Shown one piece after another: positions 1 through 64,000 of a stretch of 64,000 nt of DNA. The DNA is taken from assembly GCF_002795825.1 (NCBI RefSeq), contig NZ_CP018800.1, positions 1,426,001 through 1,490,000 of the forward strand, in the 5' to 3' direction. The DNA is from Mariprofundus ferrinatatus (lineage in GTDB: Bacteria; Pseudomonadota; Zetaproteobacteria; Mariprofundales; Mariprofundaceae). Within the stretch, counting starts at the first letter, position 1. Each line of letters starts with the position of its first letter. Both the position numbers and the translations under genes were made by a program. Under the pieces are notes generated by a model, which searched no databases, was not told the origin of the DNA, and saw nothing but the letters and a program-made list of their open reading frames with translations.

Positions 1-2
1 CA

Positions 3-1202
3 TCACACTCCCCTTATGTCGTTAATGGCCGACTGAATCTCCTGCTCAACAGCCGGCTCTTTTTCGTGGTCGGCCTGCTCTGCAAGAGCCGACAATACCA
101 TTTGCCGGTTAACCGGAGCGGTCAATCTGGCCAGAGCCCACGCCGCATGGCCGCGGATCAGAGGTTCCCCGTCATGCAGGGCATCCAGCAGTACAACAAT
201 AAAATCCGCTTCGCCGGAGTTGCCCATGGCAATGCAGACATTACGCAGCAGGCCGCGCCGCCTTGTCCGCCTGATCGGCGATTTGCGGAACCGTATCCGG
301 AACGCCTCTTCGTCAAGCTGCAGCAGACTAACAAGGTCGGGAAGAATATTCTCCCCTTTTGGCGTGAGGAGATCGTCAAACTGAACCCCCTCTTTCGCAG
401 CATGCCCATTCCACGGGCAGATCACCTGACAGTCATCACAGCCGTAAATACGATTACCCATCAGCGGCCGCAGATCACGAGGAATAAAGCCGTCAAATTC
501 AATTGTAAGATAGGAGATGCAGCGACGCGCATCGACCACGTAGGGGGCAACAATCGCCTGCGTAGGACAGATATCAATACAGGCCGAGCAACTGCCGCAG
601 TGATTACTGGCCGGTTGATCCGGCTCAAGTTCAGCCGTAGTGAATATCTCACCCAGCAAGAACCAGGAGCCGAGATTTTTCTGAATGGTAAGCGAATGTT
701 TACCCTGCCAACCAAGACCAGCACTCTCTGCAATGGCATGTTCGAGAACCGGCGCCGTATCCACGAAAATACGCTGGTTATGTACGCCAAGCAGCGTATC
801 GAGCTCAAACGCCAGAGCCTTAAGCTGTTTTTTCATGATGTCGTGATAGTCGGCACCGTGGGCATAAGCGGTAATTACGCCGGAATGCTTCCGGCTTCTC
901 GCTTCGTCAAGAGAATGTTCAGGTGGCGTATAGCGCATGGCCAGGGAGATAACGCTTTTCACCCCGTCCAGCATCGTTGCCGGATCCTTACGCCTGTCAA
1001 GCCGAACAGGCTCTGCCATCCATGCCATCTCACCCTGCATGCCGGCATTCGTCCAGTACTCAAGCGCTCCACGATGAATATTTCGAATCTCGGGACGCGT
1101 TACATGACAGAGCGAAAAGCCGTGTGCTTTAGCCTTATCGCGGATCATATTCTTCAGGGATACTGCATCCATGTCGCTATTCTTGCATATCGGCCGATCC
1201 AT
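3..1202 (-). CDS. queG: Epoxyqueuosine reductase QueG
   Basis: QueG carries out the last step of queuosine synthesis, reducing epoxyqueuosine to queuosine in the tRNA anticodon loop with cobalamin and two [4Fe-4S] clusters, in the cytoplasm. The protein is 399 residues, near the family's usual length. Two ferredoxin-like cysteine clusters are visible, CGSCSACIDICP near residue 202 and CDDCQVICPW near residue 255, followed by a HEAT-like helical C-terminus. The ATG at 1202 is preceded by AGGAAGG eleven bases upstream; a second ATG ten codons in is possible. It diverges from the small membrane protein at 1326. The stop lies at the window edge, so the gene is complete. Confidence 0.93.
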   Translation of the reverse strand: MDRPICKNSDMDAVSLKNMIRDKAKAHGFSLCHVTRPEIRNIHRGALEYWTNAGMQGEMAWMAEPVRLDRRKDPATMLDGVKSVISLAMRYTPPEHSLDEARSRKHSGVITAYAHGADYHDIMKKQLKALAFELDTLLGVHNQRIFVDTAPVLEHAIAESAGLGWQGKHSLTIQKNLGSWFLLGEIFTTAELEPDQPASNHCGSCSACIDICPTQAIVAPYVVDARRCISYLTIEFDGFIPRDLRPLMGNRIYGCDDCQVICPWNGHAAKEGVQFDDLLTPKGENILPDLVSLLQLDEEAFRIRFRKSPIRRTRRRGLLRNVCIAMGNSGEADFIVVLLDALHDGEPLIRGHAAWALARLTAPVNRQMVLSALAEQADHEKEPAVEQEIQSAINDIRGV

Positions 1203-1325
1203 ACACAGAGCAACCTTCCTGAAAATTTCATCGACTACTCCAGCCGCATGCGAATTTCATGTCTATTTCATCAAATTGATGGCATAAATCGCCTCCGCAC
1301 TTTTCCGATGCAAGGAGATATATCG

Positions 1326-1652
1326 ATGGATATGGCAATCATTTCAGGCATTTTTCTTGGTTCCGCAGGTATTGTTGCCCTGCTGATTCTGTTGATGACA
1401 TTCGATAAAGATTACCTGAAAAAACTTGCCATCATGGCAGCCGTGATGTTTGTCAGCCCGCTGCTCATCACACTGGTCGGCAACTCTCTGGCTTGGTTTG
1501 ACCTGCAACTTATCGAAATTATCACACTGCGTCAGGGAGCTTTAAGCATCCTGATCGCTGCCGCCTACGGTGTCATTGCCGGCGTCATCCTCAACTACAT
1601 AAAAATCGAAATAGCGACCCTCTGGCGCAACAGGGTTAAATTAGAGAAATAA
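1326..1652 (+). CDS. Small hypothetical membrane protein (108 aa)
   Basis: I do not recognise a family. The protein has about three hydrophobic segments (roughly residues 4-24, 34-54 and 72-95) with a short basic C-terminus ending RNRVKLEK, so it should sit in the inner membrane. The ATG at 1326 is chosen because AAGGAGATA lies five bases upstream, a strong ribosome binding site. The frame stays open far upstream on this strand, but that part is antisense to queG and lacks a start signal. The gene converges on nusB, with 16 bases between the stop codons. No function is proposed. Confidence 0.7.
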   Translation: MDMAIISGIFLGSAGIVALLILLMTFDKDYLKKLAIMAAVMFVSPLLITLVGNSLAWFDLQLIEIITLRQGALSILIAAAYGVIAGVILNYIKIEIATLWRNRVKLEK

Positions 1653-1668
1653 GAGAGACAGCTGTGCG

Positions 1669-2103
1669 CTAGCGGACACCTGCCTCATTCGGGCGCAGCT
1701 GTTTGGCCAGGTTATCCAGCACGCCATTGATAAAACCACGCGGTGATTCCCCCGCATAATCACGTGTTAATTCAAGCGCCTCGTTAATGATTACACGATA
1801 AGGAATCTCAAGCCGGTTCTGCATCTCCCACACCGCCATACGGATTACATTCAGCTCGATCGAAGCCACAGACCGCAGGCTCCTGCCCCGTACAGCCGTT
1901 TTGATGATCTCATCCAGCGCATCGACATTGTCAGTAACGCCATAAACCAGCTCTCGCAGGTAGTTTTCATCCTGATCATCACGCTCTTCATGCTGAAGCC
2001 GACTGCTGATCAGTCCCGGAATCATGCCTCCGTCCTGCTGGGCGCTGTGCCAGGCATAAAATGTCTCCAGTGCCGATTCCCTTGCCTGATGCCGATTAGC
2101 CAT
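1669..2103 (-). CDS. nusB: Transcription antitermination factor NusB
   Basis: NusB binds boxA RNA with NusE (S10) and supports antitermination in ribosomal RNA operons. The 144 residues match the family length and include the N-terminal ARESALETFYAWHSAQ helix and the C-terminal NGVLDNLAKQLRP motif. It is the last gene of a riboflavin operon; its ATG overlaps the ribH stop by one base (TAATG), so translation is probably coupled. The ribH-nusB arrangement is common in proteobacteria. Confidence 0.95.
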   Translation of the reverse strand: MANRHQARESALETFYAWHSAQQDGGMIPGLISSRLQHEERDDQDENYLRELVYGVTDNVDALDEIIKTAVRGRSLRSVASIELNVIRMAVWEMQNRLEIPYRVIINEALELTRDYAGESPRGFINGVLDNLAKQLRPNEAGVR

Positions 2104-2594
2104 TATGCCCCCTCTCCCTGATCGAGCGCCTGCAACTGCCTGACAACCTCAACGGCAGTCAACGCAGCCTCCTCGCCCTTATGCCCGTGGGCACCGCCGA
2201 TACGTTCAAATGCCTGCTCGTTGCTGTCTACCGTTAATACACCGTTACCGACACCGACATCACCGCGTTGGGCAATCTTGCCGATGGCATCCATCGCCCC
2301 CTGACAGACATAATCGAAATGGGCCGTATCGCCGCGAATGACGCAGCCAAGGCAGACAATCGCATCGAAACGACCACTGTTGGCCATCTTTGCTGCAATA
2401 GTGCCGATCTCGAAAGCGCCCGGTACATGCACAATGGTCATATCCTCTTCACAGCCACCATGTTCGAGCAGGGCTGAAACCGCCCCGGAAAGTAGTGCTT
2501 CGGTAATATCGTTGTTGAACCGGCTGACAATGATACCGACCTTCAAACCTCTGGCATCGACATTGCCGGCCAAATGTGGTGCATCAAGACTCAT
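2103..2594 (-). CDS. ribH: 6,7-dimethyl-8-ribityllumazine synthase
   Basis: RibH condenses 5-amino-6-ribitylamino-uracil with 3,4-dihydroxy-2-butanone 4-phosphate to give lumazine, the penultimate step of riboflavin synthesis. The 163-residue protein has the expected VSRFNNDIT motif near residue 24, the VPGAFEI loop near 57 and the GCVIRGDTAHFDYV substrate loop near 83. It overlaps ribBA and nusB by one base on each side, so the genes are one transcription and translation unit. Confidence 0.96.
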   Translation of the reverse strand: MSLDAPHLAGNVDARGLKVGIIVSRFNNDITEALLSGAVSALLEHGGCEEDMTIVHVPGAFEIGTIAAKMANSGRFDAIVCLGCVIRGDTAHFDYVCQGAMDAIGKIAQRGDVGVGNGVLTVDSNEQAFERIGGAHGHKGEEAALTAVEVVRQLQALDQGEGA

Positions 2595-3805
2595 TATTTT
2601 TCACCTTTCATATTCAGCATATGGCCCATCTTCTCCTTCTTGGTGGTCAGGTAGGCGATGTTATCTTCATGCGGACTGCTCTGCAGCTGCACGCGCTCAC
2701 TCACCTCAAGTCCATAACCATCCAGTGCAACGATTTTCTTGGGGTTATTGGTCAAAAGCTTCAGCTTACGCAGCCCCAGTTCACGCAGAATCTGTGCTCC
2801 GATGCCGTAGTCGCGAAGATCCGGCTTGAATCCGAGCTTCTCATTGGCCGATACCGTATCGTGGCCGGCATCCTGCAGGTTGTACGCTTTGAGCTTGTTC
2901 AGAAGCCCGATACCGCGTCCCTCCTGTCTGAGGTAGAGAATGACACCCTCTCCTGCTTCGGCAATCTGCCGCATTGCGGCATGAAGCTGAGAACCACAGT
3001 CACAGCGGCGCGATCCGAAGACATCACCGGTGAGACACTCCGAGTGCACACGCACCATACATGCCCGGTCCGCAACCGGTTCACCCATTACAAGCGCCAC
3101 ATGTTCGGCCTTGTCGACCGCATTGGTGTAGCCAATCATGCGGAACTCACCGAACTCGGTCGGCATGCGCACCTCAACTTCACGCCTGACCAGTGAATCG
3201 TGCTGCAGGCGATGGCGGATCACATCGGCAATAGTACCAACCTTGAGATTGTGCTTTTTCGCAAACTTCTTCAGCTCAGGCATGCGCGCCATGGTTCCGT
3301 CTTCATTCATGATCTCGCAGATCACACCTGAAGGCTTGAGCCCTGCAAGGCGGGCAAGATCGATACTCGCTTCTGTGTGACCCGCACGCACCAGTAGCCC
3401 GCCATCGCGCCCGACCAGCGGGAAAACATGCCCCGGCGTATGAATGTCATCCGCCCTCACGCCATCGGCAATGGCGGTACGGATGGTATGGGCACGATCG
3501 TATGCTGAGATGCCGGTGGTCACCCCTTCGGCAGCCTCAATCGAGATGGTGAAATTGGTTTTAAACTTTGAATTGGTATTGGAGACCATCAGCGGCAGCT
3601 GCAACTTATCCGTCTGCTCCTGCGTCAGTGCCAGGCAGATCAGGCCGCGTCCGTGCGTTGCCATAAAGTTGATCGCTTCAGGTGTCACCCACTCGGCCGC
3701 CATGACCAGATCGCCCTCATTTTCGCGATCCTCGTCATCGGCGAGGATAATCATGCGTCCAGCGCGCAGCTCATCGATCAACTCTTCAGTTGTAGCCAGT
3801 GTCAT
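2594..3805 (-). CDS. ribBA: Bifunctional RibBA: DHBP synthase / GTP cyclohydrolase II
   Basis: The N-terminal half (residues 1-205) makes 3,4-dihydroxy-2-butanone 4-phosphate from ribulose 5-phosphate; DDEDRENEGD near residue 24 and the later HTEASIDLARLAG are its active-site motifs. The C-terminal half (about 206-400) is GTP cyclohydrolase II, with the three zinc cysteines in SECLTGDVFGSRRCDCG and the LRQEGRGIGL catalytic loop. Both halves look intact, so it feeds both branches into RibH. It overlaps ribE by four bases and ribH by one. Confidence 0.95.
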   Translation of the reverse strand: MTLATTEELIDELRAGRMIILADDEDRENEGDLVMAAEWVTPEAINFMATHGRGLICLALTQEQTDKLQLPLMVSNTNSKFKTNFTISIEAAEGVTTGISAYDRAHTIRTAIADGVRADDIHTPGHVFPLVGRDGGLLVRAGHTEASIDLARLAGLKPSGVICEIMNEDGTMARMPELKKFAKKHNLKVGTIADVIRHRLQHDSLVRREVEVRMPTEFGEFRMIGYTNAVDKAEHVALVMGEPVADRACMVRVHSECLTGDVFGSRRCDCGSQLHAAMRQIAEAGEGVILYLRQEGRGIGLLNKLKAYNLQDAGHDTVSANEKLGFKPDLRDYGIGAQILRELGLRKLKLLTNNPKKIVALDGYGLEVSERVQLQSSPHEDNIAYLTTKKEKMGHMLNMKGEK

Positions 3806-4407
3806 GAATTCTCCGTTGGAAAGTGCATCAGCCGTTCGACATAACGACCATACATATCAGTTTCGATGTTCACCCGATCGCCCGCTTTGAGGGCCCCCAG
3901 ATTCGTGTGCGACAAGGTATGGGGAATCAGGTTGACGGTAAAGTCGCAACCATCCACGCGGTTCACCGTCAGGCTCACCCCGTTGATCGCCACTGATCCC
4001 TTCACTACCACATAGCGTGCCAGCTTTTCAGGCAGCGAAAAGGCATATTCACGATGCTCTCCGATCGCTTTGACCGACTTCACCAAACCAACGCCATCAA
4101 CATGGCCTGTCACCATGTGACCACCAAGCGCATCACCCATGCGCAGTGCGGGCTCCAGATTGACTGCATCACCCTCGTGTGCGGCCGAGAATATGGTGAG
4201 GTTCAGTGTCTCCTGCGACAGCGTTGCAGCAAAGGCATCGTTTGCCGGGAATTGAGTGATGGTCAGGCAGCAACCGTTGCAGGCAACTGAATCGCCCAGT
4301 GCCCAGTTGCCCATCGCGAGTTTCGTTTTGAATACAATGTGGGTCTGTTCAGGTTCGCGTCGAATAGCCGAAATCGTGCCGACGTCCTGAATAATTCCAG
4401 TGAACAT
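3802..4407 (-). CDS. ribE: Riboflavin synthase alpha subunit
   Basis: This enzyme dismutates two lumazine molecules to riboflavin. The 201-residue protein has the MFTGIIQDVG start and two lumazine-binding repeats, each with an ACNGCCLT- or INGVSLTV-type motif (residues about 40-55 and 138-150). It is the first gene of ribE-ribBA-ribH-nusB. No ribD (deaminase/reductase) lies in the cluster, so that step must be encoded elsewhere. No FMN riboswitch is visible in the 71 bases upstream. Confidence 0.94.
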   Translation of the reverse strand: MFTGIIQDVGTISAIRREPEQTHIVFKTKLAMGNWALGDSVACNGCCLTITQFPANDAFAATLSQETLNLTIFSAAHEGDAVNLEPALRMGDALGGHMVTGHVDGVGLVKSVKAIGEHREYAFSLPEKLARYVVVKGSVAINGVSLTVNRVDGCDFTVNLIPHTLSHTNLGALKAGDRVNIETDMYGRYVERLMHFPTENS

Positions 4408-4478
4408 CGGCGAATAGTAGCGTCTTTCACCGCCGTTTCCATCGAATCAGCATTAGCGGCAACAGCCGGTGCGCAGAA

Positions 4479-7070
4479 TCAGGGATTCGGGCTGGCATCC
4501 TCCGGCTGTGGATCCATGTAACGGCTCAGATCAAGAATGCCTGCTTCAACCGGCTGCGCACTGACATGCTGCCCCTGAAACCAGTCGGACATCTCCCAGA
4601 ATTCAGGGTTACTACGCCTTATGCCGTAGCGGTTCAACACACGCCGGTAATCCAGTTCGGTGCGTGCTTCTTCACTGGCGGCAACGAACGCATCCAGCTC
4701 CTGCAGATTCAGATCGAAGAAAAAGTTGGGATAAGAGCCGGCAAGCCCTTTGATCAGGGTAAACGTATCCTCCTGCATTGCCTCCACGGAGCGCTGTCCC
4801 GGCTTTGCAAAGCTGTCTTCCCTATACGATTTGTTGCGAATCAAGGTGTAGGCACGATCGCACGTGTGAACGCTCCCTTTCACCCTGACAAATGACACCT
4901 CAGGGAAATTCTTCAGCACTTTATTGTGCAGGCTATCGATCACCCTTTGCATAGCTCGATCGCTGGCTGCGTCAGCACACTGACTTCGCTCATTGCGGCC
5001 TGGGCTGCTCCATTCAGATTCGACTGCTGAAAGATGCTGTTTCAGATTTTTGAAAAGCTCGTCCCTGGAGCGCTTCGCTTTCGCCATCTTCTGCTCGTCG
5101 TTTGCAGGTGGCTGCTCCTGCTGCGTACTGTATCCGCCTACCGAATCCACCTTTAGCCATGCACGGGTCGCCTTGCGCTGTTCGGGCGAAGTTTTTCCGC
5201 GTAGTTTATGCCACGAATAGTAAAGCAGCTCACGGTCATCCATGGGCAGGAAGTAGAGGAAGTTGTCTTCCCCTTCGATGCGCATAAAATCCATATAGAG
5301 GCGTGCGCCCAGTTGATGACCGAGGGTGCCAAACGGGTTATACCCCGCCACCAGCAGATAGTGCAGGCGCTCAAACACAGGATAATCGATAAACCAGGCT
5401 GTTTCCGGGGTTCCTCCTTGCATCCCGTAGTGAACTGAAGCGCTATCAAAGTGGCGGAACACAGTTAGCGCCGCATTCCTGTTGGCTTCTCCTTCCATGT
5501 TCACGCCGTTCCAGACAAAATCATCCAGTGCCTTGTCGAACGCAAGGCGTGGCAGCTTCTGGCTCCTGTAATAATCAAGCTTGGCCTGCATATACTTCTG
5601 CTCATCGGGCCAATACTTGATCCAGCCTGCAAACAGGCGACTTGTATCAGCCAGTTCCGTGGGCAGATGCAGGTATTGGTCCATGTCGGCAAGGAATTCA
5701 CCATCCAGGCCATGCTGACTGTACGGTGCAGGCGGATTTTCAGGCTTCAGGAAAAAGAGCCAGAAGTGATCCTCGATCGCACTGAGTGCGCTCAAACCGC
5801 GGCAGACCGGCCCCTTGATGAAGCCATTGATAAAGAAGCGCGCGTCATCAAGCAGGAACTGGTAACGAACCTGGGCAGGGATTTCCCTGAAGATGGTGAA
5901 GGGCGTAAGCATTTTATCATCGTATAGCCCGAACAGCTTCTTCACTTTGACCCAAAACCTGTCGCCTTTATCCGATGCTTCGGGTGGATTATAGGGCGGC
6001 AGTTTCGTCACCTTATAGTCCGGTTCCAGGAACAGTTCACGGTAACGGGCCATGCGTGCATCCGATAGTTCGTAGACGATATGGCTCTTTTCCACGATGC
6101 TCGCATCATAAAGCCTCAGGCGATAATAGAACGACCCCTCCGGATCATCATAGGGTCGTACCGATGGAATTTCGGCGATCGCTCCGGTTTCAGTTCGCGA
6201 ACGCACCAGCCGGTAAAACTCGCGTCCTGTCCCCTCGAAGTGGAGATGGCCAAGCACCAGATGTTCGTAGATATATCGGCTTACCAACCTCTCCTTCAGG
6301 CTACTGCCGTTGAAAAAAGCCTCCCACTTCCTGACCTGAGCTACCGCTTCGGCAGATGGCCTTGTCTCTTCTGATGGCTGTGCACCCTGCGCCAGCCACT
6401 GCACCAGTTGTTTATATTCCTTTTCGGAAAGGTTGGGCACTGCATAAGGCATGCCCCAGTTCCTGTGTTTGTCGGCGAAATCGCCAAACGAATCAAGCCG
6501 TGTGCAGACCTGTTCGCGATCAAGGCTGATATCCATATCCGCCGGCAATGGGCCGGAATCAGGCATCGGGTAGTGTTGCTTCAGGTTGAGCATCTGATAC
6601 AGCAGTGAGCGTTTCAGGTTCTCCTCCGCCGAATGATTTCCATCATCGTTCAGCACACTGAAGAACTGCTTCTGACGCCACGCTTCGGTTGAGTTGGCAT
6701 CAATAAACAGGCGGGTTGGCGCCTGATAGGAAAAGCGCATTTTGTTATATACCTTCAGCTTGTTGGCGCCACGTGTAACACCTTCATGCGAAGAGAGCTT
6801 GAGCTGGCACGGGGCATCGTAACAGCCGTGGCAGACGATGCAGCGCTTCTCCAGAACCGGTCTGATATCATTAAATGTCAGCGTCTTTTCCGGCAGGGAT
6901 TCGATCAATCGCTTATCACTTTCCGACACTTCCGGTACGGGAAGCTTCGCCTCGGCCGGTTGCTCCTGCTTTGCACATGCGGAAAAAATCAGCGCGGCCG
7001 CCAGTGGCAGCAATACCACAGCCCTTAACACAGTTTTCTGCAAAAAGAATAATTTGCTCACTGAAATCAT
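4479..7070 (-). CDS. cti: Fatty acid cis/trans isomerase, haem lipoprotein
   Basis: Cti converts cis to trans unsaturated phospholipid acyl chains in the envelope as a stress response, using a c-type haem. The protein is about 863 residues; Pseudomonas Cti is of similar size. The signal peptide ends in a lipobox (FSAC near residue 32 counted from MISVSKLFF), so it is a predicted lipoprotein. CIVCHGC near residue 77 supplies the CXXCH haem site. The ATG at 7070 is preferred over one eight codons upstream because it directly begins the signal peptide. It lies upstream of ribE on the same strand, 71 bases away. Confidence 0.85.
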   Translation of the reverse strand: MISVSKLFFLQKTVLRAVVLLPLAAALIFSACAKQEQPAEAKLPVPEVSESDKRLIESLPEKTLTFNDIRPVLEKRCIVCHGCYDAPCQLKLSSHEGVTRGANKLKVYNKMRFSYQAPTRLFIDANSTEAWRQKQFFSVLNDDGNHSAEENLKRSLLYQMLNLKQHYPMPDSGPLPADMDISLDREQVCTRLDSFGDFADKHRNWGMPYAVPNLSEKEYKQLVQWLAQGAQPSEETRPSAEAVAQVRKWEAFFNGSSLKERLVSRYIYEHLVLGHLHFEGTGREFYRLVRSRTETGAIAEIPSVRPYDDPEGSFYYRLRLYDASIVEKSHIVYELSDARMARYRELFLEPDYKVTKLPPYNPPEASDKGDRFWVKVKKLFGLYDDKMLTPFTIFREIPAQVRYQFLLDDARFFINGFIKGPVCRGLSALSAIEDHFWLFFLKPENPPAPYSQHGLDGEFLADMDQYLHLPTELADTSRLFAGWIKYWPDEQKYMQAKLDYYRSQKLPRLAFDKALDDFVWNGVNMEGEANRNAALTVFRHFDSASVHYGMQGGTPETAWFIDYPVFERLHYLLVAGYNPFGTLGHQLGARLYMDFMRIEGEDNFLYFLPMDDRELLYYSWHKLRGKTSPEQRKATRAWLKVDSVGGYSTQQEQPPANDEQKMAKAKRSRDELFKNLKQHLSAVESEWSSPGRNERSQCADAASDRAMQRVIDSLHNKVLKNFPEVSFVRVKGSVHTCDRAYTLIRNKSYREDSFAKPGQRSVEAMQEDTFTLIKGLAGSYPNFFFDLNLQELDAFVAASEEARTELDYRRVLNRYGIRRSNPEFWEMSDWFQGQHVSAQPVEAGILDLSRYMDPQPEDASPNP

Positions 7071-7346
7071 GATTCCCTGCCCCCCCGGCAGCAAGCTGTG
7101 TCTGTAATAAATAGAGCTTGCACTGTTTCCCTGACTGCCGGCCAGAATGACGCAAAGCCGGCACTCTTATGTTTATAGCAGAAAAAAAAGCCCGCCCCAA
7201 GTTCGAGCCATTCGAAATCTATTCGGCCATCTGAAGGAACACGCCAGATGCTTCAGAGCAACATACCAAACGCTAACAATCATTGAACTTCCTGTTATAA
7301 TTGAGTTAACGGAGATACAGCGGAAAGTTACCGGGAAGGGATTTTC

Positions 7347-8966
7347 ATGGAGTTTATTCGAAGATTCTTCTGGCCTTTTAATGTCAGCTACAACGACTTA
7401 CCGGCTGAAGATGTATATCAGGAACTACGGGGCATCTGTATCGCAGGCGCGTTCTGGCCCATTTGCATTGGTGCATTGCTCTTCTACTTCGGCCTCTCGC
7501 TGACCACATATCAGCAGCTTCTGGGGTTATTCCTGATCCTGCCAGCAGGAGGGGTGGCCATGTATTTTGCCGGCCGGATTACCATGCGGCGCGACTTCCT
7601 TCCGATCCGGCGTTTTCTGCAAGCGCCTGAGGTTGAGGCTGATAGCGATATGGCTGCAGCGGCAACTATTCAGGCCAAGAATTTTCAGATCTATTCTGTG
7701 CGACGCATTCTCCTCTTTCAGGCACCCGCATTTGCAGTCGCCTTCTCATTGATGGCGATTATTGCCAACCTCTTTATGGGATTCGGCTTAGAGCTATGGC
7801 AGGCCATGGTTGCCCTGCTGGTTGCCGTCATGATGGGTATCGCACACGCAATATTCGAATATTATGCTGTTGCTGGCATCATGTTTCACGTTGTCAGGAT
7901 GGCTCACAAGGTGTGTGGCGATCTTTCACCCGAACAGCGAAACAGGGTTATCCCCCTCGACATGAGGCGTAAGCTGCTGTTTGTATCGACCTTTGTGGTA
8001 CTTCCCCCGATGATCATTCTCGGCACCACCATGCTGATCGATATCCGCCAATTTCTGCTGCAGCTTGGTTACGACGACGCGCTCGGTTTTGTTCCCGGCA
8101 TGGTCGGCTGGATGCTTCTGGTGGTGACCGTGGGTTTCGTTATATCTCTGTTGATATTTCTGCGCATGGCAGATGAGGCAGGCGACTCGGTAACCGAGCT
8201 CTCCGATGCCATGTCCAAAGTGGAGGAAGGCAATCTCAACATCTCGCTGGTTGAGCGAACAACGGATGAGTTTGCCGACATCTACAGGCGCTTTAACCGG
8301 ATGGTCAATGAACTGATGGAGCGTGAACGGCTGCGTGATGCATTTGGCCGTTATGTGGCCAGGGAACTTGCAGATGATGTCATGCAGAACGGCACCAGCT
8401 TCAACAGCAAAGAGGTCAATGCCAGCGTGCTGTTCGCGGATATCCGTGATTTTACCGCCATGTCCGAAACGATGTCAGCCGAAGAGGTTGTCGCCATACT
8501 CAATGAGTACTTCTCGGTCGTTGAACCCACCATCAAGGAGGAAGGTGGCTGGATCAATAAATTCGGCGGTGACAGCCTGCTGGCTGTGTTCGGCGTACTG
8601 ACACCACAACCCGATCATATCAACCATGCAGTTCAGGCAGCCCTGAAGATGCGACATGCCCTGCACGAATTCAACCTCACGCAGGAAGCAGCTGGCAAAC
8701 ACTCACTCCGAATCGGCATGGGGCTCCACTGCGGAAAAATGGTGGCCGGCAGTGTCGGTAGCCGGGAGCGCATGGAGTTCACCGTCATCGGCGATACGGT
8801 AAACATGGCCTCGCGTATTGAGGGGCTGAACAAAAAATGGGGAACCGATATTCTGATCAGTGAGGATATCGCCAAAGCCATGGAAGGATCGTTGACAGTT
8901 GAAGCGATGCCGACAACACACGTGCATGGCAAATCACAACCCATTCAGGTTTACGCAGTCAAATAG
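7347..8966 (+). CDS. Membrane class III adenylate cyclase with HAMP domain
   Basis: Predicted ATP to cAMP cyclase in the inner membrane. About six hydrophobic segments occupy residues 28-270, followed by a HAMP linker (about 275-330) and a class III catalytic domain (about 355-539). FADIRDF near residue 361 and KFGGDS carry the two metal aspartates; the lysine in NKFGGD and the Asp-Thr in VIGDTVNMASR are the residues usual for ATP rather than GTP. The start is preceded by GAAGGGA. TGTTATAAT near 7293 may be an extended -10 element. It converges on the HD-GYP gene. Confidence 0.87.
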   Translation: MEFIRRFFWPFNVSYNDLPAEDVYQELRGICIAGAFWPICIGALLFYFGLSLTTYQQLLGLFLILPAGGVAMYFAGRITMRRDFLPIRRFLQAPEVEADSDMAAAATIQAKNFQIYSVRRILLFQAPAFAVAFSLMAIIANLFMGFGLELWQAMVALLVAVMMGIAHAIFEYYAVAGIMFHVVRMAHKVCGDLSPEQRNRVIPLDMRRKLLFVSTFVVLPPMIILGTTMLIDIRQFLLQLGYDDALGFVPGMVGWMLLVVTVGFVISLLIFLRMADEAGDSVTELSDAMSKVEEGNLNISLVERTTDEFADIYRRFNRMVNELMERERLRDAFGRYVARELADDVMQNGTSFNSKEVNASVLFADIRDFTAMSETMSAEEVVAILNEYFSVVEPTIKEEGGWINKFGGDSLLAVFGVLTPQPDHINHAVQAALKMRHALHEFNLTQEAAGKHSLRIGMGLHCGKMVAGSVGSRERMEFTVIGDTVNMASRIEGLNKKWGTDILISEDIAKAMEGSLTVEAMPTTHVHGKSQPIQVYAVK

Positions 8967-8991
8967 TATCGAGGCGGACTACCCCTGCCGA

Positions 8992-10149
8992 TTATTCAAC
9001 AATCGTCCCGTTCTCCCGCTGGATATTGACGATCTCTTTCTGGCAGGCAAAAAAGGCATCCACCACATTTGGATCAAAGTGTTCGCCTCGCTCTCTCTGT
9101 ATCAGGTCGAGAGCATCCTGCAATGGCCACGCTTTTTTGTAGGGTCTCTCCTGCACAAGCGCATCAAATACATCGGTAACCGCAACAATTCTGGCAACCA
9201 GCGGAATCTGCTCCTCCCTCAGCCCTTCGGGATACCCCTTCCCATTCCACTTCTCATGGTGATACCTGGCAATCTGTTCACTCATCTGGAGTATCTCTGT
9301 GTCGGATCCCCCCAGTATCGATGCGCCTTTTTCCGGGTGGGTCTGAATGATTTTCCACTCCTCTGCATCAAGTTTGCCTTTTTTGTTCAAGATCCCGTCC
9401 GGAATACTCACCTTTCCAACATCATGCATGGCTGACGCATGAAAAATATTCTCCTGCTCCTCCTCAGAAAACCCCAGATGACGCGCAATAATCTTGGATG
9501 AGTGCCTGATTCTCTGGATATGCTGGAATGTGTCCTCATCCTTATACTCAGCGGCAAGGCCCAGTCGCGCCAGGGTTTCCAGATAGGCATTCTTTAATGA
9601 CCCCTGAAGACGCTTACTGACAATATTCGCAGCAGCAATCGATGAAAAACCCTTGGCGATGCCAATATTCAGCTCATGAAATATCTTCTCCCTTGGATTC
9701 AAAATTTCGAGCGTTCCGATCACCCCTTCCGAGGGATGGCGCAGAGGAACAGCCAGAATCGCTTCGGTTCTGAATCCGGTTTTCTTGTCAACGGCTGAAT
9801 TGAAGCGGTATGGAACACCTTCTGGCAGATTGTATGGGTCACTGATATGAAGCATTTTGCCAGTGACCGCCACATAGCCTGCAATACTGTCTTTACGAAG
9901 AGGAATCCTGCGATGGCTTCCGATAAGCTGAGTGATGTCAATTTCATCATTCTGCAGCGTCATGAACTGAAGATGTTCGCCGTCGATCAGAGAGATGCTT
10001 CCAGCCGATGCATTAAATATCAGCCTTGCATGATACAGTACCTTATCAATGAATTTCTGATGATCAGTTTCCACCTCAATATCGAGTGCCGCATTAAATA
10101 GAAATTTCAATGCAGCCTTTGCATCTTGCCCGCTCATTAACTCAAACAT
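8992..10149 (-). CDS. GAF and HD-GYP domain phosphodiesterase
   Basis: Predicted cyclic-di-GMP (or cGAMP) hydrolase, cytoplasmic. An N-terminal GAF domain (about residues 18-165) is followed by an HD-GYP domain (about 190-370). MHDVGK carries the HD pair and HHEKWNGKGYP is the GYP signature; the residue usually Asp is Asn in WNGKGYP. The start is taken as the ATG at 10149 with GGGGGAAG just upstream; a GTG one codon earlier is possible. It converges on the adenylate cyclase with a 25-base gap, putting cAMP and c-di-GMP genes side by side. Confidence 0.87.
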   Translation of the reverse strand: MFELMSGQDAKAALKFLFNAALDIEVETDHQKFIDKVLYHARLIFNASAGSISLIDGEHLQFMTLQNDEIDITQLIGSHRRIPLRKDSIAGYVAVTGKMLHISDPYNLPEGVPYRFNSAVDKKTGFRTEAILAVPLRHPSEGVIGTLEILNPREKIFHELNIGIAKGFSSIAAANIVSKRLQGSLKNAYLETLARLGLAAEYKDEDTFQHIQRIRHSSKIIARHLGFSEEEQENIFHASAMHDVGKVSIPDGILNKKGKLDAEEWKIIQTHPEKGASILGGSDTEILQMSEQIARYHHEKWNGKGYPEGLREEQIPLVARIVAVTDVFDALVQERPYKKAWPLQDALDLIQRERGEHFDPNVVDAFFACQKEIVNIQRENGTIVE

Positions 10150-10311
10150 CACTTCCCCCAGCCATCAACGGCTTGTATATCTATAGTCTACGGGTGCGTA
10201 TTTATCAAGCGTCTCAGGGGAGAATAAGTCCAATAACGCTCTTAATTAACGCTTGCGGATAACGCGCGTAATGACTGCTGCGACAGCCAGCAGCTACGGT
10301 ATTGTAATTGA

Positions 10312-11739
10312 CTACAACTCTACGAAATAGGTCTCCCATGCCGCGGTCAGGCTCTTCTCTGTAAGCTCCGGTTTATGGCCATGGTAGTGCGAATCGTCGA
10401 TGATGTGATCAATCAGATCCCGGGGGTGACAGGAATTCGGAGGCCTGCCGGAACGTCGATAGAAGCGCTCCATCAGGAAAGTGAGCATCTCCTGCTTATA
10501 CTCCACTCCGTTGGCATCGCAGACGGCCCTGAAGATCTTCTCATACTCCTGCTCGGTCGGATGATCGATCTTGATTTTATAGCGGATACGGCGAAGAAAC
10601 GCCTCATCCACCAGCTTCTTGGGTTCAAGATTGGTGGAGAAGACCACCAGCTGATCGAACGGAATCTCGAACTTCATGCCGCTCTGCAGAGAGAGAAAGT
10701 CGGTGTGACGTTCCAGCGGCACAATCCAGCGGTTAAGAAGATCCTGCGGATCCATCTGCTGGCGCCCGAAATCATCGATAATAAAGATACCGTTATTGGC
10801 TTTCATCTGCAGCGGAGCCTGATAAAAGCGGGAAACCGGATTGAACTCGAGATCAAGCATGGAGAGGTCGAGTTCGCCGCCTGCCATCACGATCGGCCGT
10901 TCAATCTCCAGCCAGCGGGCATCAGGCAGATTTCGCTTGATCAGTTCATTCTCCGGCGACCCTTGCTGTGCCACAGCCCGATGCGTCACCGGATCGTAAA
11001 GCATAATCACATCATCATCGACCAGTACCGCGTATGGGATATAGACCGTCTCCGGCATCACCCTGGCAATGGTTTCGGCAATCGCTGTTTTACCGTTTCC
11101 AGGTGGCCCATAGAGAAACAGGGCACGACCGGAGCTTACGGCCGGCCCCAGCCGGGTCAGCAGCTCATTGCTGACGATCAGATGAGAAAATGCCTTCAGA
11201 ACCGATGACTCTTCCACGAGAATGTTTTTGACTGTCTGTACCTCGATCATGCGCCGATAGACGGAGAGCGGTACTGGTGCAGGACCCGCATAGCGGGAAA
11301 TACCCAGCAGCTCCTGTGCACGAGCCTTTCCACGGTCGGTCAAAGTGTATCTATAGGTCATCCGCCCCATGCCGGATGACCCTTTCACCTCGATCATCTG
11401 GTGGCGCTGAATATCCTCCAGCACCTCATCTATAATCGGGGTGGGAAGTTTCAAACGCTCAACCACATCATGCAGCGTGAATTCACGCAGTGTAAAGAGA
11501 TGCTTCATGACAAGGTCAACGATAAACGTACGCCTGAGCCCGGTATCCTCGATTGAGTCAGGTGAATGGGGCTTGCGATGGAAGAATGACCCCAGCTGCT
11601 CCTCGCTCAGGAATCCAAGTGCAACCAGGTTGTCGCCCAGACGCCCACCATGCAGACGCTGTCTTTCAAGCGCCTGTTTTACCTGATCATCGGTCAGCAG
11701 GCGTTTGTCCTTGAGTTGATCTCCAAGCAGTCTTTCCAT
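10312..11739 (-). CDS. AAA family ATPase with MshEN-like N-terminus (copy 1)
   Basis: Residues 1-60 resemble the N-terminal domain of pilus/type II secretion ATPases (MERLLGDQL, then a GLLT..Q-type repeat), a domain that can bind c-di-GMP. A winged-helix-like stretch (about 70-145) follows, then an AAA module with Walker A GPPGNGKT near residue 212 and Walker B IFIIDDFGRQ. The molecular role is unknown; membership of the pilus-associated ATP-binding family is inferred. A strong Shine-Dalgarno, GGAGGTGAG, precedes the ATG. It lies 127 bases downstream of a close paralogue on the same strand. Confidence 0.72.
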   Translation of the reverse strand: MERLLGDQLKDKRLLTDDQVKQALERQRLHGGRLGDNLVALGFLSEEQLGSFFHRKPHSPDSIEDTGLRRTFIVDLVMKHLFTLREFTLHDVVERLKLPTPIIDEVLEDIQRHQMIEVKGSSGMGRMTYRYTLTDRGKARAQELLGISRYAGPAPVPLSVYRRMIEVQTVKNILVEESSVLKAFSHLIVSNELLTRLGPAVSSGRALFLYGPPGNGKTAIAETIARVMPETVYIPYAVLVDDDVIMLYDPVTHRAVAQQGSPENELIKRNLPDARWLEIERPIVMAGGELDLSMLDLEFNPVSRFYQAPLQMKANNGIFIIDDFGRQQMDPQDLLNRWIVPLERHTDFLSLQSGMKFEIPFDQLVVFSTNLEPKKLVDEAFLRRIRYKIKIDHPTEQEYEKIFRAVCDANGVEYKQEMLTFLMERFYRRSGRPPNSCHPRDLIDHIIDDSHYHGHKPELTEKSLTAAWETYFVEL

Positions 11740-11866
11740 CTCTCACCTCCACGGCGACTCCATTGATACTCAAAGTGGCCGAACGGCATCATCAGCAACC
11801 CGAGCCAGGGTACTTCCAGTATAGTCTACTGTGCCCCTGCCCTCAATTTACGCTGCAGAGAGCCCC

Positions 11867-13300
11867 CTACATATCTACGAAGTAGCTGTTCCAGGCAGCT
11901 GTCAGACTTGCCTCCGTCAGCTCAGGCTTATGCTCGTTAAACTCGGCATAGTCGATGATGTGGTTGATCAGGTCGCGTGGATGGCAGGCATTAAGCTTCC
12001 TTCCCGTAGGCCGATAGAAACGCTCTAAGAGAAAATCGACCATCTCCTTCCGATAGACAATGCCATTGTATTCGCAAACGCTTTTGAAAATCTGTCTGAA
12101 TTCATGCTCGGCTGGATGATCGATCTTGATTTTATACCGGATACGCCGCAGGAAGGCCTCATCGACAAGTTTTTTCGGCTCAATATTGGTGGCAAAAACG
12201 ACCAGTTGATCGAATGGGATCTCGAACTTGATGCCGCTCTTCAGCGAGAGGAAGTCCGTATGCCGTTCAAGTGGCACGATCCAGCGATTGAGCAGATCCT
12301 GCGGGTTCATCTGCTGGCGACCGAAATCATCGACAATGAAAATGCCGTTATTCGCCTTCATCTGCAGCGGTGCCTGATAAAAGTGGGTAATCGGATTGAA
12401 TTCAAGATCAAGCATATCAAGAACAAGTTCGCCACCGGTCATCACAATCGGGCGCTCAATCTCCAGCCAGCGCGAATCATGAAGATCATGCCTCATTACC
12501 TCGCGGGCATCACTCTCCGGCTCCTCCTGATCGACTGCCACATGCGTCACCGGATCGTAGAGAACTATCACATCATCATCGACAAGAACTGCGTAGGGGA
12601 TATAAACGGTCTCCGGCATCATGTTCGCAATGGTTTCAGCAATCGACGTTTTGCCATTACCTGAAGGGCCGTAAAGAAACAGTGCGCAGCCGGAATTGAC
12701 AGCTGGACCCAGCCGGGCTCGCAGATCGTCAGTGATGACCAGGTGTGAAAATGACTCCTCTACATCAGATGCCCTCACCTTGATGTTTTGCACCGGCTGC
12801 ATCTCTATCATTCGGCGATAGGCATCCAGTGAGACAGGTGCAGGGCCAATATAGTGCGAGCTCTTGATCAGGGTCTGTGCCCGGGTTTTCCCATGATCAG
12901 TCAGCACATAACGATTGGAGAGCCTGCCAAATCCGGATGACCCGATAACCTCTATCAGCTTCTTATGCTGAAGCTCTTCCAGAACCTCATCGATAACTGT
13001 TGCCGGAAGTTTCACCCGATCCACAACATCCTCCAGTGTGAAATCGCCTAGCGTAGAGAGATGCTTGATGACCAGATCGACAATAAATGAGCGTCTTAAT
13101 CCGGTCTCTTCAATTGATTGTGGTGGTTGCGGTCTGCGGCTTATAAATGCATCGAGTTCTTCCTCGGCAAGGAAGCCAAGATCAACAAGGTTTTTACCAA
13201 GGCTGCCCCCGTGCAGCCTCTGTTTTTCAAGCGCCTGCTCAATCTGCTTATCAGTGACAAGCTGGTTGTCCCTAAGTTGATCACCAAGAAGCCTTTGCAT
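11867..13300 (-). CDS. AAA family ATPase with MshEN-like N-terminus (copy 2)
   Basis: Tandem paralogue of the downstream gene, alike along its whole length: MQRLLGDQL start, winged-helix-like middle, Walker A GPSGNGKT, Walker B IFIVDDFGRQ and the shared C-terminal NACHPRDLINHI. The protein is 477 residues from the ATG at 13300, which has CCGGAGG ten bases upstream; upstream in-frame codons have no ribosome site. Identity appears high in the AAA part and lower in the N-terminal 150 residues. The pair may form a hetero-oligomer or have separate regulatory inputs; function is not established. Confidence 0.72.
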   Translation of the reverse strand: MQRLLGDQLRDNQLVTDKQIEQALEKQRLHGGSLGKNLVDLGFLAEEELDAFISRRPQPPQSIEETGLRRSFIVDLVIKHLSTLGDFTLEDVVDRVKLPATVIDEVLEELQHKKLIEVIGSSGFGRLSNRYVLTDHGKTRAQTLIKSSHYIGPAPVSLDAYRRMIEMQPVQNIKVRASDVEESFSHLVITDDLRARLGPAVNSGCALFLYGPSGNGKTSIAETIANMMPETVYIPYAVLVDDDVIVLYDPVTHVAVDQEEPESDAREVMRHDLHDSRWLEIERPIVMTGGELVLDMLDLEFNPITHFYQAPLQMKANNGIFIVDDFGRQQMNPQDLLNRWIVPLERHTDFLSLKSGIKFEIPFDQLVVFATNIEPKKLVDEAFLRRIRYKIKIDHPAEHEFRQIFKSVCEYNGIVYRKEMVDFLLERFYRPTGRKLNACHPRDLINHIIDYAEFNEHKPELTEASLTAAWNSYFVDM

Positions 13301-13462
13301 GAAACACCTCCGGAAAAGGCGACAACCGAACGGAGGTTTCACCAGCCTGCAGAACAACCGTGCGGAAGAGTCAAATCCCTGCCCCGTCTAATAACAAGTA
13401 TAGTTCAACTCTCCCGCACCCTCAAACGGCAGGAGTTTCCATATTGGCGATGGGGCTACGGC

Positions 13463-14239
13463 TCAGATTCCGAAACGTGCTCTTGCATTGCGGGTGGTCC
13501 GGGCAGCAAGCTCAGCGAGCGTTACACCCCGCACCCCGGCAATGCACTCGGCGATATATTTCACATATGCCGGCTCATTGCGTTTACCGCGAAAAGGCAC
13601 GGGCGCCAGATAGGGTGCGTCGGTCTCTACCAGCAACAGATCGTCCGGCACCATCGCCGCCACTTCCCTTAGCTCCTCATTTCGTTTGAAGGTTACATTG
13701 CCTGAAAAGGAGATCGACATACCCATATCGATAGCTGCATTGGCTGTTTCCATATCGGCCGAAAAGCAGTGCATGATACCCCCGCATTCCGATACGTTCT
13801 CTTCCTGCAGGATACGGATCGATTCACTGTCGGCATCGCGATTGTGCACAATGACCGGCTTACGCATGGCCTTTGCCGCCCGGATATGGGTTCGGAAACG
13901 CTGCTCCTGCACTTCAGGCGCCACATGATGTCGAAAGAAGTCCATGCCGGTCTCACCGATCGCCACGCAGCGTGAATGAGCGGCCAGTTCGCATAACTGC
14001 TTGATGGAGGGTTCGACTTCCACCTCATGGTTGGGGTGCACGCCCACACTGAACCAGACATTGCTGCGCATCTCGGACAGTGCCCTGAGATCATTGATGT
14101 GGCTGAAATCGACACCAACCACAACGCACCCTTCGACCCCCGCTGCCGCCATACGTTCAAACATGGCGTCACGATCATCCGCATAATGCGAAAAATCGAC
14201 ATGGCAGTGGGTGTCGAAGAGTGCGATAGGATCAGTCAT
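13463..14239 (-). CDS. tatD: TatD family metal-dependent hydrolase
   Basis: Member of the TatD/YcfH deoxyribonuclease family, a cytoplasmic TIM-barrel metalloenzyme. The 258 residues include the FDTHCHVDF metal site at residue 8, GETGMDFF near 96, VHNRD near 132, HCFS near 157 and VETDAPYLAP near 205, all family hallmarks. Its ATG overlaps the end of the upstream HAD phosphatase gene by eight bases, so the two are probably co-transcribed. YcfH-like members are often D-aminoacyl-tRNA deacylases or nucleases; the substrate cannot be told here. Confidence 0.9.
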   Translation of the reverse strand: MTDPIALFDTHCHVDFSHYADDRDAMFERMAAAGVEGCVVVGVDFSHINDLRALSEMRSNVWFSVGVHPNHEVEVEPSIKQLCELAAHSRCVAIGETGMDFFRHHVAPEVQEQRFRTHIRAAKAMRKPVIVHNRDADSESIRILQEENVSECGGIMHCFSADMETANAAIDMGMSISFSGNVTFKRNEELREVAAMVPDDLLLVETDAPYLAPVPFRGKRNEPAYVKYIAECIAGVRGVTLAELAARTTRNARARFGI

Positions 14240-14987
14240 GCATGATCGCTTTCAGGTGACTCAGTTTCACATGGTGAACATCGAGTGTGTGTAAATCCTG
14301 CAGAACCTCGACTGCTTCGCCTTCCGGCTCGCCCAACTCGGACACCACCAGGTCAGCGCCGGTGAAATCATGGTTTCGGGTATAATCGTTCACCGTTACC
14401 ACACATTTGAGCCCGGCAGCATTGGCTGCTTTCCAGCCATTTTCGGAATCCTCGAGAGCCAGTGTGTTTTCAGGATTTACACCAAGCTGCTCCATCGCAT
14501 AGGTGTAGATGTCGGGGGCAGGCTTCTTGGCCGGTACGATGTCACCCGCAGCCAGCACGGCAAAACGGTCGAACCACTCCTTGCCGAGCGAGTGCTCGAT
14601 CAGGGCATCAAGTGCTGCAGGCGTGGTGGTCGTGGCCACACCCAGAGTAATACCAGCCTCATAAGCCTCTTCCAGCAGACGGCGTACACCCGGTCGCAGT
14701 GGAATGCGCCCCTCGGCAATCAGACTCTGGTAATGAATGGTCTTGCGCGCATGCAATCCTGCAACTTCCTCATGCTCCATATCTGGCATGCCGCCGCGCT
14801 CGATATCGAACTTGATACGCTCCTTGCCGCCGGTCACCTCCAGCAACTCACCATAGGTTGGCACATCCCATTCACGCGCATGTCCCGCCTCGTCAAAAGC
14901 CATATTAAAAGCTACACGGTGCCCATCACGCTCGGTGTCCGCCAGAGTTCCATCCACATCCCACAGGATGCATTTCAGTTCTGCCAT
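14232..14987 (-). CDS. cbbY: HAD hydrolase, CbbY-like
   Basis: Residues 6-16 hold the HAD nucleophile motif WDVDGTLADTE, and TGGKERI near residue 48 is typical of CbbY, which removes the Rubisco inhibitor xylulose 1,5-bisphosphate. Other HAD motifs are TTTTPAALD and KKPAPDIY, then LEDSENG. The ATG at 14987 is chosen for the AGAGGAGCG site just upstream; an in-frame start further upstream would overlap clpS. The gene suggests, but does not prove, a Calvin-cycle organism. It diverges from clpS and overlaps tatD by eight bases. Confidence 0.8.
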   Translation of the reverse strand: MAELKCILWDVDGTLADTERDGHRVAFNMAFDEAGHAREWDVPTYGELLEVTGGKERIKFDIERGGMPDMEHEEVAGLHARKTIHYQSLIAEGRIPLRPGVRRLLEEAYEAGITLGVATTTTPAALDALIEHSLGKEWFDRFAVLAAGDIVPAKKPAPDIYTYAMEQLGVNPENTLALEDSENGWKAANAAGLKCVVTVNDYTRNHDFTGADLVVSELGEPEGEAVEVLQDLHTLDVHHVKLSHLKAIMHD

Positions 14988-15081
14988 CTGTTCGCTCCTC
15001 TTGTCAGAGTTTTCCAAGAGACAGGTCGATCCGTGTCGCTTATCCCTTGGAAGAATTTTCCAGCCCGCTAACATCGCTGCC

Positions 15082-15411
15082 ATGAGCGATATCCATATGC
15101 CGGAAATAGTGCATAAGCCTGATGCAGAAACGACCGAACCTCAACTGCAACGACCCCCCATGTATTCTGTGGTTATGCTTAACGATGACTTTACCCCGAT
15201 GGACTTTGTGGTTGATATTCTGGTGCGCTACTTCCATAAATCGGAAGAGACGGCCAACACGCTGATGCTGCAAATTCACCTGCAGGGAAGTGCCGTATGT
15301 GGCGTATTCCCAAGGGGTATTGCTGAGACAAAGATACATCAGGTCGAGGCTGCCAGTCGCAGTGGTGGCCACCCTCTGCGTTGCATCATGGAGCGCGAAC
15401 CGGACGAATAG
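15082..15411 (+). CDS. clpS: ATP-dependent Clp protease adaptor ClpS
   Basis: ClpS delivers N-degron substrates to ClpAP in the cytoplasm. The 109-residue protein has an unstructured N-terminus then the folded core with YSVVMLNDDFTPMDFVV (the N-end residue pocket, Asn-Asp near residue 37) and the AETKIHQVEAASR motif. The ATG at 15082 follows the family start. clpA follows 135 bases downstream, the usual partner order. Confidence 0.95.
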   Translation: MSDIHMPEIVHKPDAETTEPQLQRPPMYSVVMLNDDFTPMDFVVDILVRYFHKSEETANTLMLQIHLQGSAVCGVFPRGIAETKIHQVEAASRSGGHPLRCIMEREPDE

Positions 15412-15546
15412 TTTCGTGCTATAATTATAGAGTCGGCGCAGCGACAATATTGACGGCACAGTTATTGCTGTTGCAGTGTATGAACTACTGGATGGACGAT
15501 GAATGATGCACATGGATGGTGCTGAAATCGGATCAAGGATGTGACC

Positions 15547-17805
15547 ATGGGAATATTGAGTGAAGAGCTTGAAGAGACACTGAACGAAACATTCCACAAT
15601 GCACATGTTCGCAGGAATGAGTTTGTCACTGTTGAACATCTCCTGCTCGGTCTGCTGGATAACCCCAATGCGCTCGGTGTACTGCTCGGCTGCCGTGCCG
15701 ACATCGAAAAATTGCGTCAGGAACTTACAGGGTTTATCCGGGACCATGTTGCAATCCTGCCGCATGATGCCGGTGAAACCACGGCCAGCATTGGTCTGCA
15801 GCGTGTAATTCAGCGAGCAGTCATGCATGTACAGGCATCGGGAAAACATGAGGTAAATGGTGGCCACGTCTTGGTGGCTATCTTCTCCGAAAAGGATTCG
15901 CACGCTGTCCATTTTCTTAATCGCATGGGCATCACCCGACTCGATGTGGTCAGCTTTATCGCCCACGGAGCCTACAGCGACGAGCCTGCTCAGGATGAGC
16001 AGGGCAGGAACACGCCGGCTATTGAACACGAACAGGGCGACTCCAACGCATCGCCACTTAAACGCTTCTGCATCAATCTCTCCGTGCGTGCTGCTGAAGG
16101 AAAGATCGATCCACTGATCGGTCGCAAAATCGAGCTTGACCGCTGCATCCAGACCCTTTGCCGTCGTCGAAAAAACAACCCGCTCCTGGTCGGTGAGGCA
16201 GGTGTAGGAAAAACAGCCATTGCCGAAGGCCTGGCGTTGAAAATCGCGATGGGTGAAACATCTGATGTGATTCGCAATGCCACGGTTTATGCGCTCGATA
16301 TGGGTGCACTCCTGGCCGGCACAAAATACCGAGGCGATTTTGAGGAACGGCTTAAAGCAGTATTGCACGCACTGGAGAGAGAGGATCATGCCATCCTTTT
16401 TATCGACGAGATTCACACCATTATCGGTGCCGGTGCCGCCAGTGGTGGCACCATGGATGCCTCCAACCTGCTTAAACCTGTACTTGCGAACGGTGAACTG
16501 CGCTGCATCGGTGCCACCACCTATCAGGAGTTCCGCAACCTCTTCGAGAAGGATCGCGCGCTCTCCCGCCGCTTCCAGAAGATCGATGTGCCGGAACCGA
16601 GTATTGCAGAGACAATCGACATCCTGAAAGGGCTGAAGTCCCGATTTGAGGAGCACCACAACGTGCGCTACAGCCAGGCAGCCATAGAACAGGCCGCCAA
16701 ACTCGCCAAGCGTCACCTTCATGAACGGTATCTTCCCGACTCAGCCATTGATGTGCTTGATGAGGCTGGTGCGGCCATGCGCGTTCGCCCCGAAGAGAAA
16801 CGGCGCACTCAGATCAACGTTCACGATATCGAATCGATGATCGCCACGATGGCCCGCATCCCGCAGCAGCAGGTATCCGCATCCGACAAAAAACGGCTGG
16901 CTCATCTTGATCGCGACCTCAAACTCTCTGTTTTCGGTCAGGACAGAGCGATCGACATGCTCTCTGCCAGCATCAAGCTCTCACGAGCAGGCCTTTCACA
17001 CCCCGAAAAGCCGATCGGCTCATTCCTCTTTACCGGCCCGACAGGTGTGGGGAAAACCGAGGTTGCACGCCAGCTGGCGCGCATTATGGGCGTGGAGCTG
17101 ATTCGTTTTGACATGTCCGAATATATGGAGTCGCACACCGTCTCCCGCCTGATCGGCGCACCTCCTGGTTATGTCGGTTTCGATCAGGGTGGCCTGCTTA
17201 CTGAAGCGGTCAGCAAAAACCCTCATGCGGTCCTGTTGCTGGATGAGATCGAGAAGGCGCATCCGGACCTCTTTAATCTGCTGCTGCAGGTCATGGATCA
17301 CGGCACCCTGACCGACAACAATGGACGCAAGGCGGATTTCCGTCATATCGTATTGATTATGACCAGCAATGCCGGTGCCTTCGAGATCCAGCAGGGCTCT
17401 ATCGGCTTTAATCCGAACCCACAGCAGGGCAAGGATGAGGATGCGATCAAGCGCATCTTCACACCCGAGTTCCGCAACCGGCTGGACAGCATAATCGGAT
17501 TCTCACAGCTCTCCGAAGAGGTGATCCTTCATGTGGTGGACAAGCTGCTGATCGAACTCGAAGCGCAACTGCTGGAGAGAAAGGTGGAGATCGACGTATC
17601 CGATGCAGCCAAGCGCTGGCTGGCCCGCAACGGCCACGATCCGCTGATGGGTGCCCGGCCAATGGCGCGGCTGATCCAGGAGCAGATCAAAAAACCTCTG
17701 GCCGATGCCATTCTTTTCGGTGCTCTACAGAAAGGCGGCATTGCCACCATCGACTGCGAAGCTGGCAAGCTGGTGGTACGTGAGCAGGAACCCGAAACGG
17801 CATGA
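15547..17805 (+). CDS. clpA: ATP-dependent Clp protease ATP-binding subunit ClpA
   Basis: Unfoldase of the ClpAP protease. The 752 residues comprise a Clp N-domain (1-145, docking for ClpS), AAA domain 1 with Walker A GEAGVGKT near 215, and AAA domain 2 with GPTGVGKT near 496 and the RPMARLIQEQ sensor region near the end. No ClpB-type middle coiled coil is present, which separates it from ClpB. The ATG at 15547 has AAGGA eight bases upstream; a GTG two codons earlier is too close to it. Its stop overlaps the trmO start (ATGA). Confidence 0.95.
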   Translation: MGILSEELEETLNETFHNAHVRRNEFVTVEHLLLGLLDNPNALGVLLGCRADIEKLRQELTGFIRDHVAILPHDAGETTASIGLQRVIQRAVMHVQASGKHEVNGGHVLVAIFSEKDSHAVHFLNRMGITRLDVVSFIAHGAYSDEPAQDEQGRNTPAIEHEQGDSNASPLKRFCINLSVRAAEGKIDPLIGRKIELDRCIQTLCRRRKNNPLLVGEAGVGKTAIAEGLALKIAMGETSDVIRNATVYALDMGALLAGTKYRGDFEERLKAVLHALEREDHAILFIDEIHTIIGAGAASGGTMDASNLLKPVLANGELRCIGATTYQEFRNLFEKDRALSRRFQKIDVPEPSIAETIDILKGLKSRFEEHHNVRYSQAAIEQAAKLAKRHLHERYLPDSAIDVLDEAGAAMRVRPEEKRRTQINVHDIESMIATMARIPQQQVSASDKKRLAHLDRDLKLSVFGQDRAIDMLSASIKLSRAGLSHPEKPIGSFLFTGPTGVGKTEVARQLARIMGVELIRFDMSEYMESHTVSRLIGAPPGYVGFDQGGLLTEAVSKNPHAVLLLDEIEKAHPDLFNLLLQVMDHGTLTDNNGRKADFRHIVLIMTSNAGAFEIQQGSIGFNPNPQQGKDEDAIKRIFTPEFRNRLDSIIGFSQLSEEVILHVVDKLLIELEAQLLERKVEIDVSDAAKRWLARNGHDPLMGARPMARLIQEQIKKPLADAILFGALQKGGIATIDCEAGKLVVREQEPETA

Positions 17806-18401
17806 GTAAAAAGAGACCGGCCTCCCCTGCCGAACCGGGCTGGGGACGCAAGCCGCCAAAAGGCACCCCTCCAAAAAACTACACGGACGATTTCTCGCAT
17901 TCAGAAAGTAGTGAACTTGAGATCACCATGCAGCCGATTGGCGTCGTGCACAGTAGCTATCGTGAGCGTTTTGCCGTACCGCGTCAGCCTTCGCTGGATG
18001 ATCCACAGTCTGCAACCATTGAACTTAACGACGGCATGAACCTCGACCAGGCGGTCAAGGATCTTGATGGCTTCTCCCATATCTGGGTGATCTACTGGAT
18101 GCATCTGAACCAGGGCTGGAATCCGACCGTCACACCACCCCGCGGTCCCAAGGTGCGTCGCGGTCTATTCGCCACACGTGGCCCGCACCGCCCTAACAGC
18201 ATCGGACTTTCGGCAGTGCGTCTGACCAGGGTCGAGGGGCGCACCCTGCATATCCAGGGCCACGACATGCTCGATGGTACTCCTGTGCTCGATATCAAAC
18301 CCTATCTCCCCTATGCCGATGCATTCCCCGATGCCAGCAGCGGCTGGGTCGGCGAGACGGGCGTCGCCGCAATGAAGGAGTCGATCAACACGGGCAGCTA
18401 A
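17802..18401 (+). CDS. trmO: tRNA t6A37 methyltransferase TrmO (TsaA family)
   Basis: TrmO methylates N6-threonylcarbamoyladenosine at position 37 of certain tRNAs using SAM. The core begins at MQPIGVVHSSY (residue 43) and includes LDGFSHIWVIYW, FATRGPHRPNSIGLSAVRL and LDGTPVLDIKPYLPYAD, all diagnostic. At 199 residues it is shorter than the E. coli protein and lacks its C-terminal domain, while it has an unusual 42-residue Pro/Lys-rich N-terminal extension. The start overlaps the clpA stop by four bases; an internal start at Met43 is possible but has no clear ribosome site. Confidence 0.88.
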   Translation: MSKKRPASPAEPGWGRKPPKGTPPKNYTDDFSHSESSELEITMQPIGVVHSSYRERFAVPRQPSLDDPQSATIELNDGMNLDQAVKDLDGFSHIWVIYWMHLNQGWNPTVTPPRGPKVRRGLFATRGPHRPNSIGLSAVRLTRVEGRTLHIQGHDMLDGTPVLDIKPYLPYADAFPDASSGWVGETGVAAMKESINTGS

Positions 18402-18476
18402 CGGGGCGTAACACCTGCTCGCGAATGGCCAGGTTTTCGCTACAATAAAAGTATATCCTAGTCGGGAGCACTGACG

Positions 18477-19355
18477 ATGAGTGACAAGATGGAAAAAGAG
18501 CTGGATCCCAACAACAGCGCCGATCAAGACACGAATGATGACACCTTCACCTGGACCACGCCGTTTGCCAGTGAAACATCCCTGGATGAGGTGGATATCG
18601 ACTTTGATCACCCTGAATCTTCCCCTTTTGGGGTAGAAAGTGAGACTGGAAACGTGCCGGAAACAGGTACCATCCCGGAGATGGAGCCGGTTGCCCCTTA
18701 TCGCAGTGAGCCGGTAATGCGTGCACCTTACGCTCCGGAGCCGGAGGTTGAACCGGAAAAAGATAGCGAACCACTGCAACAGGCAGGAGGCGGCAAGCTA
18801 TCCGCTGCTCTTTCGATCATCGCTATCCTGATCTCATCAGCAGCCATGCTTCTCCATTTCGCCAGCAGCGACACATCCACCTGGGAGCAGGAGAAAGCAC
18901 TGCTCAAAGCAGCAGCAGAGCGGAGCGAAGCACGTTATCTTGAGGTTACCCAGGAGCTGAACAGGCGTGTACGTGTACTGGAGTCGCAACAGGAGCATCT
19001 GGAAGGTTCGCTGCAGATGCAGTCCAAGCGTATCGACTCGAAATTCGGCAGGGTGATTTCAGAGCCCTCTCCAGAAACTCTCACCAAAGAGCCATCCCCG
19101 GCACCGACAACTGCACCGGTTACCGGCTGGGCTGTCAACCTGATGTCCATGGAGGACAAAGAGGCGGCCGCAAAAGAGAGGGATCGACTGATTGCGCTCG
19201 AGATTCCGGCCGAGATCAGCCCCTTCTATATTGATAAGACCCTCAAGTACCGTATCCGCATCAGCGGTTTCCCCGACAAGGAGACAGCCGAGTTATACAG
19301 GCAGAAGCTGGCATCCCAATACGGCATCAAAGATGGCTGGGTATATAAACCATAA
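18477..19355 (+). CDS. SPOR-domain membrane protein
   Basis: A bitopic inner membrane protein of DedD/FtsN style. An acidic, Pro/Glu-rich cytoplasmic segment (residues 1-100) leads into one transmembrane helix (about 106-128, LSAALSIIAILISSAAMLL), a short coiled-coil stretch (about 135-185) and a C-terminal SPOR domain (about 215-292, beginning TGWAVNLMSM and ending YGIKDGWVYKP) that would bind denuded peptidoglycan glycan strands at the septum. A GGGAG site lies ten bases before the ATG. The gene stands alone between trmO and the GGDEF gene. Role in division is inferred from the domain. Confidence 0.75.
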   Translation: MSDKMEKELDPNNSADQDTNDDTFTWTTPFASETSLDEVDIDFDHPESSPFGVESETGNVPETGTIPEMEPVAPYRSEPVMRAPYAPEPEVEPEKDSEPLQQAGGGKLSAALSIIAILISSAAMLLHFASSDTSTWEQEKALLKAAAERSEARYLEVTQELNRRVRVLESQQEHLEGSLQMQSKRIDSKFGRVISEPSPETLTKEPSPAPTTAPVTGWAVNLMSMEDKEAAAKERDRLIALEIPAEISPFYIDKTLKYRIRISGFPDKETAELYRQKLASQYGIKDGWVYKP

Positions 19356-19503
19356 CAACGCGATCGATATTCAACACACCGGTCACAGCGGTCATGAAGT
19401 GGGCGTTATTGTCTCTTCTGTTGCTCAGAACTCGATAACCGCGCCTAACTCCGTGAAACTATATTCAAACTCATGGTTTCCTGTATGTTGCCGATAGTAT
19501 TAT

Positions 19504-21639
19504 ATGAGAACAGCACGAATCAGGGGAAGGGCTCTGAAAAAAAGTATTTCGAAACCGAACAGGATACGCTGGCTTAACCGGCTCAACACCCGTTTCCAGA
19601 TCACCTTGATTCTGGTGCTGCTGTCGACCCTTGCTGTCAGTCAGTTCCTGCTGTTCAACAATCAGAAGTCTTCGATCTATGAAGAGGAGGTAGAGCGCGC
19701 CTCCTTTATGGCCGATGGCCTCTCCCGCAGCCTGCAGACCCTTATGCTCTCAGGTAATGCTGAATTCGCCATCGACTGGATAGAGCGTGTCTCGGAGAGC
19801 CCGCAGCTTCTCTCTGTGCAGGTTCTCCGCAAAGATCAGAGTGAGGCCTTTCGGGATGGTCATACCATTGCTGAGGTTAATCGCTTTCTTGATTCCGATG
19901 CATTCAATCGCCCACTGCTTCCCACTCGTAAAATATCAGATATCGACAGCGACGCTTTTGCCGAACCGTTGCGGGGCAAGTCGTTCAGCAGCCTGGATGA
20001 GGAGCGCGCTGAGCTTACCTTCCTGCTTCCGATCAAATCCGGCGAAGCCTGTATGAGTTGCCACGGCTATGACAAATCCCCTGTTCGTGGCGTACTCCGT
20101 GTCACTACATCGGTTGCTCATGCACAAGATCGGATCGCTCAGGCACTGCAAGACACAATCATCTACGGCCTGTCGGTTGCATTCGTCATTGGACTGTTGC
20201 TCTTCATATTCATTCGCAGACAGATTCTTGCACCACTGGAGAGTATTGCTGAAGCAACTGCGAGCATTGCTGATGGCGACCTTCAGACCAGAGTGGAAAC
20301 AAGATACAAAACCGAAATAGGCAGGCTCGGAGAGTCTTTCAACCATATGACAGATGCCTTGAACCGTACAACCGTGTCGAGGGAGTATTTTGAAACAGTC
20401 ATGCGTTCAATGGGTGAAATGCTATTCGTCACTGATATGGAGCAGCGTATCGAGTTTGCTAATCCTGCCGTATTGACCACCCTGGGTTATTCAATGGATG
20501 AACTGCTCGGAAAACCGATCGATGAACTGATCAAAGGTGGACAGGAGCTGACGCTCCCTGGGCGTCAGAAACTGTTGCAAGAGAATGAAATCAAGAGCAT
20601 TGAACGCAACTTTCTTCATCACGATGGCCATGAGATTCCAGTGCTGATTACCCTGTCAGTCATGCAAAACGATTCGCAAAAGCCATCTCATATTATCCAT
20701 GCCGGACGTGACATCACCCTACAGAAACGAACCGAACGAGAGTTGATTCTGGCTGCCAAGGTGATGGAGAGCGACTCCAACGCCATCCTGGTCTGCGACG
20801 ACAAAGCCAATATCGTGCTGGTCAATCCGGCATTCTGTGAGATTACCGGCTACAGCCGAGAGGAGGTGATTGGCAACAATCCGCGCATCCTCTCATCGGG
20901 AAAACAGTCGGCAAACTTCTACCGCAACATGTGGGAAACCCTGCTTCGCGATGGGATGTGGGCCGGGGAAATCTGGAACCGGCGCAAAAACGGTGATATT
21001 TATCCAGAATGGCTCTCGATCACCGCACTGCGCAATGAAGCTGGAGAGCTAACCAACTTCGTCAGTATATTTAATGACATCTCGGAACAGAAAAACCTGG
21101 AACAGAAGCTGTCGCATCTGGCACATCACGACCAGCTCACCGGACTTCCGAACAGAACCCTGTTCACCGACCGGCTGGAGCACGCACTGACTCATGCTGT
21201 TCGTGAAAACCACAAGGTCGGACTCATGTTTATAGATATCGACGGGTTCAAGGCTGTGAACGACAACCATGGACACGACATCGGTGATGCGCTGCTCTGT
21301 GTTATCGCCACGCGGCTGGGAGATATGGTACGTGACTCCGACACCGTAGCACGCATTGGCGGCGACGAGTTTGTCATCATCCTTGAGAACCTGAACAACA
21401 TTGAAGACATCATTCAGGTTGCCGAGAAGATACTTAACCGTTTCAGCAACCCTACCATGGCTGCTGAAATATCATGTAATATTGGCTGCAGCATCGGCAT
21501 TGCCATCGCTCCAGATGACAGTAATAACGCGGATGATCTGGTCAAGAAAGCGGATACGGCCATGTACCTGGCCAAGAGCTCCGGCAAGCAGCAGTACCGG
21601 ATTTTCAGCCGTGACTGTGTCAAACAAACAGAAGGCTGA
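19504..21639 (+). CDS. Diguanylate cyclase with periplasmic CXXCH haem motif, HAMP and two PAS domains
   Basis: Predicted sensor that makes c-di-GMP. A transmembrane helix (about 30-52) is followed by a periplasmic sensor region (53-215) containing CMSCH near residue 182, a c-type haem attachment motif. A second helix (217-240), HAMP, PAS (about 295-410), PAS (415-535) and a GGDEF domain (540-705) follow; the signature IGGDEF is intact near residue 618. No EAL domain is present. No good ribosome site precedes the ATG at 19504, so the true start may lie slightly downstream. A secreted glycosidase gene follows on the same strand 107 bases away. Confidence 0.87.
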   Translation: MRTARIRGRALKKSISKPNRIRWLNRLNTRFQITLILVLLSTLAVSQFLLFNNQKSSIYEEEVERASFMADGLSRSLQTLMLSGNAEFAIDWIERVSESPQLLSVQVLRKDQSEAFRDGHTIAEVNRFLDSDAFNRPLLPTRKISDIDSDAFAEPLRGKSFSSLDEERAELTFLLPIKSGEACMSCHGYDKSPVRGVLRVTTSVAHAQDRIAQALQDTIIYGLSVAFVIGLLLFIFIRRQILAPLESIAEATASIADGDLQTRVETRYKTEIGRLGESFNHMTDALNRTTVSREYFETVMRSMGEMLFVTDMEQRIEFANPAVLTTLGYSMDELLGKPIDELIKGGQELTLPGRQKLLQENEIKSIERNFLHHDGHEIPVLITLSVMQNDSQKPSHIIHAGRDITLQKRTERELILAAKVMESDSNAILVCDDKANIVLVNPAFCEITGYSREEVIGNNPRILSSGKQSANFYRNMWETLLRDGMWAGEIWNRRKNGDIYPEWLSITALRNEAGELTNFVSIFNDISEQKNLEQKLSHLAHHDQLTGLPNRTLFTDRLEHALTHAVRENHKVGLMFIDIDGFKAVNDNHGHDIGDALLCVIATRLGDMVRDSDTVARIGGDEFVIILENLNNIEDIIQVAEKILNRFSNPTMAAEISCNIGCSIGIAIAPDDSNNADDLVKKADTAMYLAKSSGKQQYRIFSRDCVKQTEG

Positions 21640-21746
21640 AGCACATTGACCCCCCATACCATGACACAGGAAGCAACCAGGATAGCTCTTTCCAGCCGCG
21701 CATTCAGTGGACAATGGTCAGTTATGTTCTATAAGTAGAAACAGCG

Positions 21747-23183
21747 ATGATAAGAGCATTCTTCGACAGACAACTCCTTACAACCCCTTCGGCTCTCCTG
21801 ATGCTGTTCGCGCTGCTGCTTCCGCTCAATCATGCCATGGCCTTTGATCATTTTATCTCTCGCGATGACAGCACCCTTCTCGATGGCAACAAGCCATTCC
21901 GCTTCATTTCGGTCAATATCCCCAACTACTTTATTCTCGAGGATCGTGCCGGCCAACAGGGACACAAGTGGCACAGAGTCACTGAATTTGAGCAGCGCGA
22001 TGCTGTCAAAGCAGTCAAACGCCTTGGTGGACAGCTGTTCCGTTCCTACACCTTTTCGGTTGAGGGTGGCAAAAACCTTGCGGGCGACCTGGCGCATATT
22101 TATGCCGACAAGGATGGCCGCATTCGCTACAACGAGGAGCTGTTCAAAGATGTCGACCGTGGGCTCGCCATTGCAGCGGCCGAAGGTGTCCGGGTGATCA
22201 TTCCACTGGTTGATAACTGGGCATGGTTTGGCGGCTTTGCAGAGTGGGCAGCGCTGGCAGGCACAGCTGACTTCTGGAACGATGCAAAGGCCAGATCAGA
22301 GTTTAAAAAATTTATCAGCTGGCTGCTGAAGCGCAAAAACACGATCACAGGCATTCAATACAGGGACGATCCGACTATCATGGCATGGGAACTCGGCAAT
22401 GAGATCGACAAAGCGAGCCCCGACTGGATCAGTGAGATGGCCGCATTTATCAAAAAGCATGACCAGAACCATCTGATCATCGATGGCGGACACAAGCATA
22501 TTCCCGACGTTTCACTGCAGGACAAGAATATCGACATCGTCACCACTCACTATACCGATGCTGAGTTCACCGACTTCGCCGCCTCTGCGGCAAAAGCCGG
22601 CAAGGCCTATTTCTATGGTGAGTTCAACCCCTCGGAGGCATTCACTGTCGGAGATATCGTCAGGCGCACCATCGACTCCGGGGCCGCAGGCTGCCTAGCG
22701 TGGTCGCTGCGTTTCCGCACCGAACAGGGTGGCTTCTACTACCACTCTGATTTCAATGGCGCCAGCGATTCGCTGCACTATCCCGGCTTCCCCTCCACCT
22801 TGCCGGCTGATGAAGCCGGGGTGATTGCCACGCTGAAAAAGGGCGCTTACACCATTCAGGGGCTGCCGGTTCCACCGGAACCTCTGCCCGAAGCCCCTGC
22901 ACTCCTGCCAGTTGAAAAACCAGCTGAGATCAACTGGAAAGGTTCAGCTGGCGCAGTTTCATACGATGTTCAGCGCAAACATGGCGATGACGGCGACTGG
23001 CAGACCATTGCCAGTGACATATCCGATGCAATTCCGGTCATATTTTACGGTGATGCAGTCGCAAAACTGCCGCTTTTCAGTGATAATCCGGAGGTAGGTG
23101 TCTGGCACTACCGGGTGATCGCCAGAAACAGCAGCGGTGTTTCCAAGCCCTCCAACAGCATGCAGGTTACAGTGGCCAAATAG
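21747..23183 (+). CDS. Secreted GH5-like glycoside hydrolase (cellulase/mannanase family)
   Basis: A 478-residue secreted enzyme predicted to cleave beta-linked polysaccharide. A Sec signal peptide (residues 1-34, ending NHAMA) precedes a TIM-barrel domain. WELGNE near residue 219 fits the acid/base glutamate and YGEFNP near 292 the nucleophile of clan A, closest in look to endo-beta-mannosidases. A C-terminal segment (about 390-478) resembles a fibronectin type III domain and ends in SVVTV-type strands. Substrate is unknown. It sits directly after a diguanylate cyclase, so a role in matrix or own-polysaccharide turnover is plausible. Confidence 0.8.
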   Translation: MIRAFFDRQLLTTPSALLMLFALLLPLNHAMAFDHFISRDDSTLLDGNKPFRFISVNIPNYFILEDRAGQQGHKWHRVTEFEQRDAVKAVKRLGGQLFRSYTFSVEGGKNLAGDLAHIYADKDGRIRYNEELFKDVDRGLAIAAAEGVRVIIPLVDNWAWFGGFAEWAALAGTADFWNDAKARSEFKKFISWLLKRKNTITGIQYRDDPTIMAWELGNEIDKASPDWISEMAAFIKKHDQNHLIIDGGHKHIPDVSLQDKNIDIVTTHYTDAEFTDFAASAAKAGKAYFYGEFNPSEAFTVGDIVRRTIDSGAAGCLAWSLRFRTEQGGFYYHSDFNGASDSLHYPGFPSTLPADEAGVIATLKKGAYTIQGLPVPPEPLPEAPALLPVEKPAEINWKGSAGAVSYDVQRKHGDDGDWQTIASDISDAIPVIFYGDAVAKLPLFSDNPEVGVWHYRVIARNSSGVSKPSNSMQVTVAK

Positions 23184-23227
23184 GGCCATGCCGCTGCTTT
23201 ACAGAAGCAGATAAACCACGCAAAGCC

Positions 23228-23440
23228 TCATGCAAGCCGGATACGGATTTTTTCGGAGCGATACTCAATGATATCGCCGGCAACGATCTTTTTCCTTCTG
23301 CGGGTCTCCACCTGGCCATTGACCCGCACCTGCCCTTCAGTGATCACCTGGTTTGCTTCACCACCGCTGGCAACCATGCTTTCGTACTTCAACAATTTAT
23401 TGAGTTCGATCGGTTCACTTGAAATTGTAACTTCCCTCAT
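23228..23440 (-). CDS. S4-domain RNA-binding protein (YbcJ-like)
   Basis: A 70-residue protein made almost entirely of one S4 domain: IELNKLLKYESMVASGGEA, then the QVRVNGQVETRRRKKI turn. Such proteins (E. coli YbcJ) bind RNA, with no settled function. The ATG at 23440 follows GAGG eleven bases upstream; an earlier in-frame start nine codons up has no better signal. It converges with the glycosidase gene. Confidence 0.82.
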   Translation of the reverse strand: MREVTISSEPIELNKLLKYESMVASGGEANQVITEGQVRVNGQVETRRRKKIVAGDIIEYRSEKIRIRLA

Positions 23441-23634
23441 ATTGTAAACACCTCGCGTCAACACCAAGAAGAGGTTCTTCTACAGTGCAACCATGACAAT
23501 ATTTCTCTGCTTTGAATACATCTTCTCCGTGGATGACAAGGAGCTAGTTGCTCAGAGAAGAAACCACTATCCCGACACCTCAAACATAACAGTAGCTTTT
23601 TCGAAATGCGGAAAACCGGTTAGCGTTGCGAACC

Positions 23635-25299
23635 ATGAAGAACGCAGGACGCAATAAGCTGATCTCCCTCTTTCCCACACCCCCGGCTGCAGGTGATGTT
23701 CCGGAAGTGATGCCCTCCCCTTTTTCAAGCCGACCACATCCGCTGGCCCGGCATGCAGCCCTGCTGCTTCAGCAGCAGCTTGCGACGGAGAGCTGCTGGC
23801 CTGGCGGTTATTCTCCTCAGCTTCACGGAAAAATGTTCGGCGTGCTGGTCGTGCGGGATGTGGATGGCGCCATCGGATATTTAAGTGCCTTTTCAGGCAT
23901 GATGGGTGGCAGGTGGCAGCACCCGGGGTTCGTTCCTCAGCTGTTTGAACTGGCCGGAGAGGATAGCGCATTATCATTCGGAAACAGGCAGCTGGCAGAA
24001 TTGACAGAAGAGCTGAAAAAACTGGAGGCCTCTGAAGAGCACGCCACCCTTGTGAGGGAGGTAGCACTTCTGCAGCAGCAGCGTGACATGGCACTGTCTG
24101 AACTGAGGCAGCGCCATATTCGGGCCAGAGAAGCCAGAAAGTCAGAACGGCAGGCGCTTGCAGCCCTTCCGGAAGCCGAACGGCTGGCAAAGATGGAAGC
24201 ACTGGCGCTGGCCAGTCAGCATCATAAACGCGAAGCGACCAACACCAGAGCCAAATGGGATAAAAGTGTGCAGCAGTTGCAGCAGCCACTGGATGCGATT
24301 GAACAGCGGATAAGAGAGATAAAAGATCAACGAAGCGAACTGTCACGCCGGCTGCATCAGCAGTTTTTTGAATCCTACCTGCTCAACAACCCTCTTCATG
24401 AAGAGAAGGCCATCACCCACTTTTTTGCCGATGCCACCCCTCCGGCCGGAGCCGGGGATTGCGCTGGCCCCAAGCTGCTTCACTATGCCCATTGTCATCA
24501 GATGCAACCCCTGGCCATGGCCGAATTCTGGTGGGGAGCCTCCCCCTCCAGCGGAGTCAGACACCACGGACAGTTTTATCCGGCCTGCCGCGGCAAGTGC
24601 CGGCCGATTCTGCCCTTTATGTTACGCGGCCTTAAGGTTGAACCCGAGCCCTGTTACGGTCAGAACATTGATGCCGATGAGCCAGAAATTGTCTATGAAG
24701 ATGAGACCCTGCTGGTGATCAACAAACCTGCAGGATTGATGTCGGCGCCCGGTATGGAGATAAAGGATTCTGTTTACCACCGTCTGCAACAGCGCTATCC
24801 AGACAATCCTGAGCTGCGACTTGTGCACAGACTGGATATGGCCACCTCAGGCCTGTTGCTGGTGGCAAAAAACCTCTGTATCAACAAATCCCTGCAGCGC
24901 CAGTTTATTCAGCGCAGTGTCGAAAAGCGATATGAGGCGCTGTTATCAAGGCCGCTTTCGGGGCACTCTGAGGGAATGATCGAGCTGCCCCTGCGTGTCG
25001 ACTTTGACGATCGACCACGGCAACTTGTCTGCTTTGAATATGGCAAGCCTGCAACAACCCGCTGGCAGGTGATCAGGCGGGAGGGTGAAACCACCCGCAT
25101 CTGGTTTTATCCACATACCGGACGGACCCATCAGCTGCGTGTTCATGCCTCACACCGCGATGGGCTGAATGCTGCGATTGTTGGTGACGAGCTCTATGGA
25201 GAGGCGGGTGAACGACTGATGCTGCATGCTCAGCGCCTCAGCTTTATCCATCCGCTCAGCCAAAAACGAATGGCGTTTGAACTACCTGCCCCATTTTAA
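23635..25299 (+). CDS. RluA-family pseudouridine synthase with long N-terminal extension
   Basis: The C-terminal 215 residues (about 340-554) are an RluA catalytic domain with HRLDMATSGLLL near residue 397, whose Asp is the catalytic residue, and the TGRTHQLRVH motif. It should isomerise uridines in rRNA or tRNA. The N-terminal 330 residues include a charged coiled coil (about 125-245) and a region with CAGPKLLHYAH; this architecture is known in large RluA-family proteins of marine gammaproteobacteria. The ATG at 23635 is preferred to a TTG three codons upstream. Target RNA is unknown. Confidence 0.85.
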   Translation: MKNAGRNKLISLFPTPPAAGDVPEVMPSPFSSRPHPLARHAALLLQQQLATESCWPGGYSPQLHGKMFGVLVVRDVDGAIGYLSAFSGMMGGRWQHPGFVPQLFELAGEDSALSFGNRQLAELTEELKKLEASEEHATLVREVALLQQQRDMALSELRQRHIRAREARKSERQALAALPEAERLAKMEALALASQHHKREATNTRAKWDKSVQQLQQPLDAIEQRIREIKDQRSELSRRLHQQFFESYLLNNPLHEEKAITHFFADATPPAGAGDCAGPKLLHYAHCHQMQPLAMAEFWWGASPSSGVRHHGQFYPACRGKCRPILPFMLRGLKVEPEPCYGQNIDADEPEIVYEDETLLVINKPAGLMSAPGMEIKDSVYHRLQQRYPDNPELRLVHRLDMATSGLLLVAKNLCINKSLQRQFIQRSVEKRYEALLSRPLSGHSEGMIELPLRVDFDDRPRQLVCFEYGKPATTRWQVIRREGETTRIWFYPHTGRTHQLRVHASHRDGLNAAIVGDELYGEAGERLMLHAQRLSFIHPLSQKRMAFELPAPF

Positions 25300-25313
25300 G
25301 GATAGCGTGCGGT

Positions 25314-25591
25314 TTAATCGGCAGCCTCCAGGAATGCTTCGATCTGCGGCAGTACTTCGTTCAGCCTGTCCGGAGTAACTTCGCAGATAAAGCCTCCGCC
25401 CGGAGAGAGCTTGATAACCGGACCATCTTTGCAACGTCCCAGACATTCAAAACGATCAACCTCGATATCCCACCCTCTGGCCGAAACCTCCCGCTCCAGC
25501 CACTGCGCCAGGGCTTCGCCACCCCCCTCGCCTCGCAAGAGGGTTGACTGGGGTTGGCGCGATGGTTGATGCAAACGGTAACCTGTTTCAT
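25314..25591 (-). pseudogene. [2Fe-2S] ferredoxin of thioredoxin-like fold, frameshifted at a G tract
   Basis: Two overlapping frames join to give one typical small ferredoxin. The N-terminal part (from the ATG at 25591) reads MKQVTVCINHRANPSQPSC; the C-terminal part, in the next frame, reads GGEALAQWLEREV and then CLGRC and the family's KLSPGG segment. The break falls at six C on this strand (25522-25527), six G in the mRNA. Seven G would restore one frame of about 92 residues with four cluster cysteines (Cys-x11-Cys, Cys-x3-Cys). It may be a sequencing error, a phase-variable tract or a real loss. Confidence 0.75.
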
Positions 25592-25693
25592 GACTGGCTG
25601 ACTGACCCCCTCTTCTACGCTGTCGCTCCACAGCTCCAGATTAGCTTCTGCAAAGCTATTTCACCACTGCCACGCTGCAGATAGCCTGCAGCC

Positions 25694-26089
25694 ATGCAAA
25701 TCAGCAGGGACACCCGAACACTTTATGAGCGCATTGGCGGCGAAGTTCCGCTGCGCCTTCTGGTAGAGCGCTTCTACCGACACATGGATGAACTGGCAGA
25801 GGCAAGGCCGATCCGTGATATGCATGCAAAGAGCCTTAAGGTTTCAGAAGAGAAGCTCTTCATGTTTCTCTCCGGTTGGATGGGCGGCCCTTCACTTTAT
25901 ATCGAAAAGTATGGCCACCCGCGCCTTCGCATGCGCCACATGCCGTTTGCCATCGATGAATCGGCCCGCGACCAGTGGATGCTTTGCATGAGGCATGCAC
26001 TCGATGAGGTTGTCGAAGACGCTTGCCTGCGCGATGAGTTGATGCAAGCCCTCTACGGCATCGCTGACTTCATGCGCAACCGCCACTGA
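25694..26089 (+). CDS. Group II truncated haemoglobin
   Basis: A 131-residue 2-on-2 globin that binds oxygen or nitric oxide through haem. Family features seen are LYERIGGEVPLRLLVERFYRHM at the start, LFMFLSGWMGGPSLY, and LRMRHMPFAID where the proximal His lies, followed by WMLCM with the group II tryptophan. It sits head-to-head with the frameshifted ferredoxin gene (103 bases between starts), which suggests a redox link but does not prove one. Confidence 0.92.
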   Translation: MQISRDTRTLYERIGGEVPLRLLVERFYRHMDELAEARPIRDMHAKSLKVSEEKLFMFLSGWMGGPSLYIEKYGHPRLRMRHMPFAIDESARDQWMLCMRHALDEVVEDACLRDELMQALYGIADFMRNRH

Positions 26090-26198
26090 GGAGTGCGCGC
26101 ACACACCTGATCTCTTGCGAACACCTGTCTCTGTTTTTACGCCTGATTTTTATTCTTTATCGTGTAGTATGCCGCCCGTTTTCAAAATGGAGAAAATC

Positions 26199-27725
26199 AT
26201 GAGCAGCACCAACACCGCATCATCCCCCGCTTATCCTACTGTTTCAGCATCGCTTCATCTTTTTCTCGGTCGATCGCCCCTCTGGTACAAAAAGCTCGTT
26301 CTCTTCTGTCTGGCACTCAACGTCGTCCTCTATTTCACCGCAGGCCCGCTGATCACATCCTGGTTTATCCTTGTCGAGTTTATCGGCACGCTGGCTATGG
26401 CACTGAAATGTTTCCCTCTGCAGCCGGGAGGCCTGTTCGCAATCCAGGCGCTGGCTCTGCAACTGACCGACACCCATATGGTATACGAAGAGGTCGAGCA
26501 TGGTCTGCCCGTAATACTGCTGGTGATCTTTATGGTGGCCGGCGTCCACTTTCTCAGGGATGTGCTGTTCCGTGTCATCAATCATGTGCTGCTGGGGATT
26601 CAATCACGCCTCATCGTGAATGTGACCACGCTCGTGGTGATCGCCATCCTCTCCGCGTTTCTCGATGCACTCACCATTCTCGCCATCCTTATTGCCATCG
26701 CCACGAGCTTCTATGATGTCTACGAACTGGTGGTTTCCAAAGTCGGATACCATGAAGACCCCGACCCGAATGATAATCATATCGATGAACTGCACCGCCA
26801 GGACCTGGACAACTTCCGTGCATTCCTGCGCGGGCTGCTGATGCATGGCGCCATCGGCACGGCCATCGGTGGCGTATGCACACTTGTAGGCGAACCTGAG
26901 AACCTAGTGATCGGCAATGAGGCCGGCTGGGATTTTGTTACTTTCCTCGCCATGGTTTCACCGGCCACCATCCCGACCCTGCTGGCCGGCATTGCCACAT
27001 GTCTGGTGGTTGAGAGGTTCGGCTGGTTCAATTATGGCGCCGAGCTGCCTGTCAACGTTCGCCAGATTCTTGCCGACGAAGACAGAAAACTGCGAGAATC
27101 CACCACCCCAACCCAGCGGCTGGTGATGAAATTTCAGGCGATCGTGGGGCTGCTTATGGTGGTGGCCCTCTCCATGCATCTTGCCGAGATCGGTCTGATC
27201 GGCCTTGGTGTTATCATTCTTGCAACCGCTATCACCGGCGTGACGGATGAGCACAAAATCGCAGAAGCGTTCATGCCGGGGTTACCGTTCGCAGCACTGC
27301 TGGTGATGTTCTATGTGATCGTGGCGATGATTCAGAGCCAGTCGATGTTCAATCCGATTATGCACTGGGTGATGAGTCTTGATGGCAGTATTCAGGTCTT
27401 CATGGTGTTCATTACCAACGGCTTTCTATCCGCAATCAGCGATAATGTATTCGTTGCCACCATCTACATGGATCAGATCACACTGCTGCTCGATCAGGGG
27501 CTGATCACGCGCGAGACCTTTGATGCGCAGTCGGTGGCAGTGGTGATGGGCACTGGCATCCCCAGCATGTCCACACCTAACGGACAGGCCGCTTTCCTGT
27601 TTCTGCTCACCTCTGCACTGGCCCCCAAAATACGCCTGGGTTACGGACGTATGGTTTACATGGCCCTGCCCTATTTCGTTGTCTGTACGCTGGTGGCCGG
27701 TATAATCATATTTTATTCCACCTAG
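26199..27725 (+). CDS. nhaB: Na+/H+ antiporter NhaB
   Basis: NhaB expels sodium in exchange for protons across the inner membrane. The 508-residue protein matches E. coli NhaB (513) in length and pattern, with about twelve hydrophobic segments, HLFLGRSPLWYKKLVLFCL near the start, the central FLDALTILAILIAIATSFY helix and TNGFLSAISDNVFVATIY near residue 405. The ATG at 26199 has GGAGA six bases upstream; upstream in-frame starts lack one. Confidence 0.93.
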   Translation: MSSTNTASSPAYPTVSASLHLFLGRSPLWYKKLVLFCLALNVVLYFTAGPLITSWFILVEFIGTLAMALKCFPLQPGGLFAIQALALQLTDTHMVYEEVEHGLPVILLVIFMVAGVHFLRDVLFRVINHVLLGIQSRLIVNVTTLVVIAILSAFLDALTILAILIAIATSFYDVYELVVSKVGYHEDPDPNDNHIDELHRQDLDNFRAFLRGLLMHGAIGTAIGGVCTLVGEPENLVIGNEAGWDFVTFLAMVSPATIPTLLAGIATCLVVERFGWFNYGAELPVNVRQILADEDRKLRESTTPTQRLVMKFQAIVGLLMVVALSMHLAEIGLIGLGVIILATAITGVTDEHKIAEAFMPGLPFAALLVMFYVIVAMIQSQSMFNPIMHWVMSLDGSIQVFMVFITNGFLSAISDNVFVATIYMDQITLLLDQGLITRETFDAQSVAVVMGTGIPSMSTPNGQAAFLFLLTSALAPKIRLGYGRMVYMALPYFVVCTLVAGIIIFYST

Positions 27726-27815
27726 TCCGGCGATCACGATCCATCCCGCCTAGCCAAAACATATTGCTGTCACAATTAAACAGTACCATTTTGAAAGTTT
27801 AATGCCGTTTATAAG

Positions 27816-27845
27816 TTGACCCTGAAAGGGAGGGAGCTTTATAAT
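27816..27845 (+). promoter_or_regulatory. Possible sigma70 promoter for the pfl leader
   Basis: TTGACC at 27816-27821 and TATAAT at 27840-27845 are separated by 18 bases, close to the consensus. Transcription would begin near 27852, giving a leader of about 260 bases before pflB. The reading competes with seeing the same bases as a ribosome site plus start codon. Confidence 0.4.
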
Positions 27846-27975
27846 GCGTTTCCAGTTACAATATGTTCCAACCAGAGAGATCAAACCCATGTCTTCCGTA
27901 TATACAAGTCGTAAACCATTAAGTGTGGCGCCTGCTTCGGTTCGCCACCACTGCGACCTGTATGGGCGCTGTTGA
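27844..27975 (+). CDS. Short leader reading frame upstream of pflB (43 or 28 codons)
   Basis: The frame starts MRFQLQYVPTREIKP and ends ASVRHHCDLYGRC; a second in-frame ATG at 27889 would give 28 residues. GGGAGGGAG lies seven bases before the first ATG, an excellent ribosome site, while AGAGAG precedes the second. The His- and Cys-rich tail lies after a hairpin-forming GTGGCG/CGCCAC pair, an arrangement seen in attenuation leaders. I recognise no homologue; it may be a leader peptide, a small protein or chance. Confidence 0.35.
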   Translation: MRFQLQYVPTREIKPMSSVYTSRKPLSVAPASVRHHCDLYGRC

Positions 27976-28038
27976 GGCATATTCCCGTATCCCCGCAGCC
28001 TGACGCCTGACAGGCTCCGTCCATTCCCCGCTAACACC

Positions 28039-28058
28039 TGATCGCATTCATGCGATCA
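28039..28058. promoter_or_regulatory. Near-perfect palindrome upstream of pflB
   Basis: TGATCGCAT and ATGCGATCA form nine-base arms around a two-base centre, 54 bases before the pflB start. It could be an operator for a dimeric regulator or part of the leader RNA fold. It does not match the FNR consensus TTGAT-N4-ATCAA. Confidence 0.45.
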
Positions 28059-28111
28059 CAACAATTTCAAGGCCTACGGCTATTGAAATGTATTTTACTA
28101 AGAGGAACATC

Positions 28112-30364
28112 ATGAATTCATCAGAAACAGCTTCAGATTCGCAAGCCTGGCTTGGGTTTCAGGGTAGCCAGTGGCAAGAGCGTATAGATCTGCGCGATTT
28201 TATTCAGCAGAACTATACCCCATACACGGGGGATGAGAGCTTTCTCAGCCATGCAACAGAGCGCACCAGACAGCTCTGGACGGAAATCTCGGCACTGCTT
28301 GAGCAGGAGCGATTGAAGGGTGTACTGGATGTTTCCAGCGAAATTGGCTCTTCCATTACTGCGCACAAACCCGGCTACATCAACAGGGATATTGAACTGA
28401 TTGTGGGCCTGCAAACCGATGCGCCCCTGAAGCGCGCTATCGTACCAAACGGTGGCCTGCGCATGGTCGAAGCAGGCCTCAAGGCCTACGGTTTTGAGCT
28501 TGCTGAGTCCGTAAGGGAGGCTTATAGCCGCTACCGCAAAGATCACAATCAGGGTGTTTTTGATGTCTACAGCCCCGATATCCTCGCATGCCGCCGCTCC
28601 GGTATCATCACGGGTCTGCCGGATGCCTACGGCCGCGGACGTATCGTCGGCGACTACCGCCGTGTGGCACTTTACGGCGTCGATTTTCTGGTTGCGGACA
28701 AGCAGCGCGAAAAGGCCGAACTCAATGATGTGGAGTTCAGCGAAGCGGTGCTGCACAGCCGCGAAGAGCTATCTGAACAGATCAGAGCACTGGAAGAGCT
28801 CAGGCAGATGGCGGCAAGCTACGGCTTCGATATCGGCAGGCCGGCAGCCACAGCACAGGAGGCAGTGCAGTGGACCTACTTCGGTTACCTTGCTGCGATC
28901 AAAGAGCAAAACGGCGCCGCCATGTCGATCGGCCGTATTTCAACATTCCTCGACATCTACATTGAACGCGATATCCGGTCCGGAGTCCTCAATGAATCTG
29001 CTGCACAGGAGTTGATCGATGACCTGGTCATCAAGCTTCGCATCGTGCGTTTCCTGCGCACACCGGAGTATGACCAGCTCTTCTCGGGCGACCCGGCGTG
29101 GGTTACCGAAGCGATTGGAGGTATGGGTGAAGATGGGCGAACACTTGTAACCAGGAACAGTTTCCGTTTCCTTAACTCGCTCTTTAATCTTGGCCCTGCT
29201 CCCGAGCCCAACCTTACCGTTCTCTGGTCAAATGCGATGCCCAAGGGGTTTAAGGATTTCTGCTCCAGGGTCTCCATCGAAACAAGTGCCATCCAGTATG
29301 AGTCTGATGACCTGATGCGCGAACACTGGGGCGATGACTACGCCATCGCCTGCTGTGTATCGGCCATGCGTATCGGTAAGCAGATGCAGTTCTTCGGTGC
29401 CCGCTGCAACCTGGCAAAAACCATGCTCTATGCAATCAATGGCGGCGTGGATGAAAAGTCCGGCGTCAAGGTTGTCGACGGTTTTGAAGCGATCGATTCA
29501 GAGTTCCTTGATTACGATGAGGTTGTGCAGAAGTTCGATGCGATGATGGAGTGGCTTGCCAGAACCTATATCAAAGCGCTTAACGCCATCCACTACATGC
29601 ATGACAAATACCACTATGAGCGCATCGAGATGGCGCTGCATGACCGTGACATCCTGCGCACCATGGCCTGCGGCATTGCCGGCCTCTCCGTAACAGCTGA
29701 CTCGCTCTCCGCCATCAAGCACGCCAAGGTGCGTGTCATCCGTGATGAACAGGGCCTGGCCCGGGATTTCGAGATCGAAGGCGAATATCCGGCATATGGT
29801 AACAATGATGACCGTGCGGACAGTATTGCCGTCTGGCTGGTTGAGACTTTCATGGAGAAGATCCGCAAACACAAAACCTATCGTAACAGTGTGCCAACCC
29901 AGTCGGTACTGACCATCACCTCCAATGTGGTATACGGCAAGAAAACCGGTAATACACCGGATGGTCGCCGCACCGGCGAACCTTTTGCGCCCGGGGCCAA
30001 CGCCATGAACGGACGCGACACAAAAGGCTTTATCGCCTCGGGCGCCTCGGTTGCCAAGCTACCCTACCATGCCGCACTCGACGGCATCTCATGGACTGCG
30101 ACCTGCACGGAGGGCGCACTCGGGCACACCCTCTCTGACCGTGTAAGTAATCTGACCAACTGCGTTGATCTGTTCTGCAATGCCAACGGCTTCCATGTCA
30201 ATGTGAATGTGTTGAACAGGGATACCCTGCTTGATGCGATGGAGCATCCCGAGAATTATCCTCAGCTGACGCTGCGCGTATCCGGCTATGCGGTGAACTT
30301 CATCAAGCTGACCCGCGAGCAACAACTCGATGTCATCAACCGCACTTTCCACCTGAGCTTCTAA
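28112..30364 (+). CDS. pflB: Pyruvate formate-lyase (formate C-acetyltransferase)
   Basis: PflB splits pyruvate and CoA into acetyl-CoA and formate during anaerobic growth, using a glycyl radical. The 750 residues match the true PflB subgroup: the adjacent active-site cysteines are in AIACCVSAM near residue 413, and the radical glycine in [10 protein letters not shown] near residue 725. AGAGGA lies six bases before the ATG at 28112, better than a start eight codons upstream. pflA follows 80 bases downstream, past a strong hairpin. Being oxygen-sensitive, it implies fermentative or anoxic phases. Confidence 0.95.
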
Positions 30365-30381
30365 AGAGCTTTAAACTCAGC

Positions 30382-30415
30382 GCTGCCTTGCTATCACTAT
30401 TGATGGCAAGGCAGC
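30382..30415 (+). promoter_or_regulatory. Strong hairpin between pflB and pflA
   Basis: Arms of 15 bases (30382-30396 and 30401-30415, starting GCTGCCTTGC and ending GCAAGGCAGC) pair with one G-U wobble around the loop CTAT. It begins 18 bases after the pflB stop. No U tract follows, so it is more likely an RNA-stability or processing element, or a weak attenuator, lowering pflA relative to pflB, than a full terminator. Confidence 0.65.
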
Positions 30416-30444
30416 CATATCAAGAGGTCATACACATTCCACGC

Positions 30445-31239
30445 ATGATTCAGGACAGCGAACAAAAACCGCCGGGACATATCACGCCTGCCTGTATTGA
30501 TGAGCAGGGTCGCCTGTCCGGTTTTGTCCACTCCTTTGAAATGGGGAGCGCCGTCGATGGCCCCGGCATGCGCTTTGTGCTGTTTGTCTCCGGCTGCCAG
30601 TTCCGCTGCCTCTACTGCCATAACCCCGACACCATTAAACTGCATAACGGCAGAGTGATGACTGTCGATGCCGTGCTCGGAGAGATCGCCGAGTACGCAT
30701 CATTCCTCCGCTTTGCCGGCGGAGTGACGATCAGCGGTGGCGAGCCATTGATGCAGGCCCATTTCATCCGCGAGATTTTCTATCTTGCAAAGAACGATCT
30801 GCATCTGCACACCGCGCTGGATACGCAGGGCTTTCTGGCAGGACATCTGGAAGATGAGTGGTTTGATGATGTGGATCTGGTTCTGCTCGATATCAAACAT
30901 ATCGACCCGGATAAGCATCTGGCATTGACCTCCCAGCCGCTGCAGCCGACATTGGATTTTGCACAGCGCCTCTCCACCATGGGCAAGAAGATGTGGATTC
31001 GCTACGTGCTGGTGCCGGGTTACAGCGATGGATTCGATGATGTTGAAAAGCTGGCCGATTTCGTCGCGGCGCTGCAGGGAGTCGAACGCGTGGAGGTGCT
31101 GCCATTCCACAAGATGGGGGAGCACAAATGGGAAGAACTGGGATTTACATACCAGCTTAAAGAGGTTCAGCCACCCTCCCCTGCGCTTGTGAAGCGGGTC
31201 ATCGACCAGTTCAGCCAGCGCGGGCTTATTGCCTGCTAA
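30445..31239 (+). CDS. pflA: Pyruvate formate-lyase activating enzyme
   Basis: A radical SAM enzyme that installs the glycyl radical on PflB. The cluster motif CQFRCLYC lies near residue 51 and is followed by HNPD; TISGGEPLMQ and the LDIKHID motif are present. Start choice is uncertain: an upstream ATG at 30403 lies inside the hairpin, so the ATG at 30445 (about 264 residues) is preferred although AAGAGG is 17 bases away. The N-terminus is about 20 residues longer than E. coli PflA. Confidence 0.92.
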   Translation: MIQDSEQKPPGHITPACIDEQGRLSGFVHSFEMGSAVDGPGMRFVLFVSGCQFRCLYCHNPDTIKLHNGRVMTVDAVLGEIAEYASFLRFAGGVTISGGEPLMQAHFIREIFYLAKNDLHLHTALDTQGFLAGHLEDEWFDDVDLVLLDIKHIDPDKHLALTSQPLQPTLDFAQRLSTMGKKMWIRYVLVPGYSDGFDDVEKLADFVAALQGVERVEVLPFHKMGEHKWEELGFTYQLKEVQPPSPALVKRVIDQFSQRGLIAC

Positions 31240-31297
31240 CCGGCCGCGCCCGCATCTGCCCGGCCTGGAAAATTGCGGTCGCCGGCAATAACCAACA

Positions 31298-31325
31298 TTG
31301 ACAATTTGATGCCATACGCTATTAA
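31298..31325 (+). promoter_or_regulatory. Sigma70-type promoter for the cytochrome c gene
   Basis: TTGACA at 31298-31303 is a perfect -35 and TATTAA at 31320-31325 a good -10, 16 bases apart. Transcription would start near 31332, some 20 bases before the GTG start, leaving room for the GGGAGGAC ribosome site. Confidence 0.65.
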
Positions 31326-31353
31326 TTTAGGGGATTGGTTCAGGGAGGACACT

Positions 31354-32700
31354 GTGATCGGACTATCTTTTACACTCGCAATTACTTTCATGATGCTGGC
31401 AGCGCCTGCGAGCGTTGCTGCCGCAAAACCTGACTCGACACCGCCGGTAATCAAGCTGATCGGTGCCGATTCGGTCACGATCCAGGTTGGGGAGAGTTAC
31501 AGGGATGCCGGAGCCAAAGCCAGCGATGATGTCGATGGCGACATCTCGGCCAGCATCCGCTCTGTCAGCACGCTCGACACCTCCAAACCAGGCACCTATG
31601 CCGTGGCCTACAATGTGAACGATGCGGCCGGTAACGCGGCAGCTTCCGTATTCAGGTTTGTGAAGGTGGTTGAGGCCGCTGCTGAACCCGCTGCCGAACC
31701 TGCAGTGAAAGCTGCTCCGGAACCTGTTGCTCCAGCAGCCACTGCCGTTACAGCGCCGGCAGTTGAGACTGTCATTGAGGACACCGCTGAGCCTGCCACC
31801 GAACCGGCGGTTGAGACTGTAGTTGAAGAGGTCGCCGAACCCGCTCCCGAAACCAAGCCGGCGCCCGCTGCCAAAGCCGACACCAGACCTCCGGTGATCA
31901 AGCTTAGGGGCGAGGCTTCCATCTCCATCAATGAGGGGGAGGAGTTTATCGATCCGGGAGCCACAGCGTGGGATATGGTGGATGGTAACCTTACCAGTCG
32001 TATTCGCGTAAGCGGCGAGGTCAACACATCACGCCCAGCTGCCTATATGATCAGCTACAACGTCAGCGACAGGGCCGGTAACAGCGCCAAAAAGGTTTCG
32101 CGCTTTGTCACGGTCCTTCGCACCGTCGATATGACTCCGCCGGTCATCACCCTTAAAGGCGGTGATTCACTCACTCTGGTTGAAGATGAGAAGTATATCG
32201 AAGCCGGCTTTACGGCAATGGACGAAGTTGATGGCGACCTCACTGCCAGGGTTGAACAGGGCGGCATGGTCAACACAGCTCGGCCCGGTACCTACACCCT
32301 GAAATATTTTGTCGCCGACAGGGCCGATAACCGGACAATTATCGAGAGAAAGATAACAGTGACACCTCGCGGCGATGCGGCTGCAGGCGAAGCTCTGGCC
32401 ATGAAGAAGTGCGCCAGTTGCCATAATATCACTTCGACCAAAAAGAAATTCGGACCCGGCCTGAAAGGCGTCTATGGCCGCAAGGCCGGCAGCATGGATG
32501 ATTTCAACTACAGCAGTTGGTTAGGGGCCGGAAAATGGAGCTGGGATAAGGAGAACCTGAAGATCTGGCTTGGCGAGAATACAAAAGAGGCCGTCAAGAA
32601 GGTTTCAGGCAATCCGGATGCCCGCACCAAGATGAATTTCAGAGGCCTTTCCGGTGATGATCTGGATAACATCATCGCCTTCCTTAAAAGAAACCGGTGA
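31354..32700 (+). CDS. Periplasmic cytochrome c with three Ig-like (DUF5011/HYR) repeats
   Basis: Starts at GTG 31354 because GGGAGGAC precedes it. A Sec signal peptide (1-24, ending SVAAA) leads to three beta-sandwich repeats of about 75 residues, each opening PPVIKL or PPVITL and carrying DxVDGD/GNLT and D(R)AGN elements; an Ala/Pro/Glu-rich linker of about 70 residues separates the first and second. The C-terminal 100 residues are a class I cytochrome c with CASCH near residue 352 and a likely Met ligand in TKMNF. The fusion suggests a surface or periplasmic electron carrier on an adhesive stalk; partners are unknown. Confidence 0.8.
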   Translation: MIGLSFTLAITFMMLAAPASVAAAKPDSTPPVIKLIGADSVTIQVGESYRDAGAKASDDVDGDISASIRSVSTLDTSKPGTYAVAYNVNDAAGNAAASVFRFVKVVEAAAEPAAEPAVKAAPEPVAPAATAVTAPAVETVIEDTAEPATEPAVETVVEEVAEPAPETKPAPAAKADTRPPVIKLRGEASISINEGEEFIDPGATAWDMVDGNLTSRIRVSGEVNTSRPAAYMISYNVSDRAGNSAKKVSRFVTVLRTVDMTPPVITLKGGDSLTLVEDEKYIEAGFTAMDEVDGDLTARVEQGGMVNTARPGTYTLKYFVADRADNRTIIERKITVTPRGDAAAGEALAMKKCASCHNITSTKKKFGPGLKGVYGRKAGSMDDFNYSSWLGAGKWSWDKENLKIWLGENTKEAVKKVSGNPDARTKMNFRGLSGDDLDNIIAFLKRNR

Positions 32701-32891
32701 GCTCCACAGACAGTTCGAAGGCGTATGCGTCTACCATTCGGTAATCCTGCAATATTGGTGTAAGATGTCCGATTGATGAGTAAGTCGAGTTGCTTGTCTC
32801 CCCTTTTCACCTCTGTCCAGTGAGATATGGGTGCATTATTGAGGGCGATACGATTTAGCCGGACTGGTTTCTGGCAACAATGGAGCAACAG

Positions 32892-33245
32892 ATGGCATAC
32901 GCAGAAGATCAACTTATATTACGCAACGGTCAGACTCTGGCTGGGAAAGTTCTTAAAAATGATTATAAAATCAAAACCTCCTTTGGTGTTGTCACCGTGA
33001 AAAAAGAGAACATCTCCCATATCTGTTTGAAGCGGGCAGATGAAACAGGGTTCCCGGCCACGGATGAGATCAGGACCATTCACGGCGATGATATCAAAGG
33101 CAAGTTGGTACAAACCCTGACAATTTCATTTGTACTGGCTGCGAATAATCAAACCGCCAGAATATCGAGGGACAAGATCCACTCCATCACATTTCTCGGA
33201 GCACTGGATAGTGACCCTGAAGGTTATCCGCAACTCACAGCATAA
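32892..33245 (+). CDS. Hypothetical protein (117 aa)
   Basis: No signal peptide or membrane segment. The pattern of alternating hydrophobic and charged residues (LILRNGQTLAGKVLKNDYKI, then FGVVTVKKENISHICL) suggests two small beta barrels of SH3 type, in the manner of short domains that appear in repeat proteins. The ATG at 32892 has GGAG six bases upstream; one four codons earlier does not. It follows the cytochrome gene by 191 bases, with nothing recognised between. Confidence 0.55.
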   Translation: MAYAEDQLILRNGQTLAGKVLKNDYKIKTSFGVVTVKKENISHICLKRADETGFPATDEIRTIHGDDIKGKLVQTLTISFVLAANNQTARISRDKIHSITFLGALDSDPEGYPQLTA

Positions 33246-33340
33246 AAACGCTGTTTAAGCGCGTGGGAAAAAACTGCCAATATTCCGGGAGTCAGCAGAG
33301 AGCCTTCGGAGCAGTATGATGTGGCGGAGTAGCTCGTGTG

Positions 33341-34864
33341 TTACTTCAGCAGATTATAATCACGCAGGTGGAACCATCTGCGTGACAAGATAAAACCGGT
33401 CACCGGTTCAGGCGACAGGCTGGTCACCTCCTCACACATGTTCTTTCTGTAGAAGGCGGTGGTACTGCCCTCCTGCCAGACCGTCTTCTGCATCTTCGCT
33501 CTCATCTCAGCAACGTAGGCATCCTGAAGCTCCTGTTTGGGCTCGATCGCCCTGATGCTCGCATCCGCCTTCACGGCACTGATCGCCTGCACGATATAAT
33601 CGGTCGCCACCTGCATATAGGAGATCTGCGAGCTGTGGCCGGAGCCGGTGTTCGGGCCGTTCACTTTAAAGTAGTTGGGATAACCCGCCATGGTGATGCC
33701 CTTGTAAGAGGAGATGGCGCTGCTCTCCCACTCACTGTTGAGGTTACGGCCACCCTTGCCAAACACCTGAAAGGTCAGCGCCCGTTTCATATCCGAATAG
33801 GCGTAATAGCCCGTGGCATAGACGATGATATCCAGGTCGATCTCTTTGCCATCTCTGGTTCTGATGCCTGCAGGCGTGATGCGATCAATGCCGCTGATAT
33901 CGACATCGACATTTGCTTTGGCAAGCGCCGGCAGATAGCTGTTGGTCGGGATAACACGACGGCAGCCCAGCTCGTAATCGGGCATCATATGCGCACGCAA
34001 CGTCTCATCCTGAATATATTTTTCGAGCTGCTTTTTCAGCCTTCTGCGATAATGGCTTTTCATGAAGGGTGCGAGCCTTGAGATCAGCGGATAGCGGCGA
34101 AAGGCGATAAACCGGATATCATAGAAGATAAAGACGAAGAGACGGATGAGATGGCGGATGCCCGGCAGCGTGCGGATATGGCGCTCAAGGGGGCTGTACT
34201 CCCTGTCCGAGCGCGGAAGGATCCACTGCGCCTTGCCCATAAAGAGGGTTAAGCGGGAAACCTTGTCGGCCATGGCGGGCACGATCTGCGCCCCGGAACA
34301 TCCCGAACCGATCACCCCGACACGTTTGCCTTCATAAGCCACCGAATGATCCCAGTGACCGGCGTGGAATATCGCGCCCTTGAAGGTCTCCGCACCGTTG
34401 ATATCGGGAATATGCGGGTTGGCCAGCACGCCGCTGCTGTCGATCACAAAGCGGCAGCTGTAGTGCTCGCCCGACTCGGTATGCACATGCCACAGGCATC
34501 TGCTTTCGTCATAGGTGAGGCTGGTGACTGTCTGGTTTGTTCTGGCGTATTTTTTCAGGCCGAACCTGTCGATGATGTGGTTGGTATATGCGAGCAGTTC
34601 GCGCTGCGGGGCGAAGGTTTTACTGAACGGAAAGGGGATAAAGGAGATGCAATACAGGCTGGTGGGAATATCCACCTCGGCCCCGGGATAGGAGTTAACC
34701 TGCCAGGTACCCCCTAACTCGGGGCTGCGCTCCAGCAGGACAAAATCGTCAAACCCCTTTTTCTGCAGACGGACAGCCGCAAGCAGCCCCGAAAAGCCGC
34801 TGCCGATAATGACGATCTCAAAATATTGTGGTTCTGTTGATGGCATTGACGCTGATGTTCCCAT
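33341..34864 (-). CDS. Flavin-containing monooxygenase, Baeyer-Villiger type
   Basis: NADPH- and FAD-dependent oxygenation of ketones or similar compounds is predicted. Two Rossmann motifs are seen, GSGFSG near residue 20 (FAD) and GSGCSG near 190 (NADPH), with the Baeyer-Villiger fingerprint FKGAIFHAGHW between them and the ATGYYAY motif near 350. The start is uncertain; the ATG at 34864 or one six codons in are both reasonable and neither has a clear ribosome site. It stands between a hypothetical gene and serC with no pathway partner, so the substrate is unknown. Confidence 0.85.
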   Translation of the reverse strand: MGTSASMPSTEPQYFEIVIIGSGFSGLLAAVRLQKKGFDDFVLLERSPELGGTWQVNSYPGAEVDIPTSLYCISFIPFPFSKTFAPQRELLAYTNHIIDRFGLKKYARTNQTVTSLTYDESRCLWHVHTESGEHYSCRFVIDSSGVLANPHIPDINGAETFKGAIFHAGHWDHSVAYEGKRVGVIGSGCSGAQIVPAMADKVSRLTLFMGKAQWILPRSDREYSPLERHIRTLPGIRHLIRLFVFIFYDIRFIAFRRYPLISRLAPFMKSHYRRRLKKQLEKYIQDETLRAHMMPDYELGCRRVIPTNSYLPALAKANVDVDISGIDRITPAGIRTRDGKEIDLDIIVYATGYYAYSDMKRALTFQVFGKGGRNLNSEWESSAISSYKGITMAGYPNYFKVNGPNTGSGHSSQISYMQVATDYIVQAISAVKADASIRAIEPKQELQDAYVAEMRAKMQKTVWQEGSTTAFYRKNMCEEVTSLSPEPVTGFILSRRWFHLRDYNLLK

Positions 34865-34909
34865 GCCCAAATTCTAGTAGCCCCTAGGACCATAGTACAT
34901 CTGAAACGA

Positions 34910-34947
34910 CAAAGCCCCCTGCCAATACGGATCGGAAGGGGGCTTTG
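34910..34947 (-). terminator. Likely terminator of serC
   Basis: The inverted repeat AAAGCCCCCT/AGGGGGCTTT has 11-base arms around 16 bases, 45 bases downstream of the serC stop. Only a short T-rich run follows on the minus strand, so it may act with Rho or as a 3' stability hairpin. Confidence 0.6.
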
Positions 34948-34991
34948 ATTGAACGGGCTCAAACGTCGCAAACCGTCTGAGCAGTTTGGTC

Positions 34992-36074
34992 TTAAGCGTT
35001 GGCCGCTTCAAACTCCTGCATATAGGCAACCAGTGCATCGACACCGGCTTCCGGCATGGCGTTGTAGATGGAGGCACGCATACCGCCGACGGAGCGGTGC
35101 CCTTTCAGGGTCACGAGTCCCCTCTCTGCAGCCCCTTTCAGGAATGCCGCATCCAGTTCGGCATCGGCCAGCGTGAACGGTACGTTCATCCAAGAGCGGG
35201 CGTTTATCGCCACAGGGTTGGCGTAGAAGTCGCTGCCGTCGATAACCGCATAGAGCTTCTCCGCCTTGCGCTTGTTGATCGCAGCCATCCCTTCCAGACC
35301 GCCCAGCCCTTTTAGCCACTCGAATACAAGCCCGGCCATATACCAGCTGTAGGTGGCAGGCGTATTGTACATCGAGTCGTTGTCGGCATGGGTGGCGTAG
35401 TTGAACATGGTCGGGCAGATATCGGTCGCCTTACCGAGCAGATCATCACGGATGATGACGATGGTCAGGCCCGCAGGACCGATGTTCTTCTGCGCACCGG
35501 CATAGATCATGCCGAACCTGGAGACGTCGATCGGGCGCGACAGGATGGTGGAGGACATGTCGGCAATCAGCGGCACGCCGTTGGTTTCAGGGATGTAATC
35601 GAACTCGACACCGCCGATGGTCTCGTTGGGCGTGTAGTGCACGTAGGCGGCGTTCGGGTCCAGTTTCAGCTCCGCCTGTGTCGGTACGGAGGTAAAGCCG
35701 TTATCGGAGGTGTCGGCAGCGATATTGACGGTAATGTAACGCTTGGCCTCGGCAATCGCCTTCTTCGACCACATACCGGTGTTGATGTAATCGGCACTGG
35801 TTTTATCGCCCATCAGGTTCAGTGGAATCATGGCGAACTGGGAAGAGGCGCCGCCCTGCAGGAAGAGCACCTTGTAGTTGTCGGGAATACCCATCACATC
35901 GCGCAGGTCAGCCTCAGCTTTTGCCGCGATGGACATATACTCCTTACCGCGATGGCTCATCTCCATCGTGGACATGCCTGAGCCGTTCCAATCCAGCATT
36001 TCGGCTTGCGCGCGCTCGATTACAGCAGTCGGCAGCATTGCCGGGCCTGCACTGAAATTAAACTTTCTTGCCAT
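34992..36074 (-). CDS. serC: Phosphoserine aminotransferase
   Basis: SerC makes 3-phosphoserine from 3-phosphohydroxypyruvate, feeding serine and pyridoxal phosphate synthesis. The 360 residues begin RKFNFSAGPAMLP, and AGAQKNIGPAGLTIVI near residue 195 carries the PLP lysine. RSVGGMRASIYNA near the end is the substrate-binding arginine region. AAGGATAGGT precedes the ATG. Confidence 0.96.
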   Translation of the reverse strand: MARKFNFSAGPAMLPTAVIERAQAEMLDWNGSGMSTMEMSHRGKEYMSIAAKAEADLRDVMGIPDNYKVLFLQGGASSQFAMIPLNLMGDKTSADYINTGMWSKKAIAEAKRYITVNIAADTSDNGFTSVPTQAELKLDPNAAYVHYTPNETIGGVEFDYIPETNGVPLIADMSSTILSRPIDVSRFGMIYAGAQKNIGPAGLTIVIIRDDLLGKATDICPTMFNYATHADNDSMYNTPATYSWYMAGLVFEWLKGLGGLEGMAAINKRKAEKLYAVIDGSDFYANPVAINARSWMNVPFTLADAELDAAFLKGAAERGLVTLKGHRSVGGMRASIYNAMPEAGVDALVAYMQEFEAANA

Positions 36075-36324
36075 GATTACCTATCCTTTTCCGGGGAATT
36101 CTTAAGCGCGTGGGAAGATAGCCCTATAGAGACAATTCCTCAATGCGCGAAAAAGCTGTTCCGACAGCATGGCATACTGTTCTCAAGGCGGATTTCAGCC
36201 ATGAAGGCAGTGATCTGCAGCCTAAAAGTACTATTTCGTAAGTGCGATAAACAATTTCGGCAGCCGTCACGCGTGGTCGATTACGGTAGCTGCCCTTTTT
36301 CATTGTCGCGGCAGTCAGGCGACT

Positions 36325-36711
36325 CTATTTTTTCCTTAGCCAACGCATGGCATCACCCTTTGAGTAAAAAGCCTCCAGAGAGCGTGACCTGTTGCCCTGA
36401 GTCAGTAATTTCACCGACTTGTAAAATTCTGTGAGTTCCCTCTGCTTGCCTTCAAGTACCACCCAGGCCAATTTCGATTCAGGGTCGATCGTGCGCAACA
36501 TAGCCGCATTCTTTGCCACCTCGATGAGATATGAAAAGTTAAACTCGCTCCAGTCGCCCCGGGTCACATCGAACAGTTCATTGAAGCCATAATAATCGCC
36601 ATGGCTCCATATCTCCTTCACGTACTCAATAAAATCTTCCTTACTCATTTTTCCGACACAAGTGGAGTAAACAATTCGCTCATTGGTATCTACAGAATTT
36701 TGTATAGGCAT
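36325..36711 (-). CDS. SpoIIAA/STAS-like protein (128 aa)
   Basis: A soluble protein resembling SpoIIAA-like STAS proteins (PF11964 type): an N-terminal strand NERIVYSTCVGKMS, a helix, FNELFDVTRGDWSEF, the strand KLAWVVLEGKQ and a final SLEAFYSKGDAMRWL helix. Proteins of this class carry regulatory or lipid-binding roles not settled by sequence. GGGAGGA lies nine bases before the ATG. A cyclic-nucleotide-binding gene lies immediately upstream on the same strand, 57 bases away, suggesting a shared signalling task. Confidence 0.6.
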   Translation of the reverse strand: MPIQNSVDTNERIVYSTCVGKMSKEDFIEYVKEIWSHGDYYGFNELFDVTRGDWSEFNFSYLIEVAKNAAMLRTIDPESKLAWVVLEGKQRELTEFYKSVKLLTQGNRSRSLEAFYSKGDAMRWLRKK

Positions 36712-36768
36712 TGAACCATCCTCCCGGCTACGTCATTTCTGCAGCTATCACTGAAGTGAGCACCTCGG

Positions 36769-37485
36769 TCAGATAAAGCGCCTGATCAGCGGTGTCCAGT
36801 CGGTCGGTTTTCTGTTGATGATGTGATCGATGAGTTTCGTGGTTTTGTTTGCGACACTCAATGCTGTCATCTCCTTCGGATCAGGAAGGATCGCGCCTGA
36901 GCCCGAGGATTCGTACGCATCGGCAAGCTGCCCCGATGTCCTGCGCAGCTGCAGACTAAGCCCCTGGGAAAGCGCCTTCATGAAGGCGATCCCGGCACGT
37001 GGATGGTCCGCTAAAATCTTATCGAAGTTTTCACGCGTGATCATCAGCAAGGTACACGGGGTACGGGCAATCACAGTGGCAGAGCGCGGATAGCTATCCA
37101 TCAGTGCCATTTCGCCAATGCTGCGGCCGCGGGAAAGCGATGAGACAGCGATCAGGTTTCCGGTTTGCGCGCGTTTGTAGACGTCGACTGTTCCGGACAC
37201 AATAAAGCACATGAAATCGCTCTCTTCGCCCTCGCTAAACAGAGGCTGCTTCTCAGCCAGGTGCGCGGTTTTCATGCGTGCAGCAATGGCTCTGATCTGC
37301 GAGCCATCGATGTCATCAAAAAGAGGAATGGCCCCTGTCATCTCAATCATTTCATTTATTGAACATTCAGGCTGGTCAAATTGGCCTAACAGATAAGCTT
37401 CCGGGTTACCCTTGGATGCTATGCCTCCCACCCTGTTCTGAGGCAGCTGCCTTGGTGTACCTGAAATTCTTGAGCCTAGTTGCAT
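36769..37485 (-). CDS. Cyclic-nucleotide-binding domain protein
   Basis: One cNMP-binding domain occupies about residues 50-170: IPLFDDIDGSQI, the GEESDFMCFIVSGTVDVYK beta roll, and the phosphate cassette GRSIGEMALMDSYPRSATV. No helix-turn-helix is seen, so it is not a CRP-type DNA-binding regulator; the C-terminal tail (170-238) is helical and charged. It could read cAMP from the cyclase at 7347. The start at 37485 has a G-rich site just upstream; an internal ATG near the domain start is possible. Confidence 0.78.
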   Translation of the reverse strand: MQLGSRISGTPRQLPQNRVGGIASKGNPEAYLLGQFDQPECSINEMIEMTGAIPLFDDIDGSQIRAIAARMKTAHLAEKQPLFSEGEESDFMCFIVSGTVDVYKRAQTGNLIAVSSLSRGRSIGEMALMDSYPRSATVIARTPCTLLMITRENFDKILADHPRAGIAFMKALSQGLSLQLRRTSGQLADAYESSGSGAILPDPKEMTALSVANKTTKLIDHIINRKPTDWTPLIRRFI

Positions 37486-37891
37486 AGTCTGCCCCCCGGA
37501 TATCTGACGTTTATCTGGGATTACTGCTGCAAGTTCTCGGCCAACGGCCGGTTTGGAACAAACCCCTTTAATATCAATATATTACATTTTCCATGAAGGG
37601 TGGAGTTGTTTGCCGGGGGGAAAATATTTCCGTCCCTGCAGGGATCTTTTTTCCTGATGAATAGGCCCCCGAACTGGAAATAAGCAGACTCTCCATTGAA
37701 TGGCGAAAACCAACCGGCTCTGCTCCCCCTGTTTTACAGGTCACCGAAAAACCGTAAAAACAGCTGCATGCTTGGCAAGCAACATATCCCTGGAGTAATC
37801 TGCGAACAGCTGCTTGGGATCGAGGTTTAGGCTATGTCATTTATCTTTCTCCATACCTGCCATCTGGCACTGCGCCATCTTCGCTAAGGGA
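37486..37891. other. 406-base intergenic region, no gene recognised
   Basis: Between two divergent genes. It contains an inverted repeat CTGTTTTAC/GTAAAA-CAG (37729-37763) and the small palindrome TGCTTGGCAAGCA near 37769, which could be operators. Frames are short and show no protein similarity that I recognise. Confidence 0.5.
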
Positions 37892-38521
37892 ATGCATATC
37901 TTCTCAACAGAAGCACGCCTTGCTGAGCACTACAGCCGCGAGGATGGCCGCTACCTTATTGAGGTTCACCTGCGCGAGGCAAAGCGCCTTTTCAACTCTC
38001 TCGATCCTGCCCCTTTTATCGAAAAGGATCTGGATGCCGATGCCGAGAACTACATCCTCGACACAGCGAAGGACTTTCCGCTGGCCACGCCGCTGAAGCT
38101 GGTGATCTACCTGCCTGAAGATGAGTACGCCGGTCAGGATGCCGCTTCGATTCCCGAAGCCATTGAAAACTATTTCGGTTACCGCGCCCATCAGGCCGAT
38201 ATGAACCTGCGTTTCATCTTCTTGCAAGGGCGCACCTCACTGATGATCGGCCTGCTGTTTCTGTTCGGCTGCCTGTTTTTACGCGAATTGCTCTCTACGG
38301 CGCTGGATGCAGGGCTACTGCACGATATTGTTGAGGAGGGATTGATGATCTGTGGCTGGGTGGCGATGTGGCGTCCGATCCAGATCTACCTCTACGACTG
38401 GTGGCCGATTCGACGCCTGCACAACATTTATGAAAAGATCAGGGCCATGCCTATAGAGATTCGAAAGCAACCGAACAATTTGGTTCTCCCGATCATTTCA
38501 TCGCCGCGTGAGAGCAGGTAG
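37892..38521 (+). CDS. Hypothetical membrane protein (209 aa)
   Basis: The N-terminal 110 residues are soluble and charged, with LDADAENYI and LKLVIYLPEDE; two hydrophobic segments follow (about residues 112-135 and 140-165), then a basic tail. It resembles conserved hypothetical proteins of proteobacteria with no assigned role. The ATG at 37892 lies only two bases after AAGGG, so the start could be upstream near 37814 (TTG). Confidence in the gene is good, in the start low. Confidence 0.6.
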   Translation: MHIFSTEARLAEHYSREDGRYLIEVHLREAKRLFNSLDPAPFIEKDLDADAENYILDTAKDFPLATPLKLVIYLPEDEYAGQDAASIPEAIENYFGYRAHQADMNLRFIFLQGRTSLMIGLLFLFGCLFLRELLSTALDAGLLHDIVEEGLMICGWVAMWRPIQIYLYDWWPIRRLHNIYEKIRAMPIEIRKQPNNLVLPIISSPRESR

Positions 38522-38681
38522 CAATCAGCACAAGCGCCATCTGCCTGCAGTGCACCATTCAGGATGGCACCACCTCCCTCACCGATGGGGAGCAGAGCCC
38601 GGAGATCACACCGGCACACCGGAAGCCGACTGCCTGAAACCCTGCTATCATAAGCGTAATGAGAACGGATAGCCTGCAGCC

Positions 38682-39938
38682 ATGAACAGAATGCTCAAGG
38701 CACTATGCCTGCTTGTGCTGCTGCTGCCAGCGCCGCTGCTTTATGGCCAGGAGGGATCCCCCCCGATTGATCGCAGTGCTGCCGGAAAAGCTGATGTGGT
38801 GCTCTACTTCTTCTGGTCCGACGCATGCCCCCACTGCCTCGAGGCCAAGCCTGTCGTCGAGAAGCTGGCAGCAAGCCATCCATGGCTTGCGCTGCAGTCG
38901 ATGAACCTGCGCGGCAACCCTGCACATCAGCAACGCTACCAGCAGATGGCCGCCCCCTTCGGCGAGAAAAAAGGTGCCGTACCTGCCTTCTTCTTCTGTG
39001 GCGAGATGGTTGTCGGCTTCGACAGGGAGGCGACGACCGGCACCTACCTGCGCGATAAACTGAGCGCCTGCCACAGCGCGCTTGCGGCGGGCAGAGCCCC
39101 CGAGCAGCAGCAGATGGCGACGACGGCCACCGACATTGAGCTGGAAGGGATGTCGCTGCCGGTTATCACCCTGATGCTGGCCGGACTGGATGCCTTCAAC
39201 CCCTGCGCCTTCTTTGTGTTGCTGTTGCTGCTGAGCCTGCTGGTGCATGCACGCAATCAGCGCCTGATGCTGCTGATCGGCACGGTATTCGTATTCTTCT
39301 CCGGCCTGATCTATTTCCTCTTCATGGCCGCATGGCTCAATATCTTCCTGCTCTTCGGGCAGATGCGCTGGATCACGCTCACCGCCGGCCTGATCGCCAT
39401 CGCCATGGCCCTCTTCAATATCAAGGATTACCTGTTTGCCGGAGCCGGCCCTTCGCTCTCGATCTCAGATGCGGCCAAGCCGGCGCTGTTTGAGCGCATG
39501 CGCAGGCTGATACAGGCAAGGAGCCTTGCAGCAACGCTGCTGGGCACCATCGTGCTGGCCATCGCGGCCAACAGCTACGAGCTGCTCTGCACCTCCGGCC
39601 TGCCGCTCATCTACACCCGCACGCTGACGCTGGCAGAACTGCCGACAAGCACATACTACCTCTATCTGGTGGCCTATAATGTTATCTACGTCCTGCCGCT
39701 GCTGCTCATCGTGCTGCTGTTCGTGCGCACGATGGGGAGCCGCAAACTGCAGCCCAGGGAGGGGCGTCTGCTCAAGCTGCTCTCCGGCCTGATGATGCTG
39801 GGGCTGGGACTGCTGCTGACGCTGGCACCGGAATATCTGAGCCGGGTCTCCGTTGCGATCGGCACCATCCTCACCGCCGTTGCCATTACCCTGCTGGCGG
39901 CAGTGGCCGAAAGGCGGAGAAAGAACAACGCTGCATAG
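38682..39938 (+). CDS. Thioredoxin-like and CcdA/DsbD-type membrane protein
   Basis: A Sec signal peptide (1-22) precedes a thioredoxin-like domain with SDACPHC near residue 49 (the CXXC pair), then eight or so hydrophobic segments from residue 160. Membrane cysteines in NPCAFF and ELLCTSG are placed as in CcdA/DsbD electron carriers. It should move reducing power across the inner membrane to a periplasmic dithiol. Unlike DsbD, the thioredoxin domain is at the N-terminus. The neighbours give no substrate clue. Confidence 0.75.
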   Translation: MNRMLKALCLLVLLLPAPLLYGQEGSPPIDRSAAGKADVVLYFFWSDACPHCLEAKPVVEKLAASHPWLALQSMNLRGNPAHQQRYQQMAAPFGEKKGAVPAFFFCGEMVVGFDREATTGTYLRDKLSACHSALAAGRAPEQQQMATTATDIELEGMSLPVITLMLAGLDAFNPCAFFVLLLLLSLLVHARNQRLMLLIGTVFVFFSGLIYFLFMAAWLNIFLLFGQMRWITLTAGLIAIAMALFNIKDYLFAGAGPSLSISDAAKPALFERMRRLIQARSLAATLLGTIVLAIAANSYELLCTSGLPLIYTRTLTLAELPTSTYYLYLVAYNVIYVLPLLLIVLLFVRTMGSRKLQPREGRLLKLLSGLMMLGLGLLLTLAPEYLSRVSVAIGTILTAVAITLLAAVAERRRKNNAA

Positions 39939-40069
39939 CTGCGCAAGGCGCATTGCACCCCCGCCACTTCGCCTTTTACGGCTCGGTGACCCGCGAACTC
40001 AACGGTCTCCACATCGGGTACGGCGCTCCGCTGCAGATTTTCCCCGACCGAACCGATGCGCGAAATAGA

Positions 40070-40096
40070 AAAGCCCGCTGCTTTCGCAGAAGGCTT
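40070..40096 (-). terminator. Possible terminator of psd
   Basis: A GC-rich hairpin (AAGCCCGCTGC and GCAGAAGGCTT around TTTC) lies about 50 bases after the psd stop. It resembles the one at 44472 and could serve either strand. The 205-base stretch from 39939 to 40143 otherwise holds no gene that I recognise. Confidence 0.4.
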
Positions 40097-40143
40097 GGCG
40101 GTATGAACTATTGTGTCCGTGTAACTGGCTCTCAACGCCCTGA

Positions 40144-41064
40144 TCAGTAGGTCTCTGCAACGACATCGCCAAGCTGGATATAGGTCTCTACACCTGCCTT
40201 GGTATTGGTCAGGATATCATCGGAAGGCACCCACCGTCCCTTCTCTCCGCATAGCACCACGGTGCTGCCGCCGAAGAGGAAGTAGCCTTTTTCATCACCC
40301 TTCTTGAACGCTTTCGATTCATCAAAGGATTGCACGATTTTTCCCACACAGGTGGCCCCCACCTCGATGTAGGCGAGCTTGCCGAAATGTTCGGTCTCAA
40401 GGATTGCGACCCGGCGTTCATTCTTGATGAAGATATCATGCCTGTATCTCAGCGCCAGCGGATTGACCGAATGCAGATCGCCGGGAACGGAGAATGCTTT
40501 CAGAGTTTTGCCATCATCGGGATAGTGGTAGCGGTGATAATCGACCGGGCAGAGCCGTGCGATCATCAGCGGGCCGCCGATAAAGTCTTCGGCCAGTGCA
40601 TGATCACCGATCAGGTCAACCGCGCGCAGCATCGCTCCCTTCACCGGGACCGTGAGTTCATCGTGCATGGCCGCATGGCCGAAGTAGCGCGCTTCGGCAA
40701 ATGCACCCATTTCGTGATCATTGGGGGTAAAGGCTCTCTCTCCCTCCCTGAACGCCCGGATAAAGAACTCATTGAATGACCGGTAGGATGCCTCGATCGG
40801 CTTGTCGGCGAACGATCCCTTCTCGAATTGATCGATCCGGATGTTGAAGGCCTTGATAAAGGGGGCAACCTTCCCGGCCGAGCTCAGGCTATCCTGGGAC
40901 TTGCCGTATATCTGGCTGAGCAGTTTACTGGCAATAACGGGGCCGAGCAGCCGCCCGATCGGATTGCCGTAGGCGAACTTCACCATGCCGTCGCCATAGA
41001 CCTTCTCGATCTCCATCGCGTTCCGGTAACGGTTGAATACCTGAATCTCAAAACCCTGGCTCAT
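40144..41064 (-). CDS. psd: Phosphatidylserine decarboxylase proenzyme
   Basis: Psd makes phosphatidylethanolamine in the inner membrane. It is translated as a proenzyme and cleaved at a serine to form a pyruvoyl group; FLFGGST near residue 268 is that site (GGST in place of the usual LGST). Motifs YHRYHYPDDG and MIARLCPVDYHRYH are family hallmarks, and the FNRYRNAMEIEKV start is of the type II (eukaryote-like) subgroup. The ATG at 41064 is chosen over a TTG at 41100. The upstream MYG1 stop is 22 bases before the start. Confidence 0.9.
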   Translation of the reverse strand: MSQGFEIQVFNRYRNAMEIEKVYGDGMVKFAYGNPIGRLLGPVIASKLLSQIYGKSQDSLSSAGKVAPFIKAFNIRIDQFEKGSFADKPIEASYRSFNEFFIRAFREGERAFTPNDHEMGAFAEARYFGHAAMHDELTVPVKGAMLRAVDLIGDHALAEDFIGGPLMIARLCPVDYHRYHYPDDGKTLKAFSVPGDLHSVNPLALRYRHDIFIKNERRVAILETEHFGKLAYIEVGATCVGKIVQSFDESKAFKKGDEKGYFLFGGSTVVLCGEKGRWVPSDDILTNTKAGVETYIQLGDVVAETY

Positions 41065-41086
41065 GCTGGGGAACCCTGCTCCTCTT

Positions 41087-41959
41087 TTACGCTGCTTCAA
41101 GGGCCATATTGGCCATCTTCATGGTGCTTTCAAATGATACCGCACCTGCAATAAAGAGGCCATTATGGCAGAACATGGCATCATCGATACCGGTCATCTT
41201 CTGCAGCTCGGCGCCGGATAGCCCTGCCCATGCCGCAGGCAGCGGCTTCCTGTTTTCAAATGAGCCGTGCTCAACCGGTACGGTCTGGATGCGCCACTCG
41301 CCGGTCTGGGACGGGTAAAGCACATAGAGCGCCTCTTCAGAAAGATTCCGAACAGTGCGTTTCCACGGGGTGTATTGTTCCAAAATGATCACGCGAGGAT
41401 CGGCTGCTTGCTCGATCGCTTTCGCCACAATGGCTTTGGCACTGATGCCGCCGTTCGCGGCCGCAATAAAGCGCGTTAACACGCGTGCGGCAAAATCGAC
41501 CGCTTCGTTAAATGCATCATCAAAGCGGGGCTCTTCCTGCCAGGTGGGGTTAAACATGCCGATGGCATGGCTGAGACTGATGCCCTGCTGGACCCCTTCC
41601 ACATGTCCGCAGTCGATGGCATCAATCGTGGAGACCAGTCCTGCATCCACACCATCCGCTACCTCCTGATTACCGTGGCAAAGCTCCAGCCCATACTTCT
41701 GCCAGATCAGGCCGAATGAGGAGTAGGGAATGCCATTTTCACGCTCCCCTGCTCCACCTCGCTGATGATGATCGAAACGGTCTCGCTCCGGATCATATTC
41801 AAGACCCACATCGATCGCGATATCGGCCTTGGCGATCAGCTCCGGGTCGCGTGTGCGGATCAGCGTAAAGGATGGAAGAAGGCTCCTGAACAGTGCGACA
41901 CTGAATACATCATCAGCATGAAAATTGCCGTTGTGCGTTACGATTGTTTTATCAGTCAT
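41087..41959 (-). CDS. MYG1 family exonuclease (UPF0160)
   Basis: A 290-residue protein of the MYG1/GAMM1 family, related to DHH phosphoesterases; eukaryotic MYG1 is a 3'-5' RNA exonuclease. VTHNGNFHADDVFSVAL at the start, RFDHHQRG near residue 62 (the DHH-type metal motif) and GLVSTIDAIDCG are seen. It is probably co-transcribed with psd. Bacterial function is not established. Confidence 0.86.
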   Translation of the reverse strand: MTDKTIVTHNGNFHADDVFSVALFRSLLPSFTLIRTRDPELIAKADIAIDVGLEYDPERDRFDHHQRGGAGERENGIPYSSFGLIWQKYGLELCHGNQEVADGVDAGLVSTIDAIDCGHVEGVQQGISLSHAIGMFNPTWQEEPRFDDAFNEAVDFAARVLTRFIAAANGGISAKAIVAKAIEQAADPRVIILEQYTPWKRTVRNLSEEALYVLYPSQTGEWRIQTVPVEHGSFENRKPLPAAWAGLSGAELQKMTGIDDAMFCHNGLFIAGAVSFESTMKMANMALEAA

Positions 41960-42155
41960 TGATTGGGTACCGTTGAAAAGAAGATCGGATCATTCGAATA
42001 ATCCGGCGGCACCCTACCCGTTTCTGAATCTTTTTCCTGCCCGGCTTACGTGAAAGCTGATTGTCCCCTCATCCTGTGCACAAAAAGGCTAGCCTCCCCA
42101 TTGACCTTGCATATGATGTGCAAACAGCATGAAAGGAATGTAACCCATACGATTG

Positions 42156-44321
42156 ATGAATAAGACCAGAGAACAGCACAATCTCACCTCGCAATATTCT
42201 ATCCCGGAATATATCGACATGCTCGTCAATCATTCAGCGCATCTTTATCAAAGTTCACCCCTGCTGGAAAAGGCATGCCACTATGTCTGGGGAGCACAGG
42301 ATGTTGCATCTGAACTGCCCAGCAGCCTCGATGTGGCGATACTGCTCAGCCATTTAAGCGCTGATGAGACAACGATTATTGTATGCCTGCTCAGTGACAG
42401 CCGCCTGCGTAGCCCGGAATTTCACAAGGTGATTCAACGTGAGTTCTCTGACGAAATACTTCAGATGGTCAGAAGCCTCGAAAAGCTTCATGAATTCAGA
42501 GCCGGCAAATCGGATGGGCATGAACAGTCTGAGCGCTTGAGAAGAATGTTGCTGGCCATGGTTGATGATGTGCGCGTGGTGCTCATCAAACTGGCCTACC
42601 GGGTGCAGCGGCTCAGGGAGCTGGCAAAAGCAGATACAGAGACACAAAAAGCGGTCGCATCTGAATCACTTGAAATCTTTTCACCCATTGCCAACAGACT
42701 CGGTATCGGCCAACTGAAGTGGGAGCTCGAAGATCTCTCCTTTCGCTATCTGCAACCGGAAACCTATAAGCGCATTGCAACACTGCTTGAGGAGAAAAGA
42801 GCAGGTCGTGAGTCCTATATCCGACAGGTGGTTACAGAGATTGATACGCTGCTGAAGAGTTCTGACATTGAGGCCAGGGTTTATGGCAGGCCAAAGCATA
42901 TCTACAGTATCTGGTCAAAGATGACGCATAAGAACAAACAGTTTTCAGAGCTGTTTGATGTGCTGGCCATCAGGGTCACGGTGGAGTCCATCGCAGCGTG
43001 TTATACCGCGCTCGGGCTGATCCATGGCCGCTGGCACTATATCGCCAACGAGTTTGATGATTATATCGCCAACACCAAAGCCAATGGCTACCAAAGCCTG
43101 CACACGGCCGTTTACGGACCGGAAGGGAAACCTGTCGAAATTCAGATCAGAACCAGAGCGATGCACGAATTCGCAGAATTTGGTGTCGCGGCACACTGGC
43201 GCTATAAAGAGCGCACCGAACAGGATGAGGTACTGGAAAAAACCATTCACTCGATCAGACGACTGCTGGAAACACCTGAAAACAGTGATGAGGAGTTTCT
43301 TGCCAGCTTTAAGACAGAGCTCTTCTCGGATCGTGTCTTTGTGTTAAGCCCGGAAGGTAAAATCATTGACCTGCCGCAGGGTGCCACCCCGCTTGATTTC
43401 GCCTACGCGATCCACACAGAGGTCGGTCACAGATGTCGCGGCGCCAAGGTGAACGGTCATATCGTACCGCTGACCACGCAGCTTCAGAATGGTGAACAGG
43501 TTGAAATTCTGACCACCAATCACGCCAGCCCCAGCCGCGACTGGCTCAATCCCAACCTGGGTTACATCACCGGCAGCCGGGCTCGCTCGAAAATCAAGGC
43601 GTGGTTCCGGCAACAGGATTACGAGCAGAACGTGATCGATGGCAAAACCGCCATCGATCGCGAGCTCAAACGCATGCACATCTCCAATCCCGATACACAG
43701 AAACTGCTCGCCCATTTCAGGGTGAACAGTGAAAAAGAGTGGCACGCCAAGGTCGGACGCGGCGATATCACAGTCCGTCAGCTCACCTCCGCCCTGAATC
43801 AGATCTATTTTGATGATCCGGCTCAATCACTACCTCAGAAACCGAGACCGAAACAGACAGGCTCGCATGATCAAGCGATCCACGTGTGCGGAGTCGGCAA
43901 CCTGCTTACCTATATGGCCAACTGCTGCAGGCCCGTTCCCGGAGATGAGATTATCGGCTTCATCACACGCGGCAAAGGGGTCTCGGTTCACAGGCGGGAT
44001 TGCATCAACATCCTCAACCTCGAAGAGGAAAAGCAGAAACGCTTGATCTCTGTCGAGTGGGCGGATCATGAATATCAGACCTTTGCTATCACCCTGGCAA
44101 TCGAGGCCATTGATCGCACGGGCCTGTTAAAAGACATCACAAGCATCCTTTCCGATCTGAAGGTAAACGTAGTCGCTGTTCAGACCCTCTCCAACAGAGA
44201 TACGCAAACGGCAGATATGCAGATCATGATGGAGATCGAAGATCTGGAACAGCTGCAGAAGGTCTCCGATAAAATCCGGCAGTTACCGAATGTGCTGAAG
44301 GTGTATCGCCAGCGCGCATAA
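42156..44321 (+). CDS. relA: (p)ppGpp synthetase RelA
   Basis: RelA makes (p)ppGpp when the ribosome senses uncharged tRNA. Domains in order: a degenerate HD hydrolase domain (1-190), where the HD pair is lost (LLSDSR), the synthetase (about 230-360, PKHIYSIWSKM and FDDYIANTKANGYQSLHTAV), TGS (about 395-455) and an ACT domain at the C-terminus. The missing HD residues argue for a synthase-only RelA, so a SpoT hydrolase should lie elsewhere. The start at 42156 is chosen over a TTG one codon up. AAGGAA is 18 bases away, so the start is uncertain. Confidence 0.9.
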   Translation: MNKTREQHNLTSQYSIPEYIDMLVNHSAHLYQSSPLLEKACHYVWGAQDVASELPSSLDVAILLSHLSADETTIIVCLLSDSRLRSPEFHKVIQREFSDEILQMVRSLEKLHEFRAGKSDGHEQSERLRRMLLAMVDDVRVVLIKLAYRVQRLRELAKADTETQKAVASESLEIFSPIANRLGIGQLKWELEDLSFRYLQPETYKRIATLLEEKRAGRESYIRQVVTEIDTLLKSSDIEARVYGRPKHIYSIWSKMTHKNKQFSELFDVLAIRVTVESIAACYTALGLIHGRWHYIANEFDDYIANTKANGYQSLHTAVYGPEGKPVEIQIRTRAMHEFAEFGVAAHWRYKERTEQDEVLEKTIHSIRRLLETPENSDEEFLASFKTELFSDRVFVLSPEGKIIDLPQGATPLDFAYAIHTEVGHRCRGAKVNGHIVPLTTQLQNGEQVEILTTNHASPSRDWLNPNLGYITGSRARSKIKAWFRQQDYEQNVIDGKTAIDRELKRMHISNPDTQKLLAHFRVNSEKEWHAKVGRGDITVRQLTSALNQIYFDDPAQSLPQKPRPKQTGSHDQAIHVCGVGNLLTYMANCCRPVPGDEIIGFITRGKGVSVHRRDCINILNLEEEKQKRLISVEWADHEYQTFAITLAIEAIDRTGLLKDITSILSDLKVNVVAVQTLSNRDTQTADMQIMMEIEDLEQLQKVSDKIRQLPNVLKVYRQRA

Positions 44322-44322
44322 G

Positions 44323-44472
44323 CCTTCGAAAAGACTGGTACCGCTGCTCGCGGAGTATGCCCCGCCATCCACCTCGATCTCGGCGCTCTACCCCTCCCGC
44401 CAGCACCTCTCACGCAAGGTGAAGCTGCTGGTCGATTTCCTGTCGGAGAATCTGCCGCTCTATATCAAGTAA
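44323..44472 (+). pseudogene. C-terminal remnant of a LysR-type regulator
   Basis: The frame ending at the TAA at 44470-44472 reads RLVPLLAEYAPPSTSISALY, then PSRQHLSRKVKLLVDFLSEN and LPLYIK. This matches the characteristic last 45 residues of LysR-family effector domains (LVPVLADY, then YPxxRHLSxKVRxFVDFL). No start codon or DNA-binding half is present: the fragment follows the relA stop directly. I read it as debris of a deleted or replaced regulator gene. Confidence 0.75.
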
Positions 44473-44499
44473 AAGCCCCCTGCTTTCGCAGAGGGCTTT
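44472..44499. terminator. Hairpin terminator between relA/LysR remnant and ilvD
   Basis: AAAGCCCCCTGC and GCAGAGGGCTTT pair around the loop TTTC with one mismatch. It starts at the remnant stop codon and lies 22 bases after the ilvD stop on the other strand, so it can serve both convergent transcripts. Confidence 0.7.
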
Positions 44500-44521
44500 G
44501 AGTTGTCGAAGTAAGGTTGGA

Positions 44522-46369
44522 TTACTTCAGCTGGTCGAGATCGCGGACAGCGCCCTTGTCGGCAGAGGTAGTCAGCGCTGCGTAGGCTTGCAGCGCCTTG
44601 GAGACGACACGCTCACGATTCACAGGCTTCCAGGCTGCAGTGCCCTTGGCTTCCATCGCCGCGCGGCGGCTGGCCAGCTCTTCGTCGGAGACGAGCAGGT
44701 TGATCGAGCGGGCCGGGATATCGATGGCGATCTTGTCATTCTCCTGCACCAGACCAATGGCACCGCCCTCGGCCGCTTCAGGCGACGCGTGGCCGATGGA
44801 GAGGCCGGAGGTGCCGCCGGAAAAGCGACCGTCGGTCAAGAGAGCGCAGGACTTACCCAGCCCCTTCGACTTCAGATAGGAGGTCGGGTAGAGCATCTCC
44901 TGCATGCCGGGGCCACCCTTCGGCCCTTCGTAGCGGATGATGACGATATCGCCTGCAGCGACCTTATCATTGAGAATGCCGTTGACCGCATCCTCCTGGC
45001 TTTCGAATACGCGTGCGGTACCGGTGAACTGCCAGATCGACTCGTCCACGCCTGCGGTTTTCACGATGCAGCCACGCTCGGCAATGTTACCGAACAGAAC
45101 CGCTAATCCCCCCTCCTTCGAGTAGGCGTGCTCATAATCGCGGATGCAGCCGGATGCACGATCATCATCGAGGCTCTTGTAACGCTCGCTCTGGATAAAC
45201 GCCTCCTGGGTCGGGATGCCGCCCGGTGACGCCCTGTAGAGGTGGCGCGCCTCCTCATTGGCCGGATTCATCACATCCCATCCATCCAGCGCATTGCCAA
45301 GGGTTGTGGCGTGCACGGTCGGCACGTGACGATGGATCAGATTGGCACGATCCAGCTCGGCGAGGATGCCGACCACGCCGCCGGCGCGGTGCACATCCTC
45401 CATATGGTAGGCCTGAGTGGCTGGTGCAACCTTGCAGAGGTTCGGCACCTTGCGGGAGAGCCGGTCGATATCGGCCATGGTGAAGGCAACCCCCGCCTCC
45501 TGCGCACAGGCGAGCAGGTGAAGCACGGTATTCGATGAGCCGCCCATGGCGATATCGAGCGCCATTGCATTCTCGAACGCCTCGAAGGTGGCCACAGAAC
45601 GCGGTAAAACGCTCGCATCCTCTTTCTCATACCAGCGTTTGGCATTCTCGACGATCAGGCGACCGGCCTTGAGGAAAAGTTCGCGACGATCGCCGTGCGT
45701 GGCAACCAGCGAACCGTTGCCGGGCAGGGCCAGGCCGAGCGCCTCGGCAAGGCAGTTCATCGAGTTGGCAGTGAACATGCCGGAACAGGAGCCGCAGGTC
45801 GGGCATGCCGAGCGCTCGACCGCCTCGACATCGGCATCGGTCTCATCGGGGCTTGCCGCCATCACCATGGCATCGACGAGGTCGAGATGCAGTTCACGGT
45901 TGTTCAGCGTGATCTTGCCGGCCTCCATCGGGCCGCCGGAGACGAATACGGCCGGGATATTCAGGCGCAGCGCCGCCATCAGCATGCCCGGCGTGATCTT
46001 GTCGCAGTTGGAGATGCAGACCATGGCATCGGCGGTATGGGCGTTGCACATGTACTCGACGGAGTCAGCGATCAGGTCGCGGCTGGGCAGCGAGTAGAGC
46101 ATGCCGCCGTGACCCATGGCGATACCGTCATCGATGGCGATGGTGTTGAACTCCTTGGCGACTCCGCCGGCCGCCTCGATCTCGCGCGCCACCATCTGGC
46201 CGATATCCTTCAGATGCACATGACCCGGTACGAACTGGGTGAATGAGTTGACCACGGCGATGATCGGCTTCTCGAAATCACCATCCTTCATGCCGGTGGC
46301 GCGCCAGAGCGAGCGGGCACCGGCCATATTGCGGCCCTGGGTGGATGTGCGTGAACGGTAAACAGGCAT
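44522..46369 (-). CDS. ilvD: Dihydroxy-acid dehydratase
   Basis: IlvD dehydrates dihydroxy acids in valine, leucine and isoleucine synthesis. The 615 residues match the E. coli-type enzyme (616). Cluster cysteines are in SNCDKITPG near residue 118-126 and [16 protein letters not shown] near 193-207, and [14 protein letters not shown] near 520 is the conserved C-terminal motif. No other ilv gene lies nearby. Confidence 0.96.
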
Positions 46370-46495
46370 GGAACTCTCCGAAGTTGATGTAGGCGAAGCG
46401 TAACCGCAGGCAGCATGCGATGCACGTGCATCTGTTATTCCTGATTTCCGAGCAGAATATTTGACATCGCCACATTGCGGTCGGACACTTTGCCA

Positions 46496-47584
46496 ATGAC
46501 GACACAGGCGCTGCTATCGCAGCTATACGACACCCCTGAAACAGACATTATCGAGCAGATCAGAAGCCTCAAATCCGAACTGGGCGACAAGGTGCTGATC
46601 CTCGGCCACCACTACCAGCGCGAAGAGGTGTTCGCCTTTGCCGATGTGACAGGCGACTCGCTGAAGCTGGCGCAGAAGGCGGCTGAAACCTCCGCCCCCT
46701 ACATCATCTTCTGCGGCGTTCACTTCATGGCCGAAACCGCCGATATCCTCACCGGCGATGATCAGGCGGTGATCCTGCCCGATCTGGCTGCCGGCTGCTC
46801 GATGGCCGACATGGCCGATGATGAGCAGGTGAACCGCTGCTGGCGTGAGCTCTCCGAAGTGATCAATCCGGATGAGTGCGTTACTCCGGTCACCTACATC
46901 AACTCCACCGCCTCATTGAAGGCGTTCTGCGGTGAGCATGGCGGCATCGTCTGCACCTCCGGCAATGCGCGCCGCATCCTTGAGTGGAGCTGGGGCAACC
47001 GCGAAAAGATTCTCTTCTTCCCCGACCAGCATCTGGGCGAGAACACGGCGCTGGCGATGGGTATCCCCGACGCCGAGATGATCATCTGGGATCCGGCGCT
47101 GCCGCTGGGCGGCAACACCCCTGAAGCGATCGAAAAGGCGAAACTGATCCTCTGGAAGGGGTTCTGCTCGGTGCACCAGCTCTTCAAGCCTGAGCATTCC
47201 GACACCATGCGCAAAAACCATCCCGGCATCGAGATCCTCGCCCACCCCGAGTGCTCGCGCGAGGTGTGCGAAACGGCCGATTTTGTCGGCTCCACCGAGA
47301 TGATCATCCGGCATGTCTCCGAAGCCCCGAGCGGCACCAGCTTTGCCATCGCCACCGAGCTGAATCTCGTCAACCGCCTGCGGCTGCAGTTCCCGGACAA
47401 ACCGGTCTGGTTCCTCTCGCCGATGGTCTGCATGTGTTCGACGATGTTCCGCACCGATCCGCAACACCTCTGTGCAGCCCTCACCTCGATCAGGGATGGT
47501 GATATCACGCATCAGATCACAGTGCCTGCACAACAGAAACGCTGGGCCAAACTCTCGCTCGAAAGGATGTTGAACCTTGGTTAA
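46496..47584 (+). CDS. nadA: Quinolinate synthase
   Basis: NadA condenses iminoaspartate with dihydroxyacetone phosphate to form quinolinate for NAD synthesis; it needs one [4Fe-4S] cluster. [20 protein letters not shown] near residue 36, CSMADMA near 102, [18 protein letters not shown] and [12 protein letters not shown] near the end are seen. The ATG at 46496 is the likely start; no clear ribosome site is visible. The stop overlaps the OmpA-like gene by eight bases. Confidence 0.94.
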
Positions 47585-49034
47585 ACGTGCTCTTTATCTC
47601 CTGCTCACCGCCCTGATCGCGCTGCCCGTCGCAGCCCAGGCCGGCACCATTAAATCGCTCGAGCAGGAGATCTTCGCATTCAAAAAGAGTGGCGACCACC
47701 GCTATGCTCCCCTCACCACCTCGCGCGTGGAGGCCTACCTTGGTGCCGCCATGCTTGCAGATGGGGAGCAGAGAGAAGGTGAAGCTGCTGCTGCAGTGAA
47801 GAAGGCGGAAGAGAAGCTTGCTGAGGCGAAATCCACGGCAGCAGGCTTCCGCCAACAGTTCGCATCGCTGCTGGCGCTACGCAGTGAAACCAGTGCCGTT
47901 GCAGAGATTGTCTCCACTACCCCTGAAGAGGGAAAGCCGCTTGCTTCCCAGCAGATGGTCGAAGCCGAGAACGCACTGAACCAGGCCATCGTGACCCGCG
48001 AACGCGGTGAACTGAACAGGACCCTTGAGCATGCTGCCACCGCAAAATCGGCCTACAGCAAGGTGCTGAACAGCAACCTTGATCAGCTATCCGTTATCAC
48101 GGCACGTCTTATCTCCAAGGCCAGGTCATGCGGCTCCAAACGCTATGCGCCGGTCACCCACCAGGCAGCCAGCGAGAAGCTGGCCGAGCTGCGCGGTTAT
48201 ATCGACGGCCTCTTTGCCACTCCGCCATCCAAACCGAGCGAGGCCTACGCGCTTGCAGCCGAAGCGAATGCGGTGTGTGAACAGGTCAAGCTCTGGAAAA
48301 AAGAGAGCAGCAGTTATGAAGAGATCATTATCAGGGAGAGGACGTTCCGTCACAATCTCGCCAAAGAGCTCGACATTGAGACGCCCGATAACGTTCTGCT
48401 GGTCACCAATTCACCCCGGGAGCTTCTTGATGCAACCAAGCGGCTGAAAGGCAGCCTCTCTGCAGAGCGCGAAGCTCGCAAGAAGGCAGAGCGCGAAGCT
48501 GAGGCAAAAGCCAGAATGGTTGTCGAGAGCGATGAGCAGATGCAGGCGCAGCGCAGTCAGCTGACCGACATGAAAGAGGTATTCCGCGCCAAGCTGGAGC
48601 GGGAAACCGCCGATAAAAAAATGCAGGAGCGGTTGCGCAACCAGTTCAAAGAGGGTGATGCGGAGATCTTCGTCAACCTCGACGGTTCGCTGCTGCTGCG
48701 CATGGTCGGACTGCAATTCACATCAGGAAGCAGCAAAGTCACCTCTGAATATTTCGATCTGATTTCCCGCCTCAAAGGCGCCCTTGATGTCTATGCCGAC
48801 AGAACGGTTCGCATCGAGGGGCACACCGACGACCAGGGCGATGTGAAGCCGAACCAGCAACTCTCGCTGAAGCGGGCCGAATCGGTGCGTGATGTCCTGA
48901 TCGAAGCCGGAGCCGATGGAAGCCGCCTGAAAGCGCTTGGTTACGGCGAGGTGCGCCCGATCGCCAGCAATGAGTTCCCGCAGGGTCGGGCCATGAACCG
49001 TCGTATCGATATCGTCATCGACGCTCCCCAGTAA
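47577..49034 (+). CDS. OmpA-family peptidoglycan-binding protein with coiled coil
   Basis: Starts at TTG 47577 with AAAGGA nine bases upstream, overlapping nadA. A signal peptide (1-22, ending AAQAG) is followed by a long helical region rich in Ala, Glu and Lys (about 50-350) and a C-terminal OmpA domain (about 370-485) with FTSGSSKVTSEY, EGHTDDQGDVKPNQQLSLKR and GYGEVRPIASN, which binds peptidoglycan. It should tether the outer envelope to the wall. It is followed by the LOG-family gene, 21 bases on. Confidence 0.85.
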   Translation: MVKRALYLLLTALIALPVAAQAGTIKSLEQEIFAFKKSGDHRYAPLTTSRVEAYLGAAMLADGEQREGEAAAAVKKAEEKLAEAKSTAAGFRQQFASLLALRSETSAVAEIVSTTPEEGKPLASQQMVEAENALNQAIVTRERGELNRTLEHAATAKSAYSKVLNSNLDQLSVITARLISKARSCGSKRYAPVTHQAASEKLAELRGYIDGLFATPPSKPSEAYALAAEANAVCEQVKLWKKESSSYEEIIIRERTFRHNLAKELDIETPDNVLLVTNSPRELLDATKRLKGSLSAEREARKKAEREAEAKARMVVESDEQMQAQRSQLTDMKEVFRAKLERETADKKMQERLRNQFKEGDAEIFVNLDGSLLLRMVGLQFTSGSSKVTSEYFDLISRLKGALDVYADRTVRIEGHTDDQGDVKPNQQLSLKRAESVRDVLIEAGADGSRLKALGYGEVRPIASNEFPQGRAMNRRIDIVIDAPQ

Positions 49035-49055
49035 GCCGACATACGGACCAACACT

Positions 49056-50120
49056 TTGAACTCGGAACTGACTGATCCTTCAGGCCTTGAGGGGCTTCCC
49101 GAAAAGGTCCACGAGCATGCCCGCAAGCTGATTGCCGACTACGCCCACGACTCCCCCTACAAAAGGGCGATCCTTGTCGAGGCGCTACGGCTGGTCTCGG
49201 ACGGATACAGCAATGCCGATGTAAAAATGCTGGCCAAAACCATGGGCGAGCTTCGCAAGGGGCTCGACGTATTCCAGCCCTATCAGGCACTGCGCAAGGT
49301 GAGCGTGTTCGGTTCGGCGCGTACCAAACCGGACCATCCGCGTTATATCCAGACGATGAACTGTGCCGCAGCACTCCGCGATGCCGGTTTCATGATCATC
49401 ACCGGCGGTGGCGGCGGCATGATGCAGGCGGCCAACGAGGGGGCCGGCGAGATGAACTCCTTTGCCATCAATATCAACCTGCCTATGGAGCAGCAGCCCA
49501 ACCCGGTAATGATCGGGTCCCCCCGCCACTTCTACTGCCAGTACTTTTTCACCCGCAAACTCTTCTTTCTGAAGGAGAGCGATGCGGTGGTGCTGACCCC
49601 GGGCGGCTTCGGCACGCTGGATGAGACTTTTGAGACACTGACACTGCTGCAGACCGGTCGCAATCCGCCAATACCGGTCGTGCTTCTGGAGGCACCGGGT
49701 GACGATTTCTGGGGCCCGTTTATGCACTCCTGGATGCGCAGGCTGGTCAAGGATGGGGTGATCGATGCCGATGACAACCACCTGCTCTTCCATACCGACA
49801 GCATTGAGGTGGCGACAGCCCATATTCGCGACTACTACGTCAACTACCACAGTTTCCGTTATGTCGGCAAGGCAGTACTGCTGCGCATCCTCAACCCGTT
49901 ATCAGCAGATGCGCTGGATCGATTGAATGCGGAGTTCTCTGATGTGTTGAGTGAAGGTGAGATCGACCAGGTGTTCCACTGGCCGAAGTCAGACGACCAC
50001 TGCTTCGATCACCTGCCTCGCCTGCGCCTGCACCTGGATCGTTCCCGCATGAACGTGCTGCCGCAGATTATCCGGCGCATGAACTCCCTCTTCGTTCAGG
50101 ACCACAAGCAGGACTCCTGA
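49056..50120 (+). CDS. LOG family protein (Rossmann fold, lysine decarboxylase-like)
   Basis: Predicted nucleotide 5'-monophosphate nucleosidase or cytokinin-activating-like hydrolase. VFGSARTKPDHPRY near residue 89, ITGGGGGMMQAANEG near 110 and PGGFGTLDE near 181 are the LOG fingerprint. At 354 residues it is longer than the usual 200, with N- and C-terminal helical additions as in many proteobacterial homologues. The start is a TTG with only a weak ribosome site. Confidence 0.85.
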   Translation: MNSELTDPSGLEGLPEKVHEHARKLIADYAHDSPYKRAILVEALRLVSDGYSNADVKMLAKTMGELRKGLDVFQPYQALRKVSVFGSARTKPDHPRYIQTMNCAAALRDAGFMIITGGGGGMMQAANEGAGEMNSFAININLPMEQQPNPVMIGSPRHFYCQYFFTRKLFFLKESDAVVLTPGGFGTLDETFETLTLLQTGRNPPIPVVLLEAPGDDFWGPFMHSWMRRLVKDGVIDADDNHLLFHTDSIEVATAHIRDYYVNYHSFRYVGKAVLLRILNPLSADALDRLNAEFSDVLSEGEIDQVFHWPKSDDHCFDHLPRLRLHLDRSRMNVLPQIIRRMNSLFVQDHKQDS

Positions 50121-50232
50121 TCACCCCATACGCCGCATAAGGGCGATTCAAAAGCGTAAGCAAAGTCACTTTATTACTTTTCCACTACTGTAGATTTGCA
50201 CACAGGAAAAAAGCGGATTGTGTTTGCGTAAG

Positions 50233-50248
50233 TGGCCGGAAAGTTGCT
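50233..50248 (+). promoter_or_regulatory. Candidate sigma54 -24/-12 promoter
   Basis: TGGCCGGAAAGTTGCT has the GG and GC dinucleotides at the exact spacing of the RpoN consensus TGGCACG-N4-TTGCW, with two mismatches. It lies 54 bases before the hydrolase gene start, leaving a normal leader. A bacterial enhancer-binding protein is not seen nearby. Confidence 0.4.
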
Positions 50249-50302
50249 AAAGATAAAAGGCGCAAATATGATGCAGCCGCTTAATTTCAAAGGAGGCAGG
50301 CC

Positions 50303-51256
50303 ATGAGAACGAAATTGCTGATGATTTTCTGCTCCGGCCTTATGCTTCTTATGCCCGGCATTGCCTTCTCATCGGATACCTCAGCCCCCTCCATTCGCCA
50401 GCAACATGATCCCGCGCTGCAGCAGCGACTGAACAGATGTATCAAGCAGCTCAAGCTCACTTCAGCCGTTCAGCAGAAGCGCCTCTCCGTTGCTCTCGTG
50501 GATGTAACCGATCCGTCAGACCCGAGCATGGCACAAATCAATGGCGATGAAATGATGTATGCAGCAAGCCTTCCGAAGATCGCCATCCTGCTGGCCGCTT
50601 TTGAGCGCATCGCAGAGGGAAAACTCCAGCTCAACGACAACACCCGTGAGACCATGACCAGCATGATCCGCCACTCCTCCAACAGTGCTGCCACGGCCAT
50701 GATCAGAAAAGTTGGCGGCAATTATATCAACACGGTCCTCTCCTCCCCGAAATACAGGCTTTACGACCCTCGCCACAATGGTGGCCTCTGGGTAGGTAAA
50801 GAGTATGCCAAAGGCAGCGCCTTCCATCGCGATCCCCTGCACCAGCTGTCGCACGGAGCAACCGCCATCCAGGTTGCACGCTTCTACTACATGCTTGAGA
50901 CCGGCCGCCTTGTTTCTCCTGAGTATTCTCAGGAAATGAAAGCCATCATGTCGAAACCGGGCATCAACCACAAATTTGTCAAAGGCCTCTCTGCCAGCTA
51001 CCCCGACATTGAGATGTACAGAAAGTCCGGAAGCTGGGGCTCATTCCACGCCGATAGCGCCCTGATCGAACATAACGGTCGCCACTATATTGCCGTCGCT
51101 TTGGCCAACGACCCGAAAGGTGGTGAGTGGATGACCCGCCTGATCCGCGAAATGGATGATATTATTTTCAAACATGCCGGCTTCGCCTCGGCTGATGCCG
51201 CTGCACCGCAGATGGTTTCGGCCTCTGCACACACGACCACGAACGGCTTGATGTAA
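50303..51256 (+). CDS. Secreted serine hydrolase, beta-lactamase/PBP fold (copy A)
   Basis: A 317-residue protein with a Sec signal peptide (1-23, ending GIAFS). The fold of class A beta-lactamases and penicillin-binding proteins is shown by three active-site motifs: SLPK near residue 88 (nucleophile serine and lysine), SSN near 124 and KSG near 240. It may be a carboxypeptidase or a beta-lactamase; class A's Glu166 motif cannot be placed with certainty. A strong AAAGGAGGCAGG site precedes the ATG. It is closely similar to the gene at 52624, from which the transporter gene separates it. Confidence 0.8.
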   Translation: MRTKLLMIFCSGLMLLMPGIAFSSDTSAPSIRQQHDPALQQRLNRCIKQLKLTSAVQQKRLSVALVDVTDPSDPSMAQINGDEMMYAASLPKIAILLAAFERIAEGKLQLNDNTRETMTSMIRHSSNSAATAMIRKVGGNYINTVLSSPKYRLYDPRHNGGLWVGKEYAKGSAFHRDPLHQLSHGATAIQVARFYYMLETGRLVSPEYSQEMKAIMSKPGINHKFVKGLSASYPDIEMYRKSGSWGSFHADSALIEHNGRHYIAVALANDPKGGEWMTRLIREMDDIIFKHAGFASADAAAPQMVSASAHTTTNGLM

Positions 51257-51303
51257 TCTCAACAGCAGAGGGAGCCGCTTGCAGTTTCCTCTATTTTCAG
51301 GAG

Positions 51304-52554
51304 TTACGACTTCTCTCCATGCAACATTCTCCGGGCATGTTCCCTGCCCAGCATCACCAGCGACAGACCCCAAAGCATACAGACCAGCAGAACCAGCCAG
51401 CTCAGATCCTGGCTTGCAATAGAGAGCGGCAGCCACTGCGTCAGCAGCAGGATCAACAGTGAGCCGATGATCCTGAACAAACGGTATCCGAACATATCGA
51501 TCCACGCCTTGGCCTGAAAAATCAGCAACGGATTGACGGATGCATACAGCAGCTCTTTTGAAGCACGATTAATTGAATAGGAGAGTCCGCGGTCGGCAAT
51601 CTTCAGTGCGGCCCCGGCAGCAAGGCCCGGCGCGGAGATATAGAAAAGTGAACTTACCACAACGGCAAGCGGCTGCGCTGCCAGACCAGCCATTACCCCC
51701 AGCCAGCGGTGCACAACAGGGACAATGAGAAGATTCACGGATATCGCAATCAGCCCGAGAAGGCTGAAAAACTCGCCCAGATAGGCCGTGCGCTCTTCCC
51801 TGCCCGATATCGCCGATTCGATGGCTGTCATGAACTGGTATTCGATCAGAGGTTCAATGATCTGGGCCAGAAGTACGATTGCGGCAATCAGTTTCAGGTA
51901 ACGATGCGAAAGTACTGCGCGCCAGCTGCCCTCTTCAACATGTCTGCCGTTCTCTTTTGCATGATCATCGCGGTAGAGGCCTGTTCGATACATCACCATG
52001 GTCAGCAGAATAAGCAGAGAGAGGATGGCTGCTGCTACCAGCAGCAGATCGGTGCTCTGTAGTGATGTCTGCCTGATCAGGATACCGGTAGCCAGACCTC
52101 CGGCAACACCCCCGACCAGTCCTCCGGTTCCGATAAAAGCGTACCAGCGCCTCCCCTCCTCTTCAGAGTAGACCGAATTGGTGATGCTCCAGAACTGCTC
52201 CACCAGGACCACGCTGAGAATGTCGACAAAAATATAGAAGGCGAAAGCAGTTATCCGATCCGGATCAACCAATAAGGGGCGAAAAACGACCAGCAGCGCA
52301 ATAACGATAAGTACGCTTGTAATCACCACATGGAGGCGGGAATAACGCGCCACCAGCCGATAGTAGAAGGAGACAATAGCCCCGAGAGTCAGGGCCGTGG
52401 CGATCCAGACGTAGGGAAGCAGATCACTGCCAATCGCCTCCAGAAAGATCGAACGGCTGACCGGCTTGAGGTGGTAGAGTGCCGTGATAATCAGAAAAAA
52501 ATTACTGAAAAGAAGTGCGCAGCGCAAAAACGGCCGATAGCGAAGCTTTGACAT
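51304..52554 (-). CDS. Npt1/Npt2-like nucleotide transporter (MFS fold)
   Basis: A 416-residue inner-membrane protein with about twelve hydrophobic segments. The start, FFLIITALYHLKPVSRSIFL, and LPYVWIATALTLGAIVSFYY, resemble the KPVR...LPYVY pattern of bacterial proteins related to ATP/ADP translocases; LLYASVNPLLIFQAKAWIDM near residue 330 is also of that family. Substrate cannot be read from sequence: nucleotide exchange is an inference from family. It lies between two hydrolase paralogues, diverging from the second with 69 bases between starts and converging on the first. Confidence 0.65.
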   Translation of the reverse strand: MSKLRYRPFLRCALLFSNFFLIITALYHLKPVSRSIFLEAIGSDLLPYVWIATALTLGAIVSFYYRLVARYSRLHVVITSVLIVIALLVVFRPLLVDPDRITAFAFYIFVDILSVVLVEQFWSITNSVYSEEEGRRWYAFIGTGGLVGGVAGGLATGILIRQTSLQSTDLLLVAAAILSLLILLTMVMYRTGLYRDDHAKENGRHVEEGSWRAVLSHRYLKLIAAIVLLAQIIEPLIEYQFMTAIESAISGREERTAYLGEFFSLLGLIAISVNLLIVPVVHRWLGVMAGLAAQPLAVVVSSLFYISAPGLAAGAALKIADRGLSYSINRASKELLYASVNPLLIFQAKAWIDMFGYRLFRIIGSLLILLLTQWLPLSIASQDLSWLVLLVCMLWGLSLVMLGREHARRMLHGEKS

Positions 52555-52623
52555 ATATAACGATTATGGCGTATAGTTAAGTCACTTGTACAGCTGGAAC
52601 ACCGTTTCAGCGGGAGTGTTCAC

Positions 52624-53664
52624 ATGGCACGCAAGTCTCGTATGGCAGTCAAATTATGGTTCCGATTAATGACCGGCCTGCTCTTCTTTATGCTGGTGCC
52701 ACATAAATCAGTCGCCGTCGACAGCTCCCACCATCAAACCCGCCACCATAAAACCACGACACTCAAGAAGACGCACCCGACTGTTCGCGATCATGCCAGC
52801 CCGAAGATGCAGAGAATGCTGGAGAAGCGCATCGCCTCCCTTCACCTGAGCAGAGCAATTCATGACAAACGGCTGTCCGTAGCGCTCGTGGACGTCACTG
52901 ACCCCTCTGCTCCCGCCATGGCCCAGATCAACGGTGACGAAATGATGTACGCTGCCAGTCTGCCGAAAATCGCTATTTTGCTGGCCGCCTTCGAACGCAT
53001 ATCGGAAGGGAAGCTGCCGCTGGATGATGAGCTGCGTAAAACGATGACCGATATGATCCGGCACTCATCGAATACAGCTGCAACGGAGATGATCAGAAAG
53101 GTTGGCGGCGATTATATCAACAAGGTACTGGCCTCCCCGAAATACAGGCTTTACGACCCGAACCACAACGGCGGCCTCTGGGTCGGCAAGGAGTACGCAG
53201 GCAGCAAGGCATTTCACCGCGATCCGCTGCATCAGCTGTCGCATGGGGCTACTGCACTTCAGACAGCACGCTACTACTACCTTCTGGAAACCGGACAGCT
53301 TGTTTCTCCGAAACACTCCAGGGAGATGAAAACTATTCTCTCAAAACCCGGCATCAGCCATAAATTTGTCAAGGGACTGGAGGATAGCCCCCATGGAAAT
53401 CTGGAGATGTACCGGAAATCGGGAACATGGCGCTCCTATCATGCCGACAGTGCGCTGATCGAACATGATGGCCGCCGTTACATTGCCGTCGCGCTTGCCC
53501 GGGACCCCAAAGGTGGCGAGTGGATGAAAAAACTGATCCGGGAGATGGATGAGATTATTGTTGACCTGCATGAGCAGGATGAAGTTTTTGCAACAGCCGG
53601 TGCACACGAGTCGCTAGCCTCTGCTGCTCATCCGCGGAGTTCTTCCTCAAAACGTTTGATGTAA
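52624..53664 (+). CDS. Secreted serine hydrolase, beta-lactamase/PBP fold (copy B)
   Basis: Paralogue of the gene at 50303, 346 residues, with a signal peptide (about 1-31) and a His/Lys/Thr-rich insert (about 36-58). Motifs SLPK near residue 111, SSN near 148 and KSG near 264 are intact. Blocks around ALVDVTDPS, INGDEMMYAASLPK and YRLYDP are identical or nearly so in copy A. GGGAG precedes the ATG. Its last 110 bases overlap the convergent hydrolase gene on the other strand. Confidence 0.8.
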   Translation: MARKSRMAVKLWFRLMTGLLFFMLVPHKSVAVDSSHHQTRHHKTTTLKKTHPTVRDHASPKMQRMLEKRIASLHLSRAIHDKRLSVALVDVTDPSAPAMAQINGDEMMYAASLPKIAILLAAFERISEGKLPLDDELRKTMTDMIRHSSNTAATEMIRKVGGDYINKVLASPKYRLYDPNHNGGLWVGKEYAGSKAFHRDPLHQLSHGATALQTARYYYLLETGQLVSPKHSREMKTILSKPGISHKFVKGLEDSPHGNLEMYRKSGTWRSYHADSALIEHDGRRYIAVALARDPKGGEWMKKLIREMDEIIVDLHEQDEVFATAGAHESLASAAHPRSSSSKRLM

Positions 53665-54826
53665 GGGTCACGATATAATTGAGCTTTGGTGCTCCTGCCG
53701 GTGCCTCAATAACTGCCACAGAATTCATCAGATTCAGTTTATTGCCTTTGTATGCACCGCACTGATATCCCTCTTCCGGCTTACATTTATAGAATGATCC
53801 GGATTTGAAATAGAGTGCTGCATCATTCAGAGCCGGCGAATGGGCATAACGGATTCGATACTGCGTCATATAGAGCAGGCGTTTGATCTGCAGGCTGGAC
53901 CACGCATCGACAAGCCGCCCCTGCTCCATAAGAAGCAGGTAGTTCATCAACTCCCGCGTTGTACAGACACTGGTTTTTCCTGCCACACGGCGTTTGCCGG
54001 TAGATGAGAAAAAACTTCCCTGCCGCAACAGGTCGGTATCCATGCCGTTTCGAAGTATTGGCCCCAGCAGTGCCTGCAACAGGTGATCCCCCAACTGCCG
54101 CCTTGAATGTTGCCCGAAATAGGCATCTTCTTCCGCCCTGCTTACAGGATAGGCTTTGCCAAAATGGCGAAGCAACAACAGCTGTTTCTGTACCATGGCC
54201 GTGGCGGCATTGGAGCTGGCAGAAACGCTCCAGTCAAGATAGGTCCAGAGGTTGCCACGATCGCCTTCTGCCAGCCGCCGCTTCAGCAGGCGCATTTCAC
54301 CCGGCAGCCAGAATGGCACCTTGTGATGATCGCGCCCGATAAATTCATCTGCGACAATCTCCGTGTCGCGAAGAATGCGCTTGCGGGCATTTATATCGTC
54401 GGGGTAAATGTCGGCGAGAGCCTGAAACAGAGCTAGCAGCACCATCATCTTTCCGACACTGGCAGGATTATGAATCACACTGGCCTGATGCTCCGCATAT
54501 CTGGGTTGTTCACTATCCGTGATATCAAGAAGCGAGATACTGTAATACGGGGCATCCTCTCCCAGCAATTTCACCACCTCATTTGTGAGCCACGGATCTG
54601 CAGCAGGCAATCCCCGCTCCAGTTTCCCCTGCAGCCTTAATTGCACCTGCTCGGTCTTCAACTGCGCCCCGCTGTGAAGCCGGTTACCCGGAACCCGTCC
54701 CTGCTGGGCAAGGCGATAGCCCTCCAGACGGTATATACCTGTCTCTTCCGCACCATCCAGAGGGAAAGCGTGCAGAAGAGAGGGAACCATCATTGACAGC
54801 ATAAGCAGCAGCGGCCTAATCATCAT
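53555..54826 (-). CDS. Third secreted serine hydrolase, divergent
   Basis: A 423-residue protein with a signal peptide (1-20, ending LLHA). The serine-lysine pair lies in PASVGK (Ser123, Lys126), the second motif in SASSN (Ser204-Asn206) and the third in FKSGSFY near 345. It is longer than copies A and B and only distantly similar to them. The start overlaps the stop of the dikinase-like gene by four bases, so both are translated from one mRNA. The C-terminal 36 codons lie over the opposite strand of copy B. Role in wall or glycan remodelling is inferred. Confidence 0.75.
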   Translation of the reverse strand: MMIRPLLLMLSMMVPSLLHAFPLDGAEETGIYRLEGYRLAQQGRVPGNRLHSGAQLKTEQVQLRLQGKLERGLPAADPWLTNEVVKLLGEDAPYYSISLLDITDSEQPRYAEHQASVIHNPASVGKMMVLLALFQALADIYPDDINARKRILRDTEIVADEFIGRDHHKVPFWLPGEMRLLKRRLAEGDRGNLWTYLDWSVSASSNAATAMVQKQLLLLRHFGKAYPVSRAEEDAYFGQHSRRQLGDHLLQALLGPILRNGMDTDLLRQGSFFSSTGKRRVAGKTSVCTTRELMNYLLLMEQGRLVDAWSSLQIKRLLYMTQYRIRYAHSPALNDAALYFKSGSFYKCKPEEGYQCGAYKGNKLNLMNSVAVIEAPAGAPKLNYIVTLTSNVLRKNSADEQQRLATRVHRLLQKLHPAHAGQQ

Positions 54827-57756
54827 AACAACTCCGAAACCAGCGGCGGCCGATTCATCTGAACCAAACGCGCACCCCTTCGAGATATATCTCGGTCCAT
54901 ATCGATCAAAGTCTGGCTGCTTCTGGCCCTGCTGCTCTCAACAAATGGACGAATCTGGAACAGCGCCAGCTTGCCTTGCCGGAACCCGAATTCGATATCT
55001 GCCACCACCGGCACACCCTGCGCATTTCTGGGCAGGGGAAACCGCCGTTCTACATCGGCAATCAGGCTCAGCAACTGTTCGATCTCCGCACTACTGAGCA
55101 GGCTCTGCTTTCCTGAGGCAGGCATCACCTGAAGCCCTCCTTCCGGGTTAAGCACCTTCTGTACAGGAGAGGATGCCTGAGCAATAAGTTCAACGCCGCC
55201 ACTGATTCGCTCCACCCTGATCTCCTCGGCTGCCTGCCCCTCAACGGCACCACCTATGCCTTCATTGACGGCGACTGAGAGCAAGCTGCGATCTCCGCTT
55301 TCGATGGCGGCGGAAACCAGAACTCCCGACTTCTCCGAGGGGAAACTTTTCATCAGCAGCACAGCCGGGTAAACATGCTCCGGCTCCTCCATATATGACT
55401 GCCTCCATGCATGGGAACGATCACTAAATGGTGAGGCCCATACATGCAGGATCGCTTTGAGAATCGCATCAAAACCGACCACATTGGCAACTGTGAGATT
55501 AAGGCCTGCGCCGCTAAAGCCGGGCAGATCCTCGACATTGGTGTCACTGCGGACAAACACACCGTAACTGCCATCATCTCCGAACGTTTCATTAAGCATA
55601 TTTCGCAGGCTGTTCTTAAGCGAATTGTCCGGGCTACTGTTCACAATCCATTTTCTCAAACGATCGAGAAACAGTTGCGTTTCACGGCTTTTCTGATCGC
55701 CATCCGTAACAAGAGCAAGACGGTCATATTCGGATTTAATCCAGGTTAGCACGGAAGGGCCACCATCAAACAGAGGCTGCTCCAGATGCTGTTTGAAAAA
55801 CCCGAACGGAATGACAATGCCCGGATTGACCATCTGCGGGTAGAAGTGATGCAGCTCCCCGAGATTGGCAGCTTTAGGGCCGACTGTTCGTCCCGAATCA
55901 CGACTGCGAATGGAGCCAAGTGATTTAAGCGCCGTGTCATTCAGATCCAGCTTATCCATATCAGCATTGATACTGACCATCTCAGAAGGAGACTCTGTAC
56001 CGAACACCGCCTCCCACTTCGGACTATCCTGCTCTATAGAAACCACGCCCTGATGGCTGATGGCTACAACAATACGCTCACCCACATGGCCCTTGATCCT
56101 TCTGTACAGCCTTTCATCAACAACCAGATTGGGGATGCCCATGTTGCGTGCAAGTAACTGCACATGAGACATGGAACTGCCCTCACCGCGGGTAATGATG
56201 CCTGCAACCGGCGTCAGCTCCTGACGCGTTGACTGGAGAATATAGATGCCATCACTGCGCAAATCTCCGCCCTGCTCAGGATCCAGCAGCAAGACTCCCC
56301 GCTGCAGCCCCGGATTAAGCCCTCGCACACCTGTCGCAACTTCACGGCCAAAAACCGTGTGTCTTATTCCGCTTAGCTGCCCGGCATCGGCTATCAGGGT
56401 GTCGAGTACGCGGGTAAATGGCAACAGAGGCGAGCTGCGAACCCGATCAGGAACATAGTTCTGTACCAGCTCACTCAAATCCCCCCATCGTTCTACTGTG
56501 GTTGCAAAATGGTACTCCATTGCACGCTGTGACCACTGGGTCATGCGCGCCACATAACGAAGCCCTCTGTAATATTCAGCTGCGGTAAGTGAATCGTTTG
56601 CAATCAACCTGTCCAGTTGATCCCGAACCGCCCGCCACTGGCGATCAGAGATAAGGCCTGTTGCATGCACTGCAGCGGCCAGATGGCGCAGCCATGACAG
56701 CCTGTCAGAACGGCTCGCCCGCCCCGGCGTTTCAAGTAGCTGATTGCCCCGGGCATAGATCTCCTGCTCCAGAACCAGCGATGCTCTCAAGAACCTCAAT
56801 CTGTTGTGTACCGTATACCTGTTCTGCTTCTGCAGCATGGAGCGAAACCTCTGAGATCTGGAGGCGGCCACGGCAATGGTCTCTGCAGCCCCTCTTGCAG
56901 AGCCAAGAGCCTCTACAGTATCAAGCATCTCCTGCTTGAAACGCCTGTTCCAAGACTCTTCGGCCAGCTGATTGAGCTGACTGATCGCAGTATGAGGGGC
57001 ATAAAGGGCATCCATATCAGCGGCCAGCGACTCATAGGCCCCCTGCAGGTTTCCAAGGCCCGACTTGAGCGCATAGGTACGAACCCTTTGCGGGTCTGCG
57101 GCATCAGGCATACTGTGGATTTTGATGCGAAGGCCATAAAAGCCTTCATCCTCCTCAGAAATTTCTGTAGCTGCCTGACGAATTTTCGCTCCCAGCTGCG
57201 GCTCCACGGCAAGAGGAAGCAGCCGTACCGTCTCACGCAATAAAAGGTACCGTTCTGGCGACGTCCAGGCAGGGTCATCCAGCAGTGTTGTCACGATTTT
57301 GTTCGCTGCCACCTGCTCATCCTCAACCTGGATGGCGCCACGATAATAACGGGCCCTGCGAAATACCCAGCCATCATCCGCCCTGATCAGATAACGCTCG
57401 AGAAGAACCTGCTTGAACTCATCCAGTTTGGGAGCAAGACCAATATAATCTTCGGGGTTAAGCCCTGCGACCAGATTGGCAATAAGATAACCGTTGGCAC
57501 GCATCGCATAGGCCTGATCGCTCCAGTCTCCGTGCTGACGCCCCCCTCCGTGTAAACGGCATGCATTCTCTTTTGGTGGCAAGACTGACCCGTCTTTACA
57601 GAACCACTGTACGCCATGAAAGGGGCCCCGAATATTCTTTTTAAACTGCTCAATCAGCTGACGATACTGGTGCGCCTGTGGATCAGCGGATGCCCGGGAA
57701 GGTTGCGGGGAGAAGCATAAAACAGCGAGTAATATAAGTGATATCCGCAGAGTCAT
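54823..57756 (-). CDS. Secreted dikinase: phosphohistidine and PEP/pyruvate-type ATP-grasp domains
   Basis: A 977-residue protein starting at the ATG at 57756. The first 24 residues form a Sec signal peptide ([11 protein letters not shown] core, ASA cleavage site), so it should be periplasmic. Residues 25-450 are helical with no recognised domain. A PEP-utilising mobile domain with [11 protein letters not shown] (likely phosphohistidine near 531) is followed by an ATP-binding domain (about 615-965) with [30 protein letters not shown] and FQIRPF. This order matches plant glucan, water dikinase, not PEP synthase. No PEP-binding TIM barrel is present. Substrate unknown; see findings. Confidence 0.78.
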
Positions 57757-57946
57757 GTCATCCAGTATAGACAATAGAACAGACTCTAACCAGCCGGGAA
57801 AAGCTGATTGTAGCGTGTATATTTTCCCCTGGTTTCATAGCGCCTTGAGCCCTCACCCTCCATCAGAAGCTCACTCGGCATCGTTAGAGTGGTATTCAAG
57901 AGGCGCAGTGGCAGGATACGCCGCATATTACTTTTGGGAGAAACAG

Positions 57947-58930
57947 ATGGGATACGATGTTTTCGGCGTAGGCAACGCCATTATGGATATGCAGGTGCGT
58001 TGCGATGATGCATTTCTTGAGGAGATGGGCATTGAGAAGGGGGTCATGACACTGGTTGATGAGGGGCGGCAGCAAGAGATCCTGGCTGCACTGGCCAATC
58101 ACAGCGTGAACTACTGCTCTGGTGGTTCTGCGGCCAACACCATTGTCGGCATTGCCGATATGGGGGGGAAATCGGCCTATGCGTGCAAAACGGGTGCAGA
58201 CAGTTTCGGCAGGCAGTATCTCGATGAGATGAAAAACCTCGGCATCACCATCGAAGTTCCACAGACCGAGGGACAAAACGGTACCTGCGTGGTACTGATC
58301 ACACCGGATGCTCAACGTACCATGCTTACCCATCTCGGTATCTCCTCATCCCTTGATGAAGATGACATCGTCGAGAGCGAGGTCGCCAAGGCAAAATATC
58401 TCTACGTTGAGGGTTATCTCTTTGCCGGAGATTCCACCAAGGCAGCCGCACTCAAAGCGATCGAATTCGCCAAGAAGCATGGCGTAAAGGTGGCACTGAC
58501 TGTTTCCGATCCATTCCTGATCCATCTCTTCAAGGAGCAGTTCCAGCAGTTGATCGAAGGCCCTGTCGATCTTCTCTTCTGCAACGAGGAGGAGGCCAAG
58601 GCATTGACCGGCCTGGAGGACCCTATCGACTGCGCCCATGCCATCCATGCTCACTGCGAAAACGTTGCGCTTACACTCGGCAAAAACGGTTCGATCATCA
58701 TGCATGAGGGTAAGGCATACCCAGTTGAAGGAGTTGAGGTTGAAGCCATCGACACCACCGGTGCCGGTGACATGTATGCCGCAGGCCTGCTCTACGGTAT
58801 CACCAATGGCATCCCCTGGCAGAAAGCAGGCCACCTCGGATCGCATGCAGCAGGTGTCGTGGTCTCCCAGCTTGGCGCACGCCTGCCTGCACCGCTTACT
58901 TTCGAAGAGATCAAACATCTTCTAGATTAA
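57947..58930 (+). CDS. Adenosine kinase, PfkB family
   Basis: Predicted to phosphorylate adenosine (or a related nucleoside) to AMP; 327 residues. PfkB signatures are [19 protein letters not shown] near residue 50 and [12 protein letters not shown] near 269, whose aspartate is the catalytic base. The start at 57947 has GGGAG eight bases upstream; a longer open frame upstream lacks one. It diverges from the dikinase-like gene across 190 bases, and an AMP- or adenosine-salvage enzyme there would suit a dikinase that releases AMP. Confidence 0.87.
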
Positions 58931-58960
58931 TTGCAGTACCAACTTTCAGGAGAATCCGTT

Positions 58961-59146
58961 ATGAACAGAATTATCACAGCCATCTTTGCCCTGATCGCCC
59001 TGATCTCTCTCTCCGCATGTTCGCCGGAACCGGGAACCAAGGCGTGGTGCGAGAAGATGAAAGAGACACCGAAAGGTGAGTGGTCAGCCAACGATGCCGG
59101 CACCTTCACCAAGTACTGCGTACTCGGAAACTACAAAGAGAAATAA
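58961..59146 (+). CDS. DUF3012 lipoprotein (61 aa)
   Basis: A tiny lipoprotein: a signal sequence ending in SLSAC (lipobox) then a 32-residue tail with WCEKM, PKGEWSANDA and KYCVLGN, which is the pattern of DUF3012. Function unknown. AGGAGA lies seven bases before the ATG. It follows the adenosine kinase by 30 bases and may be co-transcribed; a terminator follows. Confidence 0.78.
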   Translation: MNRIITAIFALIALISLSACSPEPGTKAWCEKMKETPKGEWSANDAGTFTKYCVLGNYKEK

Positions 59147-59157
59147 TGCCATTGGAA

Positions 59158-59523
59158 CTACAGGCCCCTCACAACGGGGCCTGTTTTTTCGACTTTCAGG
59201 CCGAAATAGATCATAGTCAAATCCATATTGGAGACATTGATCACCTCATGCATCTCACCCGCATCAATCCGGATCACGCTCCCCTCTCGCACGTCAACAG
59301 CCTCCCCATTCACGGTGAACCTGCAGGTGCCTGAAAGGATATAAAACACCTCGCATATATCCTCATGGCAGTGTGCAGCCACCTTCTGGCCTGGCGTGAA
59401 TGTTGCATGGGAGAAGCGTACTGAGCCTGGCAGCTCCGACTCGTGCAACAGCACCCGTTTCAGGATATCCGGATCATGCGATACACCTTCGGTCGCCACG
59501 CTGTACGTTTCCACAACCTTCAT
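59158..59523 (-). CDS. Cupin domain protein
   Basis: A 121-residue single-domain cupin. Both cupin motifs are present: AHCHEDICEVFYILSGTCRF near residue 51 (metal-binding His and Glu) and AGEMHEVINVS near 90. It may be a small isomerase, dioxygenase or sensor; the neighbours do not say which. GAGGGGAAG lies seven bases before the ATG. Confidence 0.8.
   Translation of the reverse strand: MKVVETYSVATEGVSHDPDILKRVLLHESELPGSVRFSHATFTPGQKVAAHCHEDICEVFYILSGTCRFTVNGEAVDVREGSVIRIDAGEMHEVINVSNMDLTMIYFGLKVEKTGPVVRGL
59159..59189 (+). terminator. Rho-independent terminator
   Basis: CAGGCCCC and GGGGCCTG form an 8-base stem (59161-59168, 59176-59183) around TCACAAC, followed by six T. It ends the DUF3012 transcript and lies inside the last codons of the convergent cupin gene. 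Confidence 0.85.
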
Positions 59524-59594
59524 CTATGACTTCCCCTCAATATTGTACAGAAGCATCCTATACATTCATGCCGCTTCTTTAACAGGCCGGCGGC

Positions 59595-62366
59595 CTACTC
59601 CAGACCGAAGATGCCGCGCGTTCTGTAAAGGTATTTACGCAGCTCCTCGCAGAGCAGGATAACCGCTCCGAACAGCAACATCAGCGGTAGGTAGCCGGGA
59701 TCAAACGCTGCCGTACCGAATATCGTCTGACCTACAGGCGTCAGAGCGATAACGACAAGAAGCAGCAGTTCGCTGCCAATACCGGCAAGAATCAGGCGGT
59801 TGCTGAACAACCCCTTGCTGAAGGCGGAAAGCTTGGTGGTGCGGCAGGCGAAGACATTGAACATCTGCGTAATGATAATCGTCGCGAAGAAGCCGGTGAT
59901 CGCCTGCATATAGAGCGGGTCGTTCACCGCAAGCTCCCTGCCCCAACTCCAGCCGCCGGCAAAAAGAATGTCGAAGAAGATGATGTAAGAGAACGCCGTC
60001 TGCAGCGGCCCGATAAAGCCGTAAGACCTGGCAATCATGCGCCATGTAAGCAGCCTTGCTGAAGGGTCGCGAGGCGGCCGCTGCATAATATCCGACTCCG
60101 GCTTCTCCACACCGAGTCCGATGGCCGGGATCATGTCGGTACCGAGATCAATAGCCAGAATCAGAAGCACCGGCAGTGCCAGCGGCCAGCCGAGCAGGAT
60201 AAAGAGAAGAAACGGAACGATCTCAGGGGTGTTACTGGTGAGGATGTAGGTGATAAAACTCTTGATATTGTCGTAGGCAGCGCGCCCTGCCTTGATTGCA
60301 CTGACGATTGACGTGAAGTTGTCATCAAGCAGCACAATATCCGCCGCCTCTTTGGCCACCTCTGTACCGCTTCGCCCCATGGCAATACCGACATCTGCCC
60401 TGCGCAGCGCCGGCGCATCATTAACACCATCACCGGTTACAGCCACCACCTCCCCCATCTCTTTGAGCAGGGTAACAATGCGAAGCTTGTCGCGCGGCAG
60501 CGTACGGGCAAAGAGAAGCTCGGGACTCTGCAGCAGCTCTTTCAGCCGCTCATCACTGAGCTCGGGAAGATCGGCACCGTTAACCACCACCGCCGAATCA
60601 CCCTCGATAATCCCGGTCTGGCGCGCGATATGTTCGACCGTCGACTCCTGGTCGCCCGAAATCACGATCACCCTGATACCCGCCTCCTTGCAGAGGCGCA
60701 CAGACTCGGCCACTTCGGGGCGTGGCGGATCCTGCATCACTACCAGTCCGTAGAAACAGAATCCTCCTTCAAGATCGCCATGCTCATCCTCCACCTCCTT
60801 GATAGCACAGCCGAGAACCCTGAACCCCTGCCCGGCATAACTGACATCCCACTCCAATAATTTTTTACGCACCTCATCAGTCAGTTCGCTGCAGCGGCCG
60901 TTCTCGAAATAGTGCGTACACATCTCCAGCACCACCTCGCTCGCTCCCTTGAGATAAGCGCGGGCATTGGTGTTGTAGCTGTTAACTGTCACCATGAAGC
61001 GGCTCTCTGATGAGAATGGGATTTCGTGAAGCCGTGGCTGGTTCTCAGCGATATAGCTGATATTGCTAAAAGCGCTGACAAAACTTTTCAGGGAGAGCTC
61101 GGTGGCATCGCCGAAGCTCTTTTCCCGACTCACCGTACTGTTATTGCAGAGCACAAGAATATCGTTGAAATCCTGCATGCCGGGGATATTGCGCAGATGT
61201 ACATGCTTCTGCTCCAGCAACAGGCGACCCTGGCTGCGGTCGAAGTCGTAGCAGAGATCGTTCATGCAGATGGCATGCACGTTGAGATTGTTCTCGGTCA
61301 GGGTACCGGTCTTATCCGAGCAGATCACGGTAAGGCTTCCCAGGGTTTCGATCGCATCGATATTTTTCACCAGCACATTGAGCCTCGCCATACGCTGGGC
61401 GGCCAGCGAGAGGGTCAGTGTCACCGTTGGCAATAGCCCTTCCGGCACATTGGCAACGATGATACCGATGGCAAACACGAGATCGATCCAGATCGGGTTA
61501 CGGGCTATTAAGTAGTCCAGCAGGAAGAACGAAATACCAAGGGAGATGGCGATATAGGAGATGATACGGATAAAATGGGCGATCTGGCGCTGCAGGTGAG
61601 ACTCCACCTGTTCGACTTCGCTGGTCTCGCGGGCAATTTTACCGATCTGGGTATGGTCGCCGGTTGCCACCACCACCGCTGTGCCTGTTCCCGACTGAAC
61701 CAGCGTACCGCTGAAGACCATATTTCGGCTGCGCAACACATTGCCACTGGTGGCATTGAGACTTCTCAGCTGAGGCTCGCTTTCACCGGTGAGGGCGGAG
61801 TGATCCACCTTCAGCATACTCTGCTCGATAAGGCGTGCATCTGCGGTAATTCGGTCCCCCTCCGCAAGCACTATGATATCGCCCGGTACCAGATGTTCGG
61901 ACTCAATCTGTATCCGCTCGCCACCCCTCAACACCACCGCCTGAGAGGTCATCAGGTTCCTGAAAGCCTTCATCGCCTTCTTGGCTTTCTGCTCCTGGAA
62001 GAAGGTGAAGATCGCATTGAGCAACGTGACGCCGAGCAGCGCCCAGGCGATGTAAAACGAGCCCTCTCCAGGCACCAGATATTCACTGAGAAAGGAGAGT
62101 GCTGCACCTGCCAGCAACAGATAGGAGAATAGATTGTGAAACTGCAGCAGAAACTGCAGTACGATCAGCATCTCTTTTTTCTCGGACAGGCGATTGATGC
62201 CGTAACATTTGCGCCGTGCCCGCACCTCGGCATTTTCGAGTCCCTGTTCAGAAGTGCTCAGCTGCTCCAGCACCTCATCGGTTGGAACCTGATGAATACG
62301 CTTAAGCAGCTCCGGCGGAACTTCCGCCCGGCATGCCTCAACCATGGGATTTTCAATGTCTGTCAT
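59595..62366 (-). CDS. P-type cation ATPase of the Na,K-ATPase-like (P2C) group
   Basis: A 923-residue inner-membrane pump with about ten helices. The phosphorylation motif is CSDKTGTLT (Asp near 350) and TGDGVNDAPALR is the hinge. Helix 4 reads VANVPEGLLPTVTLTLS, and helices 5-6 read LTSNTPEIVPFLLF and AIDLGTDMIPAIGL; the glutamates and aspartates that bind Na+ and K+ in animal Na,K-ATPase are all at the matching places. ESDIMQRPPR follows helix 6, as in animals. The ion is inferred as Na+, K+ or H+. It precedes ppsA by 18 bases between stop and start. Confidence 0.87.
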   Translation of the reverse strand: MTDIENPMVEACRAEVPPELLKRIHQVPTDEVLEQLSTSEQGLENAEVRARRKCYGINRLSEKKEMLIVLQFLLQFHNLFSYLLLAGAALSFLSEYLVPGEGSFYIAWALLGVTLLNAIFTFFQEQKAKKAMKAFRNLMTSQAVVLRGGERIQIESEHLVPGDIIVLAEGDRITADARLIEQSMLKVDHSALTGESEPQLRSLNATSGNVLRSRNMVFSGTLVQSGTGTAVVVATGDHTQIGKIARETSEVEQVESHLQRQIAHFIRIISYIAISLGISFFLLDYLIARNPIWIDLVFAIGIIVANVPEGLLPTVTLTLSLAAQRMARLNVLVKNIDAIETLGSLTVICSDKTGTLTENNLNVHAICMNDLCYDFDRSQGRLLLEQKHVHLRNIPGMQDFNDILVLCNNSTVSREKSFGDATELSLKSFVSAFSNISYIAENQPRLHEIPFSSESRFMVTVNSYNTNARAYLKGASEVVLEMCTHYFENGRCSELTDEVRKKLLEWDVSYAGQGFRVLGCAIKEVEDEHGDLEGGFCFYGLVVMQDPPRPEVAESVRLCKEAGIRVIVISGDQESTVEHIARQTGIIEGDSAVVVNGADLPELSDERLKELLQSPELLFARTLPRDKLRIVTLLKEMGEVVAVTGDGVNDAPALRRADVGIAMGRSGTEVAKEAADIVLLDDNFTSIVSAIKAGRAAYDNIKSFITYILTSNTPEIVPFLLFILLGWPLALPVLLILAIDLGTDMIPAIGLGVEKPESDIMQRPPRDPSARLLTWRMIARSYGFIGPLQTAFSYIIFFDILFAGGWSWGRELAVNDPLYMQAITGFFATIIITQMFNVFACRTTKLSAFSKGLFSNRLILAGIGSELLLLVVIALTPVGQTIFGTAAFDPGYLPLMLLFGAVILLCEELRKYLYRTRGIFGLE

Positions 62367-62384
62367 AATGACGCCATCCTGCTG

Positions 62385-64000
<1,616 letters not shown>

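Follow-up and report, generated by a model that had tools for sequence, protein, structure and literature searches.

A conserved gene module of an exported dikinase-like protein and a PBP-A-fold serine enzyme in Mariprofundus points to undescribed envelope chemistry

To our knowledge, the dikinases of the superfamily that includes PEP synthase work in the cytoplasm or the plastid, where ATP is plentiful. The locus examined here, from the iron-oxidising bacterium Mariprofundus ferrinatatus, encodes a dikinase-like protein (DIK) with a signal peptide among genes for secreted serine enzymes and a nucleotide-carrier-like protein, raising the question of whether these proteins belong together and which reaction an exported dikinase could catalyze. 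The window, that is, the whole stretch of 64,000 nucleotides that was analysed, has a GC content of about 54% and comes from a genome of one contig (2,301,665 bases). A first-pass annotation had read these genes as a possible envelope system, and all the genes that it named were found in place by open reading frames and Pfam.

A secreted gene module in Mariprofundus and other proteobacteria

SH1 (50303–51256, + strand) encodes a secreted Beta-lactamase2 family protein and paralogue of SH2, as assigned from the open reading frame list, Pfam and the nearest solved relative. Between it and SH2 (52624–53664, +), which encodes a secreted, PBP-A-like protein of the same family, lies NPT (51304–52554, −), the gene of an NTT/ATP-ADP-carrier-like membrane protein that we regard as an accessory member. 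SH2 is convergent with SH3 (53555–54826, −), which encodes a secreted serine enzyme with the class A beta-lactamase/PBP-A fold; their 3′ ends overlap by 110 nt (53555–53664), an overlap of about 104 nt in several relatives and absent in some. DIK (54823–57774, −) encodes 983 aa from a TTG codon, or 977 aa if translation begins at the likely start, ATG at 57756, and the four-base overlap of its stop with the start of SH3 is real, being read directly as ATGA at 54823–54826 (−). Genes for an OmpA-domain protein (47577–49034) and a LOG-family (lysine-decarboxylase-like) protein (49056–50120) lie upstream of SH1; OmpA-domain genes flank DIK also in loci L082 and L083, but not in the Mariprofundus loci other than this one. 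Just past the window end there is a separate PEP-synthase-like ATP-grasp gene (G000:C1:1490107-1490439).

A search of 61 genomes retrieved DIK from 19 of the 23 Mariprofundus genomes and from none of the 13 other genera of the family, where the weaker matches were ordinary PEP synthases aligned over the ATP-grasp part only. When 398 genomes from the phylum were searched with an SH3 profile, the same 19 Mariprofundus genomes were obtained together with three further genomes; neither DIK nor SH3 was detected in G012, G013, G021 and G022, two of which (G013 and G021) are incomplete genomes. The gene order SH1/SH2 (+), SH3 (−), DIK (−) was observed in every Mariprofundus locus as far as the contigs reach, and the DIK stop overlapped the SH3 start by 1–8 nt in 18 of the 19 sequences, the exception being one in which the chosen SH3 start lies 11 nt downstream. 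Clustering of the neighbours showed that only SH1/2, SH3 and DIK are common to all loci and that the flanking genes vary, with a fatty-acid synthesis cluster beside the module in about seven genomes. Within the genus, DIK and SH3 distances correlated (r = 0.84, Mantel p = 2e-4, shared ancestry not removed), which is a sign of joint inheritance and not proof of interaction. All Mariprofundus loci examined, and four from outside the genus, have SH3 next to DIK, confirming that the adjacency is more than chance and that the neighbours are conserved, as the earlier reading had expected.

The divergent PfkB-family gene on the other side of DIK (57947–58930, +) behaved differently. Its best solved match is named adenosine kinase (3ubo, 1.8e-63), making that label plausible on sequence grounds. 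This gene was to have supplied a nucleoside recovery step; it is a neighbour of DIK only in the M. ferrinatatus genome, and was therefore rejected as a member and left outside the conserved module.

Beyond Mariprofundus, DIK was identified in six other proteobacteria (L004, G179, G116, G095, G559 and G242). SH3 adjoins DIK in four of the five catalytically intact outside loci: a Thiotrichales MAG (L004) carries an NTT-like gene, a methyltransferase gene, and DIK and SH3 overlapping by 4 nt, and the orders are SH1-NTT-SH3-DIK-OmpA in G179, OmpA-SH3-DIK-SH1-NTT in G116 and SH3-DIK in G095. The last three belong to one class, in which the DIK/SH3 pair occurs in 3 of 48 genomes, from three different families. 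The stop/start overlap extends from Mariprofundus to the Thiotrichales MAG and another class, and peptidoglycan-binding OmpA-domain genes lie beside DIK in two outside loci. A Na/Pi cotransporter gene (L083:16722-18566, +) adjoins the NTT-like gene of the G116 cluster. The fifth intact locus, G559 from a further class, has an L,D-transpeptidase-like partner in place of SH3: the DIK end is overlapped by the gene of a secreted protein (L130:11690-13342, +), followed by a tandem copy (L130:13454-15124, +). Both copies share an SHGC motif, and Pfam YkuD matches below the cut-off (E = 0.15 and 0.99) are the sole enzymatic hint.

An even draw of the phylum contained DIK in 4 of 375 genomes, indicating that it is rare and sporadic outside Mariprofundus, and class- and order-level searches gave the same sporadic occurrence. 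No further DIK loci were found among relatives of G116 and G179, and a single-protein scan of genome contigs returned two DIK loci only. Plasmids yielded no DIK, only ordinary PEP synthases covering about one third of the query, and a pattern scan of IMG/VR yielded no virus-borne copy.

The dikinase-like protein and its serine enzyme partners

DIK has an N-terminal all-helical domain (56377–57681, −; residues about 26–460), followed by a phosphohistidine swivel core (56122–56217, −) and a C-terminal PPDK_N-type ATP-grasp domain (54913–55887, −), an order given by Pfam and the predicted structure, with the last domain also placed by alignment and structure match. The ATP-grasp domain matched PPDK_N (PF01326) over residues 630–954 with an E-value of 7.5e-29. 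Residues 520–551 matched the PEP-utilizers swivel (PF00391) with 20.3 bits, slightly short of the cut-off (23.1), and the histidine (His531, codon 56164–56166) is conserved in the motif S[15 protein letters not shown]. The N-terminal domain carries the conserved motif GPF..(I/V).W.C.DG...C..HGGG.QHG. Neither Pfam nor the PDB entries in the top 50 Foldseek results gave a match to it, and none of the known kinds of acceptor-binding domain was recognisable in DIK. The predicted structure has a mean pLDDT of 80, with the swivel loop around His531 poorly modelled. The best 50 Foldseek matches were confident for the ATP-grasp domain only, for which the best was the isolated ATP domain of rifampin phosphotransferase (5hv6, target TM 0.85).

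A signal peptide of the classical type, [22 protein letters not shown], starts from the ATG at 57756. All 23 DIKs checked have one, with a 12-residue mean hydropathy of 1.8–3.4, so that, far from being lost in most homologues, this feature of the earlier annotation is kept throughout. The PEP-synthase control reading frames showed values of 0.5–1.6 in eight of nine cases and no signal peptide; the ninth was a 64-aa wrong frame.

We then compared the catalytic residues in an alignment of 18 divergent DIKs, comprising 17 with a partner enzyme and the solo G242 protein. All 17 partnered proteins, down to 31% identity, have His531, Lys628, Arg736, Glu922, Gln934 and Arg936. In rifampin phosphotransferase, the Lys and Arg that we assign as equivalent are essential, the swivel His carries the phosphate, and the Glu is not essential (PMC4844700). 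The G242 DIK has no PPDK_N match at all and is without the His, the Lys, the first Arg, the Glu and the last Arg, yet its signal peptide and N-terminal motif are retained. None of the module partners occurs in the roughly 8 kb to each side of it, so in this one case lost catalysis coincides with absent partners. The G242 gene (L142:9057-11969, +) lies in a complete genome and represents a natural pseudo-enzyme.

The partner enzymes were clear in Pfam for SH1 and SH2 (Beta-lactamase2, 1.6e-23 and 1.1e-22), and SH3 stayed under the cut-off (17.9 of 22 bits). The predicted structure of SH3 (pLDDT 72) resembles class A beta-lactamases and PBP-A, with 4ewf as the best Foldseek match and 2j7v as the PBP-A match, and the SxxK, SxN and KxG motifs are kept in 21 of 21 SH3 sequences. 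PBP-A (tll2115), a DD-carboxypeptidase/endopeptidase (PMC11189452), is the sole solved relative of SH1 by sequence. SH1–3 share the fold and the SxxK/SxN/KxG motifs of PBP-A and class A beta-lactamases; in SH3, unlike these, SxxK and SxN are separated by about 80 residues and KSG is followed by a Cys-containing stretch, and the identity is only about 13%. On the basis of this shared fold, SH1–3 are predicted to be serine acyl-enzymes that act on peptides. The description of three secreted hydrolases with SxxK/SxN/KSG motifs stands, though the fold is not that of glycan hydrolases. A short C-terminal [HRG][LI]M tail, often preceded by a Ser-rich stretch, occurs in many SH1/SH2 proteins; it is not universal, and is found in the window at 51241–51253 and 53640–53661 and in relatives too.

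The NTT-like carrier

NPT belongs to the TLC ATP/ADP transporter family (PF03219; 45.9 bits against a cut-off of 21), with matches to solved ADP,ATP carriers, although against TIGR00769 it scored 40 of 387 bits, far under the cut-off. The charged residues of plant NTT1 are Lys155, Glu245, Glu385 and Lys527. In a weak alignment with NTT1, both Glu residues and the SKE/KAxID Lys of NPT align, and the first Lys is replaced by Arg.

The gene is found at the DIK locus in about 5–6 of the 19 Mariprofundus genomes. SH1 and SH2 flank it in G000, G011, G004, G018 and, with the locus split over contigs, in G017, and the ortholog beside SH1 in G016 is interrupted by a TAG codon (L135:1525-2784), being either a pseudogene or an assembly error. 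Orthologs occur away from the DIK locus in G002, G003, G005 and G009; those of G009 and G003 adjoin a putative XTP/dITP diphosphatase (RdgB/HAM1) gene (L131:1588-3589 and L134:6627-8653). Nine of the 19 DIK carriers have no NPT ortholog, usually with a distant paralogue present, and the ortholog is missing altogether from the high-quality DIK-bearing genomes G001, G010, G015 and G020. NPT was therefore rejected as an obligatory module member in Mariprofundus.

Outside the genus, an NTT-like gene lies no more than about five genes away from DIK in three of the five intact loci, and any NTT-like gene occurs in 5 of 38 genomes. By our own estimate, which assumes one copy per ~3,000 genes, the chance of such a gene lying within five genes of DIK is about 0.3% per locus, so three of five is unlikely to be accidental, even with two related loci counted as one. 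The NPT of the window, the G116/G179 pair and the Thiotrichales sequence formed separate clades in a tree with long branches, which suggests repeated recruitment or very old divergence. The recurrence of NTT-like genes near DIK is the strongest support, circumstantial in kind, for a nucleotide-carrier role of NPT. The carrier of the first-pass annotation is thus partly supported, by the outside loci, but not as a fixed partner within Mariprofundus. Free-living bacteria are known to have uncharacterised NTTs, among them one zetaproteobacterial sequence, and experiments cover only a small part of the family (PMC5381601). NPT is like these transporters in its family match and, as far as the weak alignment shows, in most of the NTT charged residues, and unlike them it adjoins a secreted dikinase.

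Candidate functions and comparison with known dikinases

Given their adjacency and signal peptides, the dikinase-type protein and the serine acyl-enzymes belong together as a conserved secreted module, as had been supposed. We tentatively favour, as a possible explanation, that DIK, SH3 and SH1/SH2 constitute one peptidoglycan-directed envelope module with an extracytoplasmic dikinase-type phosphotransfer. DIK would be exported to the periplasm, where its ATP-grasp domain would phosphorylate the swivelling His, as in the PEP synthase/RPH/GWD superfamily. The His may then transfer its phosphate to an acceptor that the N-terminal helical domain binds, with release of AMP and Pi; this acceptor would most likely be peptidoglycan or something attached to it. 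At the same site, the PBP-A-type SH3 and SH1/SH2 would trim stem peptides or transpeptidate them, and the NTT-type carrier, where present, would deliver nucleotide to the periplasm. Peptidoglycan is suggested as the substrate by the PBP-A-like partners and, in G559, by the L,D-transpeptidase-like one, a link that derives from predicted folds and motifs of the partners, with the L,D-transpeptidase match below the Pfam cut-off (E = 0.15).

ATP is scarce in the periplasm, and nine of the 19 DIK carriers have no NPT ortholog, so ATP supply is the main weakness of this mechanism. The same scarcity and the dispensability of NPT favour the main rival, in which DIK is an exported module member that uses no ATP in the envelope and either takes another phosphoryl donor or serves as a scaffold or regulator of SH3 that responds to phosphate or nucleotide. 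The G242 protein, with its N-terminal domain and export signal kept after the loss of catalytic residues, indicates that the fold can be retained without catalysis. However, a mere scaffold would not need the six catalytic residues that all partnered copies keep, and we consider this rival doubtful. A more specific form of the phosphotransfer module would be an ATP-driven envelope reaction in which the NTT exports ATP, DIK phosphorylates, or ligates in an ATP-dependent manner to, peptidoglycan or a wall-linked polymer, and the coupled PBP-A-type enzyme processes the product; this too we regard as unlikely at present, and if true it would represent a new class of energised envelope chemistry.

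The full cycle first proposed for the locus, with ATP exported by NPT, an envelope glycan phosphorylated by DIK, the SH enzymes acting on the same polymer and the nucleoside recovered by adenosine kinase, gains from the adjacency of all parts in M. ferrinatatus and from the recurrence of NTT-like genes near DIK. We consider it quite improbable, given that the kinase adjoins DIK in that genome alone, several DIK carriers lack NPT in the whole genome, and the SH enzymes have the PBP-A fold and not that of a glycan hydrolase. An antibiotic-inactivation island, combining a rifampin-phosphotransferase-like kinase with class A beta-lactamases, would agree with the nearest structural match of the ATP-grasp domain and with the fold of the SH proteins, but DIK has neither the RPH order nor a rifampin-binding domain, and its NCBIfam RPH score, confined to the ATP-grasp part, is 79.9 against a cut-off of 999 bits; for class A beta-lactamase the score is 19.9 against 200 bits. 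Moreover, export takes DIK away from ATP, SH1 has its nearest solved relative in PBP-A, a DD-peptidase, and the partner in G559 is L,D-transpeptidase-like. This reading is therefore disfavoured and improbable. Finally, PEP synthase homologues are common, and one is encoded just past the window, so DIK might be a PEP-synthase relative of the cytoplasm whose N-terminus was misread, among unrelated ordinary neighbours; the overlap and synteny conserved across several lineages, the signal peptide in every homologue and the absence of a PEP/pyruvate barrel make this hardly credible.

The phosphotransfer module that we tentatively favour was not described in the open-access papers that we searched, a limited check, and nothing relevant to secreted or GWD-like bacterial dikinases, extracytoplasmic kinases or links between dikinases and peptidoglycan was found in them. 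We take the DIK–SH3 module to point to undescribed envelope chemistry. It would add a peptidoglycan-associated phosphotransfer step, none having been described in those papers, and the conserved exported dikinase with its NTT-like genes allows a test of whether bacteria send ATP into the periplasm and use it there. The DIK loci also make testable the role of many uncharacterised NTT-like carriers in free-living bacteria.

Among known dikinases, RPH, PEP synthase and PPDK share with DIK the ATP-grasp fold, the swivel His and the Lys/Arg/Glu/Gln/Arg set. By analogy, the conversion of ATP to AMP and Pi, as described for RPH (PMC4844700), would be expected for DIK too. However, the order in DIK (helical, His, ATP-grasp) is reversed relative to PEP synthase and PPDK, with the ATP-grasp domain C-terminal, and Pfam gave no match to the PEP/pyruvate barrel (PEP-utilizers_C) at E<=1. 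RPH differs in its order of ATP, RIF and His domains and in its rifampin-binding domain. Unlike all three, DIK has a signal peptide and is coupled to a PBP-A-fold enzyme.

GWD has a substrate part, a His domain and a C-terminal nucleotide domain, without a pyruvate barrel. DIK resembles GWD/PWD in its His domain followed by a C-terminal nucleotide-binding domain and in the absence of the barrel, a likeness at the level of domain order. GWD/PWD also depend on an essential His (PMC12892837). No starch-binding module (CBM45/CBM20) or other CBM was found in DIK by Pfam at E<=1, and in contrast to GWD/PWD, DIK is bacterial and exported, with cell-wall enzymes as partners. The small-molecule dikinases HpeHI/PpsAB likewise combine an ATP-grasp and a swivel domain, and 9goj was among the structure matches of DIK; they apply this chemistry to a non-pyruvate acceptor (PMC12167813), but unlike DIK they are cytoplasmic, split into two proteins and directed at phenolic substrates.
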